Origin: an uncultured Clostridia bacterium
GTDB taxonomy: Bacteria > Bacillota > Clostridia > Christensenellales > Aristaeellaceae
Direction of reading: 5' to 3'
DNA: 50,533 bases
Assembly: GCA_947166705.1 (NCBI GenBank)
Contig: CAMVFE010000016.1
Span: forward strand, 1 to 50,533
Shown: positions 1 through 50,533 of the stretch, in pieces
Numbering within the stretch: the stretch's first letter is position 1
Layout of the letters: each line of letters begins with the position of its first letter
Program-made: the position numbers and the translations under genes
Notes under the pieces: model-generated
What the model saw: the letters and a program-made list of their open reading frames with translations, nothing else
Told to the model about the DNA's origin: nothing
The model's database searches: none

Positions 1-577
1 CTGGATGGGTAAAGCCTTTCAGCTTCTGTGCCAGAGCAGACAGCGAAGTGGTCTCACCGTTATACTCAATATGCCGGTCATCAACCACCGTAGGACGAAC
101 GGTCTCGTCGTCAGCGAAAACAATCTCAGCCCCGAAAGGAATCCGGCACTCACTGAACCGGAAGGGGCCTCGCCGGGCTTCCTCCCGTACTTCTTCAGCA
201 ATTTGCTCGTCAATGATTTCATGGCCTTCCGGCTGAACCCGCTTCAGGCGCTCCTGTGTGCCGCTGATTTTTGCGATGCTCTCCAACAAACTGTACGCAT
301 CTTCCGCAGACATGGCGTAAAACTCCTTCACCCGCTCACGGCCATCGAAGGTTTCGATGGAGCGAAGGTCAGGATTCAGCCGGTCGATCAGCTTGTGCAG
401 CTCCTTATCGGTCAGAGCACTTGCCACCTCATAAACGGCATATGCCCGAAAAGCAAAGGGGATCGTTTCGCTGCGGTTCAGCTGCTGTAGCCGACGTTCC
501 AGATTCTTTGCATAACCGATTTTGATATAATCTGGGAAAGACGGATTGGTCAGAATATAGATAACGCCTTTCGACAT
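1..577 (-). CDS. GIY-YIG (T5orf172/DUF4357-like) protein, 3' end cut by window
   Basis: The reading frame starts at the ATG complementary to 575-577 and stays open for 192 codons to the window edge, so the C-terminus is missing. The first 20 residues (GVIYILTN...DYIKIGYAKNL) carry the two-part GIY-YIG signature of the T5orf172 type. The distal part (FSECRIPFGAEIVFADDE ... TSLSALAQKL) resembles the DUF4357 domain often found at the C-terminus of such proteins. Family knowledge suggests a DNA-binding or nicking role in phage and mobile-element biology. A GGAGG ribosome site lies about 12 nt upstream, and the gene follows the XRE regulator by 24 nt, so they probably form one operon. I cannot tell whether it is an active nuclease. 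Confidence 0.82.
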   Translation of the reverse strand, partial: MSKGVIYILTNPSFPDYIKIGYAKNLERRLQQLNRSETIPFAFRAYAVYEVASALTDKELHKLIDRLNPDLRSIETFDGRERVKEFYAMSAEDAYSLLESIAKISGTQERLKRVQPEGHEIIDEQIAEEVREEARRGPFRFSECRIPFGAEIVFADDETVRPTVVDDRHIEYNGETTSLSALAQKLKGFTHP

Positions 578-601
578 AGGGAATACCTCCAACGTGTAAA
601 G

Positions 602-811
602 TCACTGAGGGTCCTGGATCAGCTCCATAATATCATCCATGGTGCAGCCCAGCGCGCCGCAGATTTTGACCAGCGTTTCCACACGCACATCCTCGTTTTT
701 ACCCAGCTTGGCCATGGCGTTGGTGCTGATCTTGGCCGCTTTGATGAGCTGCGTTTTGCTCATGCCCTTGTCGATAAGCAGCTTCCATAATTTATTGTAG
801 GATACAGCCAT
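602..811 (-). CDS. Small XRE/Cro-type HTH regulator
   Basis: A 69-residue protein that is almost entirely a helix-turn-helix domain of the Cro/C1 type (YNKLWKLLIDKGMSKTQLIKA... then AMAKLGKNEDVRVETLVKIC). This is the compact family common next to mobile-element genes. I chose the ATG at 811 rather than the longer frame opening at 868 because GGAGGG sits 9 nt upstream of it, and a clear promoter (882-887 and 859-864) lies inside the longer frame. It probably regulates itself and the GIY-YIG gene 24 nt downstream. No partner domain or sensor region is present. Confidence 0.88.
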   Translation of the reverse strand: MAVSYNKLWKLLIDKGMSKTQLIKAAKISTNAMAKLGKNEDVRVETLVKICGALGCTMDDIMELIQDPQ

Positions 812-858
812 TGTGTTGTCCCTCCATATGCGAAATAACGGCAGTGTGTTCCATGAAG

Positions 859-887
859 AGTATACCAAATCCTACAGTTGCCCGCAA
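859..887 (-). promoter_or_regulatory. Promoter of the XRE / GIY-YIG operon
   Basis: On the minus strand TTGCGG (887-882) is followed after exactly 17 nt by TATACT (864-859). The expected start of transcription is near 852, about 40 nt before the XRE start codon. Confidence 0.7.
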
Positions 888-998
888 TATAAAATTGCAA
901 TCCTCAATCGGTGAAACCATTTTCTGGATGCTGTTTCCGGCGTTATCATTGCGCTCGTAGCAGTTATCTTACTATTTTATAGGGAGTATTTTACGGAA

Positions 999-1080
999 GA
1001 ATCGTGTAAAGATACACGTTACAGGGCCAGAATCGTGTAAATTTACACGGCAACCAGAGGGAATCGTGTAAGAATACACG
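999..1080. repeat. Three palindromes phased at 31 bp (operator or arm-site array)
   Basis: Three copies of GAATCGTGTAA-N3-TACACG start at 999, 1030 and 1061, a period of exactly 31 bp or about three helical turns. The palindromic cores are 1003-1018, 1034-1049 and 1065-1080. The core (CGTGTAA ... TACACG) is conserved, while the 11-15 bp between cores differs, as expected for protein-binding sites rather than a simple tandem duplication. A half-site CGTGTAAAG also occurs at 593-601, in front of the GIY-YIG gene. The array lies between the XRE promoter and the 3' end of tRNA-Ser. The binding protein is unknown; the XRE regulator or an integrase/excisionase of a mobile element are the obvious candidates. 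Confidence 0.75.
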
Positions 1081-1184
1081 GGTTGCAACCGGGGAAGAAA
1101 AGAAAGATCCGGCCACCGGGACTTCCACTTGGAAGAGCCTGATAGCCGGAAACTCTTTATTTCTGGGCATTTTCGAGCAAATGA

Positions 1185-1219
1185 AAGGACGCTGACATTG
1201 TATCAATATCAGCGTCCTT
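1185..1219 (-). terminator. Hairpin downstream of tRNA-Ser
   Basis: A perfect 11-bp stem (1185-1195 with 1209-1219) lies 4 nt beyond the tRNA 3' end. Read on the minus strand it is followed by TTTCATTTG, a weak uridine tract. It probably terminates or processes the tRNA transcript. Confidence 0.6.
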
Positions 1220-1222
1220 AGG

Positions 1223-1311
1223 TGGCGGAGCGGGTGGGATTCGAACCCACGTGGCGTTGCCGCCAAACTGATTTCGAGTCAGCCCCGTTATGACCGCTTC
1301 GATACCGCTCC
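1223..1311 (-). tRNA. tRNA-Ser(CGA)
   Basis: Read on the minus strand this gives a type II cloverleaf with encoded CCA (1225-1223). The acceptor stem is GGAGCGG paired with CCGCTCC. The anticodon stem GCTGA/TCAGT closes the loop CTCGAAA, giving anticodon CGA for UCG codons. There is a long variable arm, and the T arm has the loop TTCGAAT. The 89-nt length and variable arm fit serine. Its 3' end faces the XRE/GIY-YIG block, the usual orientation for an element integrated at a tRNA gene. Confidence 0.95.
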
Positions 1312-1322
1312 ACGCGGGGGAG

Positions 1323-1351
1323 ATTATAGCACAGCCACGGACCGTTTGCAA
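1323..1351 (-). promoter_or_regulatory. tRNA-Ser promoter
   Basis: On the minus strand TTGCAA (1351-1346) and TATAAT (1328-1323) are separated by 17 nt, about 11 nt before the mature tRNA 5' end. Confidence 0.75.
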
Positions 1352-1444
1352 CCGGGAAGGCGCCATGGTTTTTCCTTTCCGACCGCGCCGGAAACGCAGT
1401 GGATTTCCTTGCCCGGTCCCGCCGGACGGCGCGGCAGATTCTTC

Positions 1445-1473
1445 TTCCCAATCCCGCGGACAGATGGTATAAT
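1445..1473 (+). promoter_or_regulatory. Promoter of the flavodoxin-like gene
   Basis: TTCCCA (1445-1450), 17 nt, then TATAAT (1468-1473), 26 nt before the start codon at 1500. The -10 is perfect and the -35 weak. Confidence 0.55.
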
Positions 1474-1499
1474 CCTGCTGTGGAAGGAAGGAGAAGCGC

Positions 1500-1907
1500 A
1501 TGAAATACGCAGTGAGATATTACACGAAGACGGGAAACACGAAAAAGCTGGCGGAAGCCGTTGCCCGGGAGCTGGGCGTGGAGGCCCTGCCGATCAGCTG
1601 CCCCGTGGACGAAAGGACGGAGACGCTGTTCCTGGGCAATTCCTACTACGCTTTCTCCATCGATCCGGAGGTCCGGGATTTCATCCGGTCGCTGGATAAG
1701 CAAAAAGTCGGCAGAATCGTCAATTTCGGAAGCGCGGCCATGCTGAATTCGACCCTGAAAAAGGTGCGGGCCGAGGCGGACAGGGTCGGCATTCCGGTGG
1801 AGGAACGGGAGTTCCACTGCCGGGGCGAGTTCAAGGGAATCCATAAGGGACGGCCGAACGCGGAGGACCTTGCCGCGGCGGCGGCGTTCGCAAAATCCTT
1901 TCTGTAA
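1500..1907 (+). CDS. Flavodoxin-like protein
   Basis: A 135-residue single-domain protein. The N-terminal strand runs directly into the FMN-phosphate loop YTKTGNTKKLA (T-x-T-G-N-T), the hallmark of flavodoxins. The aromatic-containing segment LGNSYYAFSID and the later FGSAAM fit the second and third flavin-contact loops in shortened form. It probably carries FMN and acts as a small cytoplasmic electron carrier or a subunit of an oxidoreductase. GGAAGGAG lies just upstream of the ATG. The hybrid kinase gene starts 45 nt downstream, so co-transcription is possible. It is shorter than classical flavodoxins, so the partner and redox role are unknown. Confidence 0.78.
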   Translation: MKYAVRYYTKTGNTKKLAEAVARELGVEALPISCPVDERTETLFLGNSYYAFSIDPEVRDFIRSLDKQKVGRIVNFGSAAMLNSTLKKVRAEADRVGIPVEEREFHCRGEFKGIHKGRPNAEDLAAAAAFAKSFL

Positions 1908-1952
1908 GAAGGCGGAACACGGACAAAACCATACACGGGAGAGGCTACCGGG

Positions 1953-4424
1953 ATGAACAGCAGGAAGTTCGAGCTGAATGATGATACGCTTGGCATCATC
2001 GAGGAGATTGGCGGATATATGCCCGGCGGCTTCTTTATTTACCGCGCGGAGGATCGGGAGAAACTGATCTACGCCAATCAGGCGGTTTTCAGGATCTACG
2101 GCTGCCGGGATGCCGGGGAGTTCGCCGAACTGACGGGGAACACCTTCCGGGGCATGGTGCATCTGGACGATTACGGCCGGGTCAGCGCCGTCATCACCGG
2201 GCAGATCCGCAGCAGCGAGGAGAAGATCGACCACGAGGAATACCGGATCATCCGCCGGGACGGGGAAATCCGATGGGTGGACGATTACCGCCATTACATG
2301 GAGACCCGCGCGTACGGCGGGGTTTTTGTCGTGTTTATCAGCGATATCACGGAAAAAAAGGATTCAGCGGGAGACGGAAGGGTGGCGCTTCATGAGCGCC
2401 TGCTGGCCGAGGAACGGAACCGGGAGCAGCAGAATCAGCTGATCACCGCGCTGAGCTCGGACTACTGGAGCGTATATCTGGTGCAGCTGGACCGGGACGA
2501 GGGCGTCTGCTACCAGGAGAGCGGGGAGGACCGGGAATATCAGCTGGGTCGGCATTTCCAGTACCGGGAGAGCATCCGCGCCTACGCAGAGGAATACGTC
2601 ACGGCAAAATACCGGGAGGAGTTCCTGCGCTTTACGGAACCGGACGCGATCCGGGAGGCGCTGCTGACCAGCCGGGTGATCTCCTACCGGTATCAGATCA
2701 TAAAGAACGGGAAGCCGATCTACGTCATGATCCGGTTTGCCGGCGTGCGCCGCCCCGAGGAGCGAGACGACGGGAAGGTGCATTCCGTCGGGCTGAGCTT
2801 CTCCAACGTGGACGCGGAGACGCGCAAGAGCCTGGAGCAGAACCGGGCGCTGAGCGAGGCGCTTGCCGCCGCCCAGGAGGCGAGCCGGGCCAAGACCGCC
2901 TTCCTGTCGAACATGAGCCACGAGATCCGCACCCCGATGAACGCGATCATCGGGCTGAACGACATCGCGATGCACGAGCCCTCGGCCAGCGAAAAGATCC
3001 GGGACTATCTCAGCCGTATCGGCACCAACGCCAACCATCTGCTGGGCATCATCAACGACATTCTGGATATGAGCCGGATCGAATCCGGGCGCATGGTGAT
3101 CCGGAGCGAGGAATTCTCCTTCGCCAAGACGCTGGAGCAGGTCAACGCCATCATCAGCAGCCAGTGCCGCGAGAACGGGCTGCACTACGAATGCCGGACC
3201 CGGGGAAATGTCCGGGACTACTACGTGGGCGACGACATGAAGCTGCGGCAGGTGATGATCAACATCCTCGGAAACGCGGTCAAATTCACCCCGGCGGGGG
3301 GCAGCATCACCTTCTCGGTGGAAACCATTGCGCAGTTCGACGGGAAGTCCACGCTGCGGATGACCTTCGCCGACACGGGCATCGGCATGAGCCGGGACTA
3401 CCTGCCGAAGCTTTTTGACGCCTTCTCCCAGGAGGACGCCTCCACCACCAGCCGATACGGCAGCACCGGCCTCGGCATGCCGATCACCAAGAACATCGTG
3501 GAGCTGATGAACGGGAACATCGAGGTGGAGAGCGAGCAGGGAAAGGGAACGACCTTCACGGTGACCGTGACGCTGATCGACTCCGAACGGAACGACGGGG
3601 TCGAAGCGGGGGACCAGATCCAGCCGGACGAGATGTGCGTGCTGGTCATCGACGACGATCCGGTCGCGTGCGACCATGCCCGGCTCGTGCTCGGGCAGGT
3701 GGGCATCAGCTGCGAAACCGCGGTTTCCGGGCAGGAAGGCGTTGAGATGGCCCGGCTGCGCTACGCCCGCAGGGAGCCGTACAACCTGATCCTGGTCGAC
3801 TGGAAGATGCCCGGCATGGACGGCGTCGAGACCACCCGGAAGATCCGCGCCATCATGGGGACGGAGATCCCCATCATCATCCTGACCTCGTACAGCTGGG
3901 AGGACGTGGCGGAGGAGGCCCTGGAGGCGGGCGTGGATACCTTCGTGGCCAAGCCCCTGTTCGCGGGCAACGTGATGGAGGAATTCCGCGCCGCGTTCCG
4001 GAAGAAGAACGTCCGGCTGGAGCGGGAGACCGCCGACCTGAAGGGGAGGCGGATCCTGCTGGCGGAGGACGTGCCGGTCAACGCCGAGATCATGATGATG
4101 GTGCTGGGCATGCGCGAGGTGCAGGTCGAGCTGGCGGAGAACGGGCGCAGGGCCGTGGAGATGTTCACGGAGCACGAGCCCGGCTACTACGACGCGATCC
4201 TCATGGATATGCGCATGCCGGAGATGGACGGGCTGGAGGCCACCCGGCGCATCCGGGCGAGCGGACGGGCGGACGCGGAGAGCATTCCGATCATCGCGCT
4301 GACGGCCAACGCGTTTGACGAGGATGTCCAGCGCAGCATGCAGGCGGGGCTGAACGCCCACCTGAGCAAACCGGTGGAGCCAGAAGCCCTGTTCCGGACG
4401 CTCGAGGGACTGATCGCGCCCTGA
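1953..4424 (+). CDS. Soluble PAS hybrid histidine kinase with two receiver domains
   Basis: An 823-residue phosphorelay protein without membrane segments. In order: a PAS domain (about 15-130, ending in the typical VVFISDITEKK), a second PAS-like region (about 150-285), HisKA with the phosphoacceptor His near 323 (SHEIRTP), and HATPase_c with N box NAVKFTP, DTGIG and STGLGMP. Two receivers follow, with phosphoacceptor Asp near 616 (LVDWKMPGMDG) and Asp near 752 (LMDMRMPEMDG), each followed by the conserved Thr/Ser and Lys (ILTSYS...AKPL; ALTAN...SKPV). There is no HPt or DNA-binding output, so the signal must pass to a partner encoded elsewhere. Lack of a transmembrane region suggests an internal signal. 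The gene lies between the flavodoxin-like gene and RpiB; a redox or metabolic signal is only inference. Confidence 0.92.
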   Translation: MNSRKFELNDDTLGIIEEIGGYMPGGFFIYRAEDREKLIYANQAVFRIYGCRDAGEFAELTGNTFRGMVHLDDYGRVSAVITGQIRSSEEKIDHEEYRIIRRDGEIRWVDDYRHYMETRAYGGVFVVFISDITEKKDSAGDGRVALHERLLAEERNREQQNQLITALSSDYWSVYLVQLDRDEGVCYQESGEDREYQLGRHFQYRESIRAYAEEYVTAKYREEFLRFTEPDAIREALLTSRVISYRYQIIKNGKPIYVMIRFAGVRRPEERDDGKVHSVGLSFSNVDAETRKSLEQNRALSEALAAAQEASRAKTAFLSNMSHEIRTPMNAIIGLNDIAMHEPSASEKIRDYLSRIGTNANHLLGIINDILDMSRIESGRMVIRSEEFSFAKTLEQVNAIISSQCRENGLHYECRTRGNVRDYYVGDDMKLRQVMINILGNAVKFTPAGGSITFSVETIAQFDGKSTLRMTFADTGIGMSRDYLPKLFDAFSQEDASTTSRYGSTGLGMPITKNIVELMNGNIEVESEQGKGTTFTVTVTLIDSERNDGVEAGDQIQPDEMCVLVIDDDPVACDHARLVLGQVGISCETAVSGQEGVEMARLRYARREPYNLILVDWKMPGMDGVETTRKIRAIMGTEIPIIILTSYSWEDVAEEALEAGVDTFVAKPLFAGNVMEEFRAAFRKKNVRLERETADLKGRRILLAEDVPVNAEIMMMVLGMREVQVELAENGRRAVEMFTEHEPGYYDAILMDMRMPEMDGLEATRRIRASGRADAESIPIIALTANAFDEDVQRSMQAGLNAHLSKPVEPEALFRTLEGLIAP

Positions 4425-4473
4425 GGGGATGAATACGGAGAAGAATCCAGAAAACAGCCAGGAGGGAAGCAGC

Positions 4474-4941
4474 ATGATTATCGCAATCGGGAACGATCAC
4501 GCGGGGGTGGAGATGAAGCAGCAGATCGCCGCGTACCTGCGGGAGATGGGGCACGAGGTGATCAACACGGGGAATGACGACCCGGCGGACCGGGGGGACG
4601 ATTACCCCGTCTACGGATACCGGGTCGGGAGGCTGGTCGCCGACGGGAAGGCGGAACGCGGGATCTGCATCTGCGGAACGGGGGTCGGCATCTCCCTGGC
4701 GGCCAACAAGATTCCCGGCATCCGGGCCTGCGTATGCTCGGAGCCGTACACGGCCCAGCTTTCCGCCCGCCACAACCGGACCAACGTGCTGTGCTTCGGC
4801 GCGCGCGTGGTGGGCATCGAGCTGGCCAAAATGATCGTGAAGGAATGGCTGGAGGCCAGGTTTGAGGGAGAGAGGCACCAGCGCCGGATCGACATGATCA
4901 CGGAGATCGAAAAAACGGGAAGACTCGCTTCGGAAGACTGA
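4474..4941 (+). CDS. rpiB: Ribose-5-phosphate isomerase B (RpiB/LacAB family)
   Basis: A 155-residue enzyme that interconverts ribose-5-phosphate and ribulose-5-phosphate or related sugar phosphates. Family marks are IAIGNDHAG at the start, the catalytic-cysteine and phosphate loop ICICGTGVGIS, and SARHNRTNVLCFGAR, which supplies the catalytic His and phosphate-binding Arg/Asn. The ATG at 4474 is preceded by AGGAGGG at 4460-4466; the frame opens earlier at 4429 without a ribosome site. It sits 49 nt after the kinase and 43 nt before the GH3 gene, likely one transcript. In this family some members act on allose or galactose phosphates, and the glycosidase neighbour leaves that open. Confidence 0.9.
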   Translation: MIIAIGNDHAGVEMKQQIAAYLREMGHEVINTGNDDPADRGDDYPVYGYRVGRLVADGKAERGICICGTGVGISLAANKIPGIRACVCSEPYTAQLSARHNRTNVLCFGARVVGIELAKMIVKEWLEARFEGERHQRRIDMITEIEKTGRLASED

Positions 4942-4984
4942 AGGACCGGAAACGAACCCCACAGGACAGAGAAGGAGGAAGAAC

Positions 4985-7591
4985 ATGGCAAAAATCTACG
5001 CATCCAGGAATCCGGAAGTCAGCGCACGGGAAACCGCCAACGGCCAGCGCTCGCGGGAGATCGCGGTCCAGGGCATGGTGCTGCTGGAAAACAGCGGCGT
5101 GCTGCCGCTGGAGGGAAAGCCCGGGAAAATTGCCCTGTACGGGAACGGCGCCCGCCGGACCATCAAGGGCGGCACGGGATCCGGAGACGTGAACAGCCGG
5201 GAGACGGTGAACATCGAGACGGGGCTTGAGGACGCCGGATTCGAGATCGTCACCCGCGGCTGGATCGACCGGGACTGCGCCAGCAACGACGCGGCGGAGG
5301 CCGCGTACTTCGCCGGGCTGAAAAAGGTTTTCGATGAAAAGGGCATGGCGGCTTTCGGCCTGCTGTTTGACAACCCCTTCATTCCGCCGGCGATGATTCC
5401 GGTGGAGGACGCTGATATCCGCGCGGAAGAAACGGATACGGCAGTGTTTGTGATTGCGCGCAATTCCGGCGAGGGAAAGGACCGCCGGGACACCCCCGGG
5501 GAATACGAGCTGTTTGAGGAGGAGATCGCTTCCCTGCGCCGGGTGGCGGCCGCCTATCCGAAGACGGTGCTGGTGCTGAACGTCGGCGGGATTATCGACA
5601 TGAAGGCCGTGAAGGAAATCCCCGGGATCGGCGCCATCCTGCTGATGGGCCAGGCCGGCAACTACGGCGGATACGCCCTGGCGGACGCCCTGACCGGAAA
5701 GCAGGCGCCGAGCGGACGCCTGACGGATACGTGGGCGGTCAATTACGCGGACTATCCCTCCGCCGCGACCTTCAGCCACTGCAACGGCGACCTGGACGAC
5801 GAATACTACACGGAGGGCATCTACGTCGGATACCGGTACTTCGACACCTTCAACGTGGCTCCCATGTATCCCTTCGGATACGGGCTGAGCTACACCTCCT
5901 TCGAAATGGCCTGCGAAGCCTGCGCCGCGGACGAGAAGGAGGTCTGCCTCCGGATCCGGGTGACCAACACCGGCACGCGCAGCGGGCGGCAGGTGGTTCA
6001 GGCCTACTACTCCGCGCCGGCCGGGAAGCTGGAGAAGCCCTATCAGGAGCTGGCGGCATACGCGAAGACGAAGGAGCTGAAGCCCGGGGAATCCGAAACG
6101 CTGACGCTGCGCTTCGCCACGGCGGACATGGCTTCCTACAGCGAGGAGAAGGCCGCGTGGATCCTGGAGAGCGGCACCTATTACATCCGCTGGGGCGAGC
6201 ATTCCCGGAGCACCCGGATCGCGGCGGCGCTGACGCTGGATGCGGACGCGGTGACGGAGCAGGTCAGGAACGTGCTGAAGCTGGACTGCAGCATGGAGAC
6301 CCTGTCCTCCCGCGGCGCCACGCCCTGGAGCTATGCCGGGGAGGCGGAGGAGAAGGCGGCCGCGCCGGCCTTCCCGCTGACAGCGGCGAAGATTCCCTGC
6401 TGCAGGGCGGAATATGCCGGAAAGCCGCAGGCGATCCCGGCGACCGAAAAGCAGAATAAGATCACCATGGAGGACGTGCGGCAGGGCAGGGCGACGCTGG
6501 ACGAGCTGGTGAGCCAGCTGACTCCCTTTGAGATGGCCACGCTGTGCGTCGGATCCGCCCGCGGCGGATTCTTCGGGGACGGCCCGCAGATCGGCGCCTC
6601 CTCCGCGGCCTGCCCCGGCGCGGCCGGAGATACGACCTCCCTGCTGGTGGACGACCGCGGCGTGCGCAACCTGATCCTGCCCGACGGCCCGGCCGGACTG
6701 CGGCTGGCGCCGCATTTCAAGGTGGACGGGAACGGAAAGATTTATATGATCGGGTCCCCCTTCCCGGGATTTGACCTGATCGCGGGCGGACGGGAAAAGC
6801 CGGCCATTCCGGAGGACGCGGTGGATTACTACCAGTACGCGACCGCCATCCCCACCGCGACGCTGCTGGCCCAGACCTGGGACGACGCGGCGGTTGAGGA
6901 AGCCGGGAACATCGTCGGCGAGGAGATGGAAGAATTCGGATGCGACCTGTGGCTGGCGCCCGGCATGAACATCCACCGGAACCCGCTGTGCGGACGGAAC
7001 TTTGAATACTACTCGGAGGATCCCCTGCTGGCCGGCAGGTGCGCCGCGGCGGACACGCGGGGCGTGCAGAAGCATCCCAGCGCGGGAACCACCATCAAGC
7101 ATTTTGCCTTCAACAACCAGGAAGACAACCGCAGCCACGTCAATTCCCACGTGGACGAGCGGACGATCCGGGAGATCTACCTGAAGGGCTTCGAGATCTG
7201 CATCCGGGAAGCGAAGCCGCTTTCCATCATGACCTCCTACAACCTGATCAACGGCGAGCATACGGCCAACAGCTATGACCTGATCACCGCGCTGGCCCGG
7301 GACGAATGGGGATTTGACGGCATCGTCATGACCGACTGGGGCACCACGAGGAAGGCGGCGCTGATCGAAGGGCAGCAGAGCGCCGAATTCAAGTACGGAA
7401 GCTCCTACGCCTCCGGATGCGTCAAGGCCGGAAACGACCTGACCATGCCGGGAAGCGATGAGGATGTCCAGGATATCCTGGACGCGCTGGACAAGAAGGA
7501 AGGGGAGGTTCCGTATCCCCTGAGCCTCGGGGAGCTTCAGGCCGCCGCGAAGCGGATGCTGAGCCTGATCCTGAGGATGCAGCGCGGCTGA
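4985..7591 (+). CDS. Glycoside hydrolase family 3 beta-glycosidase with permuted domains
   Basis: An 868-residue intracellular enzyme (no signal peptide). The domain order is the reverse of most GH3 enzymes. The (alpha/beta)6 domain comes first (IAVQGMVLLENSGVLPL near residue 25 is its usual beginning), followed by a fibronectin III-like domain (about 305-390, VTNTGTRSGRQVVQAYYSAP). The TIM barrel comes last. The catalytic nucleophile is Asp near 784 in FDGIVMTDWG, and substrate-binding KHFAFNNQE and GRNFEYYSEDP are intact. The same order is known from beta-glucosidases of rumen Firmicutes such as Ruminococcus albus and Butyrivibrio. It probably releases terminal beta-glucose or xylose from imported oligosaccharides. 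GGAGG lies 8 nt upstream of the ATG; the gene ends at a strong hairpin. Confidence 0.92.
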   Translation: MAKIYASRNPEVSARETANGQRSREIAVQGMVLLENSGVLPLEGKPGKIALYGNGARRTIKGGTGSGDVNSRETVNIETGLEDAGFEIVTRGWIDRDCASNDAAEAAYFAGLKKVFDEKGMAAFGLLFDNPFIPPAMIPVEDADIRAEETDTAVFVIARNSGEGKDRRDTPGEYELFEEEIASLRRVAAAYPKTVLVLNVGGIIDMKAVKEIPGIGAILLMGQAGNYGGYALADALTGKQAPSGRLTDTWAVNYADYPSAATFSHCNGDLDDEYYTEGIYVGYRYFDTFNVAPMYPFGYGLSYTSFEMACEACAADEKEVCLRIRVTNTGTRSGRQVVQAYYSAPAGKLEKPYQELAAYAKTKELKPGESETLTLRFATADMASYSEEKAAWILESGTYYIRWGEHSRSTRIAAALTLDADAVTEQVRNVLKLDCSMETLSSRGATPWSYAGEAEEKAAAPAFPLTAAKIPCCRAEYAGKPQAIPATEKQNKITMEDVRQGRATLDELVSQLTPFEMATLCVGSARGGFFGDGPQIGASSAACPGAAGDTTSLLVDDRGVRNLILPDGPAGLRLAPHFKVDGNGKIYMIGSPFPGFDLIAGGREKPAIPEDAVDYYQYATAIPTATLLAQTWDDAAVEEAGNIVGEEMEEFGCDLWLAPGMNIHRNPLCGRNFEYYSEDPLLAGRCAAADTRGVQKHPSAGTTIKHFAFNNQEDNRSHVNSHVDERTIREIYLKGFEICIREAKPLSIMTSYNLINGEHTANSYDLITALARDEWGFDGIVMTDWGTTRKAALIEGQQSAEFKYGSSYASGCVKAGNDLTMPGSDEDVQDILDALDKKEGEVPYPLSLGELQAAAKRMLSLILRMQRG

Positions 7592-7669
7592 AGGCCGAAA
7601 AGCGGACACTGAGCCCGAGCCTGAGCATGGAACCAGGCTGCGCAAGGCAGAAGGAAAACAGGAAACAAA

Positions 7670-7697
7670 GGAATCCCCGGCGAACGCCGGGGATTCC
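7670..7697. terminator. Bidirectional terminator between GH3 and NRPS genes
   Basis: A perfect 13-bp inverted repeat (7670-7682 with 7685-7697). It is followed by TGTTTT on the plus strand and by TTTGTTT on the minus strand, so it can end both convergent genes. Confidence 0.85.
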
Positions 7698-7735
7698 TGT
7701 TTTCAGCGGGAAACCGGGGATAAAAGGAACGGAGC

Positions 7736-10700
7736 TCAGAGAGGATCCTCCTGACGGATCAGGGATTCCAGGATCTGCACGTAGAGGTCATGGAACCGCT
7801 CCATCCGCGGCGCGTCGAACAGGCCTTCCGCATACTCCATTTCCGAATCGAAGGCGCCGTCGCCGTACTCGTTTTCCAGCAGCTCCATCTCCAGCCGGGC
7901 GCCCGCGGCGCTGAACTCATCCGCCAGGGGAAGGAACTCCGGATGAAGCTCATCCAGCTCGTCCGCGTTGATACCCAGCTGCAGGTTGATTTCCATACAG
8001 TCGTTGACGTAGGGAACGCGGGTCTCCGTCATGAAGTCCCAGGCGGAATGCGCGATTCCCTCCGCGACCTGCTCCTTCACGGAGAGCAGCAGCTCCCGGG
8101 CGGAGGAGATGTTCTCCATGCGCGCCGCGGCGGGCAGGTTCTTGATCAGCATACCGACCGCGCTGCCCGCCTCCGGAGCGAGACGGTTGTTGAAGATCCA
8201 GTTGATCATGACATGGCTGCGGCCGGTGAACCGGGAAAGGGCCAGCAGGCCGGCCGAGACGGCCATGACGGAATGGGATACGCCCCAGAAGGCCTCGGCG
8301 GCGGCGACGTCGCCGGCGCCGAAGCTGAGCCGTCGTATGCGTCCGGCCTGGTTGATATTGGCGCTTTCGTGATCCGGGTCCGGAATGACGCACCAGTCCG
8401 TATCCCCGTAATTCTCCCGGAAATACGCCCGGCTTCTTTCGACCGCGCCCGCGGCGGCCTGCTGCTCCTCCTCCGCCAGCAGGGCGAAATAGTAATCCTT
8501 TTCCAGCGGCCTGCCGAAATAGGCATTGGCGACATCCCGCAGGAGCACGCCCAGGGAGCCGCCGTCCATCAGGAGATGGTGCACATCCAGGAACAGGTAG
8601 CACCCCTTCCGGCCGCGGAAAACATTGACCTTGCAGAGGCAGGCGTCCAGGAACTTCCGGAAGGGAAGGATCAGGATGTCCCCCAGGGCATCCTCCGTTT
8701 CGGGAAGGATGTCGCGCACGCGGACCTCGGGCAGGAGCCCGGGGCGGTACTGCTGGCGCAGCTCGCTGTCTTCATTGAAGAAGAAAGCCACCGACAGGGC
8801 GGGATGGTTCGCCAGCGCGCGGTTCACCGCCGCGCAGAGGCGGTCCGCATCCACGGACGGCCCGAAACGGGCCAGGAAATGCATGTTGCTCCACATGGTG
8901 GAATCCGGACGGAAGAGCTGATGGTCGATCATCTCGATCTGCATGGGGGAGACCGGGTGATCCGCGAGGCGGGCCGCCGCCTCACGCTCCTCCAGGCTGC
9001 CCCGGCCGGCGCGCCTGCCCAGCTCCTTCGCGATGGCGCCGGGGGTGCGCAGGCGGAAAATATCCGCCGCGGTCAGGCCGTCCAGCTGCGCCTCGGAGAG
9101 GGCGACCATGGCCTTCAGGGAGTCGCCCCCCAGATCAAAGAAGTCGCTCAGCAGGCCCACCTCGTTCTCCGGCAGGCCCGTGGTACGGGCAAAGGCGGCG
9201 CAGAGGATCTTTTCCGTCTCCGTGACCGGCGGCACATATTCCGCCCGCAGCTCCTTCAGATCCGGATCCGGCAGCGCCCGGCGGTCCACCTTGCCGTTGA
9301 CGGTCATGGGCATCTCGTCCAGCCGGGTGAGCACGGAGGGCACCATGTATTCCGGCAGCTTTTCCTGCAGGCGCTGCCTGAGCCGGTCCGCCGGGACGTC
9401 CCCCGAGGCGGTGAAATAGCCCGCCAGGTATTCCGTGCTTCCGGCTTTCCGCACCGCGGCGGCGCTGACCAGCACGCCCGGGAATTCCGCCATGACCTTT
9501 TCAATTTCATCCAGCTCGATCCGGAAGCCGCGGAGCTTGATCTGATTGTCCAGCCGGCCGAAGATCCGGATTTCCCCCGAGGCGTCCCAGGCGGCGAGGT
9601 CGCCGCTGTGATAGGCCCGCAGGCCGTCGCGGACGAAGAAGGCTTCGGCGGTTTTTTCAGGCAGGCCGACATAGCCCCGGCCCACCTGGTCGCCGCAGAT
9701 GATCAGCTCGCCCCGCAGGCCGACCGGAAGCGGGTTGCCGAAGGAATCCGCCACCTGGAAGACCGTGTTGGCGATGGGCGGGCCCACCGTCACGTTTTCC
9801 CCGCCGGACATTATGGCCGCGGAGCAGCCCATGGTGCATTCCGTGGGCCCGTAGACATTCAGGATCACGCTGTCGTCCCGCAGCTCCCGCAGGCGGTCGT
9901 ACAGCTGCCGCGGGAAGGCCTCAGCGCCGATATCGAAGAAGGTCAGCTGACGGATCGCCTCCCGGCTCTCCGGAATATCCAGCAGGCTCATCAGATACGT
10001 GGGCGTGCAGGTGATGCCGGAGACGCCGGTTTCCCGGATCAGCCGGGCGAGGGCGGAGGGATCGTGGATCTCCGCCTCGGTGGCGATCACCACCGGGTTT
10101 CCGTTGCACAGGGGGACAAACTCCTCCACCACGGACACGTCGAAGGAGAAGGAGGCCAGCGCCAGGCAGACCCTTCCGGGCGCGGCGTAATGCATGATTT
10201 CAAGGGATTTTTCGTTCCGGTGGACATAGTTGGCGATATTCCGGTGCTCGATCAGCACGCCCTTGGGACGCCCCGTCGAGCCGGAGGTATAGATGCAGTA
10301 GGCCAGATCCTCCGGGCCGACCGGCGTGAGCGGCGCGGCAGGGAAAGCCTCGTCCGGCCGGATATCGTCGGGCCGGGCCGCGCCGAAGGCCTCCTCCAGC
10401 GTAAGCGCCTCAAAGCCCCTGCCGGACAGGTCACGGCCGGAAAGCATGTCCCGCGCCGTCAGGAGGAGACGGGCGCCCGCATCCTCCATGCAGAAGGCGA
10501 TCCGCTCGTCCGGATAATCGGGGATGAAGGGAATGAACGCCCCGCCGGCCTTCAACACGGCCTGCTCCGCCACATAGGCCCAGACGCTGCGGTCAAAGAG
10601 GACGCCCACCAGGCTGCCGCGGACCACGCCGCGGAGCCGGAGCGCCTGCGCCAGCCGGCTGCTGAGCAGATCCAGATCCCGGAAGGAGAGCGTCCTTCCG

Positions 10701-13700
10701 GCGGCGGTAACCGCGGCCGCGCCGGGCTTTTCCAGCGCGCGGCGGTGAATCTGCTCCTGGACGGGAAGGAAGGCGATCGGAACGGCGGTATCGTTGAAGG
10801 AGGCCAGCTGCGCGCGGTCCTCCTCCGTCAGGAGGGAAACCTCCGAGATGTTCCGGACGGTGAGCAGCTGCTCCGCCGTGGTGAAGAGATCCTGCGCGAA
10901 GCGCCGGACCCACGCCTCGGTGAATTTTTCGTTGCGGTATTCGACGGTCATGTTGTACCGGCCGCCGGTGGAGAAGAACTGGATGGACATGCAGCCGGTG
11001 ACCATGCCGGTATGATAATGCTCCATGAACCAGCTGTCCGCCTGAAGGAGATCCGTGCCCGCGCCGGCGCCCATCCTGTCCGTGAAAAGGTCCCCCTGAT
11101 AGATGAACTCCACATCCTCGTTGACCGGGAAGGCCTTCAGGACTTCGTCAAAGGAGAAGATATCGCTGGCCATGGTGGAGAAGAGCTGGCGGCTGATGCC
11201 TCGGAGATAATCGGCCACGGACAGGTCCCGGCTGAGGTCGCCGTAAACCGGAATGCGCTTGATCAGGGTGCCGATCGTGCGGTTCATCTCCGCGAGGGGG
11301 CGGCCGTTATACACCGTGGAGAAGGAGACGCGCCGGCTGTTCAGGTACTTGCTCAGCAGCAGCGCCATGGCGCCCTGGAAGAAAGCGCTTTCGGAAACGC
11401 GGATCCGGTCGCAGAAGGCCTTCACCCGCTCCGAGGCCAGGGTGCCGGGCTCAAAGCGCAGGTTGCGGCTGACGCCGGGCGTCAGGGGCCCGTTCAGATC
11501 CCCGGAGAGGGCGGGCAGATCCTCCATATCCCGGAAAAGATTCCGGTAATAATCCCGGGCCCGGTCGTGGGAACCGTCCAGCATCAGGCGCTCCTCGATC
11601 ATGCCGGCCTGCTGGACGGTGCATTCCTCCCCTTCCAGGGGCAGGCCGGCCAGGGCGCGGTTTATTTCGGAGATGAAGAGGCTGATGGAAGAGGCGTCGA
11701 AGAAGATCAGATGCGTCTTCAGCGCAAGATAGCAGCGCTCCGGCGTCCTGTAAACCGCGGGATGGATCAGGAGGCTGTCCATCATGGGCACAACGGGCAT
11801 GAACCGGGCGGCAAAGTCCAGCCGGCCTTCCTCCGTTCCCTCGAAAACCGGGATTTCCAGCGGGGCATCCGGCGCCATGAACATGCGGGGCATTCCGGAA
11901 CGGTCCGTACGGATCATATATTTCATGCCGGGATGCGCCGCCAGGACCTTATGCACCGCCTGAACCAGCGAATCGGCCGATACGTTCTCCGCCGCCCGGG
12001 CCAGATAGGATACGGTATAGGTTTCCCGGCTTCCGCCGGTGAGGCTTTCCAGATAGATGCCCATCTGGGTTTTGGTCAGCGGATAGGATTCCCGGTCCAT
12101 CGCGGGCAGGGCTGAATCCTGCTGGCTTTCGAGGTATCCGGCGAGAGCCCGGGGCGTGGGATGGGCGGAAACATCCTGGAAGGAAAGGGAACAGCCTTCC
12201 AGGCGGCTGATCAGCACCGCGGCGCTCAGGCTCGTGCCGCCGTAATCGAAGAAATCCGCCGCGGCGCTGAAGCGCTCCAGGCCCAGCGCCTCCGCGCAGG
12301 CCCGGCAGACCTTCTCCTCCAGATCCGTCCTCGGGGGTTCGTATTCCGCGTCCTCCCGGTTGATTTCAAGGCTTTTGAGCAGGGGATAATCCACCTTGCC
12401 CCGGCTGTTGCGGGGCAGGGAAGGGAGCGAGACGAAAAAGTCCGGCACCATGTAGTCCGGCAGGGACTTCCGCACCCGGTCCTTCAGCTCCGAGGGCGCG
12501 GCGCCGCCGGGAGCGAGGTAGGCGGCGATGTGATCCTCCCCGTTCACCCGGACGGACACGCTGGCGGCTTCGCTGACGCCGTCCAGCTGAAGAAGGACAT
12601 GATCGATTTCCCCCAGCTCCACCCGGTAGCCCCGGATCTTGACCATCCGGTCCTTCCGGCCGTGGAAGATGTAGTTCCCCGCTTCATCCCGCGCCATGTA
12701 GTCCCCGGTGCGGTACATGCGTTCGCCGGGCCGGAAGGGGTTTTCCGCGAAGCGCTCGCCCGTTTCCTCCGGAAGGCCGTTATAGCCGATGGCCAGCCAG
12801 GGGCTGGAGACGCAGAGCTCCCCGATTTCCCCGGGGGCTTCGATCCGGTTCCCGTCGTCGTCCACGAGGCAGAGCGAAACACCCGGAGCAGGCCGGCCCA
12901 GCGATGCCGGACCTCCCCGGCCCGGCGGGTTGAGCAGGACCGGCGCGGCGGCCTCGCTGCTGCCGTAAACCTCCCACACGCCCGGATCGGCTTCGGAAGC
13001 GGAGGATTTTTCACCGCCCATGAGGACATACCGGAGCGGCAGGGGCCCGTACAGCCGGCGCATGATGTCGTACAGCCGGGGAGGCATGAACAGGCCGGTG
13101 ATGCCGCGCTTTTCAAACAGGGCATAGAGCATATCCGTATTCTTCCGCTCCGCCTCATCGGCGATATACACGCTGCCGCCGGAGGCGAGCATCGGGAAGA
13201 AATCCATCGAGCAGGCGATGAAGCTGAAGCCCGAGATGTTCAGCGCCCGGCAGTCCGGGCCCATGGGAATGATATCCGCCAGCGCCGCGGGCGCGCAGTC
13301 CAGCATCGACTGGCGGTGCACCACGCCCTTGGGCCGGCCGGTGGAGCCGGAGGTATAGACGATGTATCCCTCCGCGTCCGGATCGGAGAGATCCAGGAGC
13401 GGGTTCTCCGGCGCCGCATCCCACGATTCCGGAAAGACATCCTCCAGGAGCAGGACGGGCACGGCGGAAGCGTCCCCGGCCCGGGCCCCGGTGGTCAGGC
13501 AGAGCGCGCAGCCCGCGTCCGTGAGAATCCGGCGCACCCGCTCCGCGGGATATTCGCCGTCAATGGGCACCAGGGCGCAGCCCGCGCGGATCACCGCGAC
13601 CAGCGCAACGCCGAAATCCCTGATCCGGGGCAAAAGCACGGCAATCCGCTTTCCGGTCCCGCCGGCCAGATCCAGCATCCGCTCCGCCAGATACGCGGAG

Positions 13701-13807
13701 CGGACGAGAACCTCATCCGCGGTATACATTCCGCGGATATCCAGCATGCACGGCGCGCCGGGACGCGCCTGGGCGTGCTCCAGAAAACGGCTGATGACTG
13801 TATTCAT
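7736..13807 (-). CDS. Two-module nonribosomal peptide synthetase, A-PCP-C-A-PCP-C
   Basis: A 2023-residue NRPS. A1 (about 1-485) has YTSGSTGRPKG, YRTGD and NSRGKVDY. PCP1 carries its phosphopantetheine Ser near 526 (DYGGTSLS). C1 covers about 575-1010. A2 (about 1015-1510) has YTSGSTGRPKG, YGPTE, SGDLA and NGKVD. PCP2 has Ser near 1563 (DLGGDSLKA). A final C domain runs from about 1600 to the end. There is no epimerase, thioesterase or reductase domain. C1 has HLIFFDA (His699-Leu700) where HHxxxDG is expected, so the catalytic second His is missing. C2 keeps HHLLMDG (His1743-His1744). A1 has Ile where the substrate-ammonium Asp lies (FSFIACSM), while A2 has Asp there (FSFDVSVV). A1 may therefore load a non-alpha-amino acid; I assign no substrate. 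It follows the secreted-protein gene by 15 nt. Confidence 0.93.
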   Translation of the reverse strand: MNTVISRFLEHAQARPGAPCMLDIRGMYTADEVLVRSAYLAERMLDLAGGTGKRIAVLLPRIRDFGVALVAVIRAGCALVPIDGEYPAERVRRILTDAGCALCLTTGARAGDASAVPVLLLEDVFPESWDAAPENPLLDLSDPDAEGYIVYTSGSTGRPKGVVHRQSMLDCAPAALADIIPMGPDCRALNISGFSFIACSMDFFPMLASGGSVYIADEAERKNTDMLYALFEKRGITGLFMPPRLYDIMRRLYGPLPLRYVLMGGEKSSASEADPGVWEVYGSSEAAAPVLLNPPGRGGPASLGRPAPGVSLCLVDDDGNRIEAPGEIGELCVSSPWLAIGYNGLPEETGERFAENPFRPGERMYRTGDYMARDEAGNYIFHGRKDRMVKIRGYRVELGEIDHVLLQLDGVSEAASVSVRVNGEDHIAAYLAPGGAAPSELKDRVRKSLPDYMVPDFFVSLPSLPRNSRGKVDYPLLKSLEINREDAEYEPPRTDLEEKVCRACAEALGLERFSAAADFFDYGGTSLSAAVLISRLEGCSLSFQDVSAHPTPRALAGYLESQQDSALPAMDRESYPLTKTQMGIYLESLTGGSRETYTVSYLARAAENVSADSLVQAVHKVLAAHPGMKYMIRTDRSGMPRMFMAPDAPLEIPVFEGTEEGRLDFAARFMPVVPMMDSLLIHPAVYRTPERCYLALKTHLIFFDASSISLFISEINRALAGLPLEGEECTVQQAGMIEERLMLDGSHDRARDYYRNLFRDMEDLPALSGDLNGPLTPGVSRNLRFEPGTLASERVKAFCDRIRVSESAFFQGAMALLLSKYLNSRRVSFSTVYNGRPLAEMNRTIGTLIKRIPVYGDLSRDLSVADYLRGISRQLFSTMASDIFSFDEVLKAFPVNEDVEFIYQGDLFTDRMGAGAGTDLLQADSWFMEHYHTGMVTGCMSIQFFSTGGRYNMTVEYRNEKFTEAWVRRFAQDLFTTAEQLLTVRNISEVSLLTEEDRAQLASFNDTAVPIAFLPVQEQIHRRALEKPGAAAVTAAGRTLSFRDLDLLSSRLAQALRLRGVVRGSLVGVLFDRSVWAYVAEQAVLKAGGAFIPFIPDYPDERIAFCMEDAGARLLLTARDMLSGRDLSGRGFEALTLEEAFGAARPDDIRPDEAFPAAPLTPVGPEDLAYCIYTSGSTGRPKGVLIEHRNIANYVHRNEKSLEIMHYAAPGRVCLALASFSFDVSVVEEFVPLCNGNPVVIATEAEIHDPSALARLIRETGVSGITCTPTYLMSLLDIPESREAIRQLTFFDIGAEAFPRQLYDRLRELRDDSVILNVYGPTECTMGCSAAIMSGGENVTVGPPIANTVFQVADSFGNPLPVGLRGELIICGDQVGRGYVGLPEKTAEAFFVRDGLRAYHSGDLAAWDASGEIRIFGRLDNQIKLRGFRIELDEIEKVMAEFPGVLVSAAAVRKAGSTEYLAGYFTASGDVPADRLRQRLQEKLPEYMVPSVLTRLDEMPMTVNGKVDRRALPDPDLKELRAEYVPPVTETEKILCAAFARTTGLPENEVGLLSDFFDLGGDSLKAMVALSEAQLDGLTAADIFRLRTPGAIAKELGRRAGRGSLEEREAAARLADHPVSPMQIEMIDHQLFRPDSTMWSNMHFLARFGPSVDADRLCAAVNRALANHPALSVAFFFNEDSELRQQYRPGLLPEVRVRDILPETEDALGDILILPFRKFLDACLCKVNVFRGRKGCYLFLDVHHLLMDGGSLGVLLRDVANAYFGRPLEKDYYFALLAEEEQQAAAGAVERSRAYFRENYGDTDWCVIPDPDHESANINQAGRIRRLSFGAGDVAAAEAFWGVSHSVMAVSAGLLALSRFTGRSHVMINWIFNNRLAPEAGSAVGMLIKNLPAAARMENISSARELLLSVKEQVAEGIAHSAWDFMTETRVPYVNDCMEINLQLGINADELDELHPEFLPLADEFSAAGARLEMELLENEYGDGAFDSEMEYAEGLFDAPRMERFHDLYVQILESLIRQEDPL

Positions 13808-13822
13808 GAAGAACCTCCTTGC

Positions 13823-14431
13823 TCAGGGCTTTTCATCCGGCAGGGCGGGATCCGCCTCTTCCGGGACCGCGTAGCCGATAAAGCCGCTGCCGTTCTGCTC
13901 GCTGCAGAGGAACCAGGAATCCAGCGCCTCCGCCGGATTTTCCCCATCCTGCAGATGCGTCCAGAAGCGCAGCTCCTCCGGAATCGCGCTGACGGCCGTG
14001 CCGGGCTGATAGACCAGCATTTCGTCCCCGGCGCTCAGGCCGTAGGGGACGGAGAGCACGAAACGGATTCCGTCCCGGACGATTCCGTCCGGCTGATTCT
14101 CATCCGGCTCCAGGGAATCCACGCGGATGCGGCGGGGGAAGCCGTCGGCCTGGTCCGCGGGGACGAAGCGCCCGTGGAAGGTGCAGCTGTAAACCGTGCC
14201 CTCCGGAAAGGTTTCGCCGCTTTCGCCCATATCGCTGTCATGGTATTCCCCGGTGAAGGTCCCGTCCGGCCGGATCCGAAGCTCGGTGGACCAGGCGCCG
14301 ACCCCGCTGCTGAAGGACCATTCCAGCCCGGAGAGCTGCTCCAGGACGGGGTCGGGGGCAGATTCGCCGGCGGCGGCGCCCCAGATCAATACGCAAAGGG
14401 AAATCAGAATCCAGGCTGTCCGTCTTTTCAT
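13823..14431 (-). CDS. Secreted protein of unknown function, first gene of NRPS operon
   Basis: A 202-residue protein with a clear signal peptide (MKRRTAWILISLCVLIWGAAAG, cleavage near residue 22) and no lipobox cysteine. The mature part is acidic and rich in Gly/Asp. It begins LSGLEWSFSSGVGAWSTELRIRPDG and continues GTFTGEYHDSDMG, a beta-rich pattern reminiscent of small lipocalin-like or META-like domains. I do not recognise a family. It ends 15 nt before the NRPS start codon (AAGGAGG in the gap) and shares its promoter, so it may handle, sense or resist the peptide product. That is inference from position only. GGAGGAACAGGGA lies before the ATG. Confidence 0.75.
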   Translation of the reverse strand: MKRRTAWILISLCVLIWGAAAGESAPDPVLEQLSGLEWSFSSGVGAWSTELRIRPDGTFTGEYHDSDMGESGETFPEGTVYSCTFHGRFVPADQADGFPRRIRVDSLEPDENQPDGIVRDGIRFVLSVPYGLSAGDEMLVYQPGTAVSAIPEELRFWTHLQDGENPAEALDSWFLCSEQNGSGFIGYAVPEEADPALPDEKP

Positions 14432-14505
14432 TCCCTGTTCCTCCTTCCGCGCTGCGCCCGCGCGGGCGCGCGGCGCACGTATCAGAAATCAATCTTCAGG
14501 ATGTT

Positions 14506-14511
14506 ATTATA
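14506..14511 (-). promoter_or_regulatory. -10 box of the secreted-protein/NRPS operon
   Basis: Minus-strand TATAAT (14511-14506), about 75 nt before the start codon at 14431. The best -35 at 17 nt is poor, which fits dependence on an activator. The paired direct repeats at 14538-14580 lie just upstream. Confidence 0.5.
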
Positions 14512-14537
14512 ACCCATGGGAGGATGTTTTTCCAGAT

Positions 14538-14580
14538 AATTCACGCAGGATTCAATATGTTACAATTCACACAGGATTCA
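14538..14580. repeat. Paired 17-bp direct repeats upstream of the NRPS promoter
   Basis: AATTCACGCAGGATTCA (14538-14554) and AATTCACACAGGATTCA (14564-14580) differ at one position, and their starts are 26 bp apart. They lie 27-70 bp upstream of the NRPS -10 box on the side expected for an activator. Direct repeats are typical of response-regulator and LuxR/LytTR-type binding sites. Confidence 0.6.
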
Positions 14581-14592
14581 TCAGGTTAAGCT

Positions 14593-14612
14593 CCCGGGCG
14601 CGGACGCCCGGG
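14593..14612. other. GC-rich hairpin between divergent genes
   Basis: An 8-bp perfect stem, CCCGGGCG (14593-14600) with CGCCCGGG (14605-14612), and loop CGGA. No uridine tract follows on either strand, so it is probably not a simple terminator. Role unknown. Confidence 0.4.
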
Positions 14613-14649
14613 CCGTCCTGAGCGGTCTCCGCGGCCGCGGACGCCTGCC

Positions 14650-14676
14650 TTGACTTTTTATCCCGCGGGGTATAAA
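14650..14676 (+). promoter_or_regulatory. Copper-ATPase promoter with CsoR-like operator
   Basis: TTGACT (14650-14655) and TATAAA (14671-14676) flank and overlap the palindrome TATCCCGCGGGGTATA (14659-14674). CsoR-family copper repressors bind TAnCCC-n-GGGGTA palindromes in just this position in front of Firmicute copZA genes. The short 15-nt spacer, or a 17-nt one using TAAAAC, is also a known feature of metal-controlled promoters. No csoR gene is in the window. Confidence 0.6.
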
Positions 14677-14746
14677 ACTGAGCATGGATCCGGAGGCCGG
14701 GAGGGGCCCGGCGCCGGAGCCGGGAAGAGAAGGAGGAACAGAAAAA

Positions 14747-17404
<2,658 letters not shown>

Positions 17405-17418
17405 GGCACGACGGCTTC

Positions 17419-17448
17419 TTGAAAGAAACGGGCGGAATATGATAGAAT
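17419..17448 (+). promoter_or_regulatory. Promoter of the Fe3+/polyamine-type ABC operon
   Basis: TTGAAA (17419-17424), 18 nt, TAGAAT (17443-17448), about 78 nt before the start codon at 17526. Confidence 0.6.
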
Positions 17449-17525
17449 AGGCGAAGACGGAGACAGGGCGGGCTTCGGAAAGCCGATGCAATCCCCGGGA
17501 AAAAAGAACAGGAGGAACGGGCGCA

Positions 17526-18605
17526 ATGAAAAAATGGGCTGCGGCGCTGCTGGCCGCGATGCTGGTGATGACGGCGGGAGCCGGCGCACTGGCGGTGAAC
17601 GAGGATGTGGAAGGGGAACTGGTGATCTATTCCTCCATGTATCCCTTCATGCTGGATATCATGGATGCGGCGCTGAAGGCGGAATTTCCCAACCTGAAGC
17701 CCGGCAACAACGGGAGCTTCTTCTTCTATTCCGGCACCAGCGAGCTGATCAACAAGATCTACGGCGAGATGGGCGAAAACCACGACCAGCCGCTGGACGC
17801 CGACATGTTTATGGTGGCCGAGCCGGCCTTCTCGCTGGAGATGAAGGAATACGGATACCTCCATTCCTTTGAGATCCCGGACGCGGAGAACAGGCTCCGC
17901 TTCCCGTACGATCCGGACGGCACCTGGTATCCGGTCCGGGTGTGCAACATGGTGCTCGCCTTCAACCCGGAGAGCGTCGACTACTGGAAGGAGAAGGGAA
18001 TCGAGATTCCGAAGACCTTCCATGACTTCGCGTATGACGAAAAACTGAAGGGCTACATCTCCATGGGCAACCCGCAGACCAGCGGAACCACCTATGCGGC
18101 CGTCGTTTCCCTGATGGAGAAGTACGGAACGGAATACTTTGACCGGCTGGGCGCCAACAAGGTGATGCTCGAGTCCGGGTCCACGGCGATCGCGAAGCTT
18201 CAGACCCGGGAGTGCGCCGCGCTGATGATCCTTGAGGAATCCATCCTGAAGGCCCTGCACGACGGCGAGGAGAAGGGGGAGCCCGTGACGAACCTCGAGA
18301 TCATCTATCCGGAGGACGGCGTGGTGCTGATCCCCTCCACGGTGATGATCGTGGCGGAGGAATTCTCCAAAAACGTCAATACGGAGGCGGCGGAGGCCGT
18401 GGCCTCCTGGCTGCTGACGGAGGAAGCCCAGAGGGTGATCATGCAGGGCTACATGCACTCCGTGCTGAAGGGCATGGCGGAGAACCCCGCGGGTTCCGTG
18501 GACACCGAGCAGCTGATCGGAAAGGATCTCGGCGTGAACTGGGAGAAGGCGTACCGGGAGCGGCAGGAGATTCTGAAGACCTGGGCAGAAAAAGTGACCC
18601 AGTGA
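17526..18605 (+). CDS. ABC transporter substrate-binding protein, AfuA/Fe3+ type
   Basis: A 359-residue periplasmic-type binding protein. It has a signal peptide (MKKWAAALLAAMLVMTAGAGALA) without a lipobox cysteine, then GELVIYSSMYPFMLDIM, the usual opening of the family 1 iron/thiamine/phosphonate binding proteins. Later segments (DADMFMVAEP, YPVRVCNMVLAFNPE, SGTTYAAVVSLMEKYG) match the hinge and ligand-cleft regions of the same family. The permease and ATPase genes follow on the same strand, completing an importer. Fe3+, a polyamine or a phosphorylated organic compound is possible; the ligand cannot be read from sequence. A hairpin follows the stop codon and probably protects this mRNA. Confidence 0.88.
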   Translation: MKKWAAALLAAMLVMTAGAGALAVNEDVEGELVIYSSMYPFMLDIMDAALKAEFPNLKPGNNGSFFFYSGTSELINKIYGEMGENHDQPLDADMFMVAEPAFSLEMKEYGYLHSFEIPDAENRLRFPYDPDGTWYPVRVCNMVLAFNPESVDYWKEKGIEIPKTFHDFAYDEKLKGYISMGNPQTSGTTYAAVVSLMEKYGTEYFDRLGANKVMLESGSTAIAKLQTRECAALMILEESILKALHDGEEKGEPVTNLEIIYPEDGVVLIPSTVMIVAEEFSKNVNTEAAEAVASWLLTEEAQRVIMQGYMHSVLKGMAENPAGSVDTEQLIGKDLGVNWEKAYRERQEILKTWAEKVTQ

Positions 18606-18628
18606 CGATCCGGAAAGAAAAAGCGATG

Positions 18629-18663
18629 GAACAGGGGAATCCGCCCGGCGGCTTCCCCTGTTC
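18629..18663 (+). other. Hairpin between binding-protein and permease genes
   Basis: An 11-bp perfect stem (18629-18639 with 18653-18663), GC-rich loop, no uridine tract. In ABC operons such hairpins keep the binding-protein message more abundant than the permease message by blocking 3' decay or by partial termination. Confidence 0.65.
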
Positions 18664-18708
18664 CCTTCCTGAAGGGCAGGCCGCGGCGAAAACGGCCGGA
18701 GGAGACAG

Positions 18709-21192
18709 ATGAGCGGGAGACAGGGAGCAAAGGCCGGCAGGAAACTGCGGAACGCCGGCGCCGCGCGGACGAAGGCCGGCCTGGCGCTGGCGCTTGCCCT
18801 GGGGCTGGCTCTGCTTTTTGCCGGCGTTTACGGCCAGAAGGCCCACGAACAGTCCGGCTTTACCTCGGAGGATGCCTACCGCGCGGTATCGGCGCTGGCG
18901 CGGGATGTCGAAAGCGGATGGGCGCCCATCGCCGAGCCGGGCATCGACCGGCTGGAACCCGCGGCGCGGACGGAGCTGGACGGACTGATCCGGAGGCTTG
19001 TGGTCCGCGCCTGGGAGGGCCAGAAGGCAGGCGCGGGGAAGGACGCGGAAGCGCTGACAGAGACGGCGGACACGGGGCTTGCGGGGAGAATCCTGTATGC
19101 CGCGTACCTCGCCGGCGGGCCGAAGATCGGCGCGGGCGAGCGCAGAAGGCTCGCCGCGCTGGGCGGAGACGCGCGGGAACGGCTGCTTGCGTGCGCGGCG
19201 GAAGGAGCGGAACAGCTGCCCCCGGAAGCGGAAAAGCTGGCGGGTAACCTGGAGGGAGACGAGCGCCGGGCGATGCTGATGCAGATGTACTTTATCAGCG
19301 GAGGCTCGCTTTCGGATTCCACGGCGGAGCATGTGACCGCGCTGAAAAAGAGCATCCGGGATAAGGGCGCGCAGCTGGAGGCCTTCGTGCTGGCCGCCCG
19401 GGGCGGCGTTCCGCGCCTCCTCGGCTGGGTGATCTCCGGCAGCCGGACCCTTGAGGCGGCCGGCGTTCTGCTGATCCTGGACGTCCTGCTGCTGGCCGCG
19501 CTGATGATGCGGGAGAAGAGCTGGATCATGGATTTCAAGTGGATCCTGATCCTGCTGATCATCGATTTCCTGCTGTTTTTTCAGGTGCTGCCCTCCGTCT
19601 ATACGACGGTGCGGTGCTTCTTCCCGGAGGGGAGATTTTCCCTGGAAACCCTCAGGCGGCTGTATACGTACCCGCTGAACCTGGAGGCGCTGACCAACAC
19701 GCTGGCCGCCGCCTTCGCAACGATGATCCTCGGCACGCTGATCGCCTTCCCGCTGGCTTTTCTGGTGGGAAGGACGAACCTGTACGGACGGAGGATCTTC
19801 CGGTTCCTCTTCGTGCTGACATACATGGTGCCGCCCTACGTGGGCGCGATGGCGTGGCTGCGGCTGATGAACCCCAACGTGGGCACGGTCAACCTGTGGC
19901 TGCGGGCGCTGCTGGGGCTGGGGGACGCCCCGGGACCCCTGAACGTCTATACCCTGCCGGGCATGATCTGGGTGCTGACCACGTTTTATTATCCCTATGC
20001 GTTCATCACCATCAGCCGCGCCATGGAAAAGATGGATCCCTCCCTGGAGGAGGCGAGCCGGGCTTCCGGCGCTTCGCCGATGAGGACGGTTTTCCGGATC
20101 ACGCTGCCCATGATGAGCCCGTCGCTGATCGCGGGGGCCCTGCTCGTCTTCATCGCGGCGGCGAGCTGCTACGGGATCCCCTCGATCATCGGGAAGCCGG
20201 GCAACGTGAACACGGTGACGACCCGGATCGTCGAATACGCGGGCATCGGCCAGCAGGGGATGAACGACGCCATCGGCATGTCCGTGTTCCTGATGGCCGT
20301 GGCGCTGATCGTGCTGTTCATCTCCGACGTGCTGCTGGCGCGGAAACAGTACATCACCGTTTCCGGGAAATCCACGCAGCCCACGACCGTGGACCTGCGG
20401 AAATGGCGGATCCCGCTGACGGCGGCTGTGGCGCTGTTCTGCGCCGTCGTGATCCTGCTGCCCTTCGCCACGATCCTGACCACCTCCTTCAAGACGGACG
20501 TGGGCCGGAGCGTGCTGGAAGGAAGCAACTTCACCCTGTCCAACTGGACGGAGGTCTTCGCCCGGACGGAGACGCTGAACTGCCTGAAAAACTCCCTGGC
20601 CTTCGCGGCGGCCGCGGCGACCTTCGGACTGGTGATCGCCTGCGTCATGAGCTACCTGCTGCAGCGCACCCGCATCCGCGGACGGAATATACCGAACTTC
20701 CTGATCACGCTGGGCTCCGGGACCCCTTCGGTCGTGATCGCGCTGGGCCTGATCATGACCATGCGGGGGAATTTCGGGCTGAACCTGTACAACACGGCCT
20801 GGATCCTGATCGCCGCTTACATGGTGAAATACATGATGATGGGCATGCGTACGGTCGTTTCGGCCATGAGCCAGATCCACCCGTCGCTCGAGGAGTGCAG
20901 CCAGGCCGCCGGGGCCAGCTGGATCCGGACGATGCTGCGCATCACCGGCCCGCTGATCTTTCCCTCCATCGCCGCGGGCTGGTTCCTCATCTTTATTCCC
21001 AGCTTCTACGAGCTGTCGATGACCACGCTGCTGTATTCCAGCACGACCAAGACCATCGGCTACCAGCTGTATGAATACTGGACATTCACCAGCCAGCCCC
21101 AGAGCTGTGCCATGGCTTTCGGCATCCTGCTGTTTGTCGCGGGACTGAACCTGGCGCTGAACCGGCTGACCCGGGGAGAGTTTTCCATCTGA
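18709..21192 (+). CDS. Fused double ABC permease, FbpB/ThiP type, with extra N-terminal domain
   Basis: An 827-residue protein. Two permease units are fused, each with a cytoplasmic EAA coupling loop: EEASRASGASPMRTVF near 450 and EECSQAAGASWIRTML near 730. This is the usual form in Fe3+ (FbpB), thiamine and 2-aminoethylphosphonate systems. What is unusual is the N-terminus. After one membrane helix (about 24-42) there are about 190 residues rich in Ala, Glu and Arg (SEDAYRAVSALARDVE ... DERRAMLMQMYFISGG), probably outside the membrane, before the next helix near 245. This segment could contact the binding protein. GGAGG precedes the ATG, and the ATPase gene follows after 20 nt. Confidence 0.9.
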   Translation: MSGRQGAKAGRKLRNAGAARTKAGLALALALGLALLFAGVYGQKAHEQSGFTSEDAYRAVSALARDVESGWAPIAEPGIDRLEPAARTELDGLIRRLVVRAWEGQKAGAGKDAEALTETADTGLAGRILYAAYLAGGPKIGAGERRRLAALGGDARERLLACAAEGAEQLPPEAEKLAGNLEGDERRAMLMQMYFISGGSLSDSTAEHVTALKKSIRDKGAQLEAFVLAARGGVPRLLGWVISGSRTLEAAGVLLILDVLLLAALMMREKSWIMDFKWILILLIIDFLLFFQVLPSVYTTVRCFFPEGRFSLETLRRLYTYPLNLEALTNTLAAAFATMILGTLIAFPLAFLVGRTNLYGRRIFRFLFVLTYMVPPYVGAMAWLRLMNPNVGTVNLWLRALLGLGDAPGPLNVYTLPGMIWVLTTFYYPYAFITISRAMEKMDPSLEEASRASGASPMRTVFRITLPMMSPSLIAGALLVFIAAASCYGIPSIIGKPGNVNTVTTRIVEYAGIGQQGMNDAIGMSVFLMAVALIVLFISDVLLARKQYITVSGKSTQPTTVDLRKWRIPLTAAVALFCAVVILLPFATILTTSFKTDVGRSVLEGSNFTLSNWTEVFARTETLNCLKNSLAFAAAAATFGLVIACVMSYLLQRTRIRGRNIPNFLITLGSGTPSVVIALGLIMTMRGNFGLNLYNTAWILIAAYMVKYMMMGMRTVVSAMSQIHPSLEECSQAAGASWIRTMLRITGPLIFPSIAAGWFLIFIPSFYELSMTTLLYSSTTKTIGYQLYEYWTFTSQPQSCAMAFGILLFVAGLNLALNRLTRGEFSI

Positions 21193-21212
21193 CAGAGAAA
21201 GGACAGGGACGG

Positions 21213-22286
21213 ATGGCAGGCATCAAGCTGAATCAAATACGGAAGAGCTTCGGCAGCAACGTGGTGCTGCAGGAGTTTACGGACGAGTTCCGCGACGGGG
21301 AGTTCGTCACGCTGCTGGGACCTTCAGGCTGCGGAAAGACCACGCTGCTGCGGATCATCGCGGGGTTTGAGAAGCCCAGCTCGGGTGAGCTGTATATCGA
21401 CGGCGAGCTGGTCTCCGGGGGAAAGACCTTCGTTCCGCCGGAGAAGCGGGGCGTGGGCATGGTTTTCCAGAACTACGCCGTATGGCCGCATATGAGCGTC
21501 TACGACAACGCGGCCTATCCGCTGACCATCCGGAAGGCACCCCGGGACGAAATCCGGGAACGGGTGGGAAAAACGCTGGAGATCGTCCATCTGAGCCAGT
21601 ACGCGGACAGGCTTCCGAACCAGCTCTCCGGAGGACAGCAGCAGCGGATCGCCCTGGCGCGGGCGCTGGTCGCCGAGCCGAAGCTGCTGCTGCTGGACGA
21701 GCCGCTGTCGAACCTGGACGCGAAGCTGCGGGAATCCATGCGCTTTGAAATCAAGGAAATCCAGCGCGCCCTCGGGATCACCGTCGTGTACGTCACCCAC
21801 GACCAGACCGAGGCCATGGCCATGAGCGACCGGATTTTCGTCGTGAACCGGGGCGTCGTGCAGCAGAGCGGCTCTCCCCGGGAGATCTACGACCATCCGG
21901 TGAACCAGTTCGTGGCGGATTTTCTGGGCAAGGTGGATTTCTTCAAGGGAGAGGCCGGGGAAGGGAGCATCCTGCTGCCCGGGCTCGGAAACCAGCGGCT
22001 GCCCTACGACGGCCCCTGCCGGGGAAGGGTGGACGTGGCGATCCGGCCGGAGAACCTGTATTTCGACGAGGCGGGCCCCCTCGGGGGACGACTTGAGACG
22101 CTGTACTATCTGGGCGATGTCAACGACTGCAGGGTCCGGGCGGGGAATTCCCTGATCCGGGTGATCACCGGCGGATGGGAATACGGGAAGAGGCAGGCGG
22201 GGGACGCGGTCCGCCTGGGCGTCCGCGATTATATGGTTTTCGCGGACGACGGCTCGCTGGAGAGCATGCTGGCCATCCGGACATAA
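21213..22286 (+). CDS. ABC importer ATP-binding protein, FbpC/PotA type
   Basis: A 357-residue ATPase that powers the preceding permease. Walker A GPSGCGKTT is near 37, followed by the Q loop (VFQNYAVWPH), signature LSGGQQQR, Walker B LLLLDEPLSNLD and switch His VTHDQTEA. The C-terminal 110 residues form a TOBE-like regulatory domain (VDVAIRPENLYFDE). The YAVWPH sequence after the Q loop is common in the iron/2-aminoethylphosphonate subgroup. It is the last gene of the operon; a hairpin at 22351-22371 follows. Confidence 0.92.
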   Translation: MAGIKLNQIRKSFGSNVVLQEFTDEFRDGEFVTLLGPSGCGKTTLLRIIAGFEKPSSGELYIDGELVSGGKTFVPPEKRGVGMVFQNYAVWPHMSVYDNAAYPLTIRKAPRDEIRERVGKTLEIVHLSQYADRLPNQLSGGQQQRIALARALVAEPKLLLLDEPLSNLDAKLRESMRFEIKEIQRALGITVVYVTHDQTEAMAMSDRIFVVNRGVVQQSGSPREIYDHPVNQFVADFLGKVDFFKGEAGEGSILLPGLGNQRLPYDGPCRGRVDVAIRPENLYFDEAGPLGGRLETLYYLGDVNDCRVRAGNSLIRVITGGWEYGKRQAGDAVRLGVRDYMVFADDGSLESMLAIRT

Positions 22287-22350
22287 GCCGTGCCATGACG
22301 CCGGAACAGGATAAAACGCGACAGAAAATCAGGCTGAAAAAAGCTGTAAA

Positions 22351-22371
22351 GGTTCCCTCCCCGAGGGAACC
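22351..22371 (+). terminator. Hairpin after the ABC operon
   Basis: A 9-bp perfect stem GGTTCCCTC / GAGGGAACC with loop CCC. No uridine tract follows on the plus strand, so it is either an inefficient terminator or a 3' end protector. Confidence 0.5.
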
Positions 22372-22402
22372 GGGAAGGCCCCGGCCGCAGGAAAAACCCA
22401 TC

Positions 22403-22431
22403 TTGCGCGCCGGGGTTTCTTCTGCTATAAT
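22403..22431 (+). promoter_or_regulatory. Promoter of the sugar-acid operon
   Basis: TTGCGC (22403-22408), 17 nt, TATAAT (22426-22431). The expected start near 22438 gives a leader of about 110 nt before the start codon at 22547. Confidence 0.65.
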
Positions 22432-22546
22432 CCTCGAAGCATCCAAACAAAACAGGATCCGGCGCAGGGAGAAGACAGGGGCAGCATCTGCCTCCGGGCA
22501 GCGGATCCGGGCACGCCATTCCATCAAATCAACGGGGGACATAAAA

Positions 22547-23902
22547 ATGGAAGAAATGATTTCTGCAAAGATCAACAGGAATTCCTATCCCAGCGAGCTG
22601 AAGATTACGGACATCCGCTTTACGGATATCGTCGGCGCGCCGATGCACTGCACGCTGATGAAGATCTACACCAATCAGGGCATCGTCGGCCTCAGCGAGG
22701 TCCGGGACGGAGGCTGCCGCGTGTACGCGGAAATGCTGAAGAGCAGGATCCTGGGCGAGAACCCCTGCAACGTGGAGAAGCTGTTCCGCCGCGTCCGCCA
22801 GTTCGGAGGCCCGGCCCGGCAGGGCGGCGGCGTGTGCGCCGTGGAGGTCGGACTTTGGGATCTGGCCGGAAAGGCCTACGGCGTGCCGGTGTACCAGATG
22901 CTGGGCGGAAAATACCGGGACCGGATCCGCTGCTACTGCGACACGGACGTGGAGGGCAAGCATACGGGAACGGATATGGGCAAGGCGCTGAAGGCCCGGA
23001 TGGACAAGGGTTTCACCTTCGCCAAGATGGACCTGGGGCTCGGGGAGCTCTTCGGCGAGCCCGGGACGATCAACGCGCCCCTGGGCATGCTGGCGGAGAT
23101 GGAGGAGGCGCACCGCAGGGCCCGGGAGGCGAAGGAGCCGGAGGAGAAAAGGTACTGGCGGAACCGCGCCTACGACTGGGAGAACATCGCGCATCCCTTC
23201 ACCGGCATCCACCTGACCGAAAAGGGCTTCGACCAGCTGGAGAAGTACGTCAGCGACGTGCGGGACGTGATCGGGTACGAGATTCCCCTGGCGATCGACC
23301 ATTTCGGCCACCTGCCGCTGGAGGACTGCATCAGGCTCTGCCGCAGGCTGGAGAAATACAACATCGCCTGGGCGGAGGACATGATTCCCTGGCAGTATAC
23401 GGACCAGTACGTCCGGCTGAGCCAGAGCACCACCGTTCCGATCTGCACCGGCGAGGACATCTTCCTTGCGGAGGGCTTCGAGCCCCTGCTGCAGGCCCGG
23501 GGCGTATCGGTCATTCACCCGGACATCCTTTCCAGCGGCGGCATTCTGGAGAACAAGAAGATCGGCGACCTGGCGCAGCGTTACGGGGTGGCCATGGCCG
23601 TGCACATGGCGGAGACGCCGGTTTCCGCGCTGGCCTGTGTCCATTCCGTCGCGGCGACGGAGAACTTCTACGTGCTGGAGAACCACTCGGTGGACGTGCC
23701 GTGGTGGAACGACATCACCATCGGCCCGGAGAAGCCGCTGGTGAAGGACGGTTTCATCACCGTGCCGGATACCCCCGGCCTGGGCGTCGAGGATTACAAC
23801 GACGAGGTGCTGAAGGAGCACCTGCATCCGGACTATCCGGAGCTGTGGCCCGATACCTCCCGGTGGGACAATGTCTACTCCCATGACAGAACCTGGAGCT
23901 GA
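22547..23902 (+). CDS. Enolase-superfamily sugar-acid dehydratase (mandelate racemase group)
   Basis: A 451-residue enzyme of the mandelate racemase/muconate lactonizing group, expected to abstract a proton next to a carboxylate and usually to dehydrate an aldonic or uronic acid. The N-terminal capping domain begins with KITDIRFTDIVGAPMHCTLMKIYTN. Barrel metal ligands appear in order as LAIDHFGH, IAWAEDM and ICTGEDIF, followed by the general base region MAVHMAETPVSALACVH. The Lys strand is TFAKMDLG, with a single Lys rather than K-x-K. I use the ATG at 22547 (GGGGGA upstream); the frame opens much earlier at 22175, upstream of the promoter. The SDR and RraA genes follow within 6 and 67 nt. 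The substrate is unknown. Confidence 0.88.
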   Translation: MEEMISAKINRNSYPSELKITDIRFTDIVGAPMHCTLMKIYTNQGIVGLSEVRDGGCRVYAEMLKSRILGENPCNVEKLFRRVRQFGGPARQGGGVCAVEVGLWDLAGKAYGVPVYQMLGGKYRDRIRCYCDTDVEGKHTGTDMGKALKARMDKGFTFAKMDLGLGELFGEPGTINAPLGMLAEMEEAHRRAREAKEPEEKRYWRNRAYDWENIAHPFTGIHLTEKGFDQLEKYVSDVRDVIGYEIPLAIDHFGHLPLEDCIRLCRRLEKYNIAWAEDMIPWQYTDQYVRLSQSTTVPICTGEDIFLAEGFEPLLQARGVSVIHPDILSSGGILENKKIGDLAQRYGVAMAVHMAETPVSALACVHSVAATENFYVLENHSVDVPWWNDITIGPEKPLVKDGFITVPDTPGLGVEDYNDEVLKEHLHPDYPELWPDTSRWDNVYSHDRTWS

Positions 23903-23908
23903 TACGGA

Positions 23909-25405
23909 ATGAAAACTGTCGTTATCACGGACATGAGAAGCCCCCAGGCCAGGGCGCTGGAAGCTCATCTGAGCGGCCTGGGGTACAGGGTCGCGACGCC
24001 GCCGGAGGGAATCCGGCTGTGGAAGGAGGCGGAGGTCCGTGCCTTCGCGGACGCCTGCCCCCGCCCGCTGGCCGGGGTGATCCATCCCGCGCCGCCCTTC
24101 CTGCGCTGCGGAATCGAGGAAGCGGAAGAGGAGACGCTTGCCCGGGCCCGGGACGAGGGGCCGCTGGCCGCCTGGTGCGTGACGAAGATTTTCGGGATCA
24201 TCCTGCGGGAGCAGCGGGAGGGAAGCATCATCTTCCTCAACAGCGTTCACGCGGAAAAGCCCATGGGATACGGGTTCCTGTTCAGCGCGGGATGCGCGGC
24301 GGTCCAGATGCTGAGCCGCGAGATCAGCCAGGATTACGGCACGGACGGGGTACGCAGCTTCTTCGTCCAGCGCGGGCCCATGGAGGGCGACCCGGACCTG
24401 AAGAGCGACCTTTCGCATTTCTACTGCGGAACCGATTTGCGGTATCCGCTGCGGGAGATTCCCCGCGCGGACCAGCTGAACGACCTGACCGCGTTCCTGC
24501 TGACGCCCGGCGCCGCGCCGCTTTGCGGCAGCGACCTGCGGGCGGACGGCGGGATGACCCTGTACTACGGGGAACGCATGCGGGAGAGGCGGCCGGCGCC
24601 CCCGCGCAAATTCGCGGATTACAGGCCGGAGCCGGCGGCCGCGGATGAGCCGGAGGAGCGCGTGGCACTGATCACCGGGAGCGGCAAGGGCGTCGGCGCG
24701 GGAATCGCCCGGGCGCTGAGCGCGGCGGGCATGAAATGCGTCATCCACTGCAACACGAACCGGCAGATGGCGGAGGAGCTGCTGGAGGAGATTCGGAAGG
24801 CCGGCGGGGAAGCCATCCTGCTGCAGGCGGACGTGTCCGACCCCGCGCAGGCCGCGGGCCTGGTCGAGCAGACCGTACGCCGGTTCGGACGGCTGGACGT
24901 GCTGGTCAACAACGCCGCCATGCAGCCGAACCTGTTCATCGACGAATACACGGAGGAGAGCCTGGGCAGGCTGTGGAACATCAATTTCGGGGGATACTGG
25001 CGGATGATCCGGGCTGCGCTGCCCTGGCTGAAGCAGAGCCCCGCGCCCAGAATCATCAATATCGGAAGCGTCCACGGAAAACGCCCGACCTGCTTCGATA
25101 TCGGATACGCCATGACCAAGGGCGGGATCCGGATGCTGACCCGCGAGGCGGCGCTGGAGCTGCAGCCGTACGGAATCCCGGTGAACTGCCTGAGCCTGGG
25201 CGGCGTCCGGATTGAGTTCAAGACCGGGCACCCGGAATTCAGGAGCAGGAGGCCGATGGAAACCATCAACCGCGGCATGCGGAACCCGGACCGGCTGGTC
25301 CTGCCGGAGGAGGTCGGCGCCGCCGTGCGCTTCCTGTGCTCCCCGGCGGGCGCGGCGGAGACGGGGGACTGCATCCGGATTGACTGCGGGCAGATGCTGA
25401 AATAA
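23909..25405 (+). CDS. Tandem SDR fusion: degenerate SDR plus active SDR oxidoreductase
   Basis: A 498-residue protein with two short-chain dehydrogenase folds. The C-terminal half (about 250-498) is canonical: VALITGSGKGVGAGIARAL (TGxxxGxG, NAD(P) binding), VLVNNAAM (NNAG equivalent), INIGSVHG with the catalytic Ser, and YAMTKGG (YxxxK). The N-terminal half keeps the overall order (VVITDMRSP start, IIFLNSVHAEK, GFLFSAGCAAVQ) but lacks the glycine-rich loop and the Tyr-x3-Lys pair, so it should not bind cofactor or catalyse. It may be structural or regulatory. The gene starts 6 nt after the dehydratase stop. The pair suggests dehydration and oxidation/reduction of one sugar acid; cofactor and substrate are unknown. 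Confidence 0.85.
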   Translation: MKTVVITDMRSPQARALEAHLSGLGYRVATPPEGIRLWKEAEVRAFADACPRPLAGVIHPAPPFLRCGIEEAEEETLARARDEGPLAAWCVTKIFGIILREQREGSIIFLNSVHAEKPMGYGFLFSAGCAAVQMLSREISQDYGTDGVRSFFVQRGPMEGDPDLKSDLSHFYCGTDLRYPLREIPRADQLNDLTAFLLTPGAAPLCGSDLRADGGMTLYYGERMRERRPAPPRKFADYRPEPAAADEPEERVALITGSGKGVGAGIARALSAAGMKCVIHCNTNRQMAEELLEEIRKAGGEAILLQADVSDPAQAAGLVEQTVRRFGRLDVLVNNAAMQPNLFIDEYTEESLGRLWNINFGGYWRMIRAALPWLKQSPAPRIINIGSVHGKRPTCFDIGYAMTKGGIRMLTREAALELQPYGIPVNCLSLGGVRIEFKTGHPEFRSRRPMETINRGMRNPDRLVLPEEVGAAVRFLCSPAGAAETGDCIRIDCGQMLK

Positions 25406-25472
25406 TAAGAAATCAATCACATACGGAAGAAAGAGTACCCGAAAACGCGAGGGAAGGAAAGGAGTGCGGGGC

Positions 25473-26354
25473 ATGTTCTTCAACGATCGGGAAACGATCA
25501 TCCGGCTGACGCCGGAATGGAAAGGGGAGCGCCTGCCGGACGGGCGGCCCATGGTCAGCGCGGATATCCTGCGCAGAATGCGGAACATCACCTTCGAGGA
25601 GGCCTGGGGACCGCTCTGGAACGCGGGATACCGCAACAACTGGGAATGCAGTTTCAGGATGACATCCCCGGGCACCGTGCTGGTGGGCCGGGCGGTGACC
25701 GCCGTGATGGTTCCCCGCCGGCCGGACCTGGACGACGCGCTGATGAAGATCGGCACGAAGGAGGAAGGGCACCGGGGATTCTACAACCAGTGGGTGATCG
25801 ACAACCTGGTCGAGGACGATGTGGTTGTGGTGGATCTGTACGACAAGATCTTCGAGGGCACCTACGTGGGCGGGAACCTGTCCACCGCCATCCGGACCCG
25901 CACGAAGAACGGCGGCGCCGTGATCTGGGGCGGCGTGCGCGACCTGCAGCAGATCGCCGAGATGGATCATTTCCAGATCTTCTACCGGGGGACGGATCCC
26001 ACCGGAATCGGCAACTGCGTCATGACCGGATACAACGCGCCCTGCCGGATAGGCCAGGCGATCTGCATGCCCGGGGACGTGGTGCTGGGCACGGTCAGCG
26101 GCGTCATCTTCATCCCGGCGCATATGGCGGAGAACGTCGTCGTACGGGCGGAGAAAAACCACGTCCGGGATTTCTTCGGGTTCGACCGGCTGAAGAGCGG
26201 CACCTACACCACCGCGCAGATCGACCGCCCCTGGACGACGCCCATGATGGAGGATTTCCTGGCCTGGTTTGCCACGGATCCCAGGGCGCAGCAGTATCGG
26301 TACCTGACCTGGGAAGAGGAAATTGAGGCCGCAAAGAAGGCTGTTTATGACTGA
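25473..26354 (+). CDS. RraA-type aldolase (HMG aldolase/demethylmenaquinone-like family)
   Basis: A 293-residue protein. The core motif GGNLSTAIRTRTKNGGAVIWGGVRD matches the G-x-N-x-S...G-x-V-x-x-G-x-x-R-D signature of RraA-like class II aldolases, which cleave 4-hydroxy-2-oxoacids with a divalent metal; the Arg-Asp pair is intact. It is longer than E. coli RraA (about 160) and has extra N- and C-terminal segments, as in fungal/bacterial aldolase relatives. I start at the ATG at 25473 (AGGAG 8 nt upstream) rather than the GTG at 25464. As third gene of the operon it could split the 2-keto acid made by the dehydratase/SDR pair; that is inference. A strong terminator follows. Confidence 0.87.
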   Translation: MFFNDRETIIRLTPEWKGERLPDGRPMVSADILRRMRNITFEEAWGPLWNAGYRNNWECSFRMTSPGTVLVGRAVTAVMVPRRPDLDDALMKIGTKEEGHRGFYNQWVIDNLVEDDVVVVDLYDKIFEGTYVGGNLSTAIRTRTKNGGAVIWGGVRDLQQIAEMDHFQIFYRGTDPTGIGNCVMTGYNAPCRIGQAICMPGDVVLGTVSGVIFIPAHMAENVVVRAEKNHVRDFFGFDRLKSGTYTTAQIDRPWTTPMMEDFLAWFATDPRAQQYRYLTWEEEIEAAKKAVYD

Positions 26355-26403
26355 GTCAATTACATCCTCCGGCCGCGAGGAGAAAACAATCGCTACTGAA
26401 AAC

Positions 26404-26452
26404 AACAACGGGTCTCAAAGGACTAAGTTCCTGAAGACCCGTTGTTTTTTTG
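26404..26452 (+). terminator. Terminator of the sugar-acid operon
   Basis: A 12-bp perfect stem (26404-26415 with 26435-26446) runs into a run of eight T (26445-26452). Confidence 0.93.
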
Positions 26453-26489
26453 CCAAACTACAGGAAAAAGAATAAAAGCAAAACAAAAT

Positions 26490-26513
26490 GGCTGCCCCGA
26501 AATTGGGGCAGCC
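26490..26513 (-). terminator. Terminator of the LplB/LplC-type ABC operon
   Basis: A 9-bp stem GGCTGCCCC / GGGGCAGCC with 6-nt loop. On the minus strand it is followed by ATTTTGTTTTGC. It lies 22 nt beyond the binding-protein stop codon. Confidence 0.9.
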
Positions 26514-26534
26514 AGAGGAATGATCAATCAGTGA

Positions 26535-28001
26535 TTACTGAGCTTTCCAAGCATCATACTGCTTCTGGAACTCTTCAAGCACTTTCTGGTATTCAGCACC
26601 GTCCAGTTTCGCCTGATAATCAGCAATCGTAGCTTCGACATCAGCAGAGGCTACTCCGCCGTTCTCCAGCTGGAAGCCATACTGATCGAACAGGCCCTGG
26701 CAAGCTGAGTAGGCAGCTTCCACAGGGGTCTTGTCGAACCGGAAACCAGCCGCGCAGGAGGTCTCAGCGCCGCTGTTGAACGCATCGTACAGATCAGCCT
26801 TGTTATCGGGCTCGTTATCCAGAGGAGTTACGATGGTGGCGTTGGCAGACTCCCACATGCTGTGGTTGTACTTGTCGCTGTGCTGGGTTACATGCTGGAT
26901 GGCCTGACCCTCAGCCTGGGTGTACTCAAAGTCTTCGCCCTCGATACCGAAGGTGTACATATCAGCCAGCTTGCTGTCGGTGTACAGCAGGCCCATGAAG
27001 TCGATGGCTGCTTTGGCCTGGGCTTCAGTGCTGTTCTTGGTGATGCAGTAGCAGGATCCCAGAGCGGAAGTGCTGTGAGCATACCGGGGAGCGATGGGCT
27101 GCATGACAACTTCCTGGCCATAGCGGCTGTTCGCTTCGGCATTCACGGGAATATCGGTCCACCAGGAGATGGCCCAGTCCTTGCTCTGCGTGGTGGTATC
27201 AGTAGTTACCTTGGTGGCTTCATCTTCAGAGATGTATCCCTTTTCTGCCCAGTCAGCCATCAGCTTGCAGAACTCGAGATATTCAGGAGTCTGAATGGTG
27301 TTAACTACTTCGTTGGTCTCGCGGGACACGGCGAAGAAGTTAGTGGAAGCGTCCGCAGTGAAGAAATCGAAGGAACCGATGTACCAACGATAGAACATAG
27401 CAGTCTTCTGAGTAAGGAAAGGATACTTCAGACCTTCAGCAGCGGCATCGGCCAGCATGGGCTCGAGGTCGGCCAGAGTCTTGACAGAGGTGATATCCCA
27501 GTTGTACTTGTCAACCAGGTCCTTACGGAACATCACATCGTAGCCTTCCACGTTGTCTTTGTAGACGGGGATGAAGTAGTTGCGGCCGTTGTACTTGGTC
27601 GCTTCCCACTGACCTTCCGCCAGGGAGCCGTACAGCGCGGTGCCAGGCAGCAGATCGGTGATGTCATAGACGGCATTTTTCGGAACCAGGTCATTGGTGC
27701 CGATGGTGCTCTCCCAAGAGGCCGTCCACAGCAGGTTGATCTCGTTGTTGGCCAGCGCCAGATTCGCCTTTTCGGTGTATTCGCCGGAACCGATGTCGTT
27801 CAGACGGATTTCAACGTTGATTTTATCCGCGATGTAAGCGTTGATCGCGTCTTCAACCTTCTTCACCTGTTCAGGATCAGGGGTCGCAACGTTGAAGGAG
27901 CAGCGGTACAGGTTGATCACAACCTTGTCTTCTGCGCTGGCAAAGGACATGACGCCCAGAGCCAGAGCCAGAACCAGTAACAGAGAAACAAGCTTCTTCA
28001 T
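26535..28001 (-). CDS. Oligosaccharide ABC substrate-binding protein (LipO/DUF3502 type)
   Basis: A 488-residue exported binding protein with a signal peptide (MKKLVSLLLVLALALGVMSFASA) and no lipobox cysteine. The N-terminal half has the sugar-binding-protein pattern (EDAINAYIADKINVEIRLNDIGSGEYTEKANL) and the C-terminal part matches the DUF3502 region found in LipO/YtcQ-like proteins. The ATG at 28001 has AAGGAGG 9 nt upstream; the open frame extends further to 28097. It is last in the operon after two permeases and is more AT-rich than the genes on its left. The ligand is probably an oligosaccharide, perhaps a complex glycan or uronide. No ATPase is encoded; such systems usually borrow MsmX. 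Confidence 0.9.
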   Translation of the reverse strand: MKKLVSLLLVLALALGVMSFASAEDKVVINLYRCSFNVATPDPEQVKKVEDAINAYIADKINVEIRLNDIGSGEYTEKANLALANNEINLLWTASWESTIGTNDLVPKNAVYDITDLLPGTALYGSLAEGQWEATKYNGRNYFIPVYKDNVEGYDVMFRKDLVDKYNWDITSVKTLADLEPMLADAAAEGLKYPFLTQKTAMFYRWYIGSFDFFTADASTNFFAVSRETNEVVNTIQTPEYLEFCKLMADWAEKGYISEDEATKVTTDTTTQSKDWAISWWTDIPVNAEANSRYGQEVVMQPIAPRYAHSTSALGSCYCITKNSTEAQAKAAIDFMGLLYTDSKLADMYTFGIEGEDFEYTQAEGQAIQHVTQHSDKYNHSMWESANATIVTPLDNEPDNKADLYDAFNSGAETSCAAGFRFDKTPVEAAYSACQGLFDQYGFQLENGGVASADVEATIADYQAKLDGAEYQKVLEEFQKQYDAWKAQ

Positions 28002-28077
28002 AGGTACAGGAACCTCCTTAAAAAATTTTATTTCTAAACGGTTTGAAGCGAAACCGTCAGAAATCACCCAGCCACGA

Positions 28078-29019
28078 TTAACCTTTGACAGAACCAACGG
28101 TAAGGCCCTTGATGAAATACTTCTGGAAGAAGGGGTATATTACCATAATCGGGCCAATAACCACAATCACCGTCGCCATCGTGGAAGAATACTGTGGGAT
28201 GGTGTTGCCCATGGCAGCACGAGCGGCTGCAGGAACATTGTTGTTATTCAGAAGGAATTCGATGCTCTTCTGTATATTAATTAACAGGAGCTGCAGGGGT
28301 TTTTTGCTGTTTGTGGTGATATACATCAGAGCGTTCTGCCAGTCATTCCAGTAAGCAGTCGCCATCATAAAGCCGACAGCGGCCAAAGATGGCTTCAGCA
28401 ACGGAAGCGTAATCTGGAAGAAAGTACGATAATCACCAGCGCCGTCAATGGTTGCTGCCTCCATCAGTTCTCCAGGGATACTGTTGGAAATGTAGGTCCT
28501 CAGAATGATGACATTCATCGTTGTGACAGCCAAAGGAAGAATCAGCAGCAGGAGGCTGTCCTTCAGACCGTACCAACTGGTGAAAACTATGTATCCGGAC
28601 AATTGACCGCCGTTGAAAAGCATCGGAATCAGAAGAAAAATGGAAAGAAAACGGGCCAGTCTGAAGCCAGGACGACTGATTGAATAGGCATACATGCTCA
28701 TAACCAGCAGCCCCAGAAAAGTTCCCACGACCGTGATAAAAATAGTTATTCCGTAAGAAGTCAGCAGCTGGTTGCCATAGCGAAGCACGGAGTTCATTCC
28801 GTTCATGCTCCATTGACCAGGAAAGAAGGAAAACCCGTTCTGATTAATCCACATCTCATCGGTGAAAGCAGAAACGAAAACCAGAATCACCGGCGCAAAG
28901 CAGAACAGCGTAAACAGGAATACAAAGAACAGAAGGATAATCTGTCCCAGACCTATTTTTTTTCTTCTAGTGCTGATCTTCACATTCTTCGAGGGTTGTT
29001 TTGCAGCTACAGTACTCAT
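28078..29019 (-). CDS. ABC sugar permease, YtcP/LplC (MalG-like) type
   Basis: A 313-residue permease with six predicted membrane helices starting near 25. It has the EAA coupling loop EAATIDGAGDYRTFFQITLPLLKP near 205 and the terminal GSVKG common to CUT1 permeases. A basic N-terminal tail (KNVKISTRRKKIG) faces the cytoplasm. It lies 22 nt downstream of the other permease and 76 nt upstream of the binding protein, forming one transporter. GGGAGG precedes the ATG. Confidence 0.92.
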   Translation of the reverse strand: MSTVAAKQPSKNVKISTRRKKIGLGQIILLFFVFLFTLFCFAPVILVFVSAFTDEMWINQNGFSFFPGQWSMNGMNSVLRYGNQLLTSYGITIFITVVGTFLGLLVMSMYAYSISRPGFRLARFLSIFLLIPMLFNGGQLSGYIVFTSWYGLKDSLLLLILPLAVTTMNVIILRTYISNSIPGELMEAATIDGAGDYRTFFQITLPLLKPSLAAVGFMMATAYWNDWQNALMYITTNSKKPLQLLLINIQKSIEFLLNNNNVPAAARAAMGNTIPQYSSTMATVIVVIGPIMVIYPFFQKYFIKGLTVGSVKG

Positions 29020-29041
29020 TATTCATTCCTCCCTTCGCCAA

Positions 29042-29944
29042 TCAGAAAAGCGCGCCTTCAGGTTCGATCCTGCGAACCGTGAAATTGGCGAGGAGCATCA
29101 TAAGGAGTCCGACGATGGACTGGAAGAAGGAAGCTGCTGCGGTATATCCGAAATTCGAAGAGTGAAGTATCTGATTCAGTATATACGAGTCGATAACCTG
29201 CGTTGTGCTGTACAGAGCACCGTTATTCCGGGTTACCTGATAGAACAGGCCGGTGTCTGAACGCATTACGTTTCCGACGGAAAGCAGTAGCATGACGGTG
29301 ATCATCGGAATCAATGAAGGAATTGTAATGTGAGCAATCTGCTGCCACTTGTTTGCGCCATCAATATCAGCTGCTTCATACAAAGCAGTATCGATTCCGG
29401 CGAGAACTGACATGTACAGTACTGAACCATAACCGGTATCCTTCCAGATTTTCACAATCAGAAGAATCCAGGGCCAATACCCAGCATTGGAATAAAATCG
29501 GGTCCGTGTTCCGAACAAATGGTTGATCAGGCCTGTACGGGAGTCAATAAATGCAAAAACAATAAACTGAACGGCCGCGTAAGAAATAAAAACAGGAATG
29601 ATCATTAGTGTCTGCATCGTTTTTCCGGCTTTTTTGAAAGCAAGCTGATCAATGCAGATAGCAATCGTAACATTCAGCACCGTACCGACAGCAGTGAACA
29701 GAAGATAATACAGGATGGTGTTCTTTGTCATGTTGACAAAAGTATCGCGAGACTTAATCAAAAACTCGAAGTTGCTCAACCCCACCCAGTCACTGCCAAA
29801 GATACCCTTTGAGTAGTCGAAGTTCTTGAAGGCCATGACCAGACCGGACATCGGAATGTACATAATGAAGAGCAGGATCAAGAACGCAGGAAGCGCCATC
29901 ACCACATGAGCACGATGTTTCCAAGTATTTTGCCAGAAATTCAA
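29042..29944 (-). CDS. ABC sugar permease, LplB (MalF-like) type
   Basis: About 300 residues, six membrane helices, with the EAA loop EAADIDGANKWQQIAHITIPSL near 190. The opening RAHVVMALPAFLILLFIMYIPMSG matches LplB/YteP permeases. The start is uncertain. The frame is open to ATGs at 30013 and 30004, but neither has a ribosome site. A TTG at 29944, with GGGGATGG just before it, gives the usual short N-terminus, so I use it. First gene of the operon, preceded by a perfect-spacing promoter at 30051-30079. Confidence 0.85.
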   Translation of the reverse strand: MNFWQNTWKHRAHVVMALPAFLILLFIMYIPMSGLVMAFKNFDYSKGIFGSDWVGLSNFEFLIKSRDTFVNMTKNTILYYLLFTAVGTVLNVTIAICIDQLAFKKAGKTMQTLMIIPVFISYAAVQFIVFAFIDSRTGLINHLFGTRTRFYSNAGYWPWILLIVKIWKDTGYGSVLYMSVLAGIDTALYEAADIDGANKWQQIAHITIPSLIPMITVMLLLSVGNVMRSDTGLFYQVTRNNGALYSTTQVIDSYILNQILHSSNFGYTAAASFFQSIVGLLMMLLANFTVRRIEPEGALF

Positions 29945-30050
29945 CAAACCATCCCCTTTTTTCGCTCCTGAACAGGGTTCAAGAGAAAGATAAAAATCCA
30001 ACATGAAAAACAAAGGGGCATAAACCGCTTTGCTCTTTCAACTGAGGAGC

Positions 30051-30079
30051 ATTATAACGCATAAAAACCAAAAAGGCAA
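30051..30079 (-). promoter_or_regulatory. Promoter of the LplB/LplC-type ABC operon
   Basis: Minus-strand TTGCCT (30079-30074), 17 nt, TATAAT (30056-30051). The leader to the proposed start codon is about 100 nt. The rest of the 29945-30232 gap is AT-rich, holds no gene, and has no clear terminator for the upstream operon. Confidence 0.75.
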
Positions 30080-30232
30080 CAGATAAGTAAATTTTGGCAA
30101 TATACCATTTGTATTTTTTGATAATTAACCATGAATCCGCCTTTCTCCCGGAGCACTGTCGGAAATGGAGCTCTCCAGTACAGGCGTTTTTTATTTCTTT
30201 AGCTCGCAGGTCACGATAATGCCATAAGAGAT

Positions 30233-31093
30233 TTACCCCTTTACCGCACCTGCAGCCACACCTTTAATGATGTGTTTCTGGCAGGCCAGGTAAAAAACGA
30301 TGACCGGTATAATACTCATAAGAATCAGTGCCATGGTGGCTCCAAGATCCACCGTGCCGTAACTGCCTTTCAGATACTGGATGTGAATCGGAATCGTCCG
30401 GTATAGATTTATATCCAACACAAGATATGGAAGGAGGTAATCGTTCCAGATCCACATGATTTCAAGAATGCCCACGGAGATCATCGTTGGTTTGAGCATC
30501 GGGAAAACCACTGAGAAAAACATCCGAACCGTGTTGCATCCATCAATGGATCCTGCTTCCTCGATTTCCAGCGGAATGGATTTCACGAAGCCGGCAAACA
30601 TGAAGATCGCCAGCCCTGCGCCGAATCCGAGGTACACGATGGGAATCGTCCAGGGCGTATTGAGGCTCAGGGAGTCCGCCGTCTGGGACAGGGTATACAT
30701 CACCATCTGGAAGGGAACCACCATGGAAAACACGCACAGGTAATAGATGGCCTTGCAGACCAGGGAGTTCACCCGCGCGATATACCAGGCCGCCATGGAA
30801 GTAAACAGCAGAATCATCCCCGTGGAAAGAAGGGTGATCACCGTGCTGTAAAGAACGCTGTTCCAGAAGGGATAGTTTCCGAAAGTAACGCCCTTCTCAA
30901 AGTTCTGGATCCCGGCCCACATCTCACCGGTGGGCAGCGCGAAGGTATCGGTCTTGACATAGGTATTCAGCTTGAAGGAATTCAGCGCCACCATCACAAC
31001 GGGCAGCACATATATGACGCAGATCACGGCCAGTACGATGGACAGTATCATTTTGGACCGCTTTTCTGACCGGAGGCTTAGCCTGTTTCCCAT
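30233..31093 (-). CDS. ABC sugar permease, MalG type
   Basis: A 286-residue permease with six predicted helices. It has the EAA loop EEAGSIDGCNTVRMFFSVVFPMLKP near 185 and the terminal AAGAVKG typical of CUT1 inner-membrane subunits. The ATG at 31093 overlaps the stop codon of the upstream permease in the sequence TAATG, and GGGAGG lies 9 nt upstream, so translation is coupled. With the two genes upstream it forms a complete binding-protein/permease set without an ATPase. Its position divergent from a GH38 alpha-mannosidase suggests a mannose-containing oligosaccharide. Confidence 0.92.
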   Translation of the reverse strand: MGNRLSLRSEKRSKMILSIVLAVICVIYVLPVVMVALNSFKLNTYVKTDTFALPTGEMWAGIQNFEKGVTFGNYPFWNSVLYSTVITLLSTGMILLFTSMAAWYIARVNSLVCKAIYYLCVFSMVVPFQMVMYTLSQTADSLSLNTPWTIPIVYLGFGAGLAIFMFAGFVKSIPLEIEEAGSIDGCNTVRMFFSVVFPMLKPTMISVGILEIMWIWNDYLLPYLVLDINLYRTIPIHIQYLKGSYGTVDLGATMALILMSIIPVIVFYLACQKHIIKGVAAGAVKG

Positions 31094-31980
31094 TACTGCT
31101 GCACCTCCCTCTTCCGCGTATACCACAGCTGCAGGAGACCCAGCCCGGCCACCAGGATGAAGAACAGGACAGCCTTGGCCTGGGCCACACCCTTGGAGGA
31201 GGAACTGGCGGTGTAGAAGGTGTTGTAGATATTCAGCGCCAGCATTTCCGTTGTTTTGACAGAAGTTCCGTCCGGCTGAATCAGGAAGGGCTGTCCGCCG
31301 GTAAGCGCCAGGTTCTGGTCAAATAGCTTGAATCCGTTGGTCAAAGTCAGAAATGTACAGATTGTGATAGAAGGCATCACATTGGGAATCGTCACCCGGA
31401 ATAACGTCTGAGCCTTTGTGGCACCGTCAATCTTGGCGGCTTCCAGCATATCCTCCGGCACAGCCTGCAGTCCGGCGATATAAATGATCATCACATATCC
31501 GATCTGCTGCCAGCACATCAGGATAATCAGTCCCCAGAACCCGTAATTGGCGTTCAGGAGAATGGAAGTGCTGTACCGGGACAGAATTCCGTCAAAAATC
31601 ATGGACCAGATATATCCCAGCACAATGCCGCCGATCAGGTTCGGCATGAAAAAAACTGTCCGATATAGGTTGCTGCCTTTGATTCCCTGAGTCAGTGCGT
31701 AGGCAACGGCAAACCCGAGAATATTGATCAGCAGCAGACTGACAATCGCGAACAGAGCTGTATACCAAAAAGCATGCAGAAAACTGGGATCAGACAACGC
31801 CTTTGCATAATTGCCAAATCCGATCCAGGTTGCCCTGTTGATCAGTTTAAACTTGCAGAACGACAGATAGATGCCCTGGAAAAAGGGCCAGACGAATCCG
31901 ATAACGAAGCAGATGGTGACCGGGCCCAGGAACAGCCAGCCCCACCGCCTCATCGGATTCTTGAATATCCCTTTCCGCAC
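31093..31980 (-). CDS. ABC sugar permease, MalF/UgpA type
   Basis: About 295 residues with six predicted helices. The EAA loop is EAAKIDGATKAQTLFRVTIPNVMP near 195, preceded by YIAGLQAVPEDML, a strong CUT1 signature. It probably starts at a GTG: GTG at 31980 has GGGGAG 8 nt upstream, while GTG at 31989 would place the ribosome site too close. It ends with TAATG shared with the next permease. The 77-nt gap to the binding-protein gene upstream holds a hairpin. Confidence 0.9.
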   Translation of the reverse strand: MRKGIFKNPMRRWGWLFLGPVTICFVIGFVWPFFQGIYLSFCKFKLINRATWIGFGNYAKALSDPSFLHAFWYTALFAIVSLLLINILGFAVAYALTQGIKGSNLYRTVFFMPNLIGGIVLGYIWSMIFDGILSRYSTSILLNANYGFWGLIILMCWQQIGYVMIIYIAGLQAVPEDMLEAAKIDGATKAQTLFRVTIPNVMPSITICTFLTLTNGFKLFDQNLALTGGQPFLIQPDGTSVKTTEMLALNIYNTFYTASSSSKGVAQAKAVLFFILVAGLGLLQLWYTRKREVQQ

Positions 31981-32009
31981 GAAGCGCACTCCCCTCTCTG
32001 TTGAAAAGA

Positions 32010-32037
32010 GCAGGGCGGACGAAGGCGTCCGCCCTGC
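32010..32037 (-). other. Hairpin between binding-protein and permease genes
   Basis: A 12-bp perfect stem (32010-32021 with 32026-32037) and a 4-nt loop, followed on the minus strand by TCTTTTC. Probably a partial terminator or decay barrier that raises binding-protein output over permease output. Confidence 0.7.
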
Positions 32038-32057
32038 AGAATGACAGGTATCAGGTA

Positions 32058-33320
32058 TTATTCGTTCGCGGCAGCGTAGTTCGTAGCCCAGCCATCCACG
32101 ATGGCGGTCCGAACCAGCTCCCAGTTCGCGTCGGTCTGGTCCGCGTCAAACTGGTTAAGTGCGGAAACCAGGGCCGCCCGGTATGCGTCTACATTGGGCT
32201 GAGAAACCCATTCCATCACATAACAGCCGTTGGCAGTATAATTCGCAGCATCACTCAGGAAACCGTTGGTGGATTCAGCAGCATGCTTGTAGGGAATAAC
32301 TCCCAGCTGCTCGACTATGATCGCAGAAGCTTCCGGATCGCTGACCAGCCACATCATGAAGTCCATGGTAGCTTGCTTGTCCGCGTCAGAGGCATCCTTG
32401 TTGATAGCCCAGCAGTTTTCAGTACCGCAGTTTAGACCGGCTTTTTCCTCGCCTTCTACGCCGCAGTAATAAGGAATCATCTTCGCACCGGGAACCCGGG
32501 CGGCCAGCGTGGCATAATCCCAGGAACCGGTCAGGTAGAAGGTCACCTTTCCGCTCATGAACTCTTCCGCGGCATCATGTCCGCCGGTGGCGAGATCCTT
32601 GGGATCGGTAATGCTGTTGTTCACGATCAGGCTGTACAGGGCCCTGAAGTTGTCAACATAGTCGCCGGTCAGCGTGGCAGGCATATCCTTCCAGCCGTCC
32701 GCCTTCTTCTCATAGAAGTATTCCAGGTTGATCAGGTGGCCGGTGTACCGCCAGCTGGAGGAAGAATCCATGTCCGCGGAGGCGAAAGCGTCGAAGCCCA
32801 GGGCCTCAGCGTTGGCGTGAATGTCTTCCGCCACAGCCTTCAGGCCCTCAAAATTGACCAGCTCGTCCATGGAATGGCCAGCTTTCTCCACGTTTTCGGG
32901 ATTGACAACGATGCCGTAGCATTCGTAGCAGTAGCCGATGGATACCAGACGGCCTTCCTCATCATAGAGGTTGTAGGCATCGGTCGTCAGTTCTTCGGCG
33001 ATCGGGGTGCCGGTCAGGTCCATGGCGAATTCGCCCCATTCCCTGACGCCTTCAGCGTTACCGATGACGAACAAGGTCGGAGCGCCGCTCTTGCCCATTT
33101 CGTTCAGCAGCGTGGAATTGTAGCTTCCGGAAGCGGCGGTCACGATTTTCACCGCAACGCCGGTGCTTTCGGTATACTTGGCGGCCAGGGACTGCAGCGT
33201 TTCATCCAGTTCAGGCTTGAAATTCAGCCAGTACACAGCCCCCCCATCTGCAAGAGCAGCAGGGAAGCCAAGAGAGAACACCATGATCATGGTAATCAGG
33301 ACAGCAAGAATCTTCTTCAT
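32058..33320 (-). CDS. Sugar ABC substrate-binding protein (CUT1, family 1)
   Basis: A 420-residue exported binding protein with signal peptide MKKILAVLITMIMVFSLGFPAALA and no lipobox cysteine. Typical family 1 sugar-binding features follow: VYWLNFKPELDETLQSLAAKYTESTGVAVKIVTAASG, then GKVTFYLTGSWDYATL near 275, the ligand-capping segment of maltose/oligosaccharide binders. The ATG at 33320 has AAGGAG 8 nt upstream; the frame extends to 33380, overlapping the -10 box. First gene of a three-gene transporter operon divergent from the alpha-mannosidase, so I infer a mannoside or other N-glycan fragment as ligand. Confidence 0.92.
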   Translation of the reverse strand: MKKILAVLITMIMVFSLGFPAALADGGAVYWLNFKPELDETLQSLAAKYTESTGVAVKIVTAASGSYNSTLLNEMGKSGAPTLFVIGNAEGVREWGEFAMDLTGTPIAEELTTDAYNLYDEEGRLVSIGYCYECYGIVVNPENVEKAGHSMDELVNFEGLKAVAEDIHANAEALGFDAFASADMDSSSSWRYTGHLINLEYFYEKKADGWKDMPATLTGDYVDNFRALYSLIVNNSITDPKDLATGGHDAAEEFMSGKVTFYLTGSWDYATLAARVPGAKMIPYYCGVEGEEKAGLNCGTENCWAINKDASDADKQATMDFMMWLVSDPEASAIIVEQLGVIPYKHAAESTNGFLSDAANYTANGCYVMEWVSQPNVDAYRAALVSALNQFDADQTDANWELVRTAIVDGWATNYAAANE

Positions 33321-33378
33321 GACAATTCTCCTTTTCACTTTTATTGAGCGGTTGGAATTACTTCCAAGCATCGATGGC

Positions 33379-33407
33379 ATTTTACTCTTTGCTTTTTACT
33401 TTGTCAA
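33379..33407 (-). promoter_or_regulatory. Promoter of the CUT1 transporter operon
   Basis: Minus-strand TTGACA (33407-33402), 17 nt, TAAAAT (33384-33379): a near-consensus promoter about 60 nt before the binding-protein start. Confidence 0.85.
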
Positions 33408-33491
33408 TAATGATTTCTCTGGCAGCACGCAGGCAAGTTTTTTGAAAAAACAAGTAACAATTCTGCTCTTTCTGCAGAATGCCTTTTATGC

Positions 33492-33497
33492 TATACT
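33492..33497 (+). promoter_or_regulatory. Extended -10 promoter of the alpha-mannosidase
   Basis: TATACT preceded by TGC (extended -10), only 20 nt before the ATG at 33518. No good -35 is visible. The region between this and the divergent promoter (33408-33491) is free for an operator. Confidence 0.5.
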
Positions 33498-33517
33498 GGC
33501 CCCGGGAGGAGAGAAAA

Positions 33518-36500
33518 ATGAAATACATGCATTCGGAGTGGCGCGGACGCCTGGCGCACTGGATCGACACCCTGAAGAAGGATTTTTACCGTCCCCTCGG
33601 GAGCATGGAGGCAGAGGCTTTTCTGACGACGGAGCATCTGACGCCGGAGCAGGCGGCGGCGCAGCCTTTTGAACCGATCAGCCCCGGCACGGCCTGGGGC
33701 AGAAGCTGGGAATACTGCTGGCTGCGGGCGGGCATCACCCTGCCGCCCGAGGCGGCCGGAAGGCGCATCGTCATGGACCTGTGCACCGGCGGCGAAACCA
33801 CCGTGTTCGTGGACGGACGATCCTTCGGCACCTATCGCGCGGGATGGGTCGACGTACCCCACCATTTTATCGAGGACAACTGCCTGACAGCCTTCGGCGA
33901 AGCGGGACGAAGCTATGACCTGCTGATGGAAGCCTACGCGGGGCATTTTTTTCCGCAGTCCGAGAATATCGGCGGGTGCTGCACCGGGCCGGTGCTGCCG
34001 GGCAGCTACGCGGATCCCCGGGAGGGGAAAACGCGGGCCGTTCTGGGACAGATGACCTACGGCATCTGGGACGAGGATGCCTACCAGCTTTACATGGATC
34101 TGCATACGCTGAGCCTGCTGGCCGACCAGGTTGATCCGGAAAGCCTGCGGGCGGACCGGCTGGCGGAAGCGCTGGAGCAGGCTACGCTGGCCGTCGACTT
34201 CGAGCAGCCTGCCGAGGCGCGCGGCGCCTCCTACCGCGCGGCAAGGGAGTGCCTGCGGCCGGCGCTGGAGGCCGTGAACGGCAGCACCGCGCCTGCCTTT
34301 TACGCCATCGGCAACGCCCATCTGGACCTGGCGTGGCTCTGGCCCATGGCGGAGACGCGCCGAAAGACCAGCCGGACCTTCGCCGCGCAGCTGCGGCTGA
34401 TGGAGGAGTATCCGGAATATAAGTACCTGCAGAGCCAGCCGGCCGCCTATGTGATGTGCCGGGAGGATTATCCCGAAGTGTACGGGCGCATCAGGGAGGC
34501 CGCGAAGAGGGGACAGTGGATCCCCGAGGGCGCCATGTGGGTGGAGCCGGACACCAACATGACGGGCGGAGAATCGCTGATTCGGCAGCTGATTCACGGC
34601 AAGCGTTTCTTCCGGGAGGAATTCGGCGTGGATTCCCGCCTCCTGTGGCTGCCGGACACCTTCGGCTACTCTGCGGCGCTGCCCCAGATCCTGAAGGGAT
34701 GCGGGGTCCGGTACCTGGTGACGCAGAAGATCTTCTGGTCCTACAACGAGGGCGATCAGTTCCCGTACCACTATTTCACCTGGCAGGGAGCCGACGGAAG
34801 CGAGATCGATACCTTCCTGCCCACCAGCTATACCTACAGAACCGACCCGGAGGAGATCTGCGCGACGTGGAGGAAACGGGTGCAGAAGCGGGGGCTGGAC
34901 GCCTTCCTGCTGCCTTTCGGCTACGGCGACGGCGGCGGAGGGCCCACCCGGGACCACATCGAGTACCTGCGCCGGGAAGCCGACCTGGAGGGCATGCCCC
35001 GGGTCCGGATCGAATCGCCGCTGACCTTCTTCGAGGACATGGAAAAGGCGGGCGGCCCCCGGCACACGTACGTGGGCGAGCTGTATTTCTCGGCGCACCG
35101 GGGCGTCTACACCAGCCAGGCGGCCGTCAAGCGCGGAAACCGGAAGGCTGAAACCGCGCTGAGGGAGGCGGAAATGTGGGGCGCGATGGCAATGCTCCAC
35201 GGCGCGGCGTACCCGCTGGCGCGCATGGACGCGGCCTGGAAGCGGCTGCTGCTCAACCAGTTCCACGACATTCTGCCCGGGTCCTCCATCGCCCGTGTGT
35301 ACGAGGAAGCCAGGAGGGATCACCGGTGGATCATCGAAGAGGCCGAAGCGGTGAAGGACGACGCGCTGAAGGCGCTGGCCAGCGGCGGGGGCGTGACGGT
35401 TTTCAATTCGCTTTCCTTCGAGCGGACCGGCCTGGTGCCGCTGCCCGCGGTCTTCGCGGAGGGCGCGGCGACGGACGGGGGGGACGAAATCCCCGTGCAG
35501 GCCGCAGAGGACGGCTGCCTTGCGCTGGTGACCGTGCCGCCCTGCGGCGCGGTATCGCTGAAGCCCGCGGCCGTGAAAGGGAAAGGCCGCGCGGAAGCGG
35601 CGGGCGGCGTGACCGCGGCGGTGCGCGGCGAAAATGTGGTACTGGAGAATGAATATGTGCGGGCGGTAATCAACGGCCGCGGAGAGGTGATTTCCTATAC
35701 CGAAAGGGCCGGCGGAAGGGAGTTTGCCGGCGGGCCCATGAACCGCCTGCTGCTTTTCAGGGATATTCCCCGGATGTACGACGCCTGGGATATCGATTCC
35801 AACTACGCCCTGCAGCCGGTGGAAACGGAGGGACCGGTCAGCGTAAGCGTAAAGGAGGCATCCGGCCTGCGTGCGTCGGTTCACGTTTCCCGGACCATCG
35901 GGCATTCGGCTTTTGAGCAGGATATTGTGCTGACGGCCGGAGCCCGCCGCCTGGATTTCATCACCCGGGTGGACTGGCATGAGCTGCACAGGCTGCTGAA
36001 GGTGGAGTTCCCGGTGAACGTGCTGGCCGCGGAGGCGATTAACGAAATTCAGTTCGGATACCTGAAACGGCCGACCCACAGATCCCGCCTGTATGACAGC
36101 GACCGCTTCGAGGTCTGCAACCAGCGTTACAGCGCGCTGTGCGACGAAAACCACGGAGCGGCGGTGCTCAACGACTGCAAATACGGCATCAGCATGGAGG
36201 GAAGCGCCCTCCGGCTGACCCTGCTGCGGGCTCCGGCGAGCCCCGAGATGCGCGCGGACAACGGCCCGCACACCTTTACCTACGCCTTCACCGCCTGGGA
36301 GGGGAGCTTCCTGGACAGTCCGGTGGTACGGGAGGCCTATGACCTGAACGTTCCGCTGCAGACGGCGGCCGGCTCCTGCCCCGGCTTCAGCGCCTTCCGG
36401 ACGGACGCGTCGAACATCTTCATCGATACCGTCAAGCCCGCGGAGGACGGCAGCGGGGATATCATCCTGCGGCTGTACGAGGCCAAGAGAGCGGATACCG

Positions 36501-36661
36501 TCTGCCGGCTTATCCCGGGGATTCCGGCGGCCTCCGTCACGGACTGCGACATGCTGGAGAACGCGCGGGAGGAGCTGAATCCGCATGATATCACCCTGCA
36601 CTTCCATCCCTTTGAGATCAGGACGCTGCGGATCCGCACAGGGACCGGGGAGGAAGCATAA
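33518..36661 (+). CDS. Alpha-mannosidase, glycoside hydrolase family 38
   Basis: A 1047-residue cytoplasmic enzyme that cleaves alpha-linked mannose. An N-terminal ancillary domain (about 1-250) is followed by the catalytic domain. The metal-binding NAHLDLAWLWPMAETRRK is near 266, the nucleophile Asp near 380 is in LWLPDTFGYSAALPQ, and the metal/substrate His is in NQFHDILPGSS near 580. The C-terminal half is the beta-sandwich region of GH38 (DWHELHRLLKVEFP). There is no signal peptide, so the substrate is imported, most simply by the divergent ABC transporter. The ATG at 33518 follows GGAGG by 8 nt. It ends within the terminator of the convergent Cas4-like gene. Confidence 0.94.
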   Translation: MKYMHSEWRGRLAHWIDTLKKDFYRPLGSMEAEAFLTTEHLTPEQAAAQPFEPISPGTAWGRSWEYCWLRAGITLPPEAAGRRIVMDLCTGGETTVFVDGRSFGTYRAGWVDVPHHFIEDNCLTAFGEAGRSYDLLMEAYAGHFFPQSENIGGCCTGPVLPGSYADPREGKTRAVLGQMTYGIWDEDAYQLYMDLHTLSLLADQVDPESLRADRLAEALEQATLAVDFEQPAEARGASYRAARECLRPALEAVNGSTAPAFYAIGNAHLDLAWLWPMAETRRKTSRTFAAQLRLMEEYPEYKYLQSQPAAYVMCREDYPEVYGRIREAAKRGQWIPEGAMWVEPDTNMTGGESLIRQLIHGKRFFREEFGVDSRLLWLPDTFGYSAALPQILKGCGVRYLVTQKIFWSYNEGDQFPYHYFTWQGADGSEIDTFLPTSYTYRTDPEEICATWRKRVQKRGLDAFLLPFGYGDGGGGPTRDHIEYLRREADLEGMPRVRIESPLTFFEDMEKAGGPRHTYVGELYFSAHRGVYTSQAAVKRGNRKAETALREAEMWGAMAMLHGAAYPLARMDAAWKRLLLNQFHDILPGSSIARVYEEARRDHRWIIEEAEAVKDDALKALASGGGVTVFNSLSFERTGLVPLPAVFAEGAATDGGDEIPVQAAEDGCLALVTVPPCGAVSLKPAAVKGKGRAEAAGGVTAAVRGENVVLENEYVRAVINGRGEVISYTERAGGREFAGGPMNRLLLFRDIPRMYDAWDIDSNYALQPVETEGPVSVSVKEASGLRASVHVSRTIGHSAFEQDIVLTAGARRLDFITRVDWHELHRLLKVEFPVNVLAAEAINEIQFGYLKRPTHRSRLYDSDRFEVCNQRYSALCDENHGAAVLNDCKYGISMEGSALRLTLLRAPASPEMRADNGPHTFTYAFTAWEGSFLDSPVVREAYDLNVPLQTAAGSCPGFSAFRTDASNIFIDTVKPAEDGSGDIILRLYEAKRADTVCRLIPGIPAASVTDCDMLENAREELNPHDITLHFHPFEIRTLRIRTGTGEEA

Positions 36662-36696
36662 AAAAAGCGGGGAGGCTTTGGATTATTCCTCCCCGC
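36660..36696 (-). terminator. Terminator overlapping the Cas4-like gene's stop codon
   Basis: A 9-bp stem GCGGGGAGG (36667-36675) / CCTCCCCGC (36688-36696), followed on the minus strand by seven T that overlap the last bases of the convergent mannosidase gene. The stop codon at 36685-36683 lies in the loop, so the last codons of the gene build the stem. Confidence 0.88.
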
Positions 36697-37357
36697 CGGC
36701 CCCTTCCGCGCGATGGCAGTATCCGTAATACCAGCATTCATAAGGTTCGCAGCACTGGCTGCCGGGTTCCGCCGCCACTTCCTCCGGCTCCTTCTGCATC
36801 CGGTTCAGATCCCAGATGTTGTCGTTGATCCAGCGGTAGTATCCCTTCGCCTGCCCGGTGACATCAACCGGAACGAACGGGTGATCCTCATCCGGGCCGT
36901 GGAGCACGATGAAAATCCGGCCGATCTTCAGCCCGCAACGGGTTACGATATAATACTGGAAGCCCGCGTCCCGGATGAACTGCTCATGGACATCCGGGGC
37001 GTTCTTGACCTCATAGAAGTCATAGCCGCTTTCCGTCCTGCGGAGGATATCGACGGCGCAGTAGTTGTTGTAATTGCTGAAAGCCGCCTCGCAGATCACG
37101 GGAGTGCCTTTGGCCAGATGCTCCTGCGTCCGGGCAATCATCGCCTTCTTGTCCGGAATCCGCCGGCCGGGGAGATAGACCGTCATCTCCTCATAGGGAC
37201 CGAACATGCCCATGGCCCGGTCGCCGAAATCATTGCCGGCATCCAGCCTGGCCCGCACCTCCGGCGGAATGACTCGCAGGCCGGGCCTGTGCTTGTCCAG
37301 CCAGAGCATTTTGCGGCACTGCATCCCGCGCATGAAATCCGTTTTGGTGATCGCCAT
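36683..37357 (-). CDS. Cas4/RecB-like Fe-S nuclease domain protein, stand-alone
   Basis: A 224-residue protein. The opening MAITKTDFMRGMQCRKMLWLDKHRPGL is the hallmark N-terminus of DUF2779/Cas4-like PD-(D/E)xK nucleases. The active site is visible as CAVDILRR followed by YDFYEVKNA (D...E-V-K). One Cys near the start (MQC) and the C-terminal cluster CCEPYECWYYGYC can make the Cas4-type 4Fe-4S site. DUF2779 proteins usually continue for another 250-400 residues, and this one ends after the nuclease domain. No cas genes or CRISPR array are present, so it is an orphan DNA-processing enzyme of unknown pathway. I start at the second ATG (37357), 9 nt after GGAGGG; the first (37366) abuts the ribosome site. 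Confidence 0.8.
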   Translation of the reverse strand: MAITKTDFMRGMQCRKMLWLDKHRPGLRVIPPEVRARLDAGNDFGDRAMGMFGPYEEMTVYLPGRRIPDKKAMIARTQEHLAKGTPVICEAAFSNYNNYCAVDILRRTESGYDFYEVKNAPDVHEQFIRDAGFQYYIVTRCGLKIGRIFIVLHGPDEDHPFVPVDVTGQAKGYYRWINDNIWDLNRMQKEPEEVAAEPGSQCCEPYECWYYGYCHRAEGAGGEE

Positions 37358-37397
37358 GGTACACATCCCTCCGGCTGACGCTGTAAAACCTCTTCGT

Positions 37398-37425
37398 ATT
37401 ATACCCCAAACGCCGCGAAAGACAA
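37398..37425 (-). promoter_or_regulatory. Promoter of the Cas4-like gene
   Basis: Minus-strand TTGTCT (37425-37420), 16 nt, TATAAT (37403-37398). Confidence 0.65.
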
Positions 37426-37502
37426 TAAAAAGCGCCGCGTCCTTTTTTTGCGGGATGCCGCTTCCTTTTCCCCCAAAAGACGCGCTCCCTTTTTCCCGAA
37501 TA

Positions 37503-37531
37503 TTGGCTTTTTCCGGGCATGCTGTTATAAT
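37503..37531 (+). promoter_or_regulatory. Promoter of the LRR/SH3-like secreted protein gene
   Basis: TTGGCT (37503-37508), 17 nt, TATAAT (37526-37531), 61 nt before the start codon at 37593. Confidence 0.75.
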
Positions 37532-37592
37532 GAAGACACGATCCGGGAAGAATTGCCGTGACTACACCCCTTCGGAATAAGGAGGACAGAAA

Positions 37593-39641
37593 ATGAAGCG
37601 TGTAACCGCCCTTCTGTGCTGCCTGCTGCTTATGATGCTGCTGACCGCCGCGGCGGCAGAAGCGCCGGAAACGCTGGATATGGCCTTTGCGGTGAAGGTT
37701 TCCGCCAGCGACCTGGGCCTGAAAAAAAAGACCACGCTGCCCGTTTACGGCGCGCCGCTGGAAAACGCGTGGCGCGGAAGCAAGGGCAAGGCGGCCGTCA
37801 GCGTCTCGGAACCCTTCCTGCTGCTGGGAGCCGCGCAGGAGGGCGAGTGGTTGATGGTCGATTACGACGTGAACAAAAAAAGCAGGCGCATCGGCTGGAT
37901 CCGGAGGCCGGAGAAGTTTGACGCGGAAGACGCGCCCGAGCTTTACCTGAGCAGGCAGCTTTACCGCGTAAAGCGGGACTGCGTCCTGACGGACGACCCG
38001 GAGAAGAGCCGGCGGGAAATCCGAACCCTGCGAGCCGGCGAATCGGTGATCGCCATGCTGCAGATGAAAGACGCAAGGAACAACTGGATCTACGCGGAGG
38101 CGGAAGTGAACGGGCAGCCGGTCTGGGGCTTCGCGGACGCGGAATGCCTGGAGCCCGAAAACCCCTGGCGCGTGGAGGGCGACCGGCTGATTATCCGGGA
38201 CGGGGTGTGCTGCCTGGGACTGGCTCCCGGCGCATACGGCGAGGAGAGCGGCGAGGATTCCCTGATCCGGCAGGGGGATATCTGGTGCCCGAGCCTCTAT
38301 CTGCAGGATACGGTCTCCTCCGATTTCCGCCAGGTCATCCTTCCGGCCACCCTGCGCTCGATCGGCCCTGAATCGCTGTGCCAGATCGCCGGAAAGGAGA
38401 TCGTCCTGTCCGGGCCCCTGGTTTTTGCCAGCCAGAGCGCCTTCTGCTACGGATGGATCAGGCGGATTACCATGGGAAAAGACTTCACGGGCGCGGTGCC
38501 CGGATTCTATAACTGCACCGTGAATGAATGGACGGTTGAAGAGGGAAATACGGCGTATCTCAGCCGGGACGGCGTTCTTTTCAGCGGGGACGGAAAGACG
38601 CTGATCGCCTATCCGGCGGGAAAAGAGACGCTGCATTACGACGTGCCCGCGGGGACGGAGACGATTGCTTCCGGCGCCTTTAACGACGACGATATGGGGA
38701 TCCCCCTGCAGACCATTTCCCTGCCCATCGGGCTGCGCCGGATCGAATCCTACGCGTTCGCCGGATGCGGAAGGCTTCACAGCCTGACGGTGCCGCTGAC
38801 GGTCACGGAACTGGCGGAGAACGCTTTCGCCAACTGCGTCAGCCTGGAACGGCTTTCCCTGCCGCCGGGAATGACCGCCTCCTGGGGCGAGGATTACGCC
38901 CTGCACGAGGACCTGAGCCATTATATGGGGGATAACGGGGCCACGCTGACGACGCCCCGGAAGGAAAACGCCTTCGGCGAGGTGATGACGGAAACCCCCG
39001 TTACCGTACCGGCCTGGCTTTCGGGGACGAACGGGGAGGGCCCGGTCGCAGTCTATGGCTCCGCAGCGGCGGATACTCCTGTGAGGGAGAAGCCTTCGGG
39101 CACAAGGGTCAGCTATTCTTCCTTTATCGGACGCAGGGCGAGGATATGGGACGGGGGAAACGAATCCTGGGTTGAGCTGGATCATCTGCTGCCGGCAGGA
39201 ACCTATCCCTTCTTTGAGATCTCCAGGGTCCTTCCGACGGCGGATGGAATGGAGGAGCTGAAGCGGCGGCATATGGAAGGGTATTATGAAGCGTATTTCG
39301 ACGACGACGAGGACCTGGTCGGCCGCTTTTACCGGAAGACCGGGGAAGTGAACGCCGAGGATGACGTCGCCGAGCTGCCCCTTAGCCAGCTGGAGCTTTA
39401 CAGGCCTTATACCGGAGACAGCCGGACCTTCGCGATGCTGATGACGGAGGAGCCCGGACAGCCCATTCACCTGCTGGACGCCCCGGAGGGCGCTTCCACG
39501 GGCTGGACGTACCGGACGGAGCAGGCGGAAGTGCTGGAAACCCGGGACGGCTGGGCCCGGGTCCGGACCATCGCGCTGACAGGATGGGTAAAAACGGAAA
39601 ACCTGCTGATCGTGGAACAGGAGCCCCGGGGAGCTGAATGA
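37593..39641 (+). CDS. Secreted protein with SH3-like domains and BspA-type leucine-rich repeats
   Basis: A 682-residue exported protein with signal peptide MKRVTALLCCLLLMMLLTAAAA. Two SH3-like stretches follow (about 25-105, EWLMVDYD...RRIGWI; and 110-190, NNWIYAEAEVNGQPVWGFAD). A BspA/LRR_5 region covers about 225-430, with repeats such as IGPESLCQIAGKEIVL, IASGAFND and IESYAFAGCGRLHSLTVPLTV. The C-terminal part ends in another SH3-like unit (EVLETRDGWARVRTIALTGWVK). No LPxTG or membrane anchor is visible. BspA-type repeats usually mediate binding to other proteins, host surfaces or polysaccharides. The PstS-like gene starts 31 nt downstream and is probably in the same operon. Confidence 0.85.
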   Translation: MKRVTALLCCLLLMMLLTAAAAEAPETLDMAFAVKVSASDLGLKKKTTLPVYGAPLENAWRGSKGKAAVSVSEPFLLLGAAQEGEWLMVDYDVNKKSRRIGWIRRPEKFDAEDAPELYLSRQLYRVKRDCVLTDDPEKSRREIRTLRAGESVIAMLQMKDARNNWIYAEAEVNGQPVWGFADAECLEPENPWRVEGDRLIIRDGVCCLGLAPGAYGEESGEDSLIRQGDIWCPSLYLQDTVSSDFRQVILPATLRSIGPESLCQIAGKEIVLSGPLVFASQSAFCYGWIRRITMGKDFTGAVPGFYNCTVNEWTVEEGNTAYLSRDGVLFSGDGKTLIAYPAGKETLHYDVPAGTETIASGAFNDDDMGIPLQTISLPIGLRRIESYAFAGCGRLHSLTVPLTVTELAENAFANCVSLERLSLPPGMTASWGEDYALHEDLSHYMGDNGATLTTPRKENAFGEVMTETPVTVPAWLSGTNGEGPVAVYGSAAADTPVREKPSGTRVSYSSFIGRRARIWDGGNESWVELDHLLPAGTYPFFEISRVLPTADGMEELKRRHMEGYYEAYFDDDEDLVGRFYRKTGEVNAEDDVAELPLSQLELYRPYTGDSRTFAMLMTEEPGQPIHLLDAPEGASTGWTYRTEQAEVLETRDGWARVRTIALTGWVKTENLLIVEQEPRGAE

Positions 39642-39672
39642 AACCCTGAACGGGCGGAGAAAGGAAACGAAA

Positions 39673-40716
39673 ATGAAAAAAACGATGAAGGTTCTGTGCC
39701 TGGCGCTGTGCGCGGCGCTGCTGGCGGCCGCGGCTGCGGCGGAAAGCGGCTCCTGGAGCCAGATCAACCAGTCCATCGCCCGGAGAGAAGACTGGCAGCG
39801 CCATGTGACCGATTCCTCGGCGTTTCGGCTGGGGGAAAGCGCGCCGCTGGAGGGGCAGGACGGCCTTTCCATCTGCGGATGGGGCAGCTATCCGTCCATG
39901 GACGGATCCACGGTGTGCGTGCCGCTGGCTATGGAGCTGGCGAGGCAGTGGCTGGATCTGGCGGAGGAGGATCTGAACGGCTTTGTCAATTTTTCCACCA
40001 CGCCGTACGCCTACGACCGGCTGATCCGGAAACAGCCCAATCCCATGGCGACCATCGCGTCCCGCGGAATCATGATGGATGATACGCATCCCATCGACAT
40101 CGTCCTGGGAACCGGCCCCAACGCGGATGAACGGAAGGCCGCGGAGGACGCCGGGGTGGAGCTGGTGATGGTTCCCGTCTGCCTTGACGCATTCGTGTTC
40201 CTGGTGAACAGCGAAAACCCGGTGGAAAACCTGACCGCCGATCAGATCCGCGGGATCTATACCGGGGCTGTCAGCCGGTGGGAAGAAGTAGGCGGACTGA
40301 AGGACGCCCTGATCGCGGCCTACCAGCGGCCCCACGGATCCGGAAGCCAGACCGCCATGGAAGAACTGGTCATGGACGGCTATCAGCTGACGGCCGTGGA
40401 CGAAAACTATATTTCCGACGGCATGGCGGATCTGATTGCGCAGATCGGCAATTATGACAACAGCCGAAACGCGATCGGATATTCCTACCTGTACTATGTG
40501 GACAGCCTGTACAAAAGCGGCAGCCTGAAGGTGCTGGCGGTGGACGGCGTTCAGCCGACGCCGGAAAACCTGCAGAGCGGAGCTTATCCCTTCACCGTGA
40601 ATTACTATGCGGTTTACGCGAAGGGGAACGAGGAGGCGGAGCGGTTTGCCGGCTGGCTGGTTTCGGAGGAAGGGCAGGACTGCGCAGCCCAGGCCGGATA
40701 TGTCCCGCTGTACTGA
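39673..40716 (+). CDS. PstS-like (PBP superfamily) secreted binding protein
   Basis: A 347-residue exported protein with signal peptide MKKTMKVLCLALCAALLAAAAAAE and no lipobox cysteine. The segment NPVENLTADQIRGIYTGAVSRWEEVGG is the diagnostic motif of PstS-type phosphate-binding proteins. HGSGSQTAMEELVM supplies the usual Ser/Thr ligand contacts, and NAIGYSYLYYV matches the later cleft. The N-terminal lobe is unusual (SICGWGSYPSMDGSTVCVPLAMELA). No pstCAB genes follow, so it may be a stand-alone sensor, scavenger or enzyme-like relative rather than a transporter subunit. Confidence 0.85.
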   Translation: MKKTMKVLCLALCAALLAAAAAAESGSWSQINQSIARREDWQRHVTDSSAFRLGESAPLEGQDGLSICGWGSYPSMDGSTVCVPLAMELARQWLDLAEEDLNGFVNFSTTPYAYDRLIRKQPNPMATIASRGIMMDDTHPIDIVLGTGPNADERKAAEDAGVELVMVPVCLDAFVFLVNSENPVENLTADQIRGIYTGAVSRWEEVGGLKDALIAAYQRPHGSGSQTAMEELVMDGYQLTAVDENYISDGMADLIAQIGNYDNSRNAIGYSYLYYVDSLYKSGSLKVLAVDGVQPTPENLQSGAYPFTVNYYAVYAKGNEEAERFAGWLVSEEGQDCAAQAGYVPLY

Positions 40717-40813
40717 GGCTTTCAGGAGCGGGCTGAAGAAGCAGGCCGGGAACAAAGGGCGGAGGCCCGCGGCCCTGATCCTGCCGGGGCCTGCTGAAAT
40801 CCCTTCCAAATGA

Positions 40814-40912
40814 ACCGGGCGGGGCACCCACGCCGAACTGATCGCGCTCGGAGGCAGCTATATGCGCATGAGCAGCATCCAGAGGGAGGAGGCGGAAAAA
40901 TCAGATGACTGA
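40814..40912 (+). pseudogene. C-terminal remnant of an ABC exporter (MDR/MsbA-like)
   Basis: This frame has no start codon of its own. It reads GRGTHAELIALGGSYMRMSS, then IQREEAEKSDD and a stop. The motif R-G-T-H-x-E-L-x-x-x-G-G-x-Y is the standard end of the ATPase domain of fused ABC exporters. Only about 32 codons remain; an in-frame TGA at 40811-40813 and unrelated sequence precede it, so about 95% of the gene is gone. Its stop overlaps the start of the small ORF at 40905, as in an intact operon. Confidence 0.65.
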
Positions 40913-41042
40913 CCCGAAACAGGAAAAGAAATCCACAGAATGGTCCGATGACATTCCTGATCCGGAAGAGGAGCAACCGGAACCTTATGAAGAGACCTAC
41001 CGCGACGGCAGCGCCAGGAATGAATGCTGGGCGGAGGAATAA
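40905..41042 (+). CDS. Small acidic protein (45 aa)
   Basis: The ATG at 40905 opens a 45-residue frame: very acidic (MTDPKQEKKSTEWSDDIPDP, then a run of Glu/Pro), one Cys and two Trp, ending NECWAEE. It overlaps the exporter remnant's stop by 8 nt, and AGGAGG lies 14 nt upstream. I recognise no family. The overlap argues it was co-translated with the lost exporter. It may be a true small protein, a peptide substrate of that exporter, or decaying sequence. Confidence 0.45.
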   Translation: MTDPKQEKKSTEWSDDIPDPEEEQPEPYEETYRDGSARNECWAEE

Positions 41043-41104
41043 GGCTGCACAGGGCGCTGCCGGGCATATCGGGCGGACAGCCCGGACCAGCGGAGGACTG
41101 CGTG

Positions 41105-41512
41105 ATGAATAGAACGATCGAGGAGCTGCTGCAATGCCCTTACTGGATTATAGACATTCTGCCGTTCCAGGTACCCCCGGACAACCCGGGACAGTACTTT
41201 GCCGTTGAAAAGTATTTCCTGCAGGGAGATCGGATCAGGGAGATCAAGCAGAAACATATCAACCTGATTCTGAAGCTTAATTGCTACAGGGATCTGTCGA
41301 TCGATGAGCAGAATGCGCGCAACCCTTCCCCGGAGCGTATCGCTGAGGAAATGCGGAAAAGGTATCTCTATATCATGCTGGGTGAGAGCATGATCCTTTC
41401 CGAACCGGATGATACGCATCTGACTGTTTTCAATCCGGATCCGCAGCTGCTGGAACTGATCCGGCAGATTGCTTTTGGCGAGGACCTTTTTGTCTGGAAG
41501 CCCGCGTTTTAG
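41105..41512 (+). CDS. Conserved-looking hypothetical protein (135 aa)
   Basis: A 135-residue cytoplasmic protein beginning MNRTIEELLQCPYWIIDILP, followed by QVPPDNPGQYFAVEKYFL and, near the end, DPQLLELIRQIAFGEDLFVWKP. Composition is mixed alpha/beta, with no signal peptide, membrane helix or recognised catalytic motif. I remember no functional assignment. GGAGG lies 8 nt before the ATG at 41105; a GTG at 41102 and an ATG at 41024 are alternatives with weaker support. It follows the small acidic ORF by 62 nt, so it was probably third in the exporter operon now decayed upstream. Confidence 0.72.
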   Translation: MNRTIEELLQCPYWIIDILPFQVPPDNPGQYFAVEKYFLQGDRIREIKQKHINLILKLNCYRDLSIDEQNARNPSPERIAEEMRKRYLYIMLGESMILSEPDDTHLTVFNPDPQLLELIRQIAFGEDLFVWKPAF

Positions 41513-41611
41513 GCGAATCAGATCAGAGATCAATCCTTATAGTTCCATCCATGCTCTCCGTGATAGATCATGAGAATTTCATACTATTGATGATTTCTGG
41601 GTAAATGAAGA

Positions 41612-41642
41612 GGGGCCGCCTCTTGTGATCTGAGACAGCCCC
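41612..41642 (-). terminator. Terminator of the 41667-42191 gene
   Basis: On the minus strand an 11-bp stem (41642-41632 with 41622-41612) forms with two G-U pairs. Those pairs would be C-A mismatches in the plus-strand RNA, so the hairpin belongs to the minus transcript. A weak CTTCATTT tract follows. Confidence 0.6.
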
Positions 41643-41666
41643 GTTTCCTATTGTATGATACCGCGT

Positions 41667-42191
41667 TTATTCAGCTGTCTGGATCGAGGCAACCACGGCA
41701 CCCCAGACCATTTCAGCATTCTCCGGAGACAGGGGAGCGCAGGTCACCTCTAAAATATAACCGGCCTCGGTCGTAAAGGCTACGCTGATGCTGTCCTGCT
41801 TGGGAAGCTTGTAGGTTACGCAGGGGAATCCGTTTACGGTGCCCTTCTCAACTTCCGTCACGTCGCCGTCGGAGGAGAGCTTCTGGGCATATTCCTCCAG
41901 GGACATGCCGTCTGTGTCAACATACACCACAGACATTTGACCGGACTGATCTTCCATCATAAAGTAGCCGATCATGCCGTTTTTCTTGTCTTCCTCCGTG
42001 AGCTCCACGGGAAGCATCCCCTCCGGCAGCCAGATTTTGACCGCGATCTCGTCAAAGGTGTGAAACTCACCGGTCACGTTGCTTGCTTCGAGAATCGGCA
42101 AAGCAGTCTCCCAGTTCAGGGTGGTCTCCTCGGCCAGAGCCGCGGGCACCAGCAGGCAAAGCATCAGCAAAGCACACAGAATTTTTTTCAT
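41667..42191 (-). CDS. Secreted protein of unknown function (174 aa)
   Basis: A signal peptide (MKKILCALLMLCLLVPAALA) precedes a 154-residue mature domain with alternating strands (FDEIAVKIWLPEGMLPVEL, MIGYFMMEDQSGQMSVVYVD, GFPCVTYKLPKQDSISVAF, GYILEVTCAPLSPEN). The pattern resembles small lipoprotein-like or PsbP/DUF1795-type beta folds, but I cannot name the family. It has its own promoter, whose operator and geometry match those of the LuxR/clostripain operon just upstream. It is therefore likely a co-regulated extracellular partner, possibly a substrate, inhibitor or chaperone of the protease. Confidence 0.78.
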   Translation of the reverse strand: MKKILCALLMLCLLVPAALAEETTLNWETALPILEASNVTGEFHTFDEIAVKIWLPEGMLPVELTEEDKKNGMIGYFMMEDQSGQMSVVYVDTDGMSLEEYAQKLSSDGDVTEVEKGTVNGFPCVTYKLPKQDSISVAFTTEAGYILEVTCAPLSPENAEMVWGAVVASIQTAE

Positions 42192-42235
42192 GGAAATCTA
42201 CCTCTCCTTCCTGCTCCGTTTCTGAGCTGCCCTAT

Positions 42236-42280
42236 ATTTTAATGGACCGCCTTCCGGTTGTATACTGTCCTTTGGTACAG
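42236..42280 (-). promoter_or_regulatory. Promoter with palindromic operator, shared with LuxR operon
   Basis: Minus-strand -10 TAAAAT (42241-42236). At exactly 23 bp upstream begins a 16-bp imperfect palindrome, CTGTCCTTTGGTACAG on the plus strand (42265-42280), abutting the weak -35 position TATACA. The same element at the same 23-bp distance occurs at 46680-46724. Confidence 0.65.
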
Positions 42281-42301
42281 GTTTTCGGAGCGCGCGGAGG
42301 A

Positions 42302-44275
42302 TCACAGATCAAAGGAAATCGGATCCATCATATCGTATCCGCCGAACACGTCGTTCAGCACAAAGCAGAACATCATGGTCACCGGCTCTTCCTCGCCGCT
42401 GTCATCGCTCAGGTCCATATAGGTGACGGCCATTCCCTCTTGCCAGAGGATCTGGTCTCCTTCAAACTCGCTTTCCTCCATCTCTTCGCCGTCTTCCGCG
42501 TCCACAAACATGGTGTAAACAGGAATGATGACGTCCCCTTCTTTTAATTGGGTCGTATGGCGAATCGGCAGACCGCTTTCATCATAGCCCGCGTTGGCCC
42601 CGAGAATCCGCCCTTCCTTGCTTCCGGCCCTGAATTCCACCACCAGGTAGGTATATTCTCCGTTCAGCTTCACGGGAATCAGACTTCTTCTGCCGTATTC
42701 GTTCACGATCTGATCGTACAGCGGCACCAGCTGATCCCCAAAGACCGGCCAGGTTCCGTCAAACGTGCTGTAAACGGTTCCCTTATTCCAGTCGATAACG
42801 TTATTCTGCATCAGGCCCAGGTCCACATAGCCGGAGGATTCCTCGTCGGTGATGTCCATCATGACCATGCCCTCTACATAATCCAGATACCGCAGATCTT
42901 CCGGAGAAAGGCTGGCCGAGAAGGCGTAATCTCCTTCCGAGGCGGAAACAGGAATGGCCGCGGGTTCGCTTTCCTCGTAGGTTCCCGACGCATCGTTCCA
43001 GCTCAGCCCGCCCTGCTGGCTGCTGTAGGCGGAAGCCACGTCCGAGAGGAAGCCCGAGCCGGTGATGTTCTGCGGCGTGGTTTGCGCAAAGCTGTAGCTT
43101 CCCCCCGTCAGCTGCCCGGCATATGCTTTGACAAAGCCAATCCAGTTGGGAATACAGGAAGACAGATCCACGCCCTCCGCGTAGCTTTCAAACTCGTTCT
43201 TCGTATCGTGCGGAATCAGAACGGACAGGCCGGAGCAGGAACCCAGATTCTCCGTATGCCGGCTGACCAGCACCGCGTCTGTCAGGGCCTGCCGCGCTTT
43301 GGCGGCTTCGGCCTTGTTGAAATGGGAATAGGCGTCCAGCATGGCTCCCAGGTCAACCATGTCCCAGCTGCCGTCCACAAAGGAGCCGAAGGTATACATC
43401 CGGCTGCGTCCGCGCCTGATTTCCGCTTCGCCGCCTCCCGCCAGCTCGCCCTGCAGGGTCAGGCCAAGATTTTCCATTGCCTCCCGCAGCGGGACCATTT
43501 TTTTGACGTTGATGACGCTCATGGTTAAGTAATCGTCAGGATTCTCTTTCTTTCCGGCCTCCATATAGCTGTCCGCAATCAGGCGGCAAAGCTGCTCCGT
43601 GGACAGGTCCGGATTCTGGTTCAGGGCTTCCACCCAGGGCGTGTAATGCCAGCCCGTGCCCGGCTCCAGTTCTTCGCTGGCCACAAAGTAATCGATATCA
43701 TAGTTGGACAGCAGGGCGGCCATCTCGTAGGTCGCCATCATGCAGGCGTCACAGCCGAAGAAATCGAAATGGAAGCCGCCAACCCTGCCTTTCAGGTCCT
43801 GCAGCGCCTGATTGATTTCCCGCAGGGTGAGCCCGTCTTCCTTTTCGGTTGTGCTGTCAAAGCACATGCCGGCTTCAGAACCCGCGCCGTGATCCCACAG
43901 GATGACTCCGGTTCTTTGGGCCGGATAGTTTTTAATTCCGTATTCCAAAAACTCCAGGAGACACTCCTCGCTGCCCATGGATGCCCAGCCCCAATCCGTA
44001 ATGGACTCAAAGGCTCCGTCCCGGATTTCGATCAGGTTGCGGGTGTTCCCTTCGATTTCCTCAAAATCCCAGTTTTCCGCCCCGCCTGCCAAAACGACGA
44101 TATTCACGTTCTCGCCGTTTTCCGCGATGCCCATTTCGTAGATATCCTCGCAGGCATCGCTTTGCAAATCCGACCCGCACATATAGACAAGCAGCGTCGT
44201 ATCTGCTTCGGCCATAGCGCCGGCACATAGAAGCAGGAGTCCAAGGGTGAAAATAACGGCCATGATTTTTTTCAT
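42302..44275 (-). CDS. Clostripain-type cysteine protease (peptidase C11), secreted
   Basis: A 657-residue exported protease with signal peptide MKKIMAVIFTLGLLLLCAGAMA. The C11 catalytic pair is visible: His129 in GVILWDHGAGSE and Cys178 in FFGCDACMMATYE. Both positions agree closely with characterised bacterial C11 enzymes, which cleave after Arg or Lys. The early YMCGSDLQSDA is the usual first strand. The last 280 residues form an additional beta-rich region (SYSFAQTTPQNITGSGFL...). The ATG at 44275 overlaps the stop of the LuxR-type gene as TAATG, so the regulator and protease are translationally coupled. Confidence 0.93.
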   Translation of the reverse strand: MKKIMAVIFTLGLLLLCAGAMAEADTTLLVYMCGSDLQSDACEDIYEMGIAENGENVNIVVLAGGAENWDFEEIEGNTRNLIEIRDGAFESITDWGWASMGSEECLLEFLEYGIKNYPAQRTGVILWDHGAGSEAGMCFDSTTEKEDGLTLREINQALQDLKGRVGGFHFDFFGCDACMMATYEMAALLSNYDIDYFVASEELEPGTGWHYTPWVEALNQNPDLSTEQLCRLIADSYMEAGKKENPDDYLTMSVINVKKMVPLREAMENLGLTLQGELAGGGEAEIRRGRSRMYTFGSFVDGSWDMVDLGAMLDAYSHFNKAEAAKARQALTDAVLVSRHTENLGSCSGLSVLIPHDTKNEFESYAEGVDLSSCIPNWIGFVKAYAGQLTGGSYSFAQTTPQNITGSGFLSDVASAYSSQQGGLSWNDASGTYEESEPAAIPVSASEGDYAFSASLSPEDLRYLDYVEGMVMMDITDEESSGYVDLGLMQNNVIDWNKGTVYSTFDGTWPVFGDQLVPLYDQIVNEYGRRSLIPVKLNGEYTYLVVEFRAGSKEGRILGANAGYDESGLPIRHTTQLKEGDVIIPVYTMFVDAEDGEEMEESEFEGDQILWQEGMAVTYMDLSDDSGEEEPVTMMFCFVLNDVFGGYDMMDPISFDL

Positions 44276-46647
44276 TAGATATCCCCCAATTCTGCAGCTT
44301 TGTTCAGGGCTTCCGCCCGGGTGGAAACACCCAGCTTCTGGTAAATCAGTCCGCAAAAATACTTGACGGTTCTCTCTGAGATATTCAGGATGGAGGCGAT
44401 TTTTGCGTTTTTGTAGCCCGCGATCATCAGGGAATATACCTGATATTCCCGGTCCGTAAACACAGGCTTATTGGCGGCGGGCTTCAAGAAATTAGGATAA
44501 AACGCGGCCTGCCGCCGGGTCAGGGTCAGGACGCTCTCCGTCCATGGATCTTCGGGAAGCTTCATTTCGTTCAGCATGTCGATGACGGCGATCCCCTCGT
44601 TGGCAATCACGCGAATCAGGCTGTAATTCCTGGCCAGGTCCAGCGCCTCCTGCATTCTCTCCCGCCACGCGCCGTTTCCGCCCCGATAATGGGAAACCGC
44701 TTCCAGCAGGTTCAGCTGGATGAGCATATAAGGCCGGTCATAGCTCACAAAGTATTGCCGCAGCAGGGCCGCCAGAAACGGCACCTTCGTATGCTGCCCC
44801 AGGATCAGGTACATGCGAAGCTTCAGCATATACTGGTATCTGTCCAGGATGATGAAATCCCCCGCTTCATCCGGCGCTTCCGCCTCCAGCCAATTCACCC
44901 CGTCCGTCGTCTCTCCCCGAAGCAGCGAAAGCCAGATCCGGAATACTTCCAGATTTTTCTTCAGCCGGATCGGATGCTGATCCGTCAGGGAGGCTATGGC
45001 GTGATTCGTCATGCTGACGGCTTCGTCCAGGTTGCCCTGGGCGGCCAGGATCCGGCTCTGGATTCCGATCGCCGCGTAATGAATATCCGGATCTTCCGCG
45101 ATGCGCTGGATCCCTTCCCTGACCTTTTTCATGGCCAGGGTATAGTCCCCGTCGGGATTGGCTTCCAGCTCCCTCTCCGCGATTGCGAGTTCCGCCACGC
45201 CGCTGCCGCCGCGGCCCAGCGCCAGCTCAATCGGTTTTTTGAACAGGTGGTAAATACGCCACCCGTGCCGGACCCACCTGCAAAAATCCAGTCCGCCGTT
45301 CATCAGGCTCACGCTGTTGCCGGACACGCTGAATCCTTTGCGCCAGGCTGACGACTGCAGCAAAGTCGGCGCCTTGGCCGCGGCCAGAAGCCTCTTCAGT
45401 GTGTTTTTGCTGCCCCGCTGGGAAAGACACAGATCCAGATACGCCTTCGCTTCCTCCGCGGTTTTGCGCCGGGCGTCCAGCGCGGGGGTTTGCCGGATAA
45501 ACTGCTCAAGGGTCTGATACCATCGTTCGCTTTCCTCCGCGTGACCCCGCAGGCTTTCGATTTCACATTTTCCCTTTATCAGTTCCGGATAGCTGAGGAT
45601 GGTATCCACGTCCAGCGCCGCGTATCCTTCGCGCAGGTACACATAATCGCCGTCTGCAGGCCTGTTGAATGCGTCCCGGATCAGCAAATCCCGGATTTTA
45701 TCCCTGTCCCCCAGCTTCCGGTAATAATCGAGGGCTTTCGGCACTTGATTCTGCAGCTCGTAATAGAGGGCGACCCGCTTGTACTGCTCATTCACGTAGT
45801 CCGGCGTATACTGATTCTGCATTTCAGAGAAAAGCGCCTGTCGAACGATGGGAATGAAGGTATATCCTCCTTCGCCGTCCCGCAGCAGCATATAGGATTT
45901 TCGTGCGATCTCCTCCATCATCCGCGGCGCGTCGTTTCTGCCCGTCACAATCCTGGCCATGTTCCCGGAAAAGCGTTCAAAGGGCGACAGGTTATACAGC
46001 AGCTGCCGCTCCTGCTCCGGGAAGGTCAATATCACGTCCGACACCAGGATGCGCTTGATTTCTGACCGGGTTTGCCGGATACTTGACAGGAGAGAGGATT
46101 TTTTTTCCTTCAGCATCTGCCTGGCCAGAATATGCAGGCCGAAAGGCCACCCCCATAGTGATTCCAGAATCATCCGGACGTCAGCGGGCGTGAGCTCGAT
46201 GCCGTATTCCAAAAAAAGCTGAATGATCTCCTCGTCGCTGAAAAACAGATACTCCTTATCCAGTACGGTAATCATGCCCGTGGCGCACAGATTGTACAGC
46301 GCCTGGGGCAGCTGGGCCCGGCCCGACAGAATGGCATATTGATTTTCGGAAAGATCCGAAAGCATCGCCGCAATTTCTGTCCCCATGGCATAGGACGGAT
46401 TGTCCACGCTGTCGATGGCGATAAGCGCCTGCTTTTCCTGCGAAATGAGGCGGTAAAAAGCTTCCCAATCGTCCCGCGAAGAATCAAAACGAAGAACCTT
46501 CCCATCCCACGACTCGCAAAGCTGGTCCATCAATACAGTCTTTCCGCTGTAAAAGAAGGCGGAAAGATACACGATTTTCCGGCTTTTGAGCAGGGCGGTA
46601 ATATCCCGCAGCTTTTCCGTTCTTCGGACAATGGGCAGCTGTGCCAT
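44275..46647 (-). CDS. MalT-like LuxR-family transcriptional activator
   Basis: A 790-residue regulator. The N-terminus is a STAND-type ATPase with a degenerate P-loop (SAFFYSGKTVL near 30) and a Walker B-like strand ALIAIDSVD. The middle (about 300-700) is helical, TPR-like repeats, the ligand-sensing part in MalT. The C-terminus is a LuxR HTH (FTDREYQVYSLMIAGYKNAKIASILNISERTVKYFCGLIYQKLGV). Such proteins activate transcription by binding next to the -35 box after sensing a small ligand. It is co-transcribed with the clostripain gene and GGAGG precedes the ATG. Palindromes at matching positions in its own promoter and that of the 41667-42191 gene suggest autoactivation and control of both. 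Confidence 0.92.
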   Translation of the reverse strand: MAQLPIVRRTEKLRDITALLKSRKIVYLSAFFYSGKTVLMDQLCESWDGKVLRFDSSRDDWEAFYRLISQEKQALIAIDSVDNPSYAMGTEIAAMLSDLSENQYAILSGRAQLPQALYNLCATGMITVLDKEYLFFSDEEIIQLFLEYGIELTPADVRMILESLWGWPFGLHILARQMLKEKKSSLLSSIRQTRSEIKRILVSDVILTFPEQERQLLYNLSPFERFSGNMARIVTGRNDAPRMMEEIARKSYMLLRDGEGGYTFIPIVRQALFSEMQNQYTPDYVNEQYKRVALYYELQNQVPKALDYYRKLGDRDKIRDLLIRDAFNRPADGDYVYLREGYAALDVDTILSYPELIKGKCEIESLRGHAEESERWYQTLEQFIRQTPALDARRKTAEEAKAYLDLCLSQRGSKNTLKRLLAAAKAPTLLQSSAWRKGFSVSGNSVSLMNGGLDFCRWVRHGWRIYHLFKKPIELALGRGGSGVAELAIAERELEANPDGDYTLAMKKVREGIQRIAEDPDIHYAAIGIQSRILAAQGNLDEAVSMTNHAIASLTDQHPIRLKKNLEVFRIWLSLLRGETTDGVNWLEAEAPDEAGDFIILDRYQYMLKLRMYLILGQHTKVPFLAALLRQYFVSYDRPYMLIQLNLLEAVSHYRGGNGAWRERMQEALDLARNYSLIRVIANEGIAVIDMLNEMKLPEDPWTESVLTLTRRQAAFYPNFLKPAANKPVFTDREYQVYSLMIAGYKNAKIASILNISERTVKYFCGLIYQKLGVSTRAEALNKAAELGDI

Positions 46648-46679
46648 GCCTTTGGCCTCCTGTCTTGTCTGAATGTGTT

Positions 46680-46724
46680 ATTATATCATACCTCGGCGCA
46701 GCATGACACTGTACGAAAGTACAA
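46680..46724 (-). promoter_or_regulatory. LuxR/clostripain promoter with palindromic operator
   Basis: Minus-strand -10 TATAAT (46685-46680). A palindrome, CTGTACGAAAGTACA on the plus strand (46709-46723, core TGTAC-N4-GTACA), begins exactly 23 bp upstream and abuts a very poor -35 (TGTCAT). This is the layout of an activator-dependent promoter. Confidence 0.7.
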
Positions 46725-46984
46725 ATATATCCTGTTCAACATTCCTTTGACTGTTAAAATTGGCTTTCGCAGATTTATCCGAACTTAATCGGATGCAATG
46801 ACCTTAATAGGCTCACAAGCCAGCTTCCGGGAATTATTGCAAAGATTATAAAGGCATAAAGGCGTAAGCCGGCTGCCGCCTGTCTGCCCTAAAACCGGCC
46901 TCAGCGGCGCGGCGGGTGCGTCATTCGACCTTAGCCGTCCCGGAGAGCAAAAGCCGAATTTGGGCCTTATAGGCAAAAGAAAAC
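46725..46984. other. Gap with no recognised gene
   Basis: Between the LuxR promoter and the RNA terminator I see no reading frame with a ribosome site and no clear structured element. The sequence changes from AT-rich to GC-rich near 46860. Confidence 0.5.
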
Positions 46985-47006
46985 CCTTGAAGCGTCTGCC
47001 TCAAGG
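46985..47006 (-). terminator. Terminator of the tmRNA-like RNA
   Basis: A 6-bp stem CCTTGA (46985-46990) / TCAAGG (47001-47006), followed on the minus strand by GTTTTCTTTT, starting 5 nt past the CCA end of the RNA. Confidence 0.75.
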
Positions 47007-47010
47007 ATGG

Positions 47011-47213
47011 TGGTGGAGCATAGGGGAGTCGAACCCTGATCCGATCGCTCAATAGTCGTACAGAGCCCTTGGGACGGGCTCAGTACTCCTTTTCGCGCTA
47101 ACAAACTCGGGGCGCTTCCAGCTGCGCCGGACTCCCCACCGGGGAGACGCTTCCCTCGTTTGCCTCGACAATGCGAATGTCGCGCGTTAACGAACTCCTC
47201 CGTGCGAACCCCA
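47011..47213 (-). ncRNA. tmRNA-like structured RNA (3' tRNA-like end clear, 5' end uncertain)
   Basis: On the minus strand the RNA ends GGGTTCGACTCCCCT followed by ATGCTCCACCA, the T-arm, acceptor and encoded CCA pattern of ssrA, and a terminator follows directly. Upstream are stacked hairpins: GAGCCC/GGGCTC (47062-47080 region), GGCGC/GCGCC, CTCCCC-GGT-GGGGAG, CGACA/TGTCG, and a long-range CAAAC/GTTTG. A possible 5' end is GGGGTTCG at 47213, but only about five pairs form with the acceptor. The stretch GGCAAACGAGG resembles the resume-codon region (GCAAAC), yet I find no tag ending in ALAA. At about 203 nt it is short for tmRNA. It could be a divergent ssrA, a truncated copy, or another tRNA-ended RNA. 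Confidence 0.45.
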
Positions 47214-47338
47214 TGGCGGTCAGGATTCTGACCGGATTAGCCATCAGAATGGCTTTTTCCCTCAAGACTGTCAGAACGGGTCTTGATCATCCGATAATAC
47301 GAAATTTGTCCGATAATTGAGATATTTCGTTCTAAATG

Positions 47339-47367
47339 TTGACAAATAACCAATTAGCTCCTATCAT
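47339..47367 (+). promoter_or_regulatory. Promoter of the DUF4143-type ATPase gene
   Basis: TTGACA (47339-47344), 17 nt, TATCAT (47362-47367). The likely start of transcription (near 47374) lies inside the palindrome at 47369-47406. Upstream there are also direct repeats CCGATAAT (47291-47298 and 47310-47317) and an inverted repeat ACGAAAT/ATTTCGT (47299-47305 and 47324-47330). Confidence 0.8.
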
Positions 47368-47368
47368 T

Positions 47369-47406
47369 ATTACGAATTATGTCAGCTATTTGACTTAATT
47401 CGTAAT
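47369..47406 (+). promoter_or_regulatory. 38-bp near-perfect palindrome over the ATPase transcription start
   Basis: ATTACGAATTATGTCA (47369-47384) pairs with 47391-47406 at 15 of 16 positions; loop GCTATT. It begins 2 bp after the -10 box and ends directly before the ribosome site GGAGGGG (47407-47413). It could be a repressor operator, or a leader hairpin that hides the ribosome site. Confidence 0.75.
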
Positions 47407-47418
47407 GGAGGGGTCGAT

Positions 47419-48714
47419 ATGCAAATCCGCAGAGATATATACCTTGACCGACTGATCGCACGAAAAAGAAATGGAATGGCTAAAGTGATCACCGGTGTAA
47501 GGCGATCCGGAAAGTCCTTCTTAATGAATGAACTATTCTATCAACACCTGATTGGTCATGGTGTGGACAAAAGCCACATCATTCGTTTTGCTTTTGATTC
47601 CGCTGATGATCTTGCGAAAATACAGGAGAATCCTGTTCAGCTTGCTCTTGAAAAACGAAAAGTGGATCCGCTCAAGTTCTGCAATTATATTGATCAGCAG
47701 ATTCGTACTGAGGGAGAATACTATCTTCTGCTTGATGAAATACAGCTAATGGATGCTTTTGAGTCTGTGGTAAACAGTTATTTACGCGACAGCCGTTTAG
47801 ATTTGTATGTGACTGGCAGCAACTCAAAATTTCTCTCCAGCGATATCATCACCGAATTCCGGGGCAGAGGAGACGAAGTCAGAATCTATCCATTTCGCTT
47901 CTCTGAATTCGTAACAGGATTCAATGGAGAAAAATGGGAGGCATGGAACGAATTTCTGCTTTATGGCGGACTGCCTCAGATTCTGGAGATGGCTACACAG
48001 GAGCAAAAGGTATCCTTTTTAAAAACAATCTTCCAGAAAGTGTATGTAGATGATATTGTTTCCAGGAATCATCTGAGGGGAGATGAAACGCTGAACACGC
48101 TCTGTGACTGTCTGGCTTCATCAACAGGCTCCCTGACAAATCCAAAGAAACTGGCGGATACTTTTGTCAGCGCCGGATACAAAGCGGTTTCAGACAAAAC
48201 AATCTCGACCTATATCGAATACATGAAGGAAGCTTTTTTGATTGAGCAGGCGAAACGCTATAATGTTAAGGGAAAGGTTTACATAGGTTCTCCATATAAA
48301 TATTATTTTTGTGATACCGGATTACGTAATGTTCGACTTAGTTTTCGTCAGTTCGAACCTTCCCATCTGATGGAAAACGTGATTTACAATGAGCTTCTTT
48401 CAAGAGGACTGGAAGTAGATGTTGGCGTTGTCGCACACGATGAAAAAGACAGGAATGGACATATAACCAGAAAACAGCTGGAAATTGACTTTGTTGTTAA
48501 TCATGGGAATCAGCGATACTATATCCAATCCGCGTATGCCATTCCAGATCAGGAAAAAATGCGTCAGGAACAGGCATCGTTAATTCATGTACCCGATTCA
48601 TTCAGGAAGATTATCGTGACGAACGATCCGGGACCATTATGGAGAAATGAAAAAGGCATTACCATCATGGGGATCTTTGATTTCCTCCTTCACGACAACA
48701 GCCTGGACTTATAA
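47419..48714 (+). CDS. AAA ATPase of the AAA_14/DUF4143 family
   Basis: A 431-residue protein. Walker A GVRRSGKSFLM is near 28, Walker B YYLLLDEIQLMD near 105, and sensor region LYVTGSNSKFLSSDI near 135. The C-terminal DUF4143 half has YKYYFCDTGLRN, NVIYNELLSRG and IDFVVNH (the E/D...D-x-V-x-N pattern of a PD-(D/E)xK-like fold). This family is very common in gut bacteria and archaea and has no firm function; links to mobile elements and toxin-like behaviour have been suggested. The gene is clearly more AT-rich than the left half of the window, suggesting transfer. Its final 113 bp plus downstream sequence are duplicated at 50114-50275. Confidence 0.9.
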   Translation: MQIRRDIYLDRLIARKRNGMAKVITGVRRSGKSFLMNELFYQHLIGHGVDKSHIIRFAFDSADDLAKIQENPVQLALEKRKVDPLKFCNYIDQQIRTEGEYYLLLDEIQLMDAFESVVNSYLRDSRLDLYVTGSNSKFLSSDIITEFRGRGDEVRIYPFRFSEFVTGFNGEKWEAWNEFLLYGGLPQILEMATQEQKVSFLKTIFQKVYVDDIVSRNHLRGDETLNTLCDCLASSTGSLTNPKKLADTFVSAGYKAVSDKTISTYIEYMKEAFLIEQAKRYNVKGKVYIGSPYKYYFCDTGLRNVRLSFRQFEPSHLMENVIYNELLSRGLEVDVGVVAHDEKDRNGHITRKQLEIDFVVNHGNQRYYIQSAYAIPDQEKMRQEQASLIHVPDSFRKIIVTNDPGPLWRNEKGITIMGIFDFLLHDNSLDL

Positions 48715-48763
48715 GCAACAGGTTCGGATTTAGCAGGGGTATCCGCATCGTTTGGAACTGCAT
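48602..48763 (+). repeat. 162-bp direct repeat, copy A (3' end of ATPase gene)
   Basis: Identical base for base to 50114-50275. It covers the last 113 bp of the ATPase gene and 49 bp downstream, ending on the first two bases of the ATG of the RhuM-like fragment. Confidence 0.97.
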
Positions 48764-48983
48764 GACTATGAAAGACCATATCGAGCGGCTGGACAGAATT
48801 CGCTCAGCAAACGGGGAGGATCTGCTTGATGATAGTAGGAGCGTTAGCCACGAAGAAGCTGTGGAAAAAGCCCGCGCTGAATATCGGAAGTATCAGGTTA
48901 ACACTCTTTCTCCGATTGAGAAGGAGTATTTGAAGTCGATCACGGAACTCACGAAGGCTGTGAAGCGTGAAGGGAAAAAGTAG
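48762..48983 (+). pseudogene. RhuM-family C-terminal fragment
   Basis: A 73-residue frame, MTMKDHIERLDRIRSANGED and onward through SHEEAVEKARAEYRKYQ to SPIEKEYLKSI. It resembles the C-terminal end of RhuM/virulence-associated proteins (about 330 residues), where a helical segment with ISHE-x-A-x-x-KA-x-x-EYxKY closes the protein. The preceding 250 residues are missing, and the first bases of its apparent start codon belong to the 162-bp repeat, so it looks like a fragment left by rearrangement. No ribosome site is visible. It may be silent. Confidence 0.6.
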
Positions 48984-49020
48984 GCCCTGTTAATTGCTAT
49001 TGCTTTACCCTCACTCAAAA

Positions 49021-49965
49021 TCAATGACCAGGCTTCTCTGTATATTTCAGACACAACGGATAAAGGAACGCAATATAAAACATCTGGACAAAACAGGAGA
49101 TCATGATTCCGGCCGGGCCGCCAATCCAGTTTCTGATCTGGGAACACAGGATCAGACTGACAGCATAATAACTGAGGATACCGGTTACAAGGCGGATGAC
49201 TCTTCGGATCATGGGAATATCGGTTGAGAACCCCACAAAACGTCTTTCCAGGATCCAGCCCAGTAAAATGCCGGAACACCATCCGACGCCTTTATAGGTA
49301 TCATTGGCCATTTTAGCACCGTCGACCAGCAGTTTCCCTTCCGCATCATAATCTGCGGGATATGGTTTAAGCGCCGCATATAAAGCTATGGCAGCGGCCA
49401 GTCCGATACCGATACATGCCACAATCCAGTCTTTTCCCGGATGAGTTTCGACCCACCGCATCAGTCTGACCGTTGCCCACATCACAGTCAGGCCGGCCGC
49501 CATGCCCACCAGAATATCCTGCGGTGTATGGACGCCCAGATAGATCCGGCTGAACGCGACCAGAAGCAAAATAATTGCCAGAACCACCCGCAGAGATCGC
49601 GGAATGTCTTTCCTCACGACGCCGCCTCCGAATACGGTGGCGGCGTTCATGGAGTGGCCGCTTGGAAAAGAATACCCGGTGGCAGTTTCCATAGAATTAC
49701 CATAGGGGAGTATACGCGCATCTCTGATCCATGGACGGTAGGTACAGGCTGTAACCTTCAGACCTCCGTTGATCAGCCGGTTTCCGCCCCAGCCGACCAT
49801 CAGGTATGTTCCGTATTCTTTGCTGATACACCAGTATACGATTGCCAGAAGCACAGGAGTCACAGCAAGATCCCCAAAGAGCGTCATTTTGGACAGAAAC
49901 TCTGCCAGACCTCCGCCGATTCCGTTCCTGAACTGCTGCAAGGCAAGAAGAATATCGATATCCAT
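49021..49965 (-). CDS. PAP2-superfamily membrane phosphatase
   Basis: A 314-residue integral membrane protein with about eight predicted helices. The three PAP2 motifs are intact: KVTACTYRPWIRD (K-x6-RP, motif 1), YSFPSGHS (PSGH with catalytic His, motif 2) and SRIYLGVHTPQD (SR-x5-H-x3-D, motif 3). It should dephosphorylate a lipid phosphate such as undecaprenyl pyrophosphate or phosphatidic acid at the outer membrane face. The tail beyond motif 3 has four to five extra helices, longer than a minimal PAP2. The ribosome site is weak (GGAAG). The leader is about 100 nt and contains two inverted repeats. It lies between the two copies of the 162-bp repeat. Confidence 0.92.
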   Translation of the reverse strand: MDIDILLALQQFRNGIGGGLAEFLSKMTLFGDLAVTPVLLAIVYWCISKEYGTYLMVGWGGNRLINGGLKVTACTYRPWIRDARILPYGNSMETATGYSFPSGHSMNAATVFGGGVVRKDIPRSLRVVLAIILLLVAFSRIYLGVHTPQDILVGMAAGLTVMWATVRLMRWVETHPGKDWIVACIGIGLAAAIALYAALKPYPADYDAEGKLLVDGAKMANDTYKGVGWCSGILLGWILERRFVGFSTDIPMIRRVIRLVTGILSYYAVSLILCSQIRNWIGGPAGIMISCFVQMFYIAFLYPLCLKYTEKPGH

Positions 49966-49987
49966 TTTGGCTTCCCAAACCTTTCTT

Positions 49988-50082
49988 TGCGCACTGCTGA
50001 AATCCGATTTCCGTTTTTTCGGCAGTGCCTGATCTCACATGAGATTTGCGCAATATCACGCCGCCAGAACTATTCGAGTATA
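49988..50082 (-). promoter_or_regulatory. PAP2 leader: extended -10 promoter and two inverted repeats
   Basis: Minus-strand TGATATACT gives an extended -10 (TATACT, 50082-50077). Downstream in the leader are the 14-bp palindrome ATCTCACATGAGAT (50032-50045) and a 12-bp stem with one G-T wobble, GCACTGCTGAAA / TTTCGGCAGTGC, spanning about 49998-50035 on the plus strand. Either could be an operator or a leader structure. Confidence 0.45.
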
Positions 50083-50113
50083 TCATAACCATCTCAAACG
50101 GGAAAGAAAAAAA

Positions 50114-50275
50114 TCAGGAAGATTATCGTGACGAACGATCCGGGACCATTATGGAGAAATGAAAAAGGCATTACCATCATGGGGATCTTTGATTTCCTCC
50201 TTCACGACAACAGCCTGGACTTATAAGCAACAGGTTCGGATTTAGCAGGGGTATCCGCATCGTTTGGAACTGCAT
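50114..50275 (+). repeat. 162-bp direct repeat, copy B
   Basis: Exact copy of 48602-48763, starting 1512 bp further on. Here the ATPase tail is detached from the rest of its gene: position 50113 is the PAP2 upstream region and 50276 begins different sequence (CGGTGAG instead of GACTATG). Confidence 0.97.
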
Positions 50276-50299
50276 CGGTGAGTTCATGCCGCCGATGCC

Positions 50300-50395
50300 T
50301 CAGAAGGAAGAGAAAACGGCATAGCCGCATTTTACGACTATCGTCTCGCACTTCTTGGAGATGGCTGTCAGGGGTTCGCGCAGGGTTTCAGCCAT
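50300..50395 (-). CDS. Possible 31-aa peptide
   Basis: ATG at 50395 with a strong AGAGGAGGTG ribosome site 6-8 nt upstream. The frame reads MAETLREPLTAISKKCETIV then VKCGYAVFSSF and stops at 50302-50300. No hydrophobic signal; two Cys. The excellent ribosome site is the main support. It may be a real small protein or the truncated start of a longer gene cut by the rearrangement at 50276. Confidence 0.4.
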   Translation of the reverse strand: MAETLREPLTAISKKCETIVVKCGYAVFSSF

Positions 50396-50416
50396 AAAAG
50401 TTCACCTCCTCTTTGA

Positions 50417-50446
50417 TTGCAGGAGATTCAGGGATAATGGTAGAAT
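50417..50446 (+). promoter_or_regulatory. Putative promoter of the gene starting at 50520
   Basis: TTGCAG (50417-50422), 18 nt, TAGAAT (50441-50446), with AAAGGTGG just before the ATG at 50520. Confidence 0.45.
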
Positions 50447-50519
50447 ACTGGTTAGAAGCTTCGGCTCGACAATCGGGATTTATTGAACAAACACGCCAGA
50501 AGAAAAGGTGGTATCGCAT

Positions 50520-50533
50520 ATGCTGAAAAAGGC
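50520..50533 (+). CDS. Start of a gene cut by the window edge
   Basis: ATGCTGAAAAAGGC follows a plausible ribosome site (AAGGTGG). Only MLKK is visible, so no function can be given. Confidence 0.35.

Follow-up and report, generated by a model that had tools for sequence, protein, structure and literature searches.

Does the recurrence of one near-palindrome at the same place in two promoters mark a small regulon, in which a MalT-like regulator controls both its own protease operon and a nearby gene for a secreted protein? We addressed this question for a 50,533-nucleotide stretch of DNA from an uncultured Clostridia bacterium, referred to here as the window, and for the related genomes in which the same genes and promoters could be compared.

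Genes of the locus

The locus comprises genes for a LuxR regulator, a clostripain-family protease and a protein with a DUF4367 domain (Table 1), and the clostripain start codon overlaps the luxR stop codon (TAATG). The regulator combines the large size and C-terminal LuxR-type helix-turn-helix (HTH) that are typical of LAL (MalT-type) regulators. Its match to the TPR_MalT family (PF17874; E=2.5e-9, 37.3 bits) lies below the cut-off of 45, and it scores 113.5 bits with the MalT equivalog model, for which the cut-off is 537. A P-loop-like stretch at its N terminus, SAFFYSGKT, is invariant in five aligned orthologues, and no NTPase domain was found by Pfam at E 0.01. At the same threshold Pfam detected neither a receiver domain nor an autoinducer-binding domain of the kind that marks AHL-type LuxR proteins; the NCBIfam autoinducer-regulator model matches the regulator over the HTH alone (residues 726-790).

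The protease gave a profile match to clostripain 9cip, and residues H129 and C178, which we take to be the catalytic His and Cys, are invariant across 13 sequences, as befits a member of family C11. No credible solved relative of the DUF4367 protein was found (best E 0.15), and the name DUF4367 occurred in no paper of the literature searched. Common ancestry of the DUF4367 protein and the C-terminal part of clostripain was rejected, as the alignment was limited to signal peptides. A tRNA or tmRNA suspected by eye just upstream of luxR, at about 47010, was found by neither ARAGORN nor Rfam.

Table 1. Genes, promoter elements and putative operators of the locus (window coordinates)
Feature	Position	Strand	Evidence or conservation
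MalT-like LuxR regulator, 790 aa, C-terminal GerE HTH at residues 729-781	44275..46647	-	PF00196 E=1.5e-14, orthologue alignment
Clostripain-family (C11) protease, 657 aa, signal-peptide-like start	42302..44275	-	PF03415 E=1.1e-35
174-aa DUF4367 protein, signal-peptide-like N terminus	41667..42191	-	PF14285 24.8 bits, cut-off 22.1
luxR-promoter operator (putative), TTGTACTTTCGTACAG	46709..46724	-	counterpart at 15/20 same-contig loci, own locus counted
DUF4367-promoter operator (putative), CTGTACCAAAGGACAG	42265..42280	-	counterpart at 20/20 same-contig loci, own locus counted
luxR -35 position, TGTCAT, 17-bp spacer	46703..46708	-	
luxR extended -10, TGA (46688-46686) and TATAAT (46685-46680)	46680..46688	-	TG there in 16/16 aligned luxR promoters
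DUF4367-gene -35 position, TATACA	42259..42264	-	4/6
DUF4367-gene -10, TAAAAT	42236..42241	-	

Two promoters with the same arrangement

Read on the minus strand, the promoter of the regulator (start 46647) is TTGTACTTTCGTACAG-TGTCAT-N17-TATAAT and that of the 174-aa protein (start 42191) is CTGTACCAAAGGACAG-TATACA-N17-TAAAAT; the plus-strand readings of the two operators are CTGTACGAAAGTACAA (46709-46724) and CTGTCCTTTGGTACAG (42265-42280). The first-pass annotation of this DNA had described a near-palindrome in both promoters that begins exactly 23 bp from the -10 hexamer, and both points hold: the 16-mers run from 46724 to 46709 and from 42280 to 42265 on the minus strand, each has one mismatch to CTGTAC-N4-GTACAG, and the 23-bp distance is seen at both promoters. 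A scan of the window at up to three mismatches gave 15 palindrome matches against 6.6 expected, and all except the two operators have three. The operator's AAA core faces one way at 46709-46724 (TTTC) and the other way at 42265-42280 (CAAA), as it does in the aligned relatives.

The -35 elements beside the operators had been called very poor. This is right in part: the TATACA of the DUF4367 gene agrees with the consensus at four of six bases, and luxR, which has TGTCAT at a 17-bp spacer, has an alternative at an 18-bp spacer, GTGTCA, which also scores 4/6 and overlaps the operator by one base. The luxR promoter has, in addition, an extended -10 (TGA-TATAAT) that had gone unmentioned.

Within its own genome (G000; 2.18 Mb, 71% complete) the palindrome occurs five times at up to one mismatch, against two for the backward control, and the three copies other than the operators lie within long ORFs. 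The genome scan that had been proposed as a check, for a palindrome followed after 23 bp by a -10 (palindrome-N23-TAWAAT), returned just the two window promoters at up to one mismatch and nothing in the backward control. At up to three mismatches it again returned only these two (with zero and one mismatch), and the backward control also gave two, so the loose count alone is no proof. With N22 in place of N23 only the DUF4367 site was recovered again, shifted, and the control gave two. The 71%-complete genome yielded no third promoter site of this pattern, and as part of the genome is missing, the size of the regulon is a lower bound.

Conservation of the operators in related genomes

In a protein search, 4 of 80 relatives had orthologues of the regulator (71-83% identity) and one further genome had a 31% homologue; a search of 300 family genomes with the orthologue alignment found a LuxR match at E ≤ 1e-40 in 25, own genome counted. 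A scan of GTDB contigs gave 20 regulator loci, 18 of them full length; two rows were dropped, L059, with 38 matched residues, and L060 (Edaphobacter), where the match covered the HTH alone. By their record titles the GTDB loci are from Clostridia MAGs, one being labelled 'Christensenella sp.' and another 'uncultured Blautia sp.'. Sheep or roe-deer gut appears in four of the titles, and the RUG isolates are presumably rumen genomes.

We compared 28 loci, two of which (G181 and G217) are nearly identical. The set of 20 loci used below is defined by a regulator at least 50% identical and a DUF4367 gene on the same contig, and its members with handles span seven genera. Outside this set are G031 and G332, whose contigs end; the 26-32% homologues in G046, G117, G313 and G273 (two); and G290b, a 50% paralogue that has a 2-mismatch variant site upstream and no DUF4367 match nearby. 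Reverse-strand readings of palindromes already counted, with a weak -10, were dropped (L044 4923 minus and L063 3520 plus). The DUF4367 operator is present at all 20 loci, 18 of which fit CTGTAC-N4-G[GT]ACAG without mismatch; G210 has one mismatch, and G092 has two together with a 24-bp gap. The luxR operator is present at 15 loci and absent or degenerate at 5.

A comparison with related genomes, also called for by the first-pass annotation, gave a footprint: at both promoters the operator is nearly invariant and the flanks are variable. In the DUF4367 promoters (n=21; the 20 loci and G332, on its own contig) the operator carries on average 1.66 bits of information per base, compared with 0.17 for the 40 bp upstream of it and 0.33 for the 17-bp spacer; the corresponding values for the luxR promoters (n=16; 15 of the 20 loci and G031) are 1.42, 0.18 and 0.47. 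The gap between operator and -10 is 23 bp in 20 of the 21 DUF4367 promoters and 24 bp in the other, and 23 bp in 10 and 22 bp in 6 of the 16 luxR promoters. The commonest luxR operator, YTGTAC-TTTC/T-GTACAG, is the DUF4367 form CTGTAC-CAAA-GGACAG with the core reversed. An extended -10, with TG one base ahead of the hexamer, is found in every luxR promoter (16/16) and in one DUF4367 promoter (1/21, G092), and the luxR promoters agree with TTGACA at 2 to 5 of 6 bases when the spacer is 16-18 bp.

The operator accompanies the regulator

At up to one mismatch the promoter pattern occurs at 26 sites in 22 of the 300 family genomes, never more than two sites per genome, and the backward control gave one site (G038). 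Twenty of the 22 pattern genomes fall among the 25 that bear LuxR (Fisher 1.6e-24, relatedness ignored, on the assumption, suggested by shared handles, that both searches covered one set of 300 genomes). The p-values overstate the association, because relatives such as G181 and G217 are not independent. All but two of the sites (24/26) stand before luxR or DUF4367 of the regulator/DUF4367 system; in G313 the pattern precedes an orthologue fragment, on a different contig from the distant homologue that was scored as LuxR.

Five LuxR-bearing genomes have no pattern match. Variant sites are present in G046, G092 and G210, and in G117 a perfect palindrome, at a gap of 22 bp, precedes another gene; at the two regulators of G273 (26-27% identity), as at G313 C325 (31%), no site was found at up to three mismatches. 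Two genomes with the pattern are LuxR-less, G125, described below, and G152, in which the pattern stands before a large secreted-protein-like ORF and no regulator is seen on the 4.7-kb contig. Among 297 genomes drawn from the order, two contain the exact sequence CTGTACCAAAGGACAG, namely G000 and G018, both of which carry the regulator/DUF4367 locus; none of the 274 that lie outside the family contains it.

DUF4367 relatives at E ≤ 1e-12 occur in at least 80 of the 300 family genomes (11 candidates scored per genome), and 60 of these 80 have no LuxR match. We took promoters from 30 of the 60, chosen roughly by best score, with G304 in place of G040, and set aside G225, which has a decayed site and a contig end inside clostripain. 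Within 170 bp upstream of the 29 LuxR-less DUF4367 relatives there is no operator at up to two mismatches, the best having three (G007 and G023). A TTG-type -35 is present in 20 of 28 scorable LuxR-less promoters versus none of 20 with LuxR, where the -35 is the best of several candidates in both sets and the difference in score is itself modest (p 0.006). G200, which bears LuxR, has a second DUF4367 gene with a 2-mismatch site; this gene was left out of both sets.

In a tree of 31 DUF4367 proteins (support values not inspected), G092 stands beside LuxR-less sequences, and G018 and G181/G217/G259 stand apart from the main operator-bearing group. As the proteins are so short, the tree gives a weak hint that the operator tracks the regulator and not the lineage of the target.

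The set-aside genome, G225 (L123, L109), has the end of clostripain followed by a decayed operator, CTGTACCAAAGAACAA (2 mismatches), and then by a TTGACA -35 before DUF4367. Its contig ends ahead of any regulator, and loss of the regulator and a gap in the assembly are indistinguishable here.

The protease and control of the luxR operon

Clostripain lies between luxR and DUF4367 in 15 of the 20 loci and was not found at the G018, G200, G323, G092 and L054 loci. Calling a luxR operator at up to two mismatches with a -10 at 21-24 bp, we found one at 14 of the 15 loci with clostripain in the operon versus 1 of the 5 without it (G323; Fisher 0.005, one-sided, relatedness ignored). G259, the remaining clostripain locus, has only a half site at the position of the luxR operator. 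This distribution suggests that the luxR operator serves to place the protease under the same control as DUF4367; across the loci compared, DUF4367 is the constant predicted target and clostripain an optional one.

The first-pass annotation had proposed that the MalT-like protein activates its own operon and the secreted protein, so that protease and secreted protein form one inducible unit. Conservation of the site at both promoters, its tracking of the regulator and its absence from the 29 LuxR-less promoters examined support control of both targets by the regulator; the luxR operator is common (15 of 20 loci) and not universal. The link between clostripain and the luxR operator (14/15 versus 1/5) agrees with a single unit where the protease is present, which is the case at 15 of 20 loci.

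Activation, repression and other explanations

The two-promoter circuit is very probably real and of a broadly familiar kind, a switch that is conserved in relatives and accompanies its regulator. Its observed basis consists of conserved sites, a fixed position, co-occurrence with the regulator and the make-up of the promoters. From these features we consider it likely that a dedicated MalT-type regulator binds the operators and activates DUF4367 and its own operon. Both palindromes would then be operators recognised by the GerE domain of the neighbouring MalT-like regulator (LAL, for large ATP-binding LuxR). This protein, as a dimer or oligomer and presumably switched by a signal acting on its NTPase/TPR part, would bind the 16-bp lux-box-like site just upstream of the -35 and recruit RNA polymerase to the DUF4367 gene; at loci whose operon includes clostripain, it would do the same for its own operon. 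The DUF4367 promoters, whose -35 never begins with TTG at the loci seen, would rely on the operator. The luxR gene probably has basal expression, because all 16 luxR promoters have an extended -10. Activation is preferred because of the fixed spacing, the non-TTG -35 elements that go with the regulator and the comparison with LuxR-less genomes.

The same contacts could serve the opposite purpose, with the regulator binding both sites and repressing one or both promoters by blocking RNA polymerase at the -35 until a signal relieves it. The operator touches the -35, the extended -10 is constant in the luxR promoters, and the DUF4367 promoters combine a fair -35 with a good -10; there are also precedents, as SCO6993, an LAL regulator, acts as a repressor and binds its own promoter (PMC9628970), and Vibrio fischeri LuxR represses both with a box between -35 and -10 (PMC4444344) and at ainS, where a putative lux box overlaps a -35 (PMC5601948). 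However, the gap of 22-24 bp in all 37 aligned promoters, with the site upstream of the -35, is stricter than a repressor needs, and the contrast in TTG-type -35 elements (20/28 LuxR-less versus 0/20 LuxR-bearing) suggests that the regulator replaces -35 strength. On balance we regard repression as unlikely. Autorepression of luxR in particular is possible: the luxR -35 elements score 2-5 of 6, and a promoter with an extended -10 need not have an activator. The reversed operator core could likewise go with different regulatory signs at the two promoters.

A more distant alternative is that the palindrome is the target of another transcription factor, such as LexA, and that the LuxR gene next to it plays no part. 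The likeness of the E. coli SOS box to CTGT-N8-ACAG gives this some appeal, but LexA regulons comprise many promoter sites per genome and the maximum here is two; moreover, a LuxR relative is present in 20 of the 22 pattern genomes, and in one of the other two the site adjoins a different GerE regulator. Given this co-occurrence and the low number of sites, we set LexA aside as very improbable. Chance resemblance or recent duplication of promoter DNA, to which the imperfection of the two window sites, their different core orientation and a loose whole-genome count no higher than the control might point, is refuted by the promoter footprint, with operators nearly invariant and spacers and flanks varying over at least seven genera, and sits badly with the confinement of exact CTGTACCAAAGGACAG to two order genomes that have the locus (2/297; 0/274 outside the family).

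Relation to known regulators

In natural lux promoters the lux box lies near the -35. The operator described here resembles it in being a 16-bp dyad (CTGTA-N6-TACAG) placed near the -35 and associated with a GerE-type DNA-binding domain. The lux box of V. fischeri LuxR is ACCTGTAGGATCGTACAGGT (PMC4444344, Table 3), and its core, CTGTAGGATCGTACAG, agrees with either window site at 10, and with the symmetric consensus at 11, of 12 outer bases. Unlike V. fischeri LuxR, the window regulator has a MalT-like architecture, has no autoinducer-binding domain by Pfam and, by record titles, comes from Clostridia; unlike the lux box, the window operator has a conserved AAA core.

Large size and a C-terminal GerE HTH liken the regulator to MalT and other LAL proteins (features in PMC3282765), and its P-loop-like N terminus and its TPR_MalT-like middle, below the family cut-off, may add to the likeness. 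MalT binds direct repeats and TpdR is proposed to do so (PMC6099782), and SCO6993 binds palindromes without a consensus, including at its own promoter (PMC9628970), whereas here one conserved inverted repeat serves two promoters. The first-pass annotation had noted that MalT/LuxR activators bind beside the -35; the operator here is lux-box-like and appears not to be of MalT type. NarL/GerE response regulators likewise have a GerE HTH, and a 1-mismatch palindrome precedes a histidine-kinase/response-regulator operon in G125; the window regulator differs from them in having no receiver domain by Pfam at E 0.01.

No report of LuxR with MalT and clostripain together was found in the literature searched, and matches on LuxR, clostripain, operon and C11 included no clostripain among the matches listed. 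Systems of this kind are known; no description of this particular regulator-operator pair and its targets was found in that literature. The locus offers a compact, sequence-defined regulator and candidate operator pair with two predicted target promoters in uncultured gut Clostridia, a handle on DUF4367 and a MalT-type regulator that apparently uses a palindromic, lux-box-like site, and the natural comparisons between target genes of one kind in the presence and absence of the regulator make activation testable. More tentatively, and with less confidence than in the circuit itself, we speculate that a MalT-type regulator without an autoinducer-binding domain may have adopted or kept a quorum-sensing-like lux box for a minimal secreted protease/DUF4367 switch, that the operator travels with its regulator from one DUF4367 paralogue to another, and that differently built GerE regulators in the family act through this box on other secreted proteins.

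Sites beside distant homologues and other regulators

In G273 (L067, 7729-8421) a 27% homologue of the regulator is divergent from a DUF4367-like gene with no operator between them, and a 1-mismatch palindrome (8220-8235) lies inside the DUF4367-like ORF. The 29% homologue of G046 (L016), which has one internal TAG, is followed at 12689-12704 by a variant operator, CTATACCGCGGGACAG, that precedes a different protein of 129 aa with a signal-peptide-like start. In G117 (L065) the perfect palindrome CTGTACCTTGGTACAG (8371-8386), with a 22-bp gap to TATACT, is upstream of a 119-aa ORF divergent from a 32% regulator homologue; this ORF has a Cys-rich C terminus, looks leader-peptide-like by eye and has no Pfam match.

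The LuxR-less G125 (L144) has its 1-mismatch palindrome at 6775-6790, with a -10 at 23 bp, before an operon for a histidine kinase and a GerE response regulator, apparently a second type of regulator that uses the same box. The genes lie at 3122-6724 and from 6937 onward, and the operon is divergent from a gene for a long secreted protein (DUF7507).
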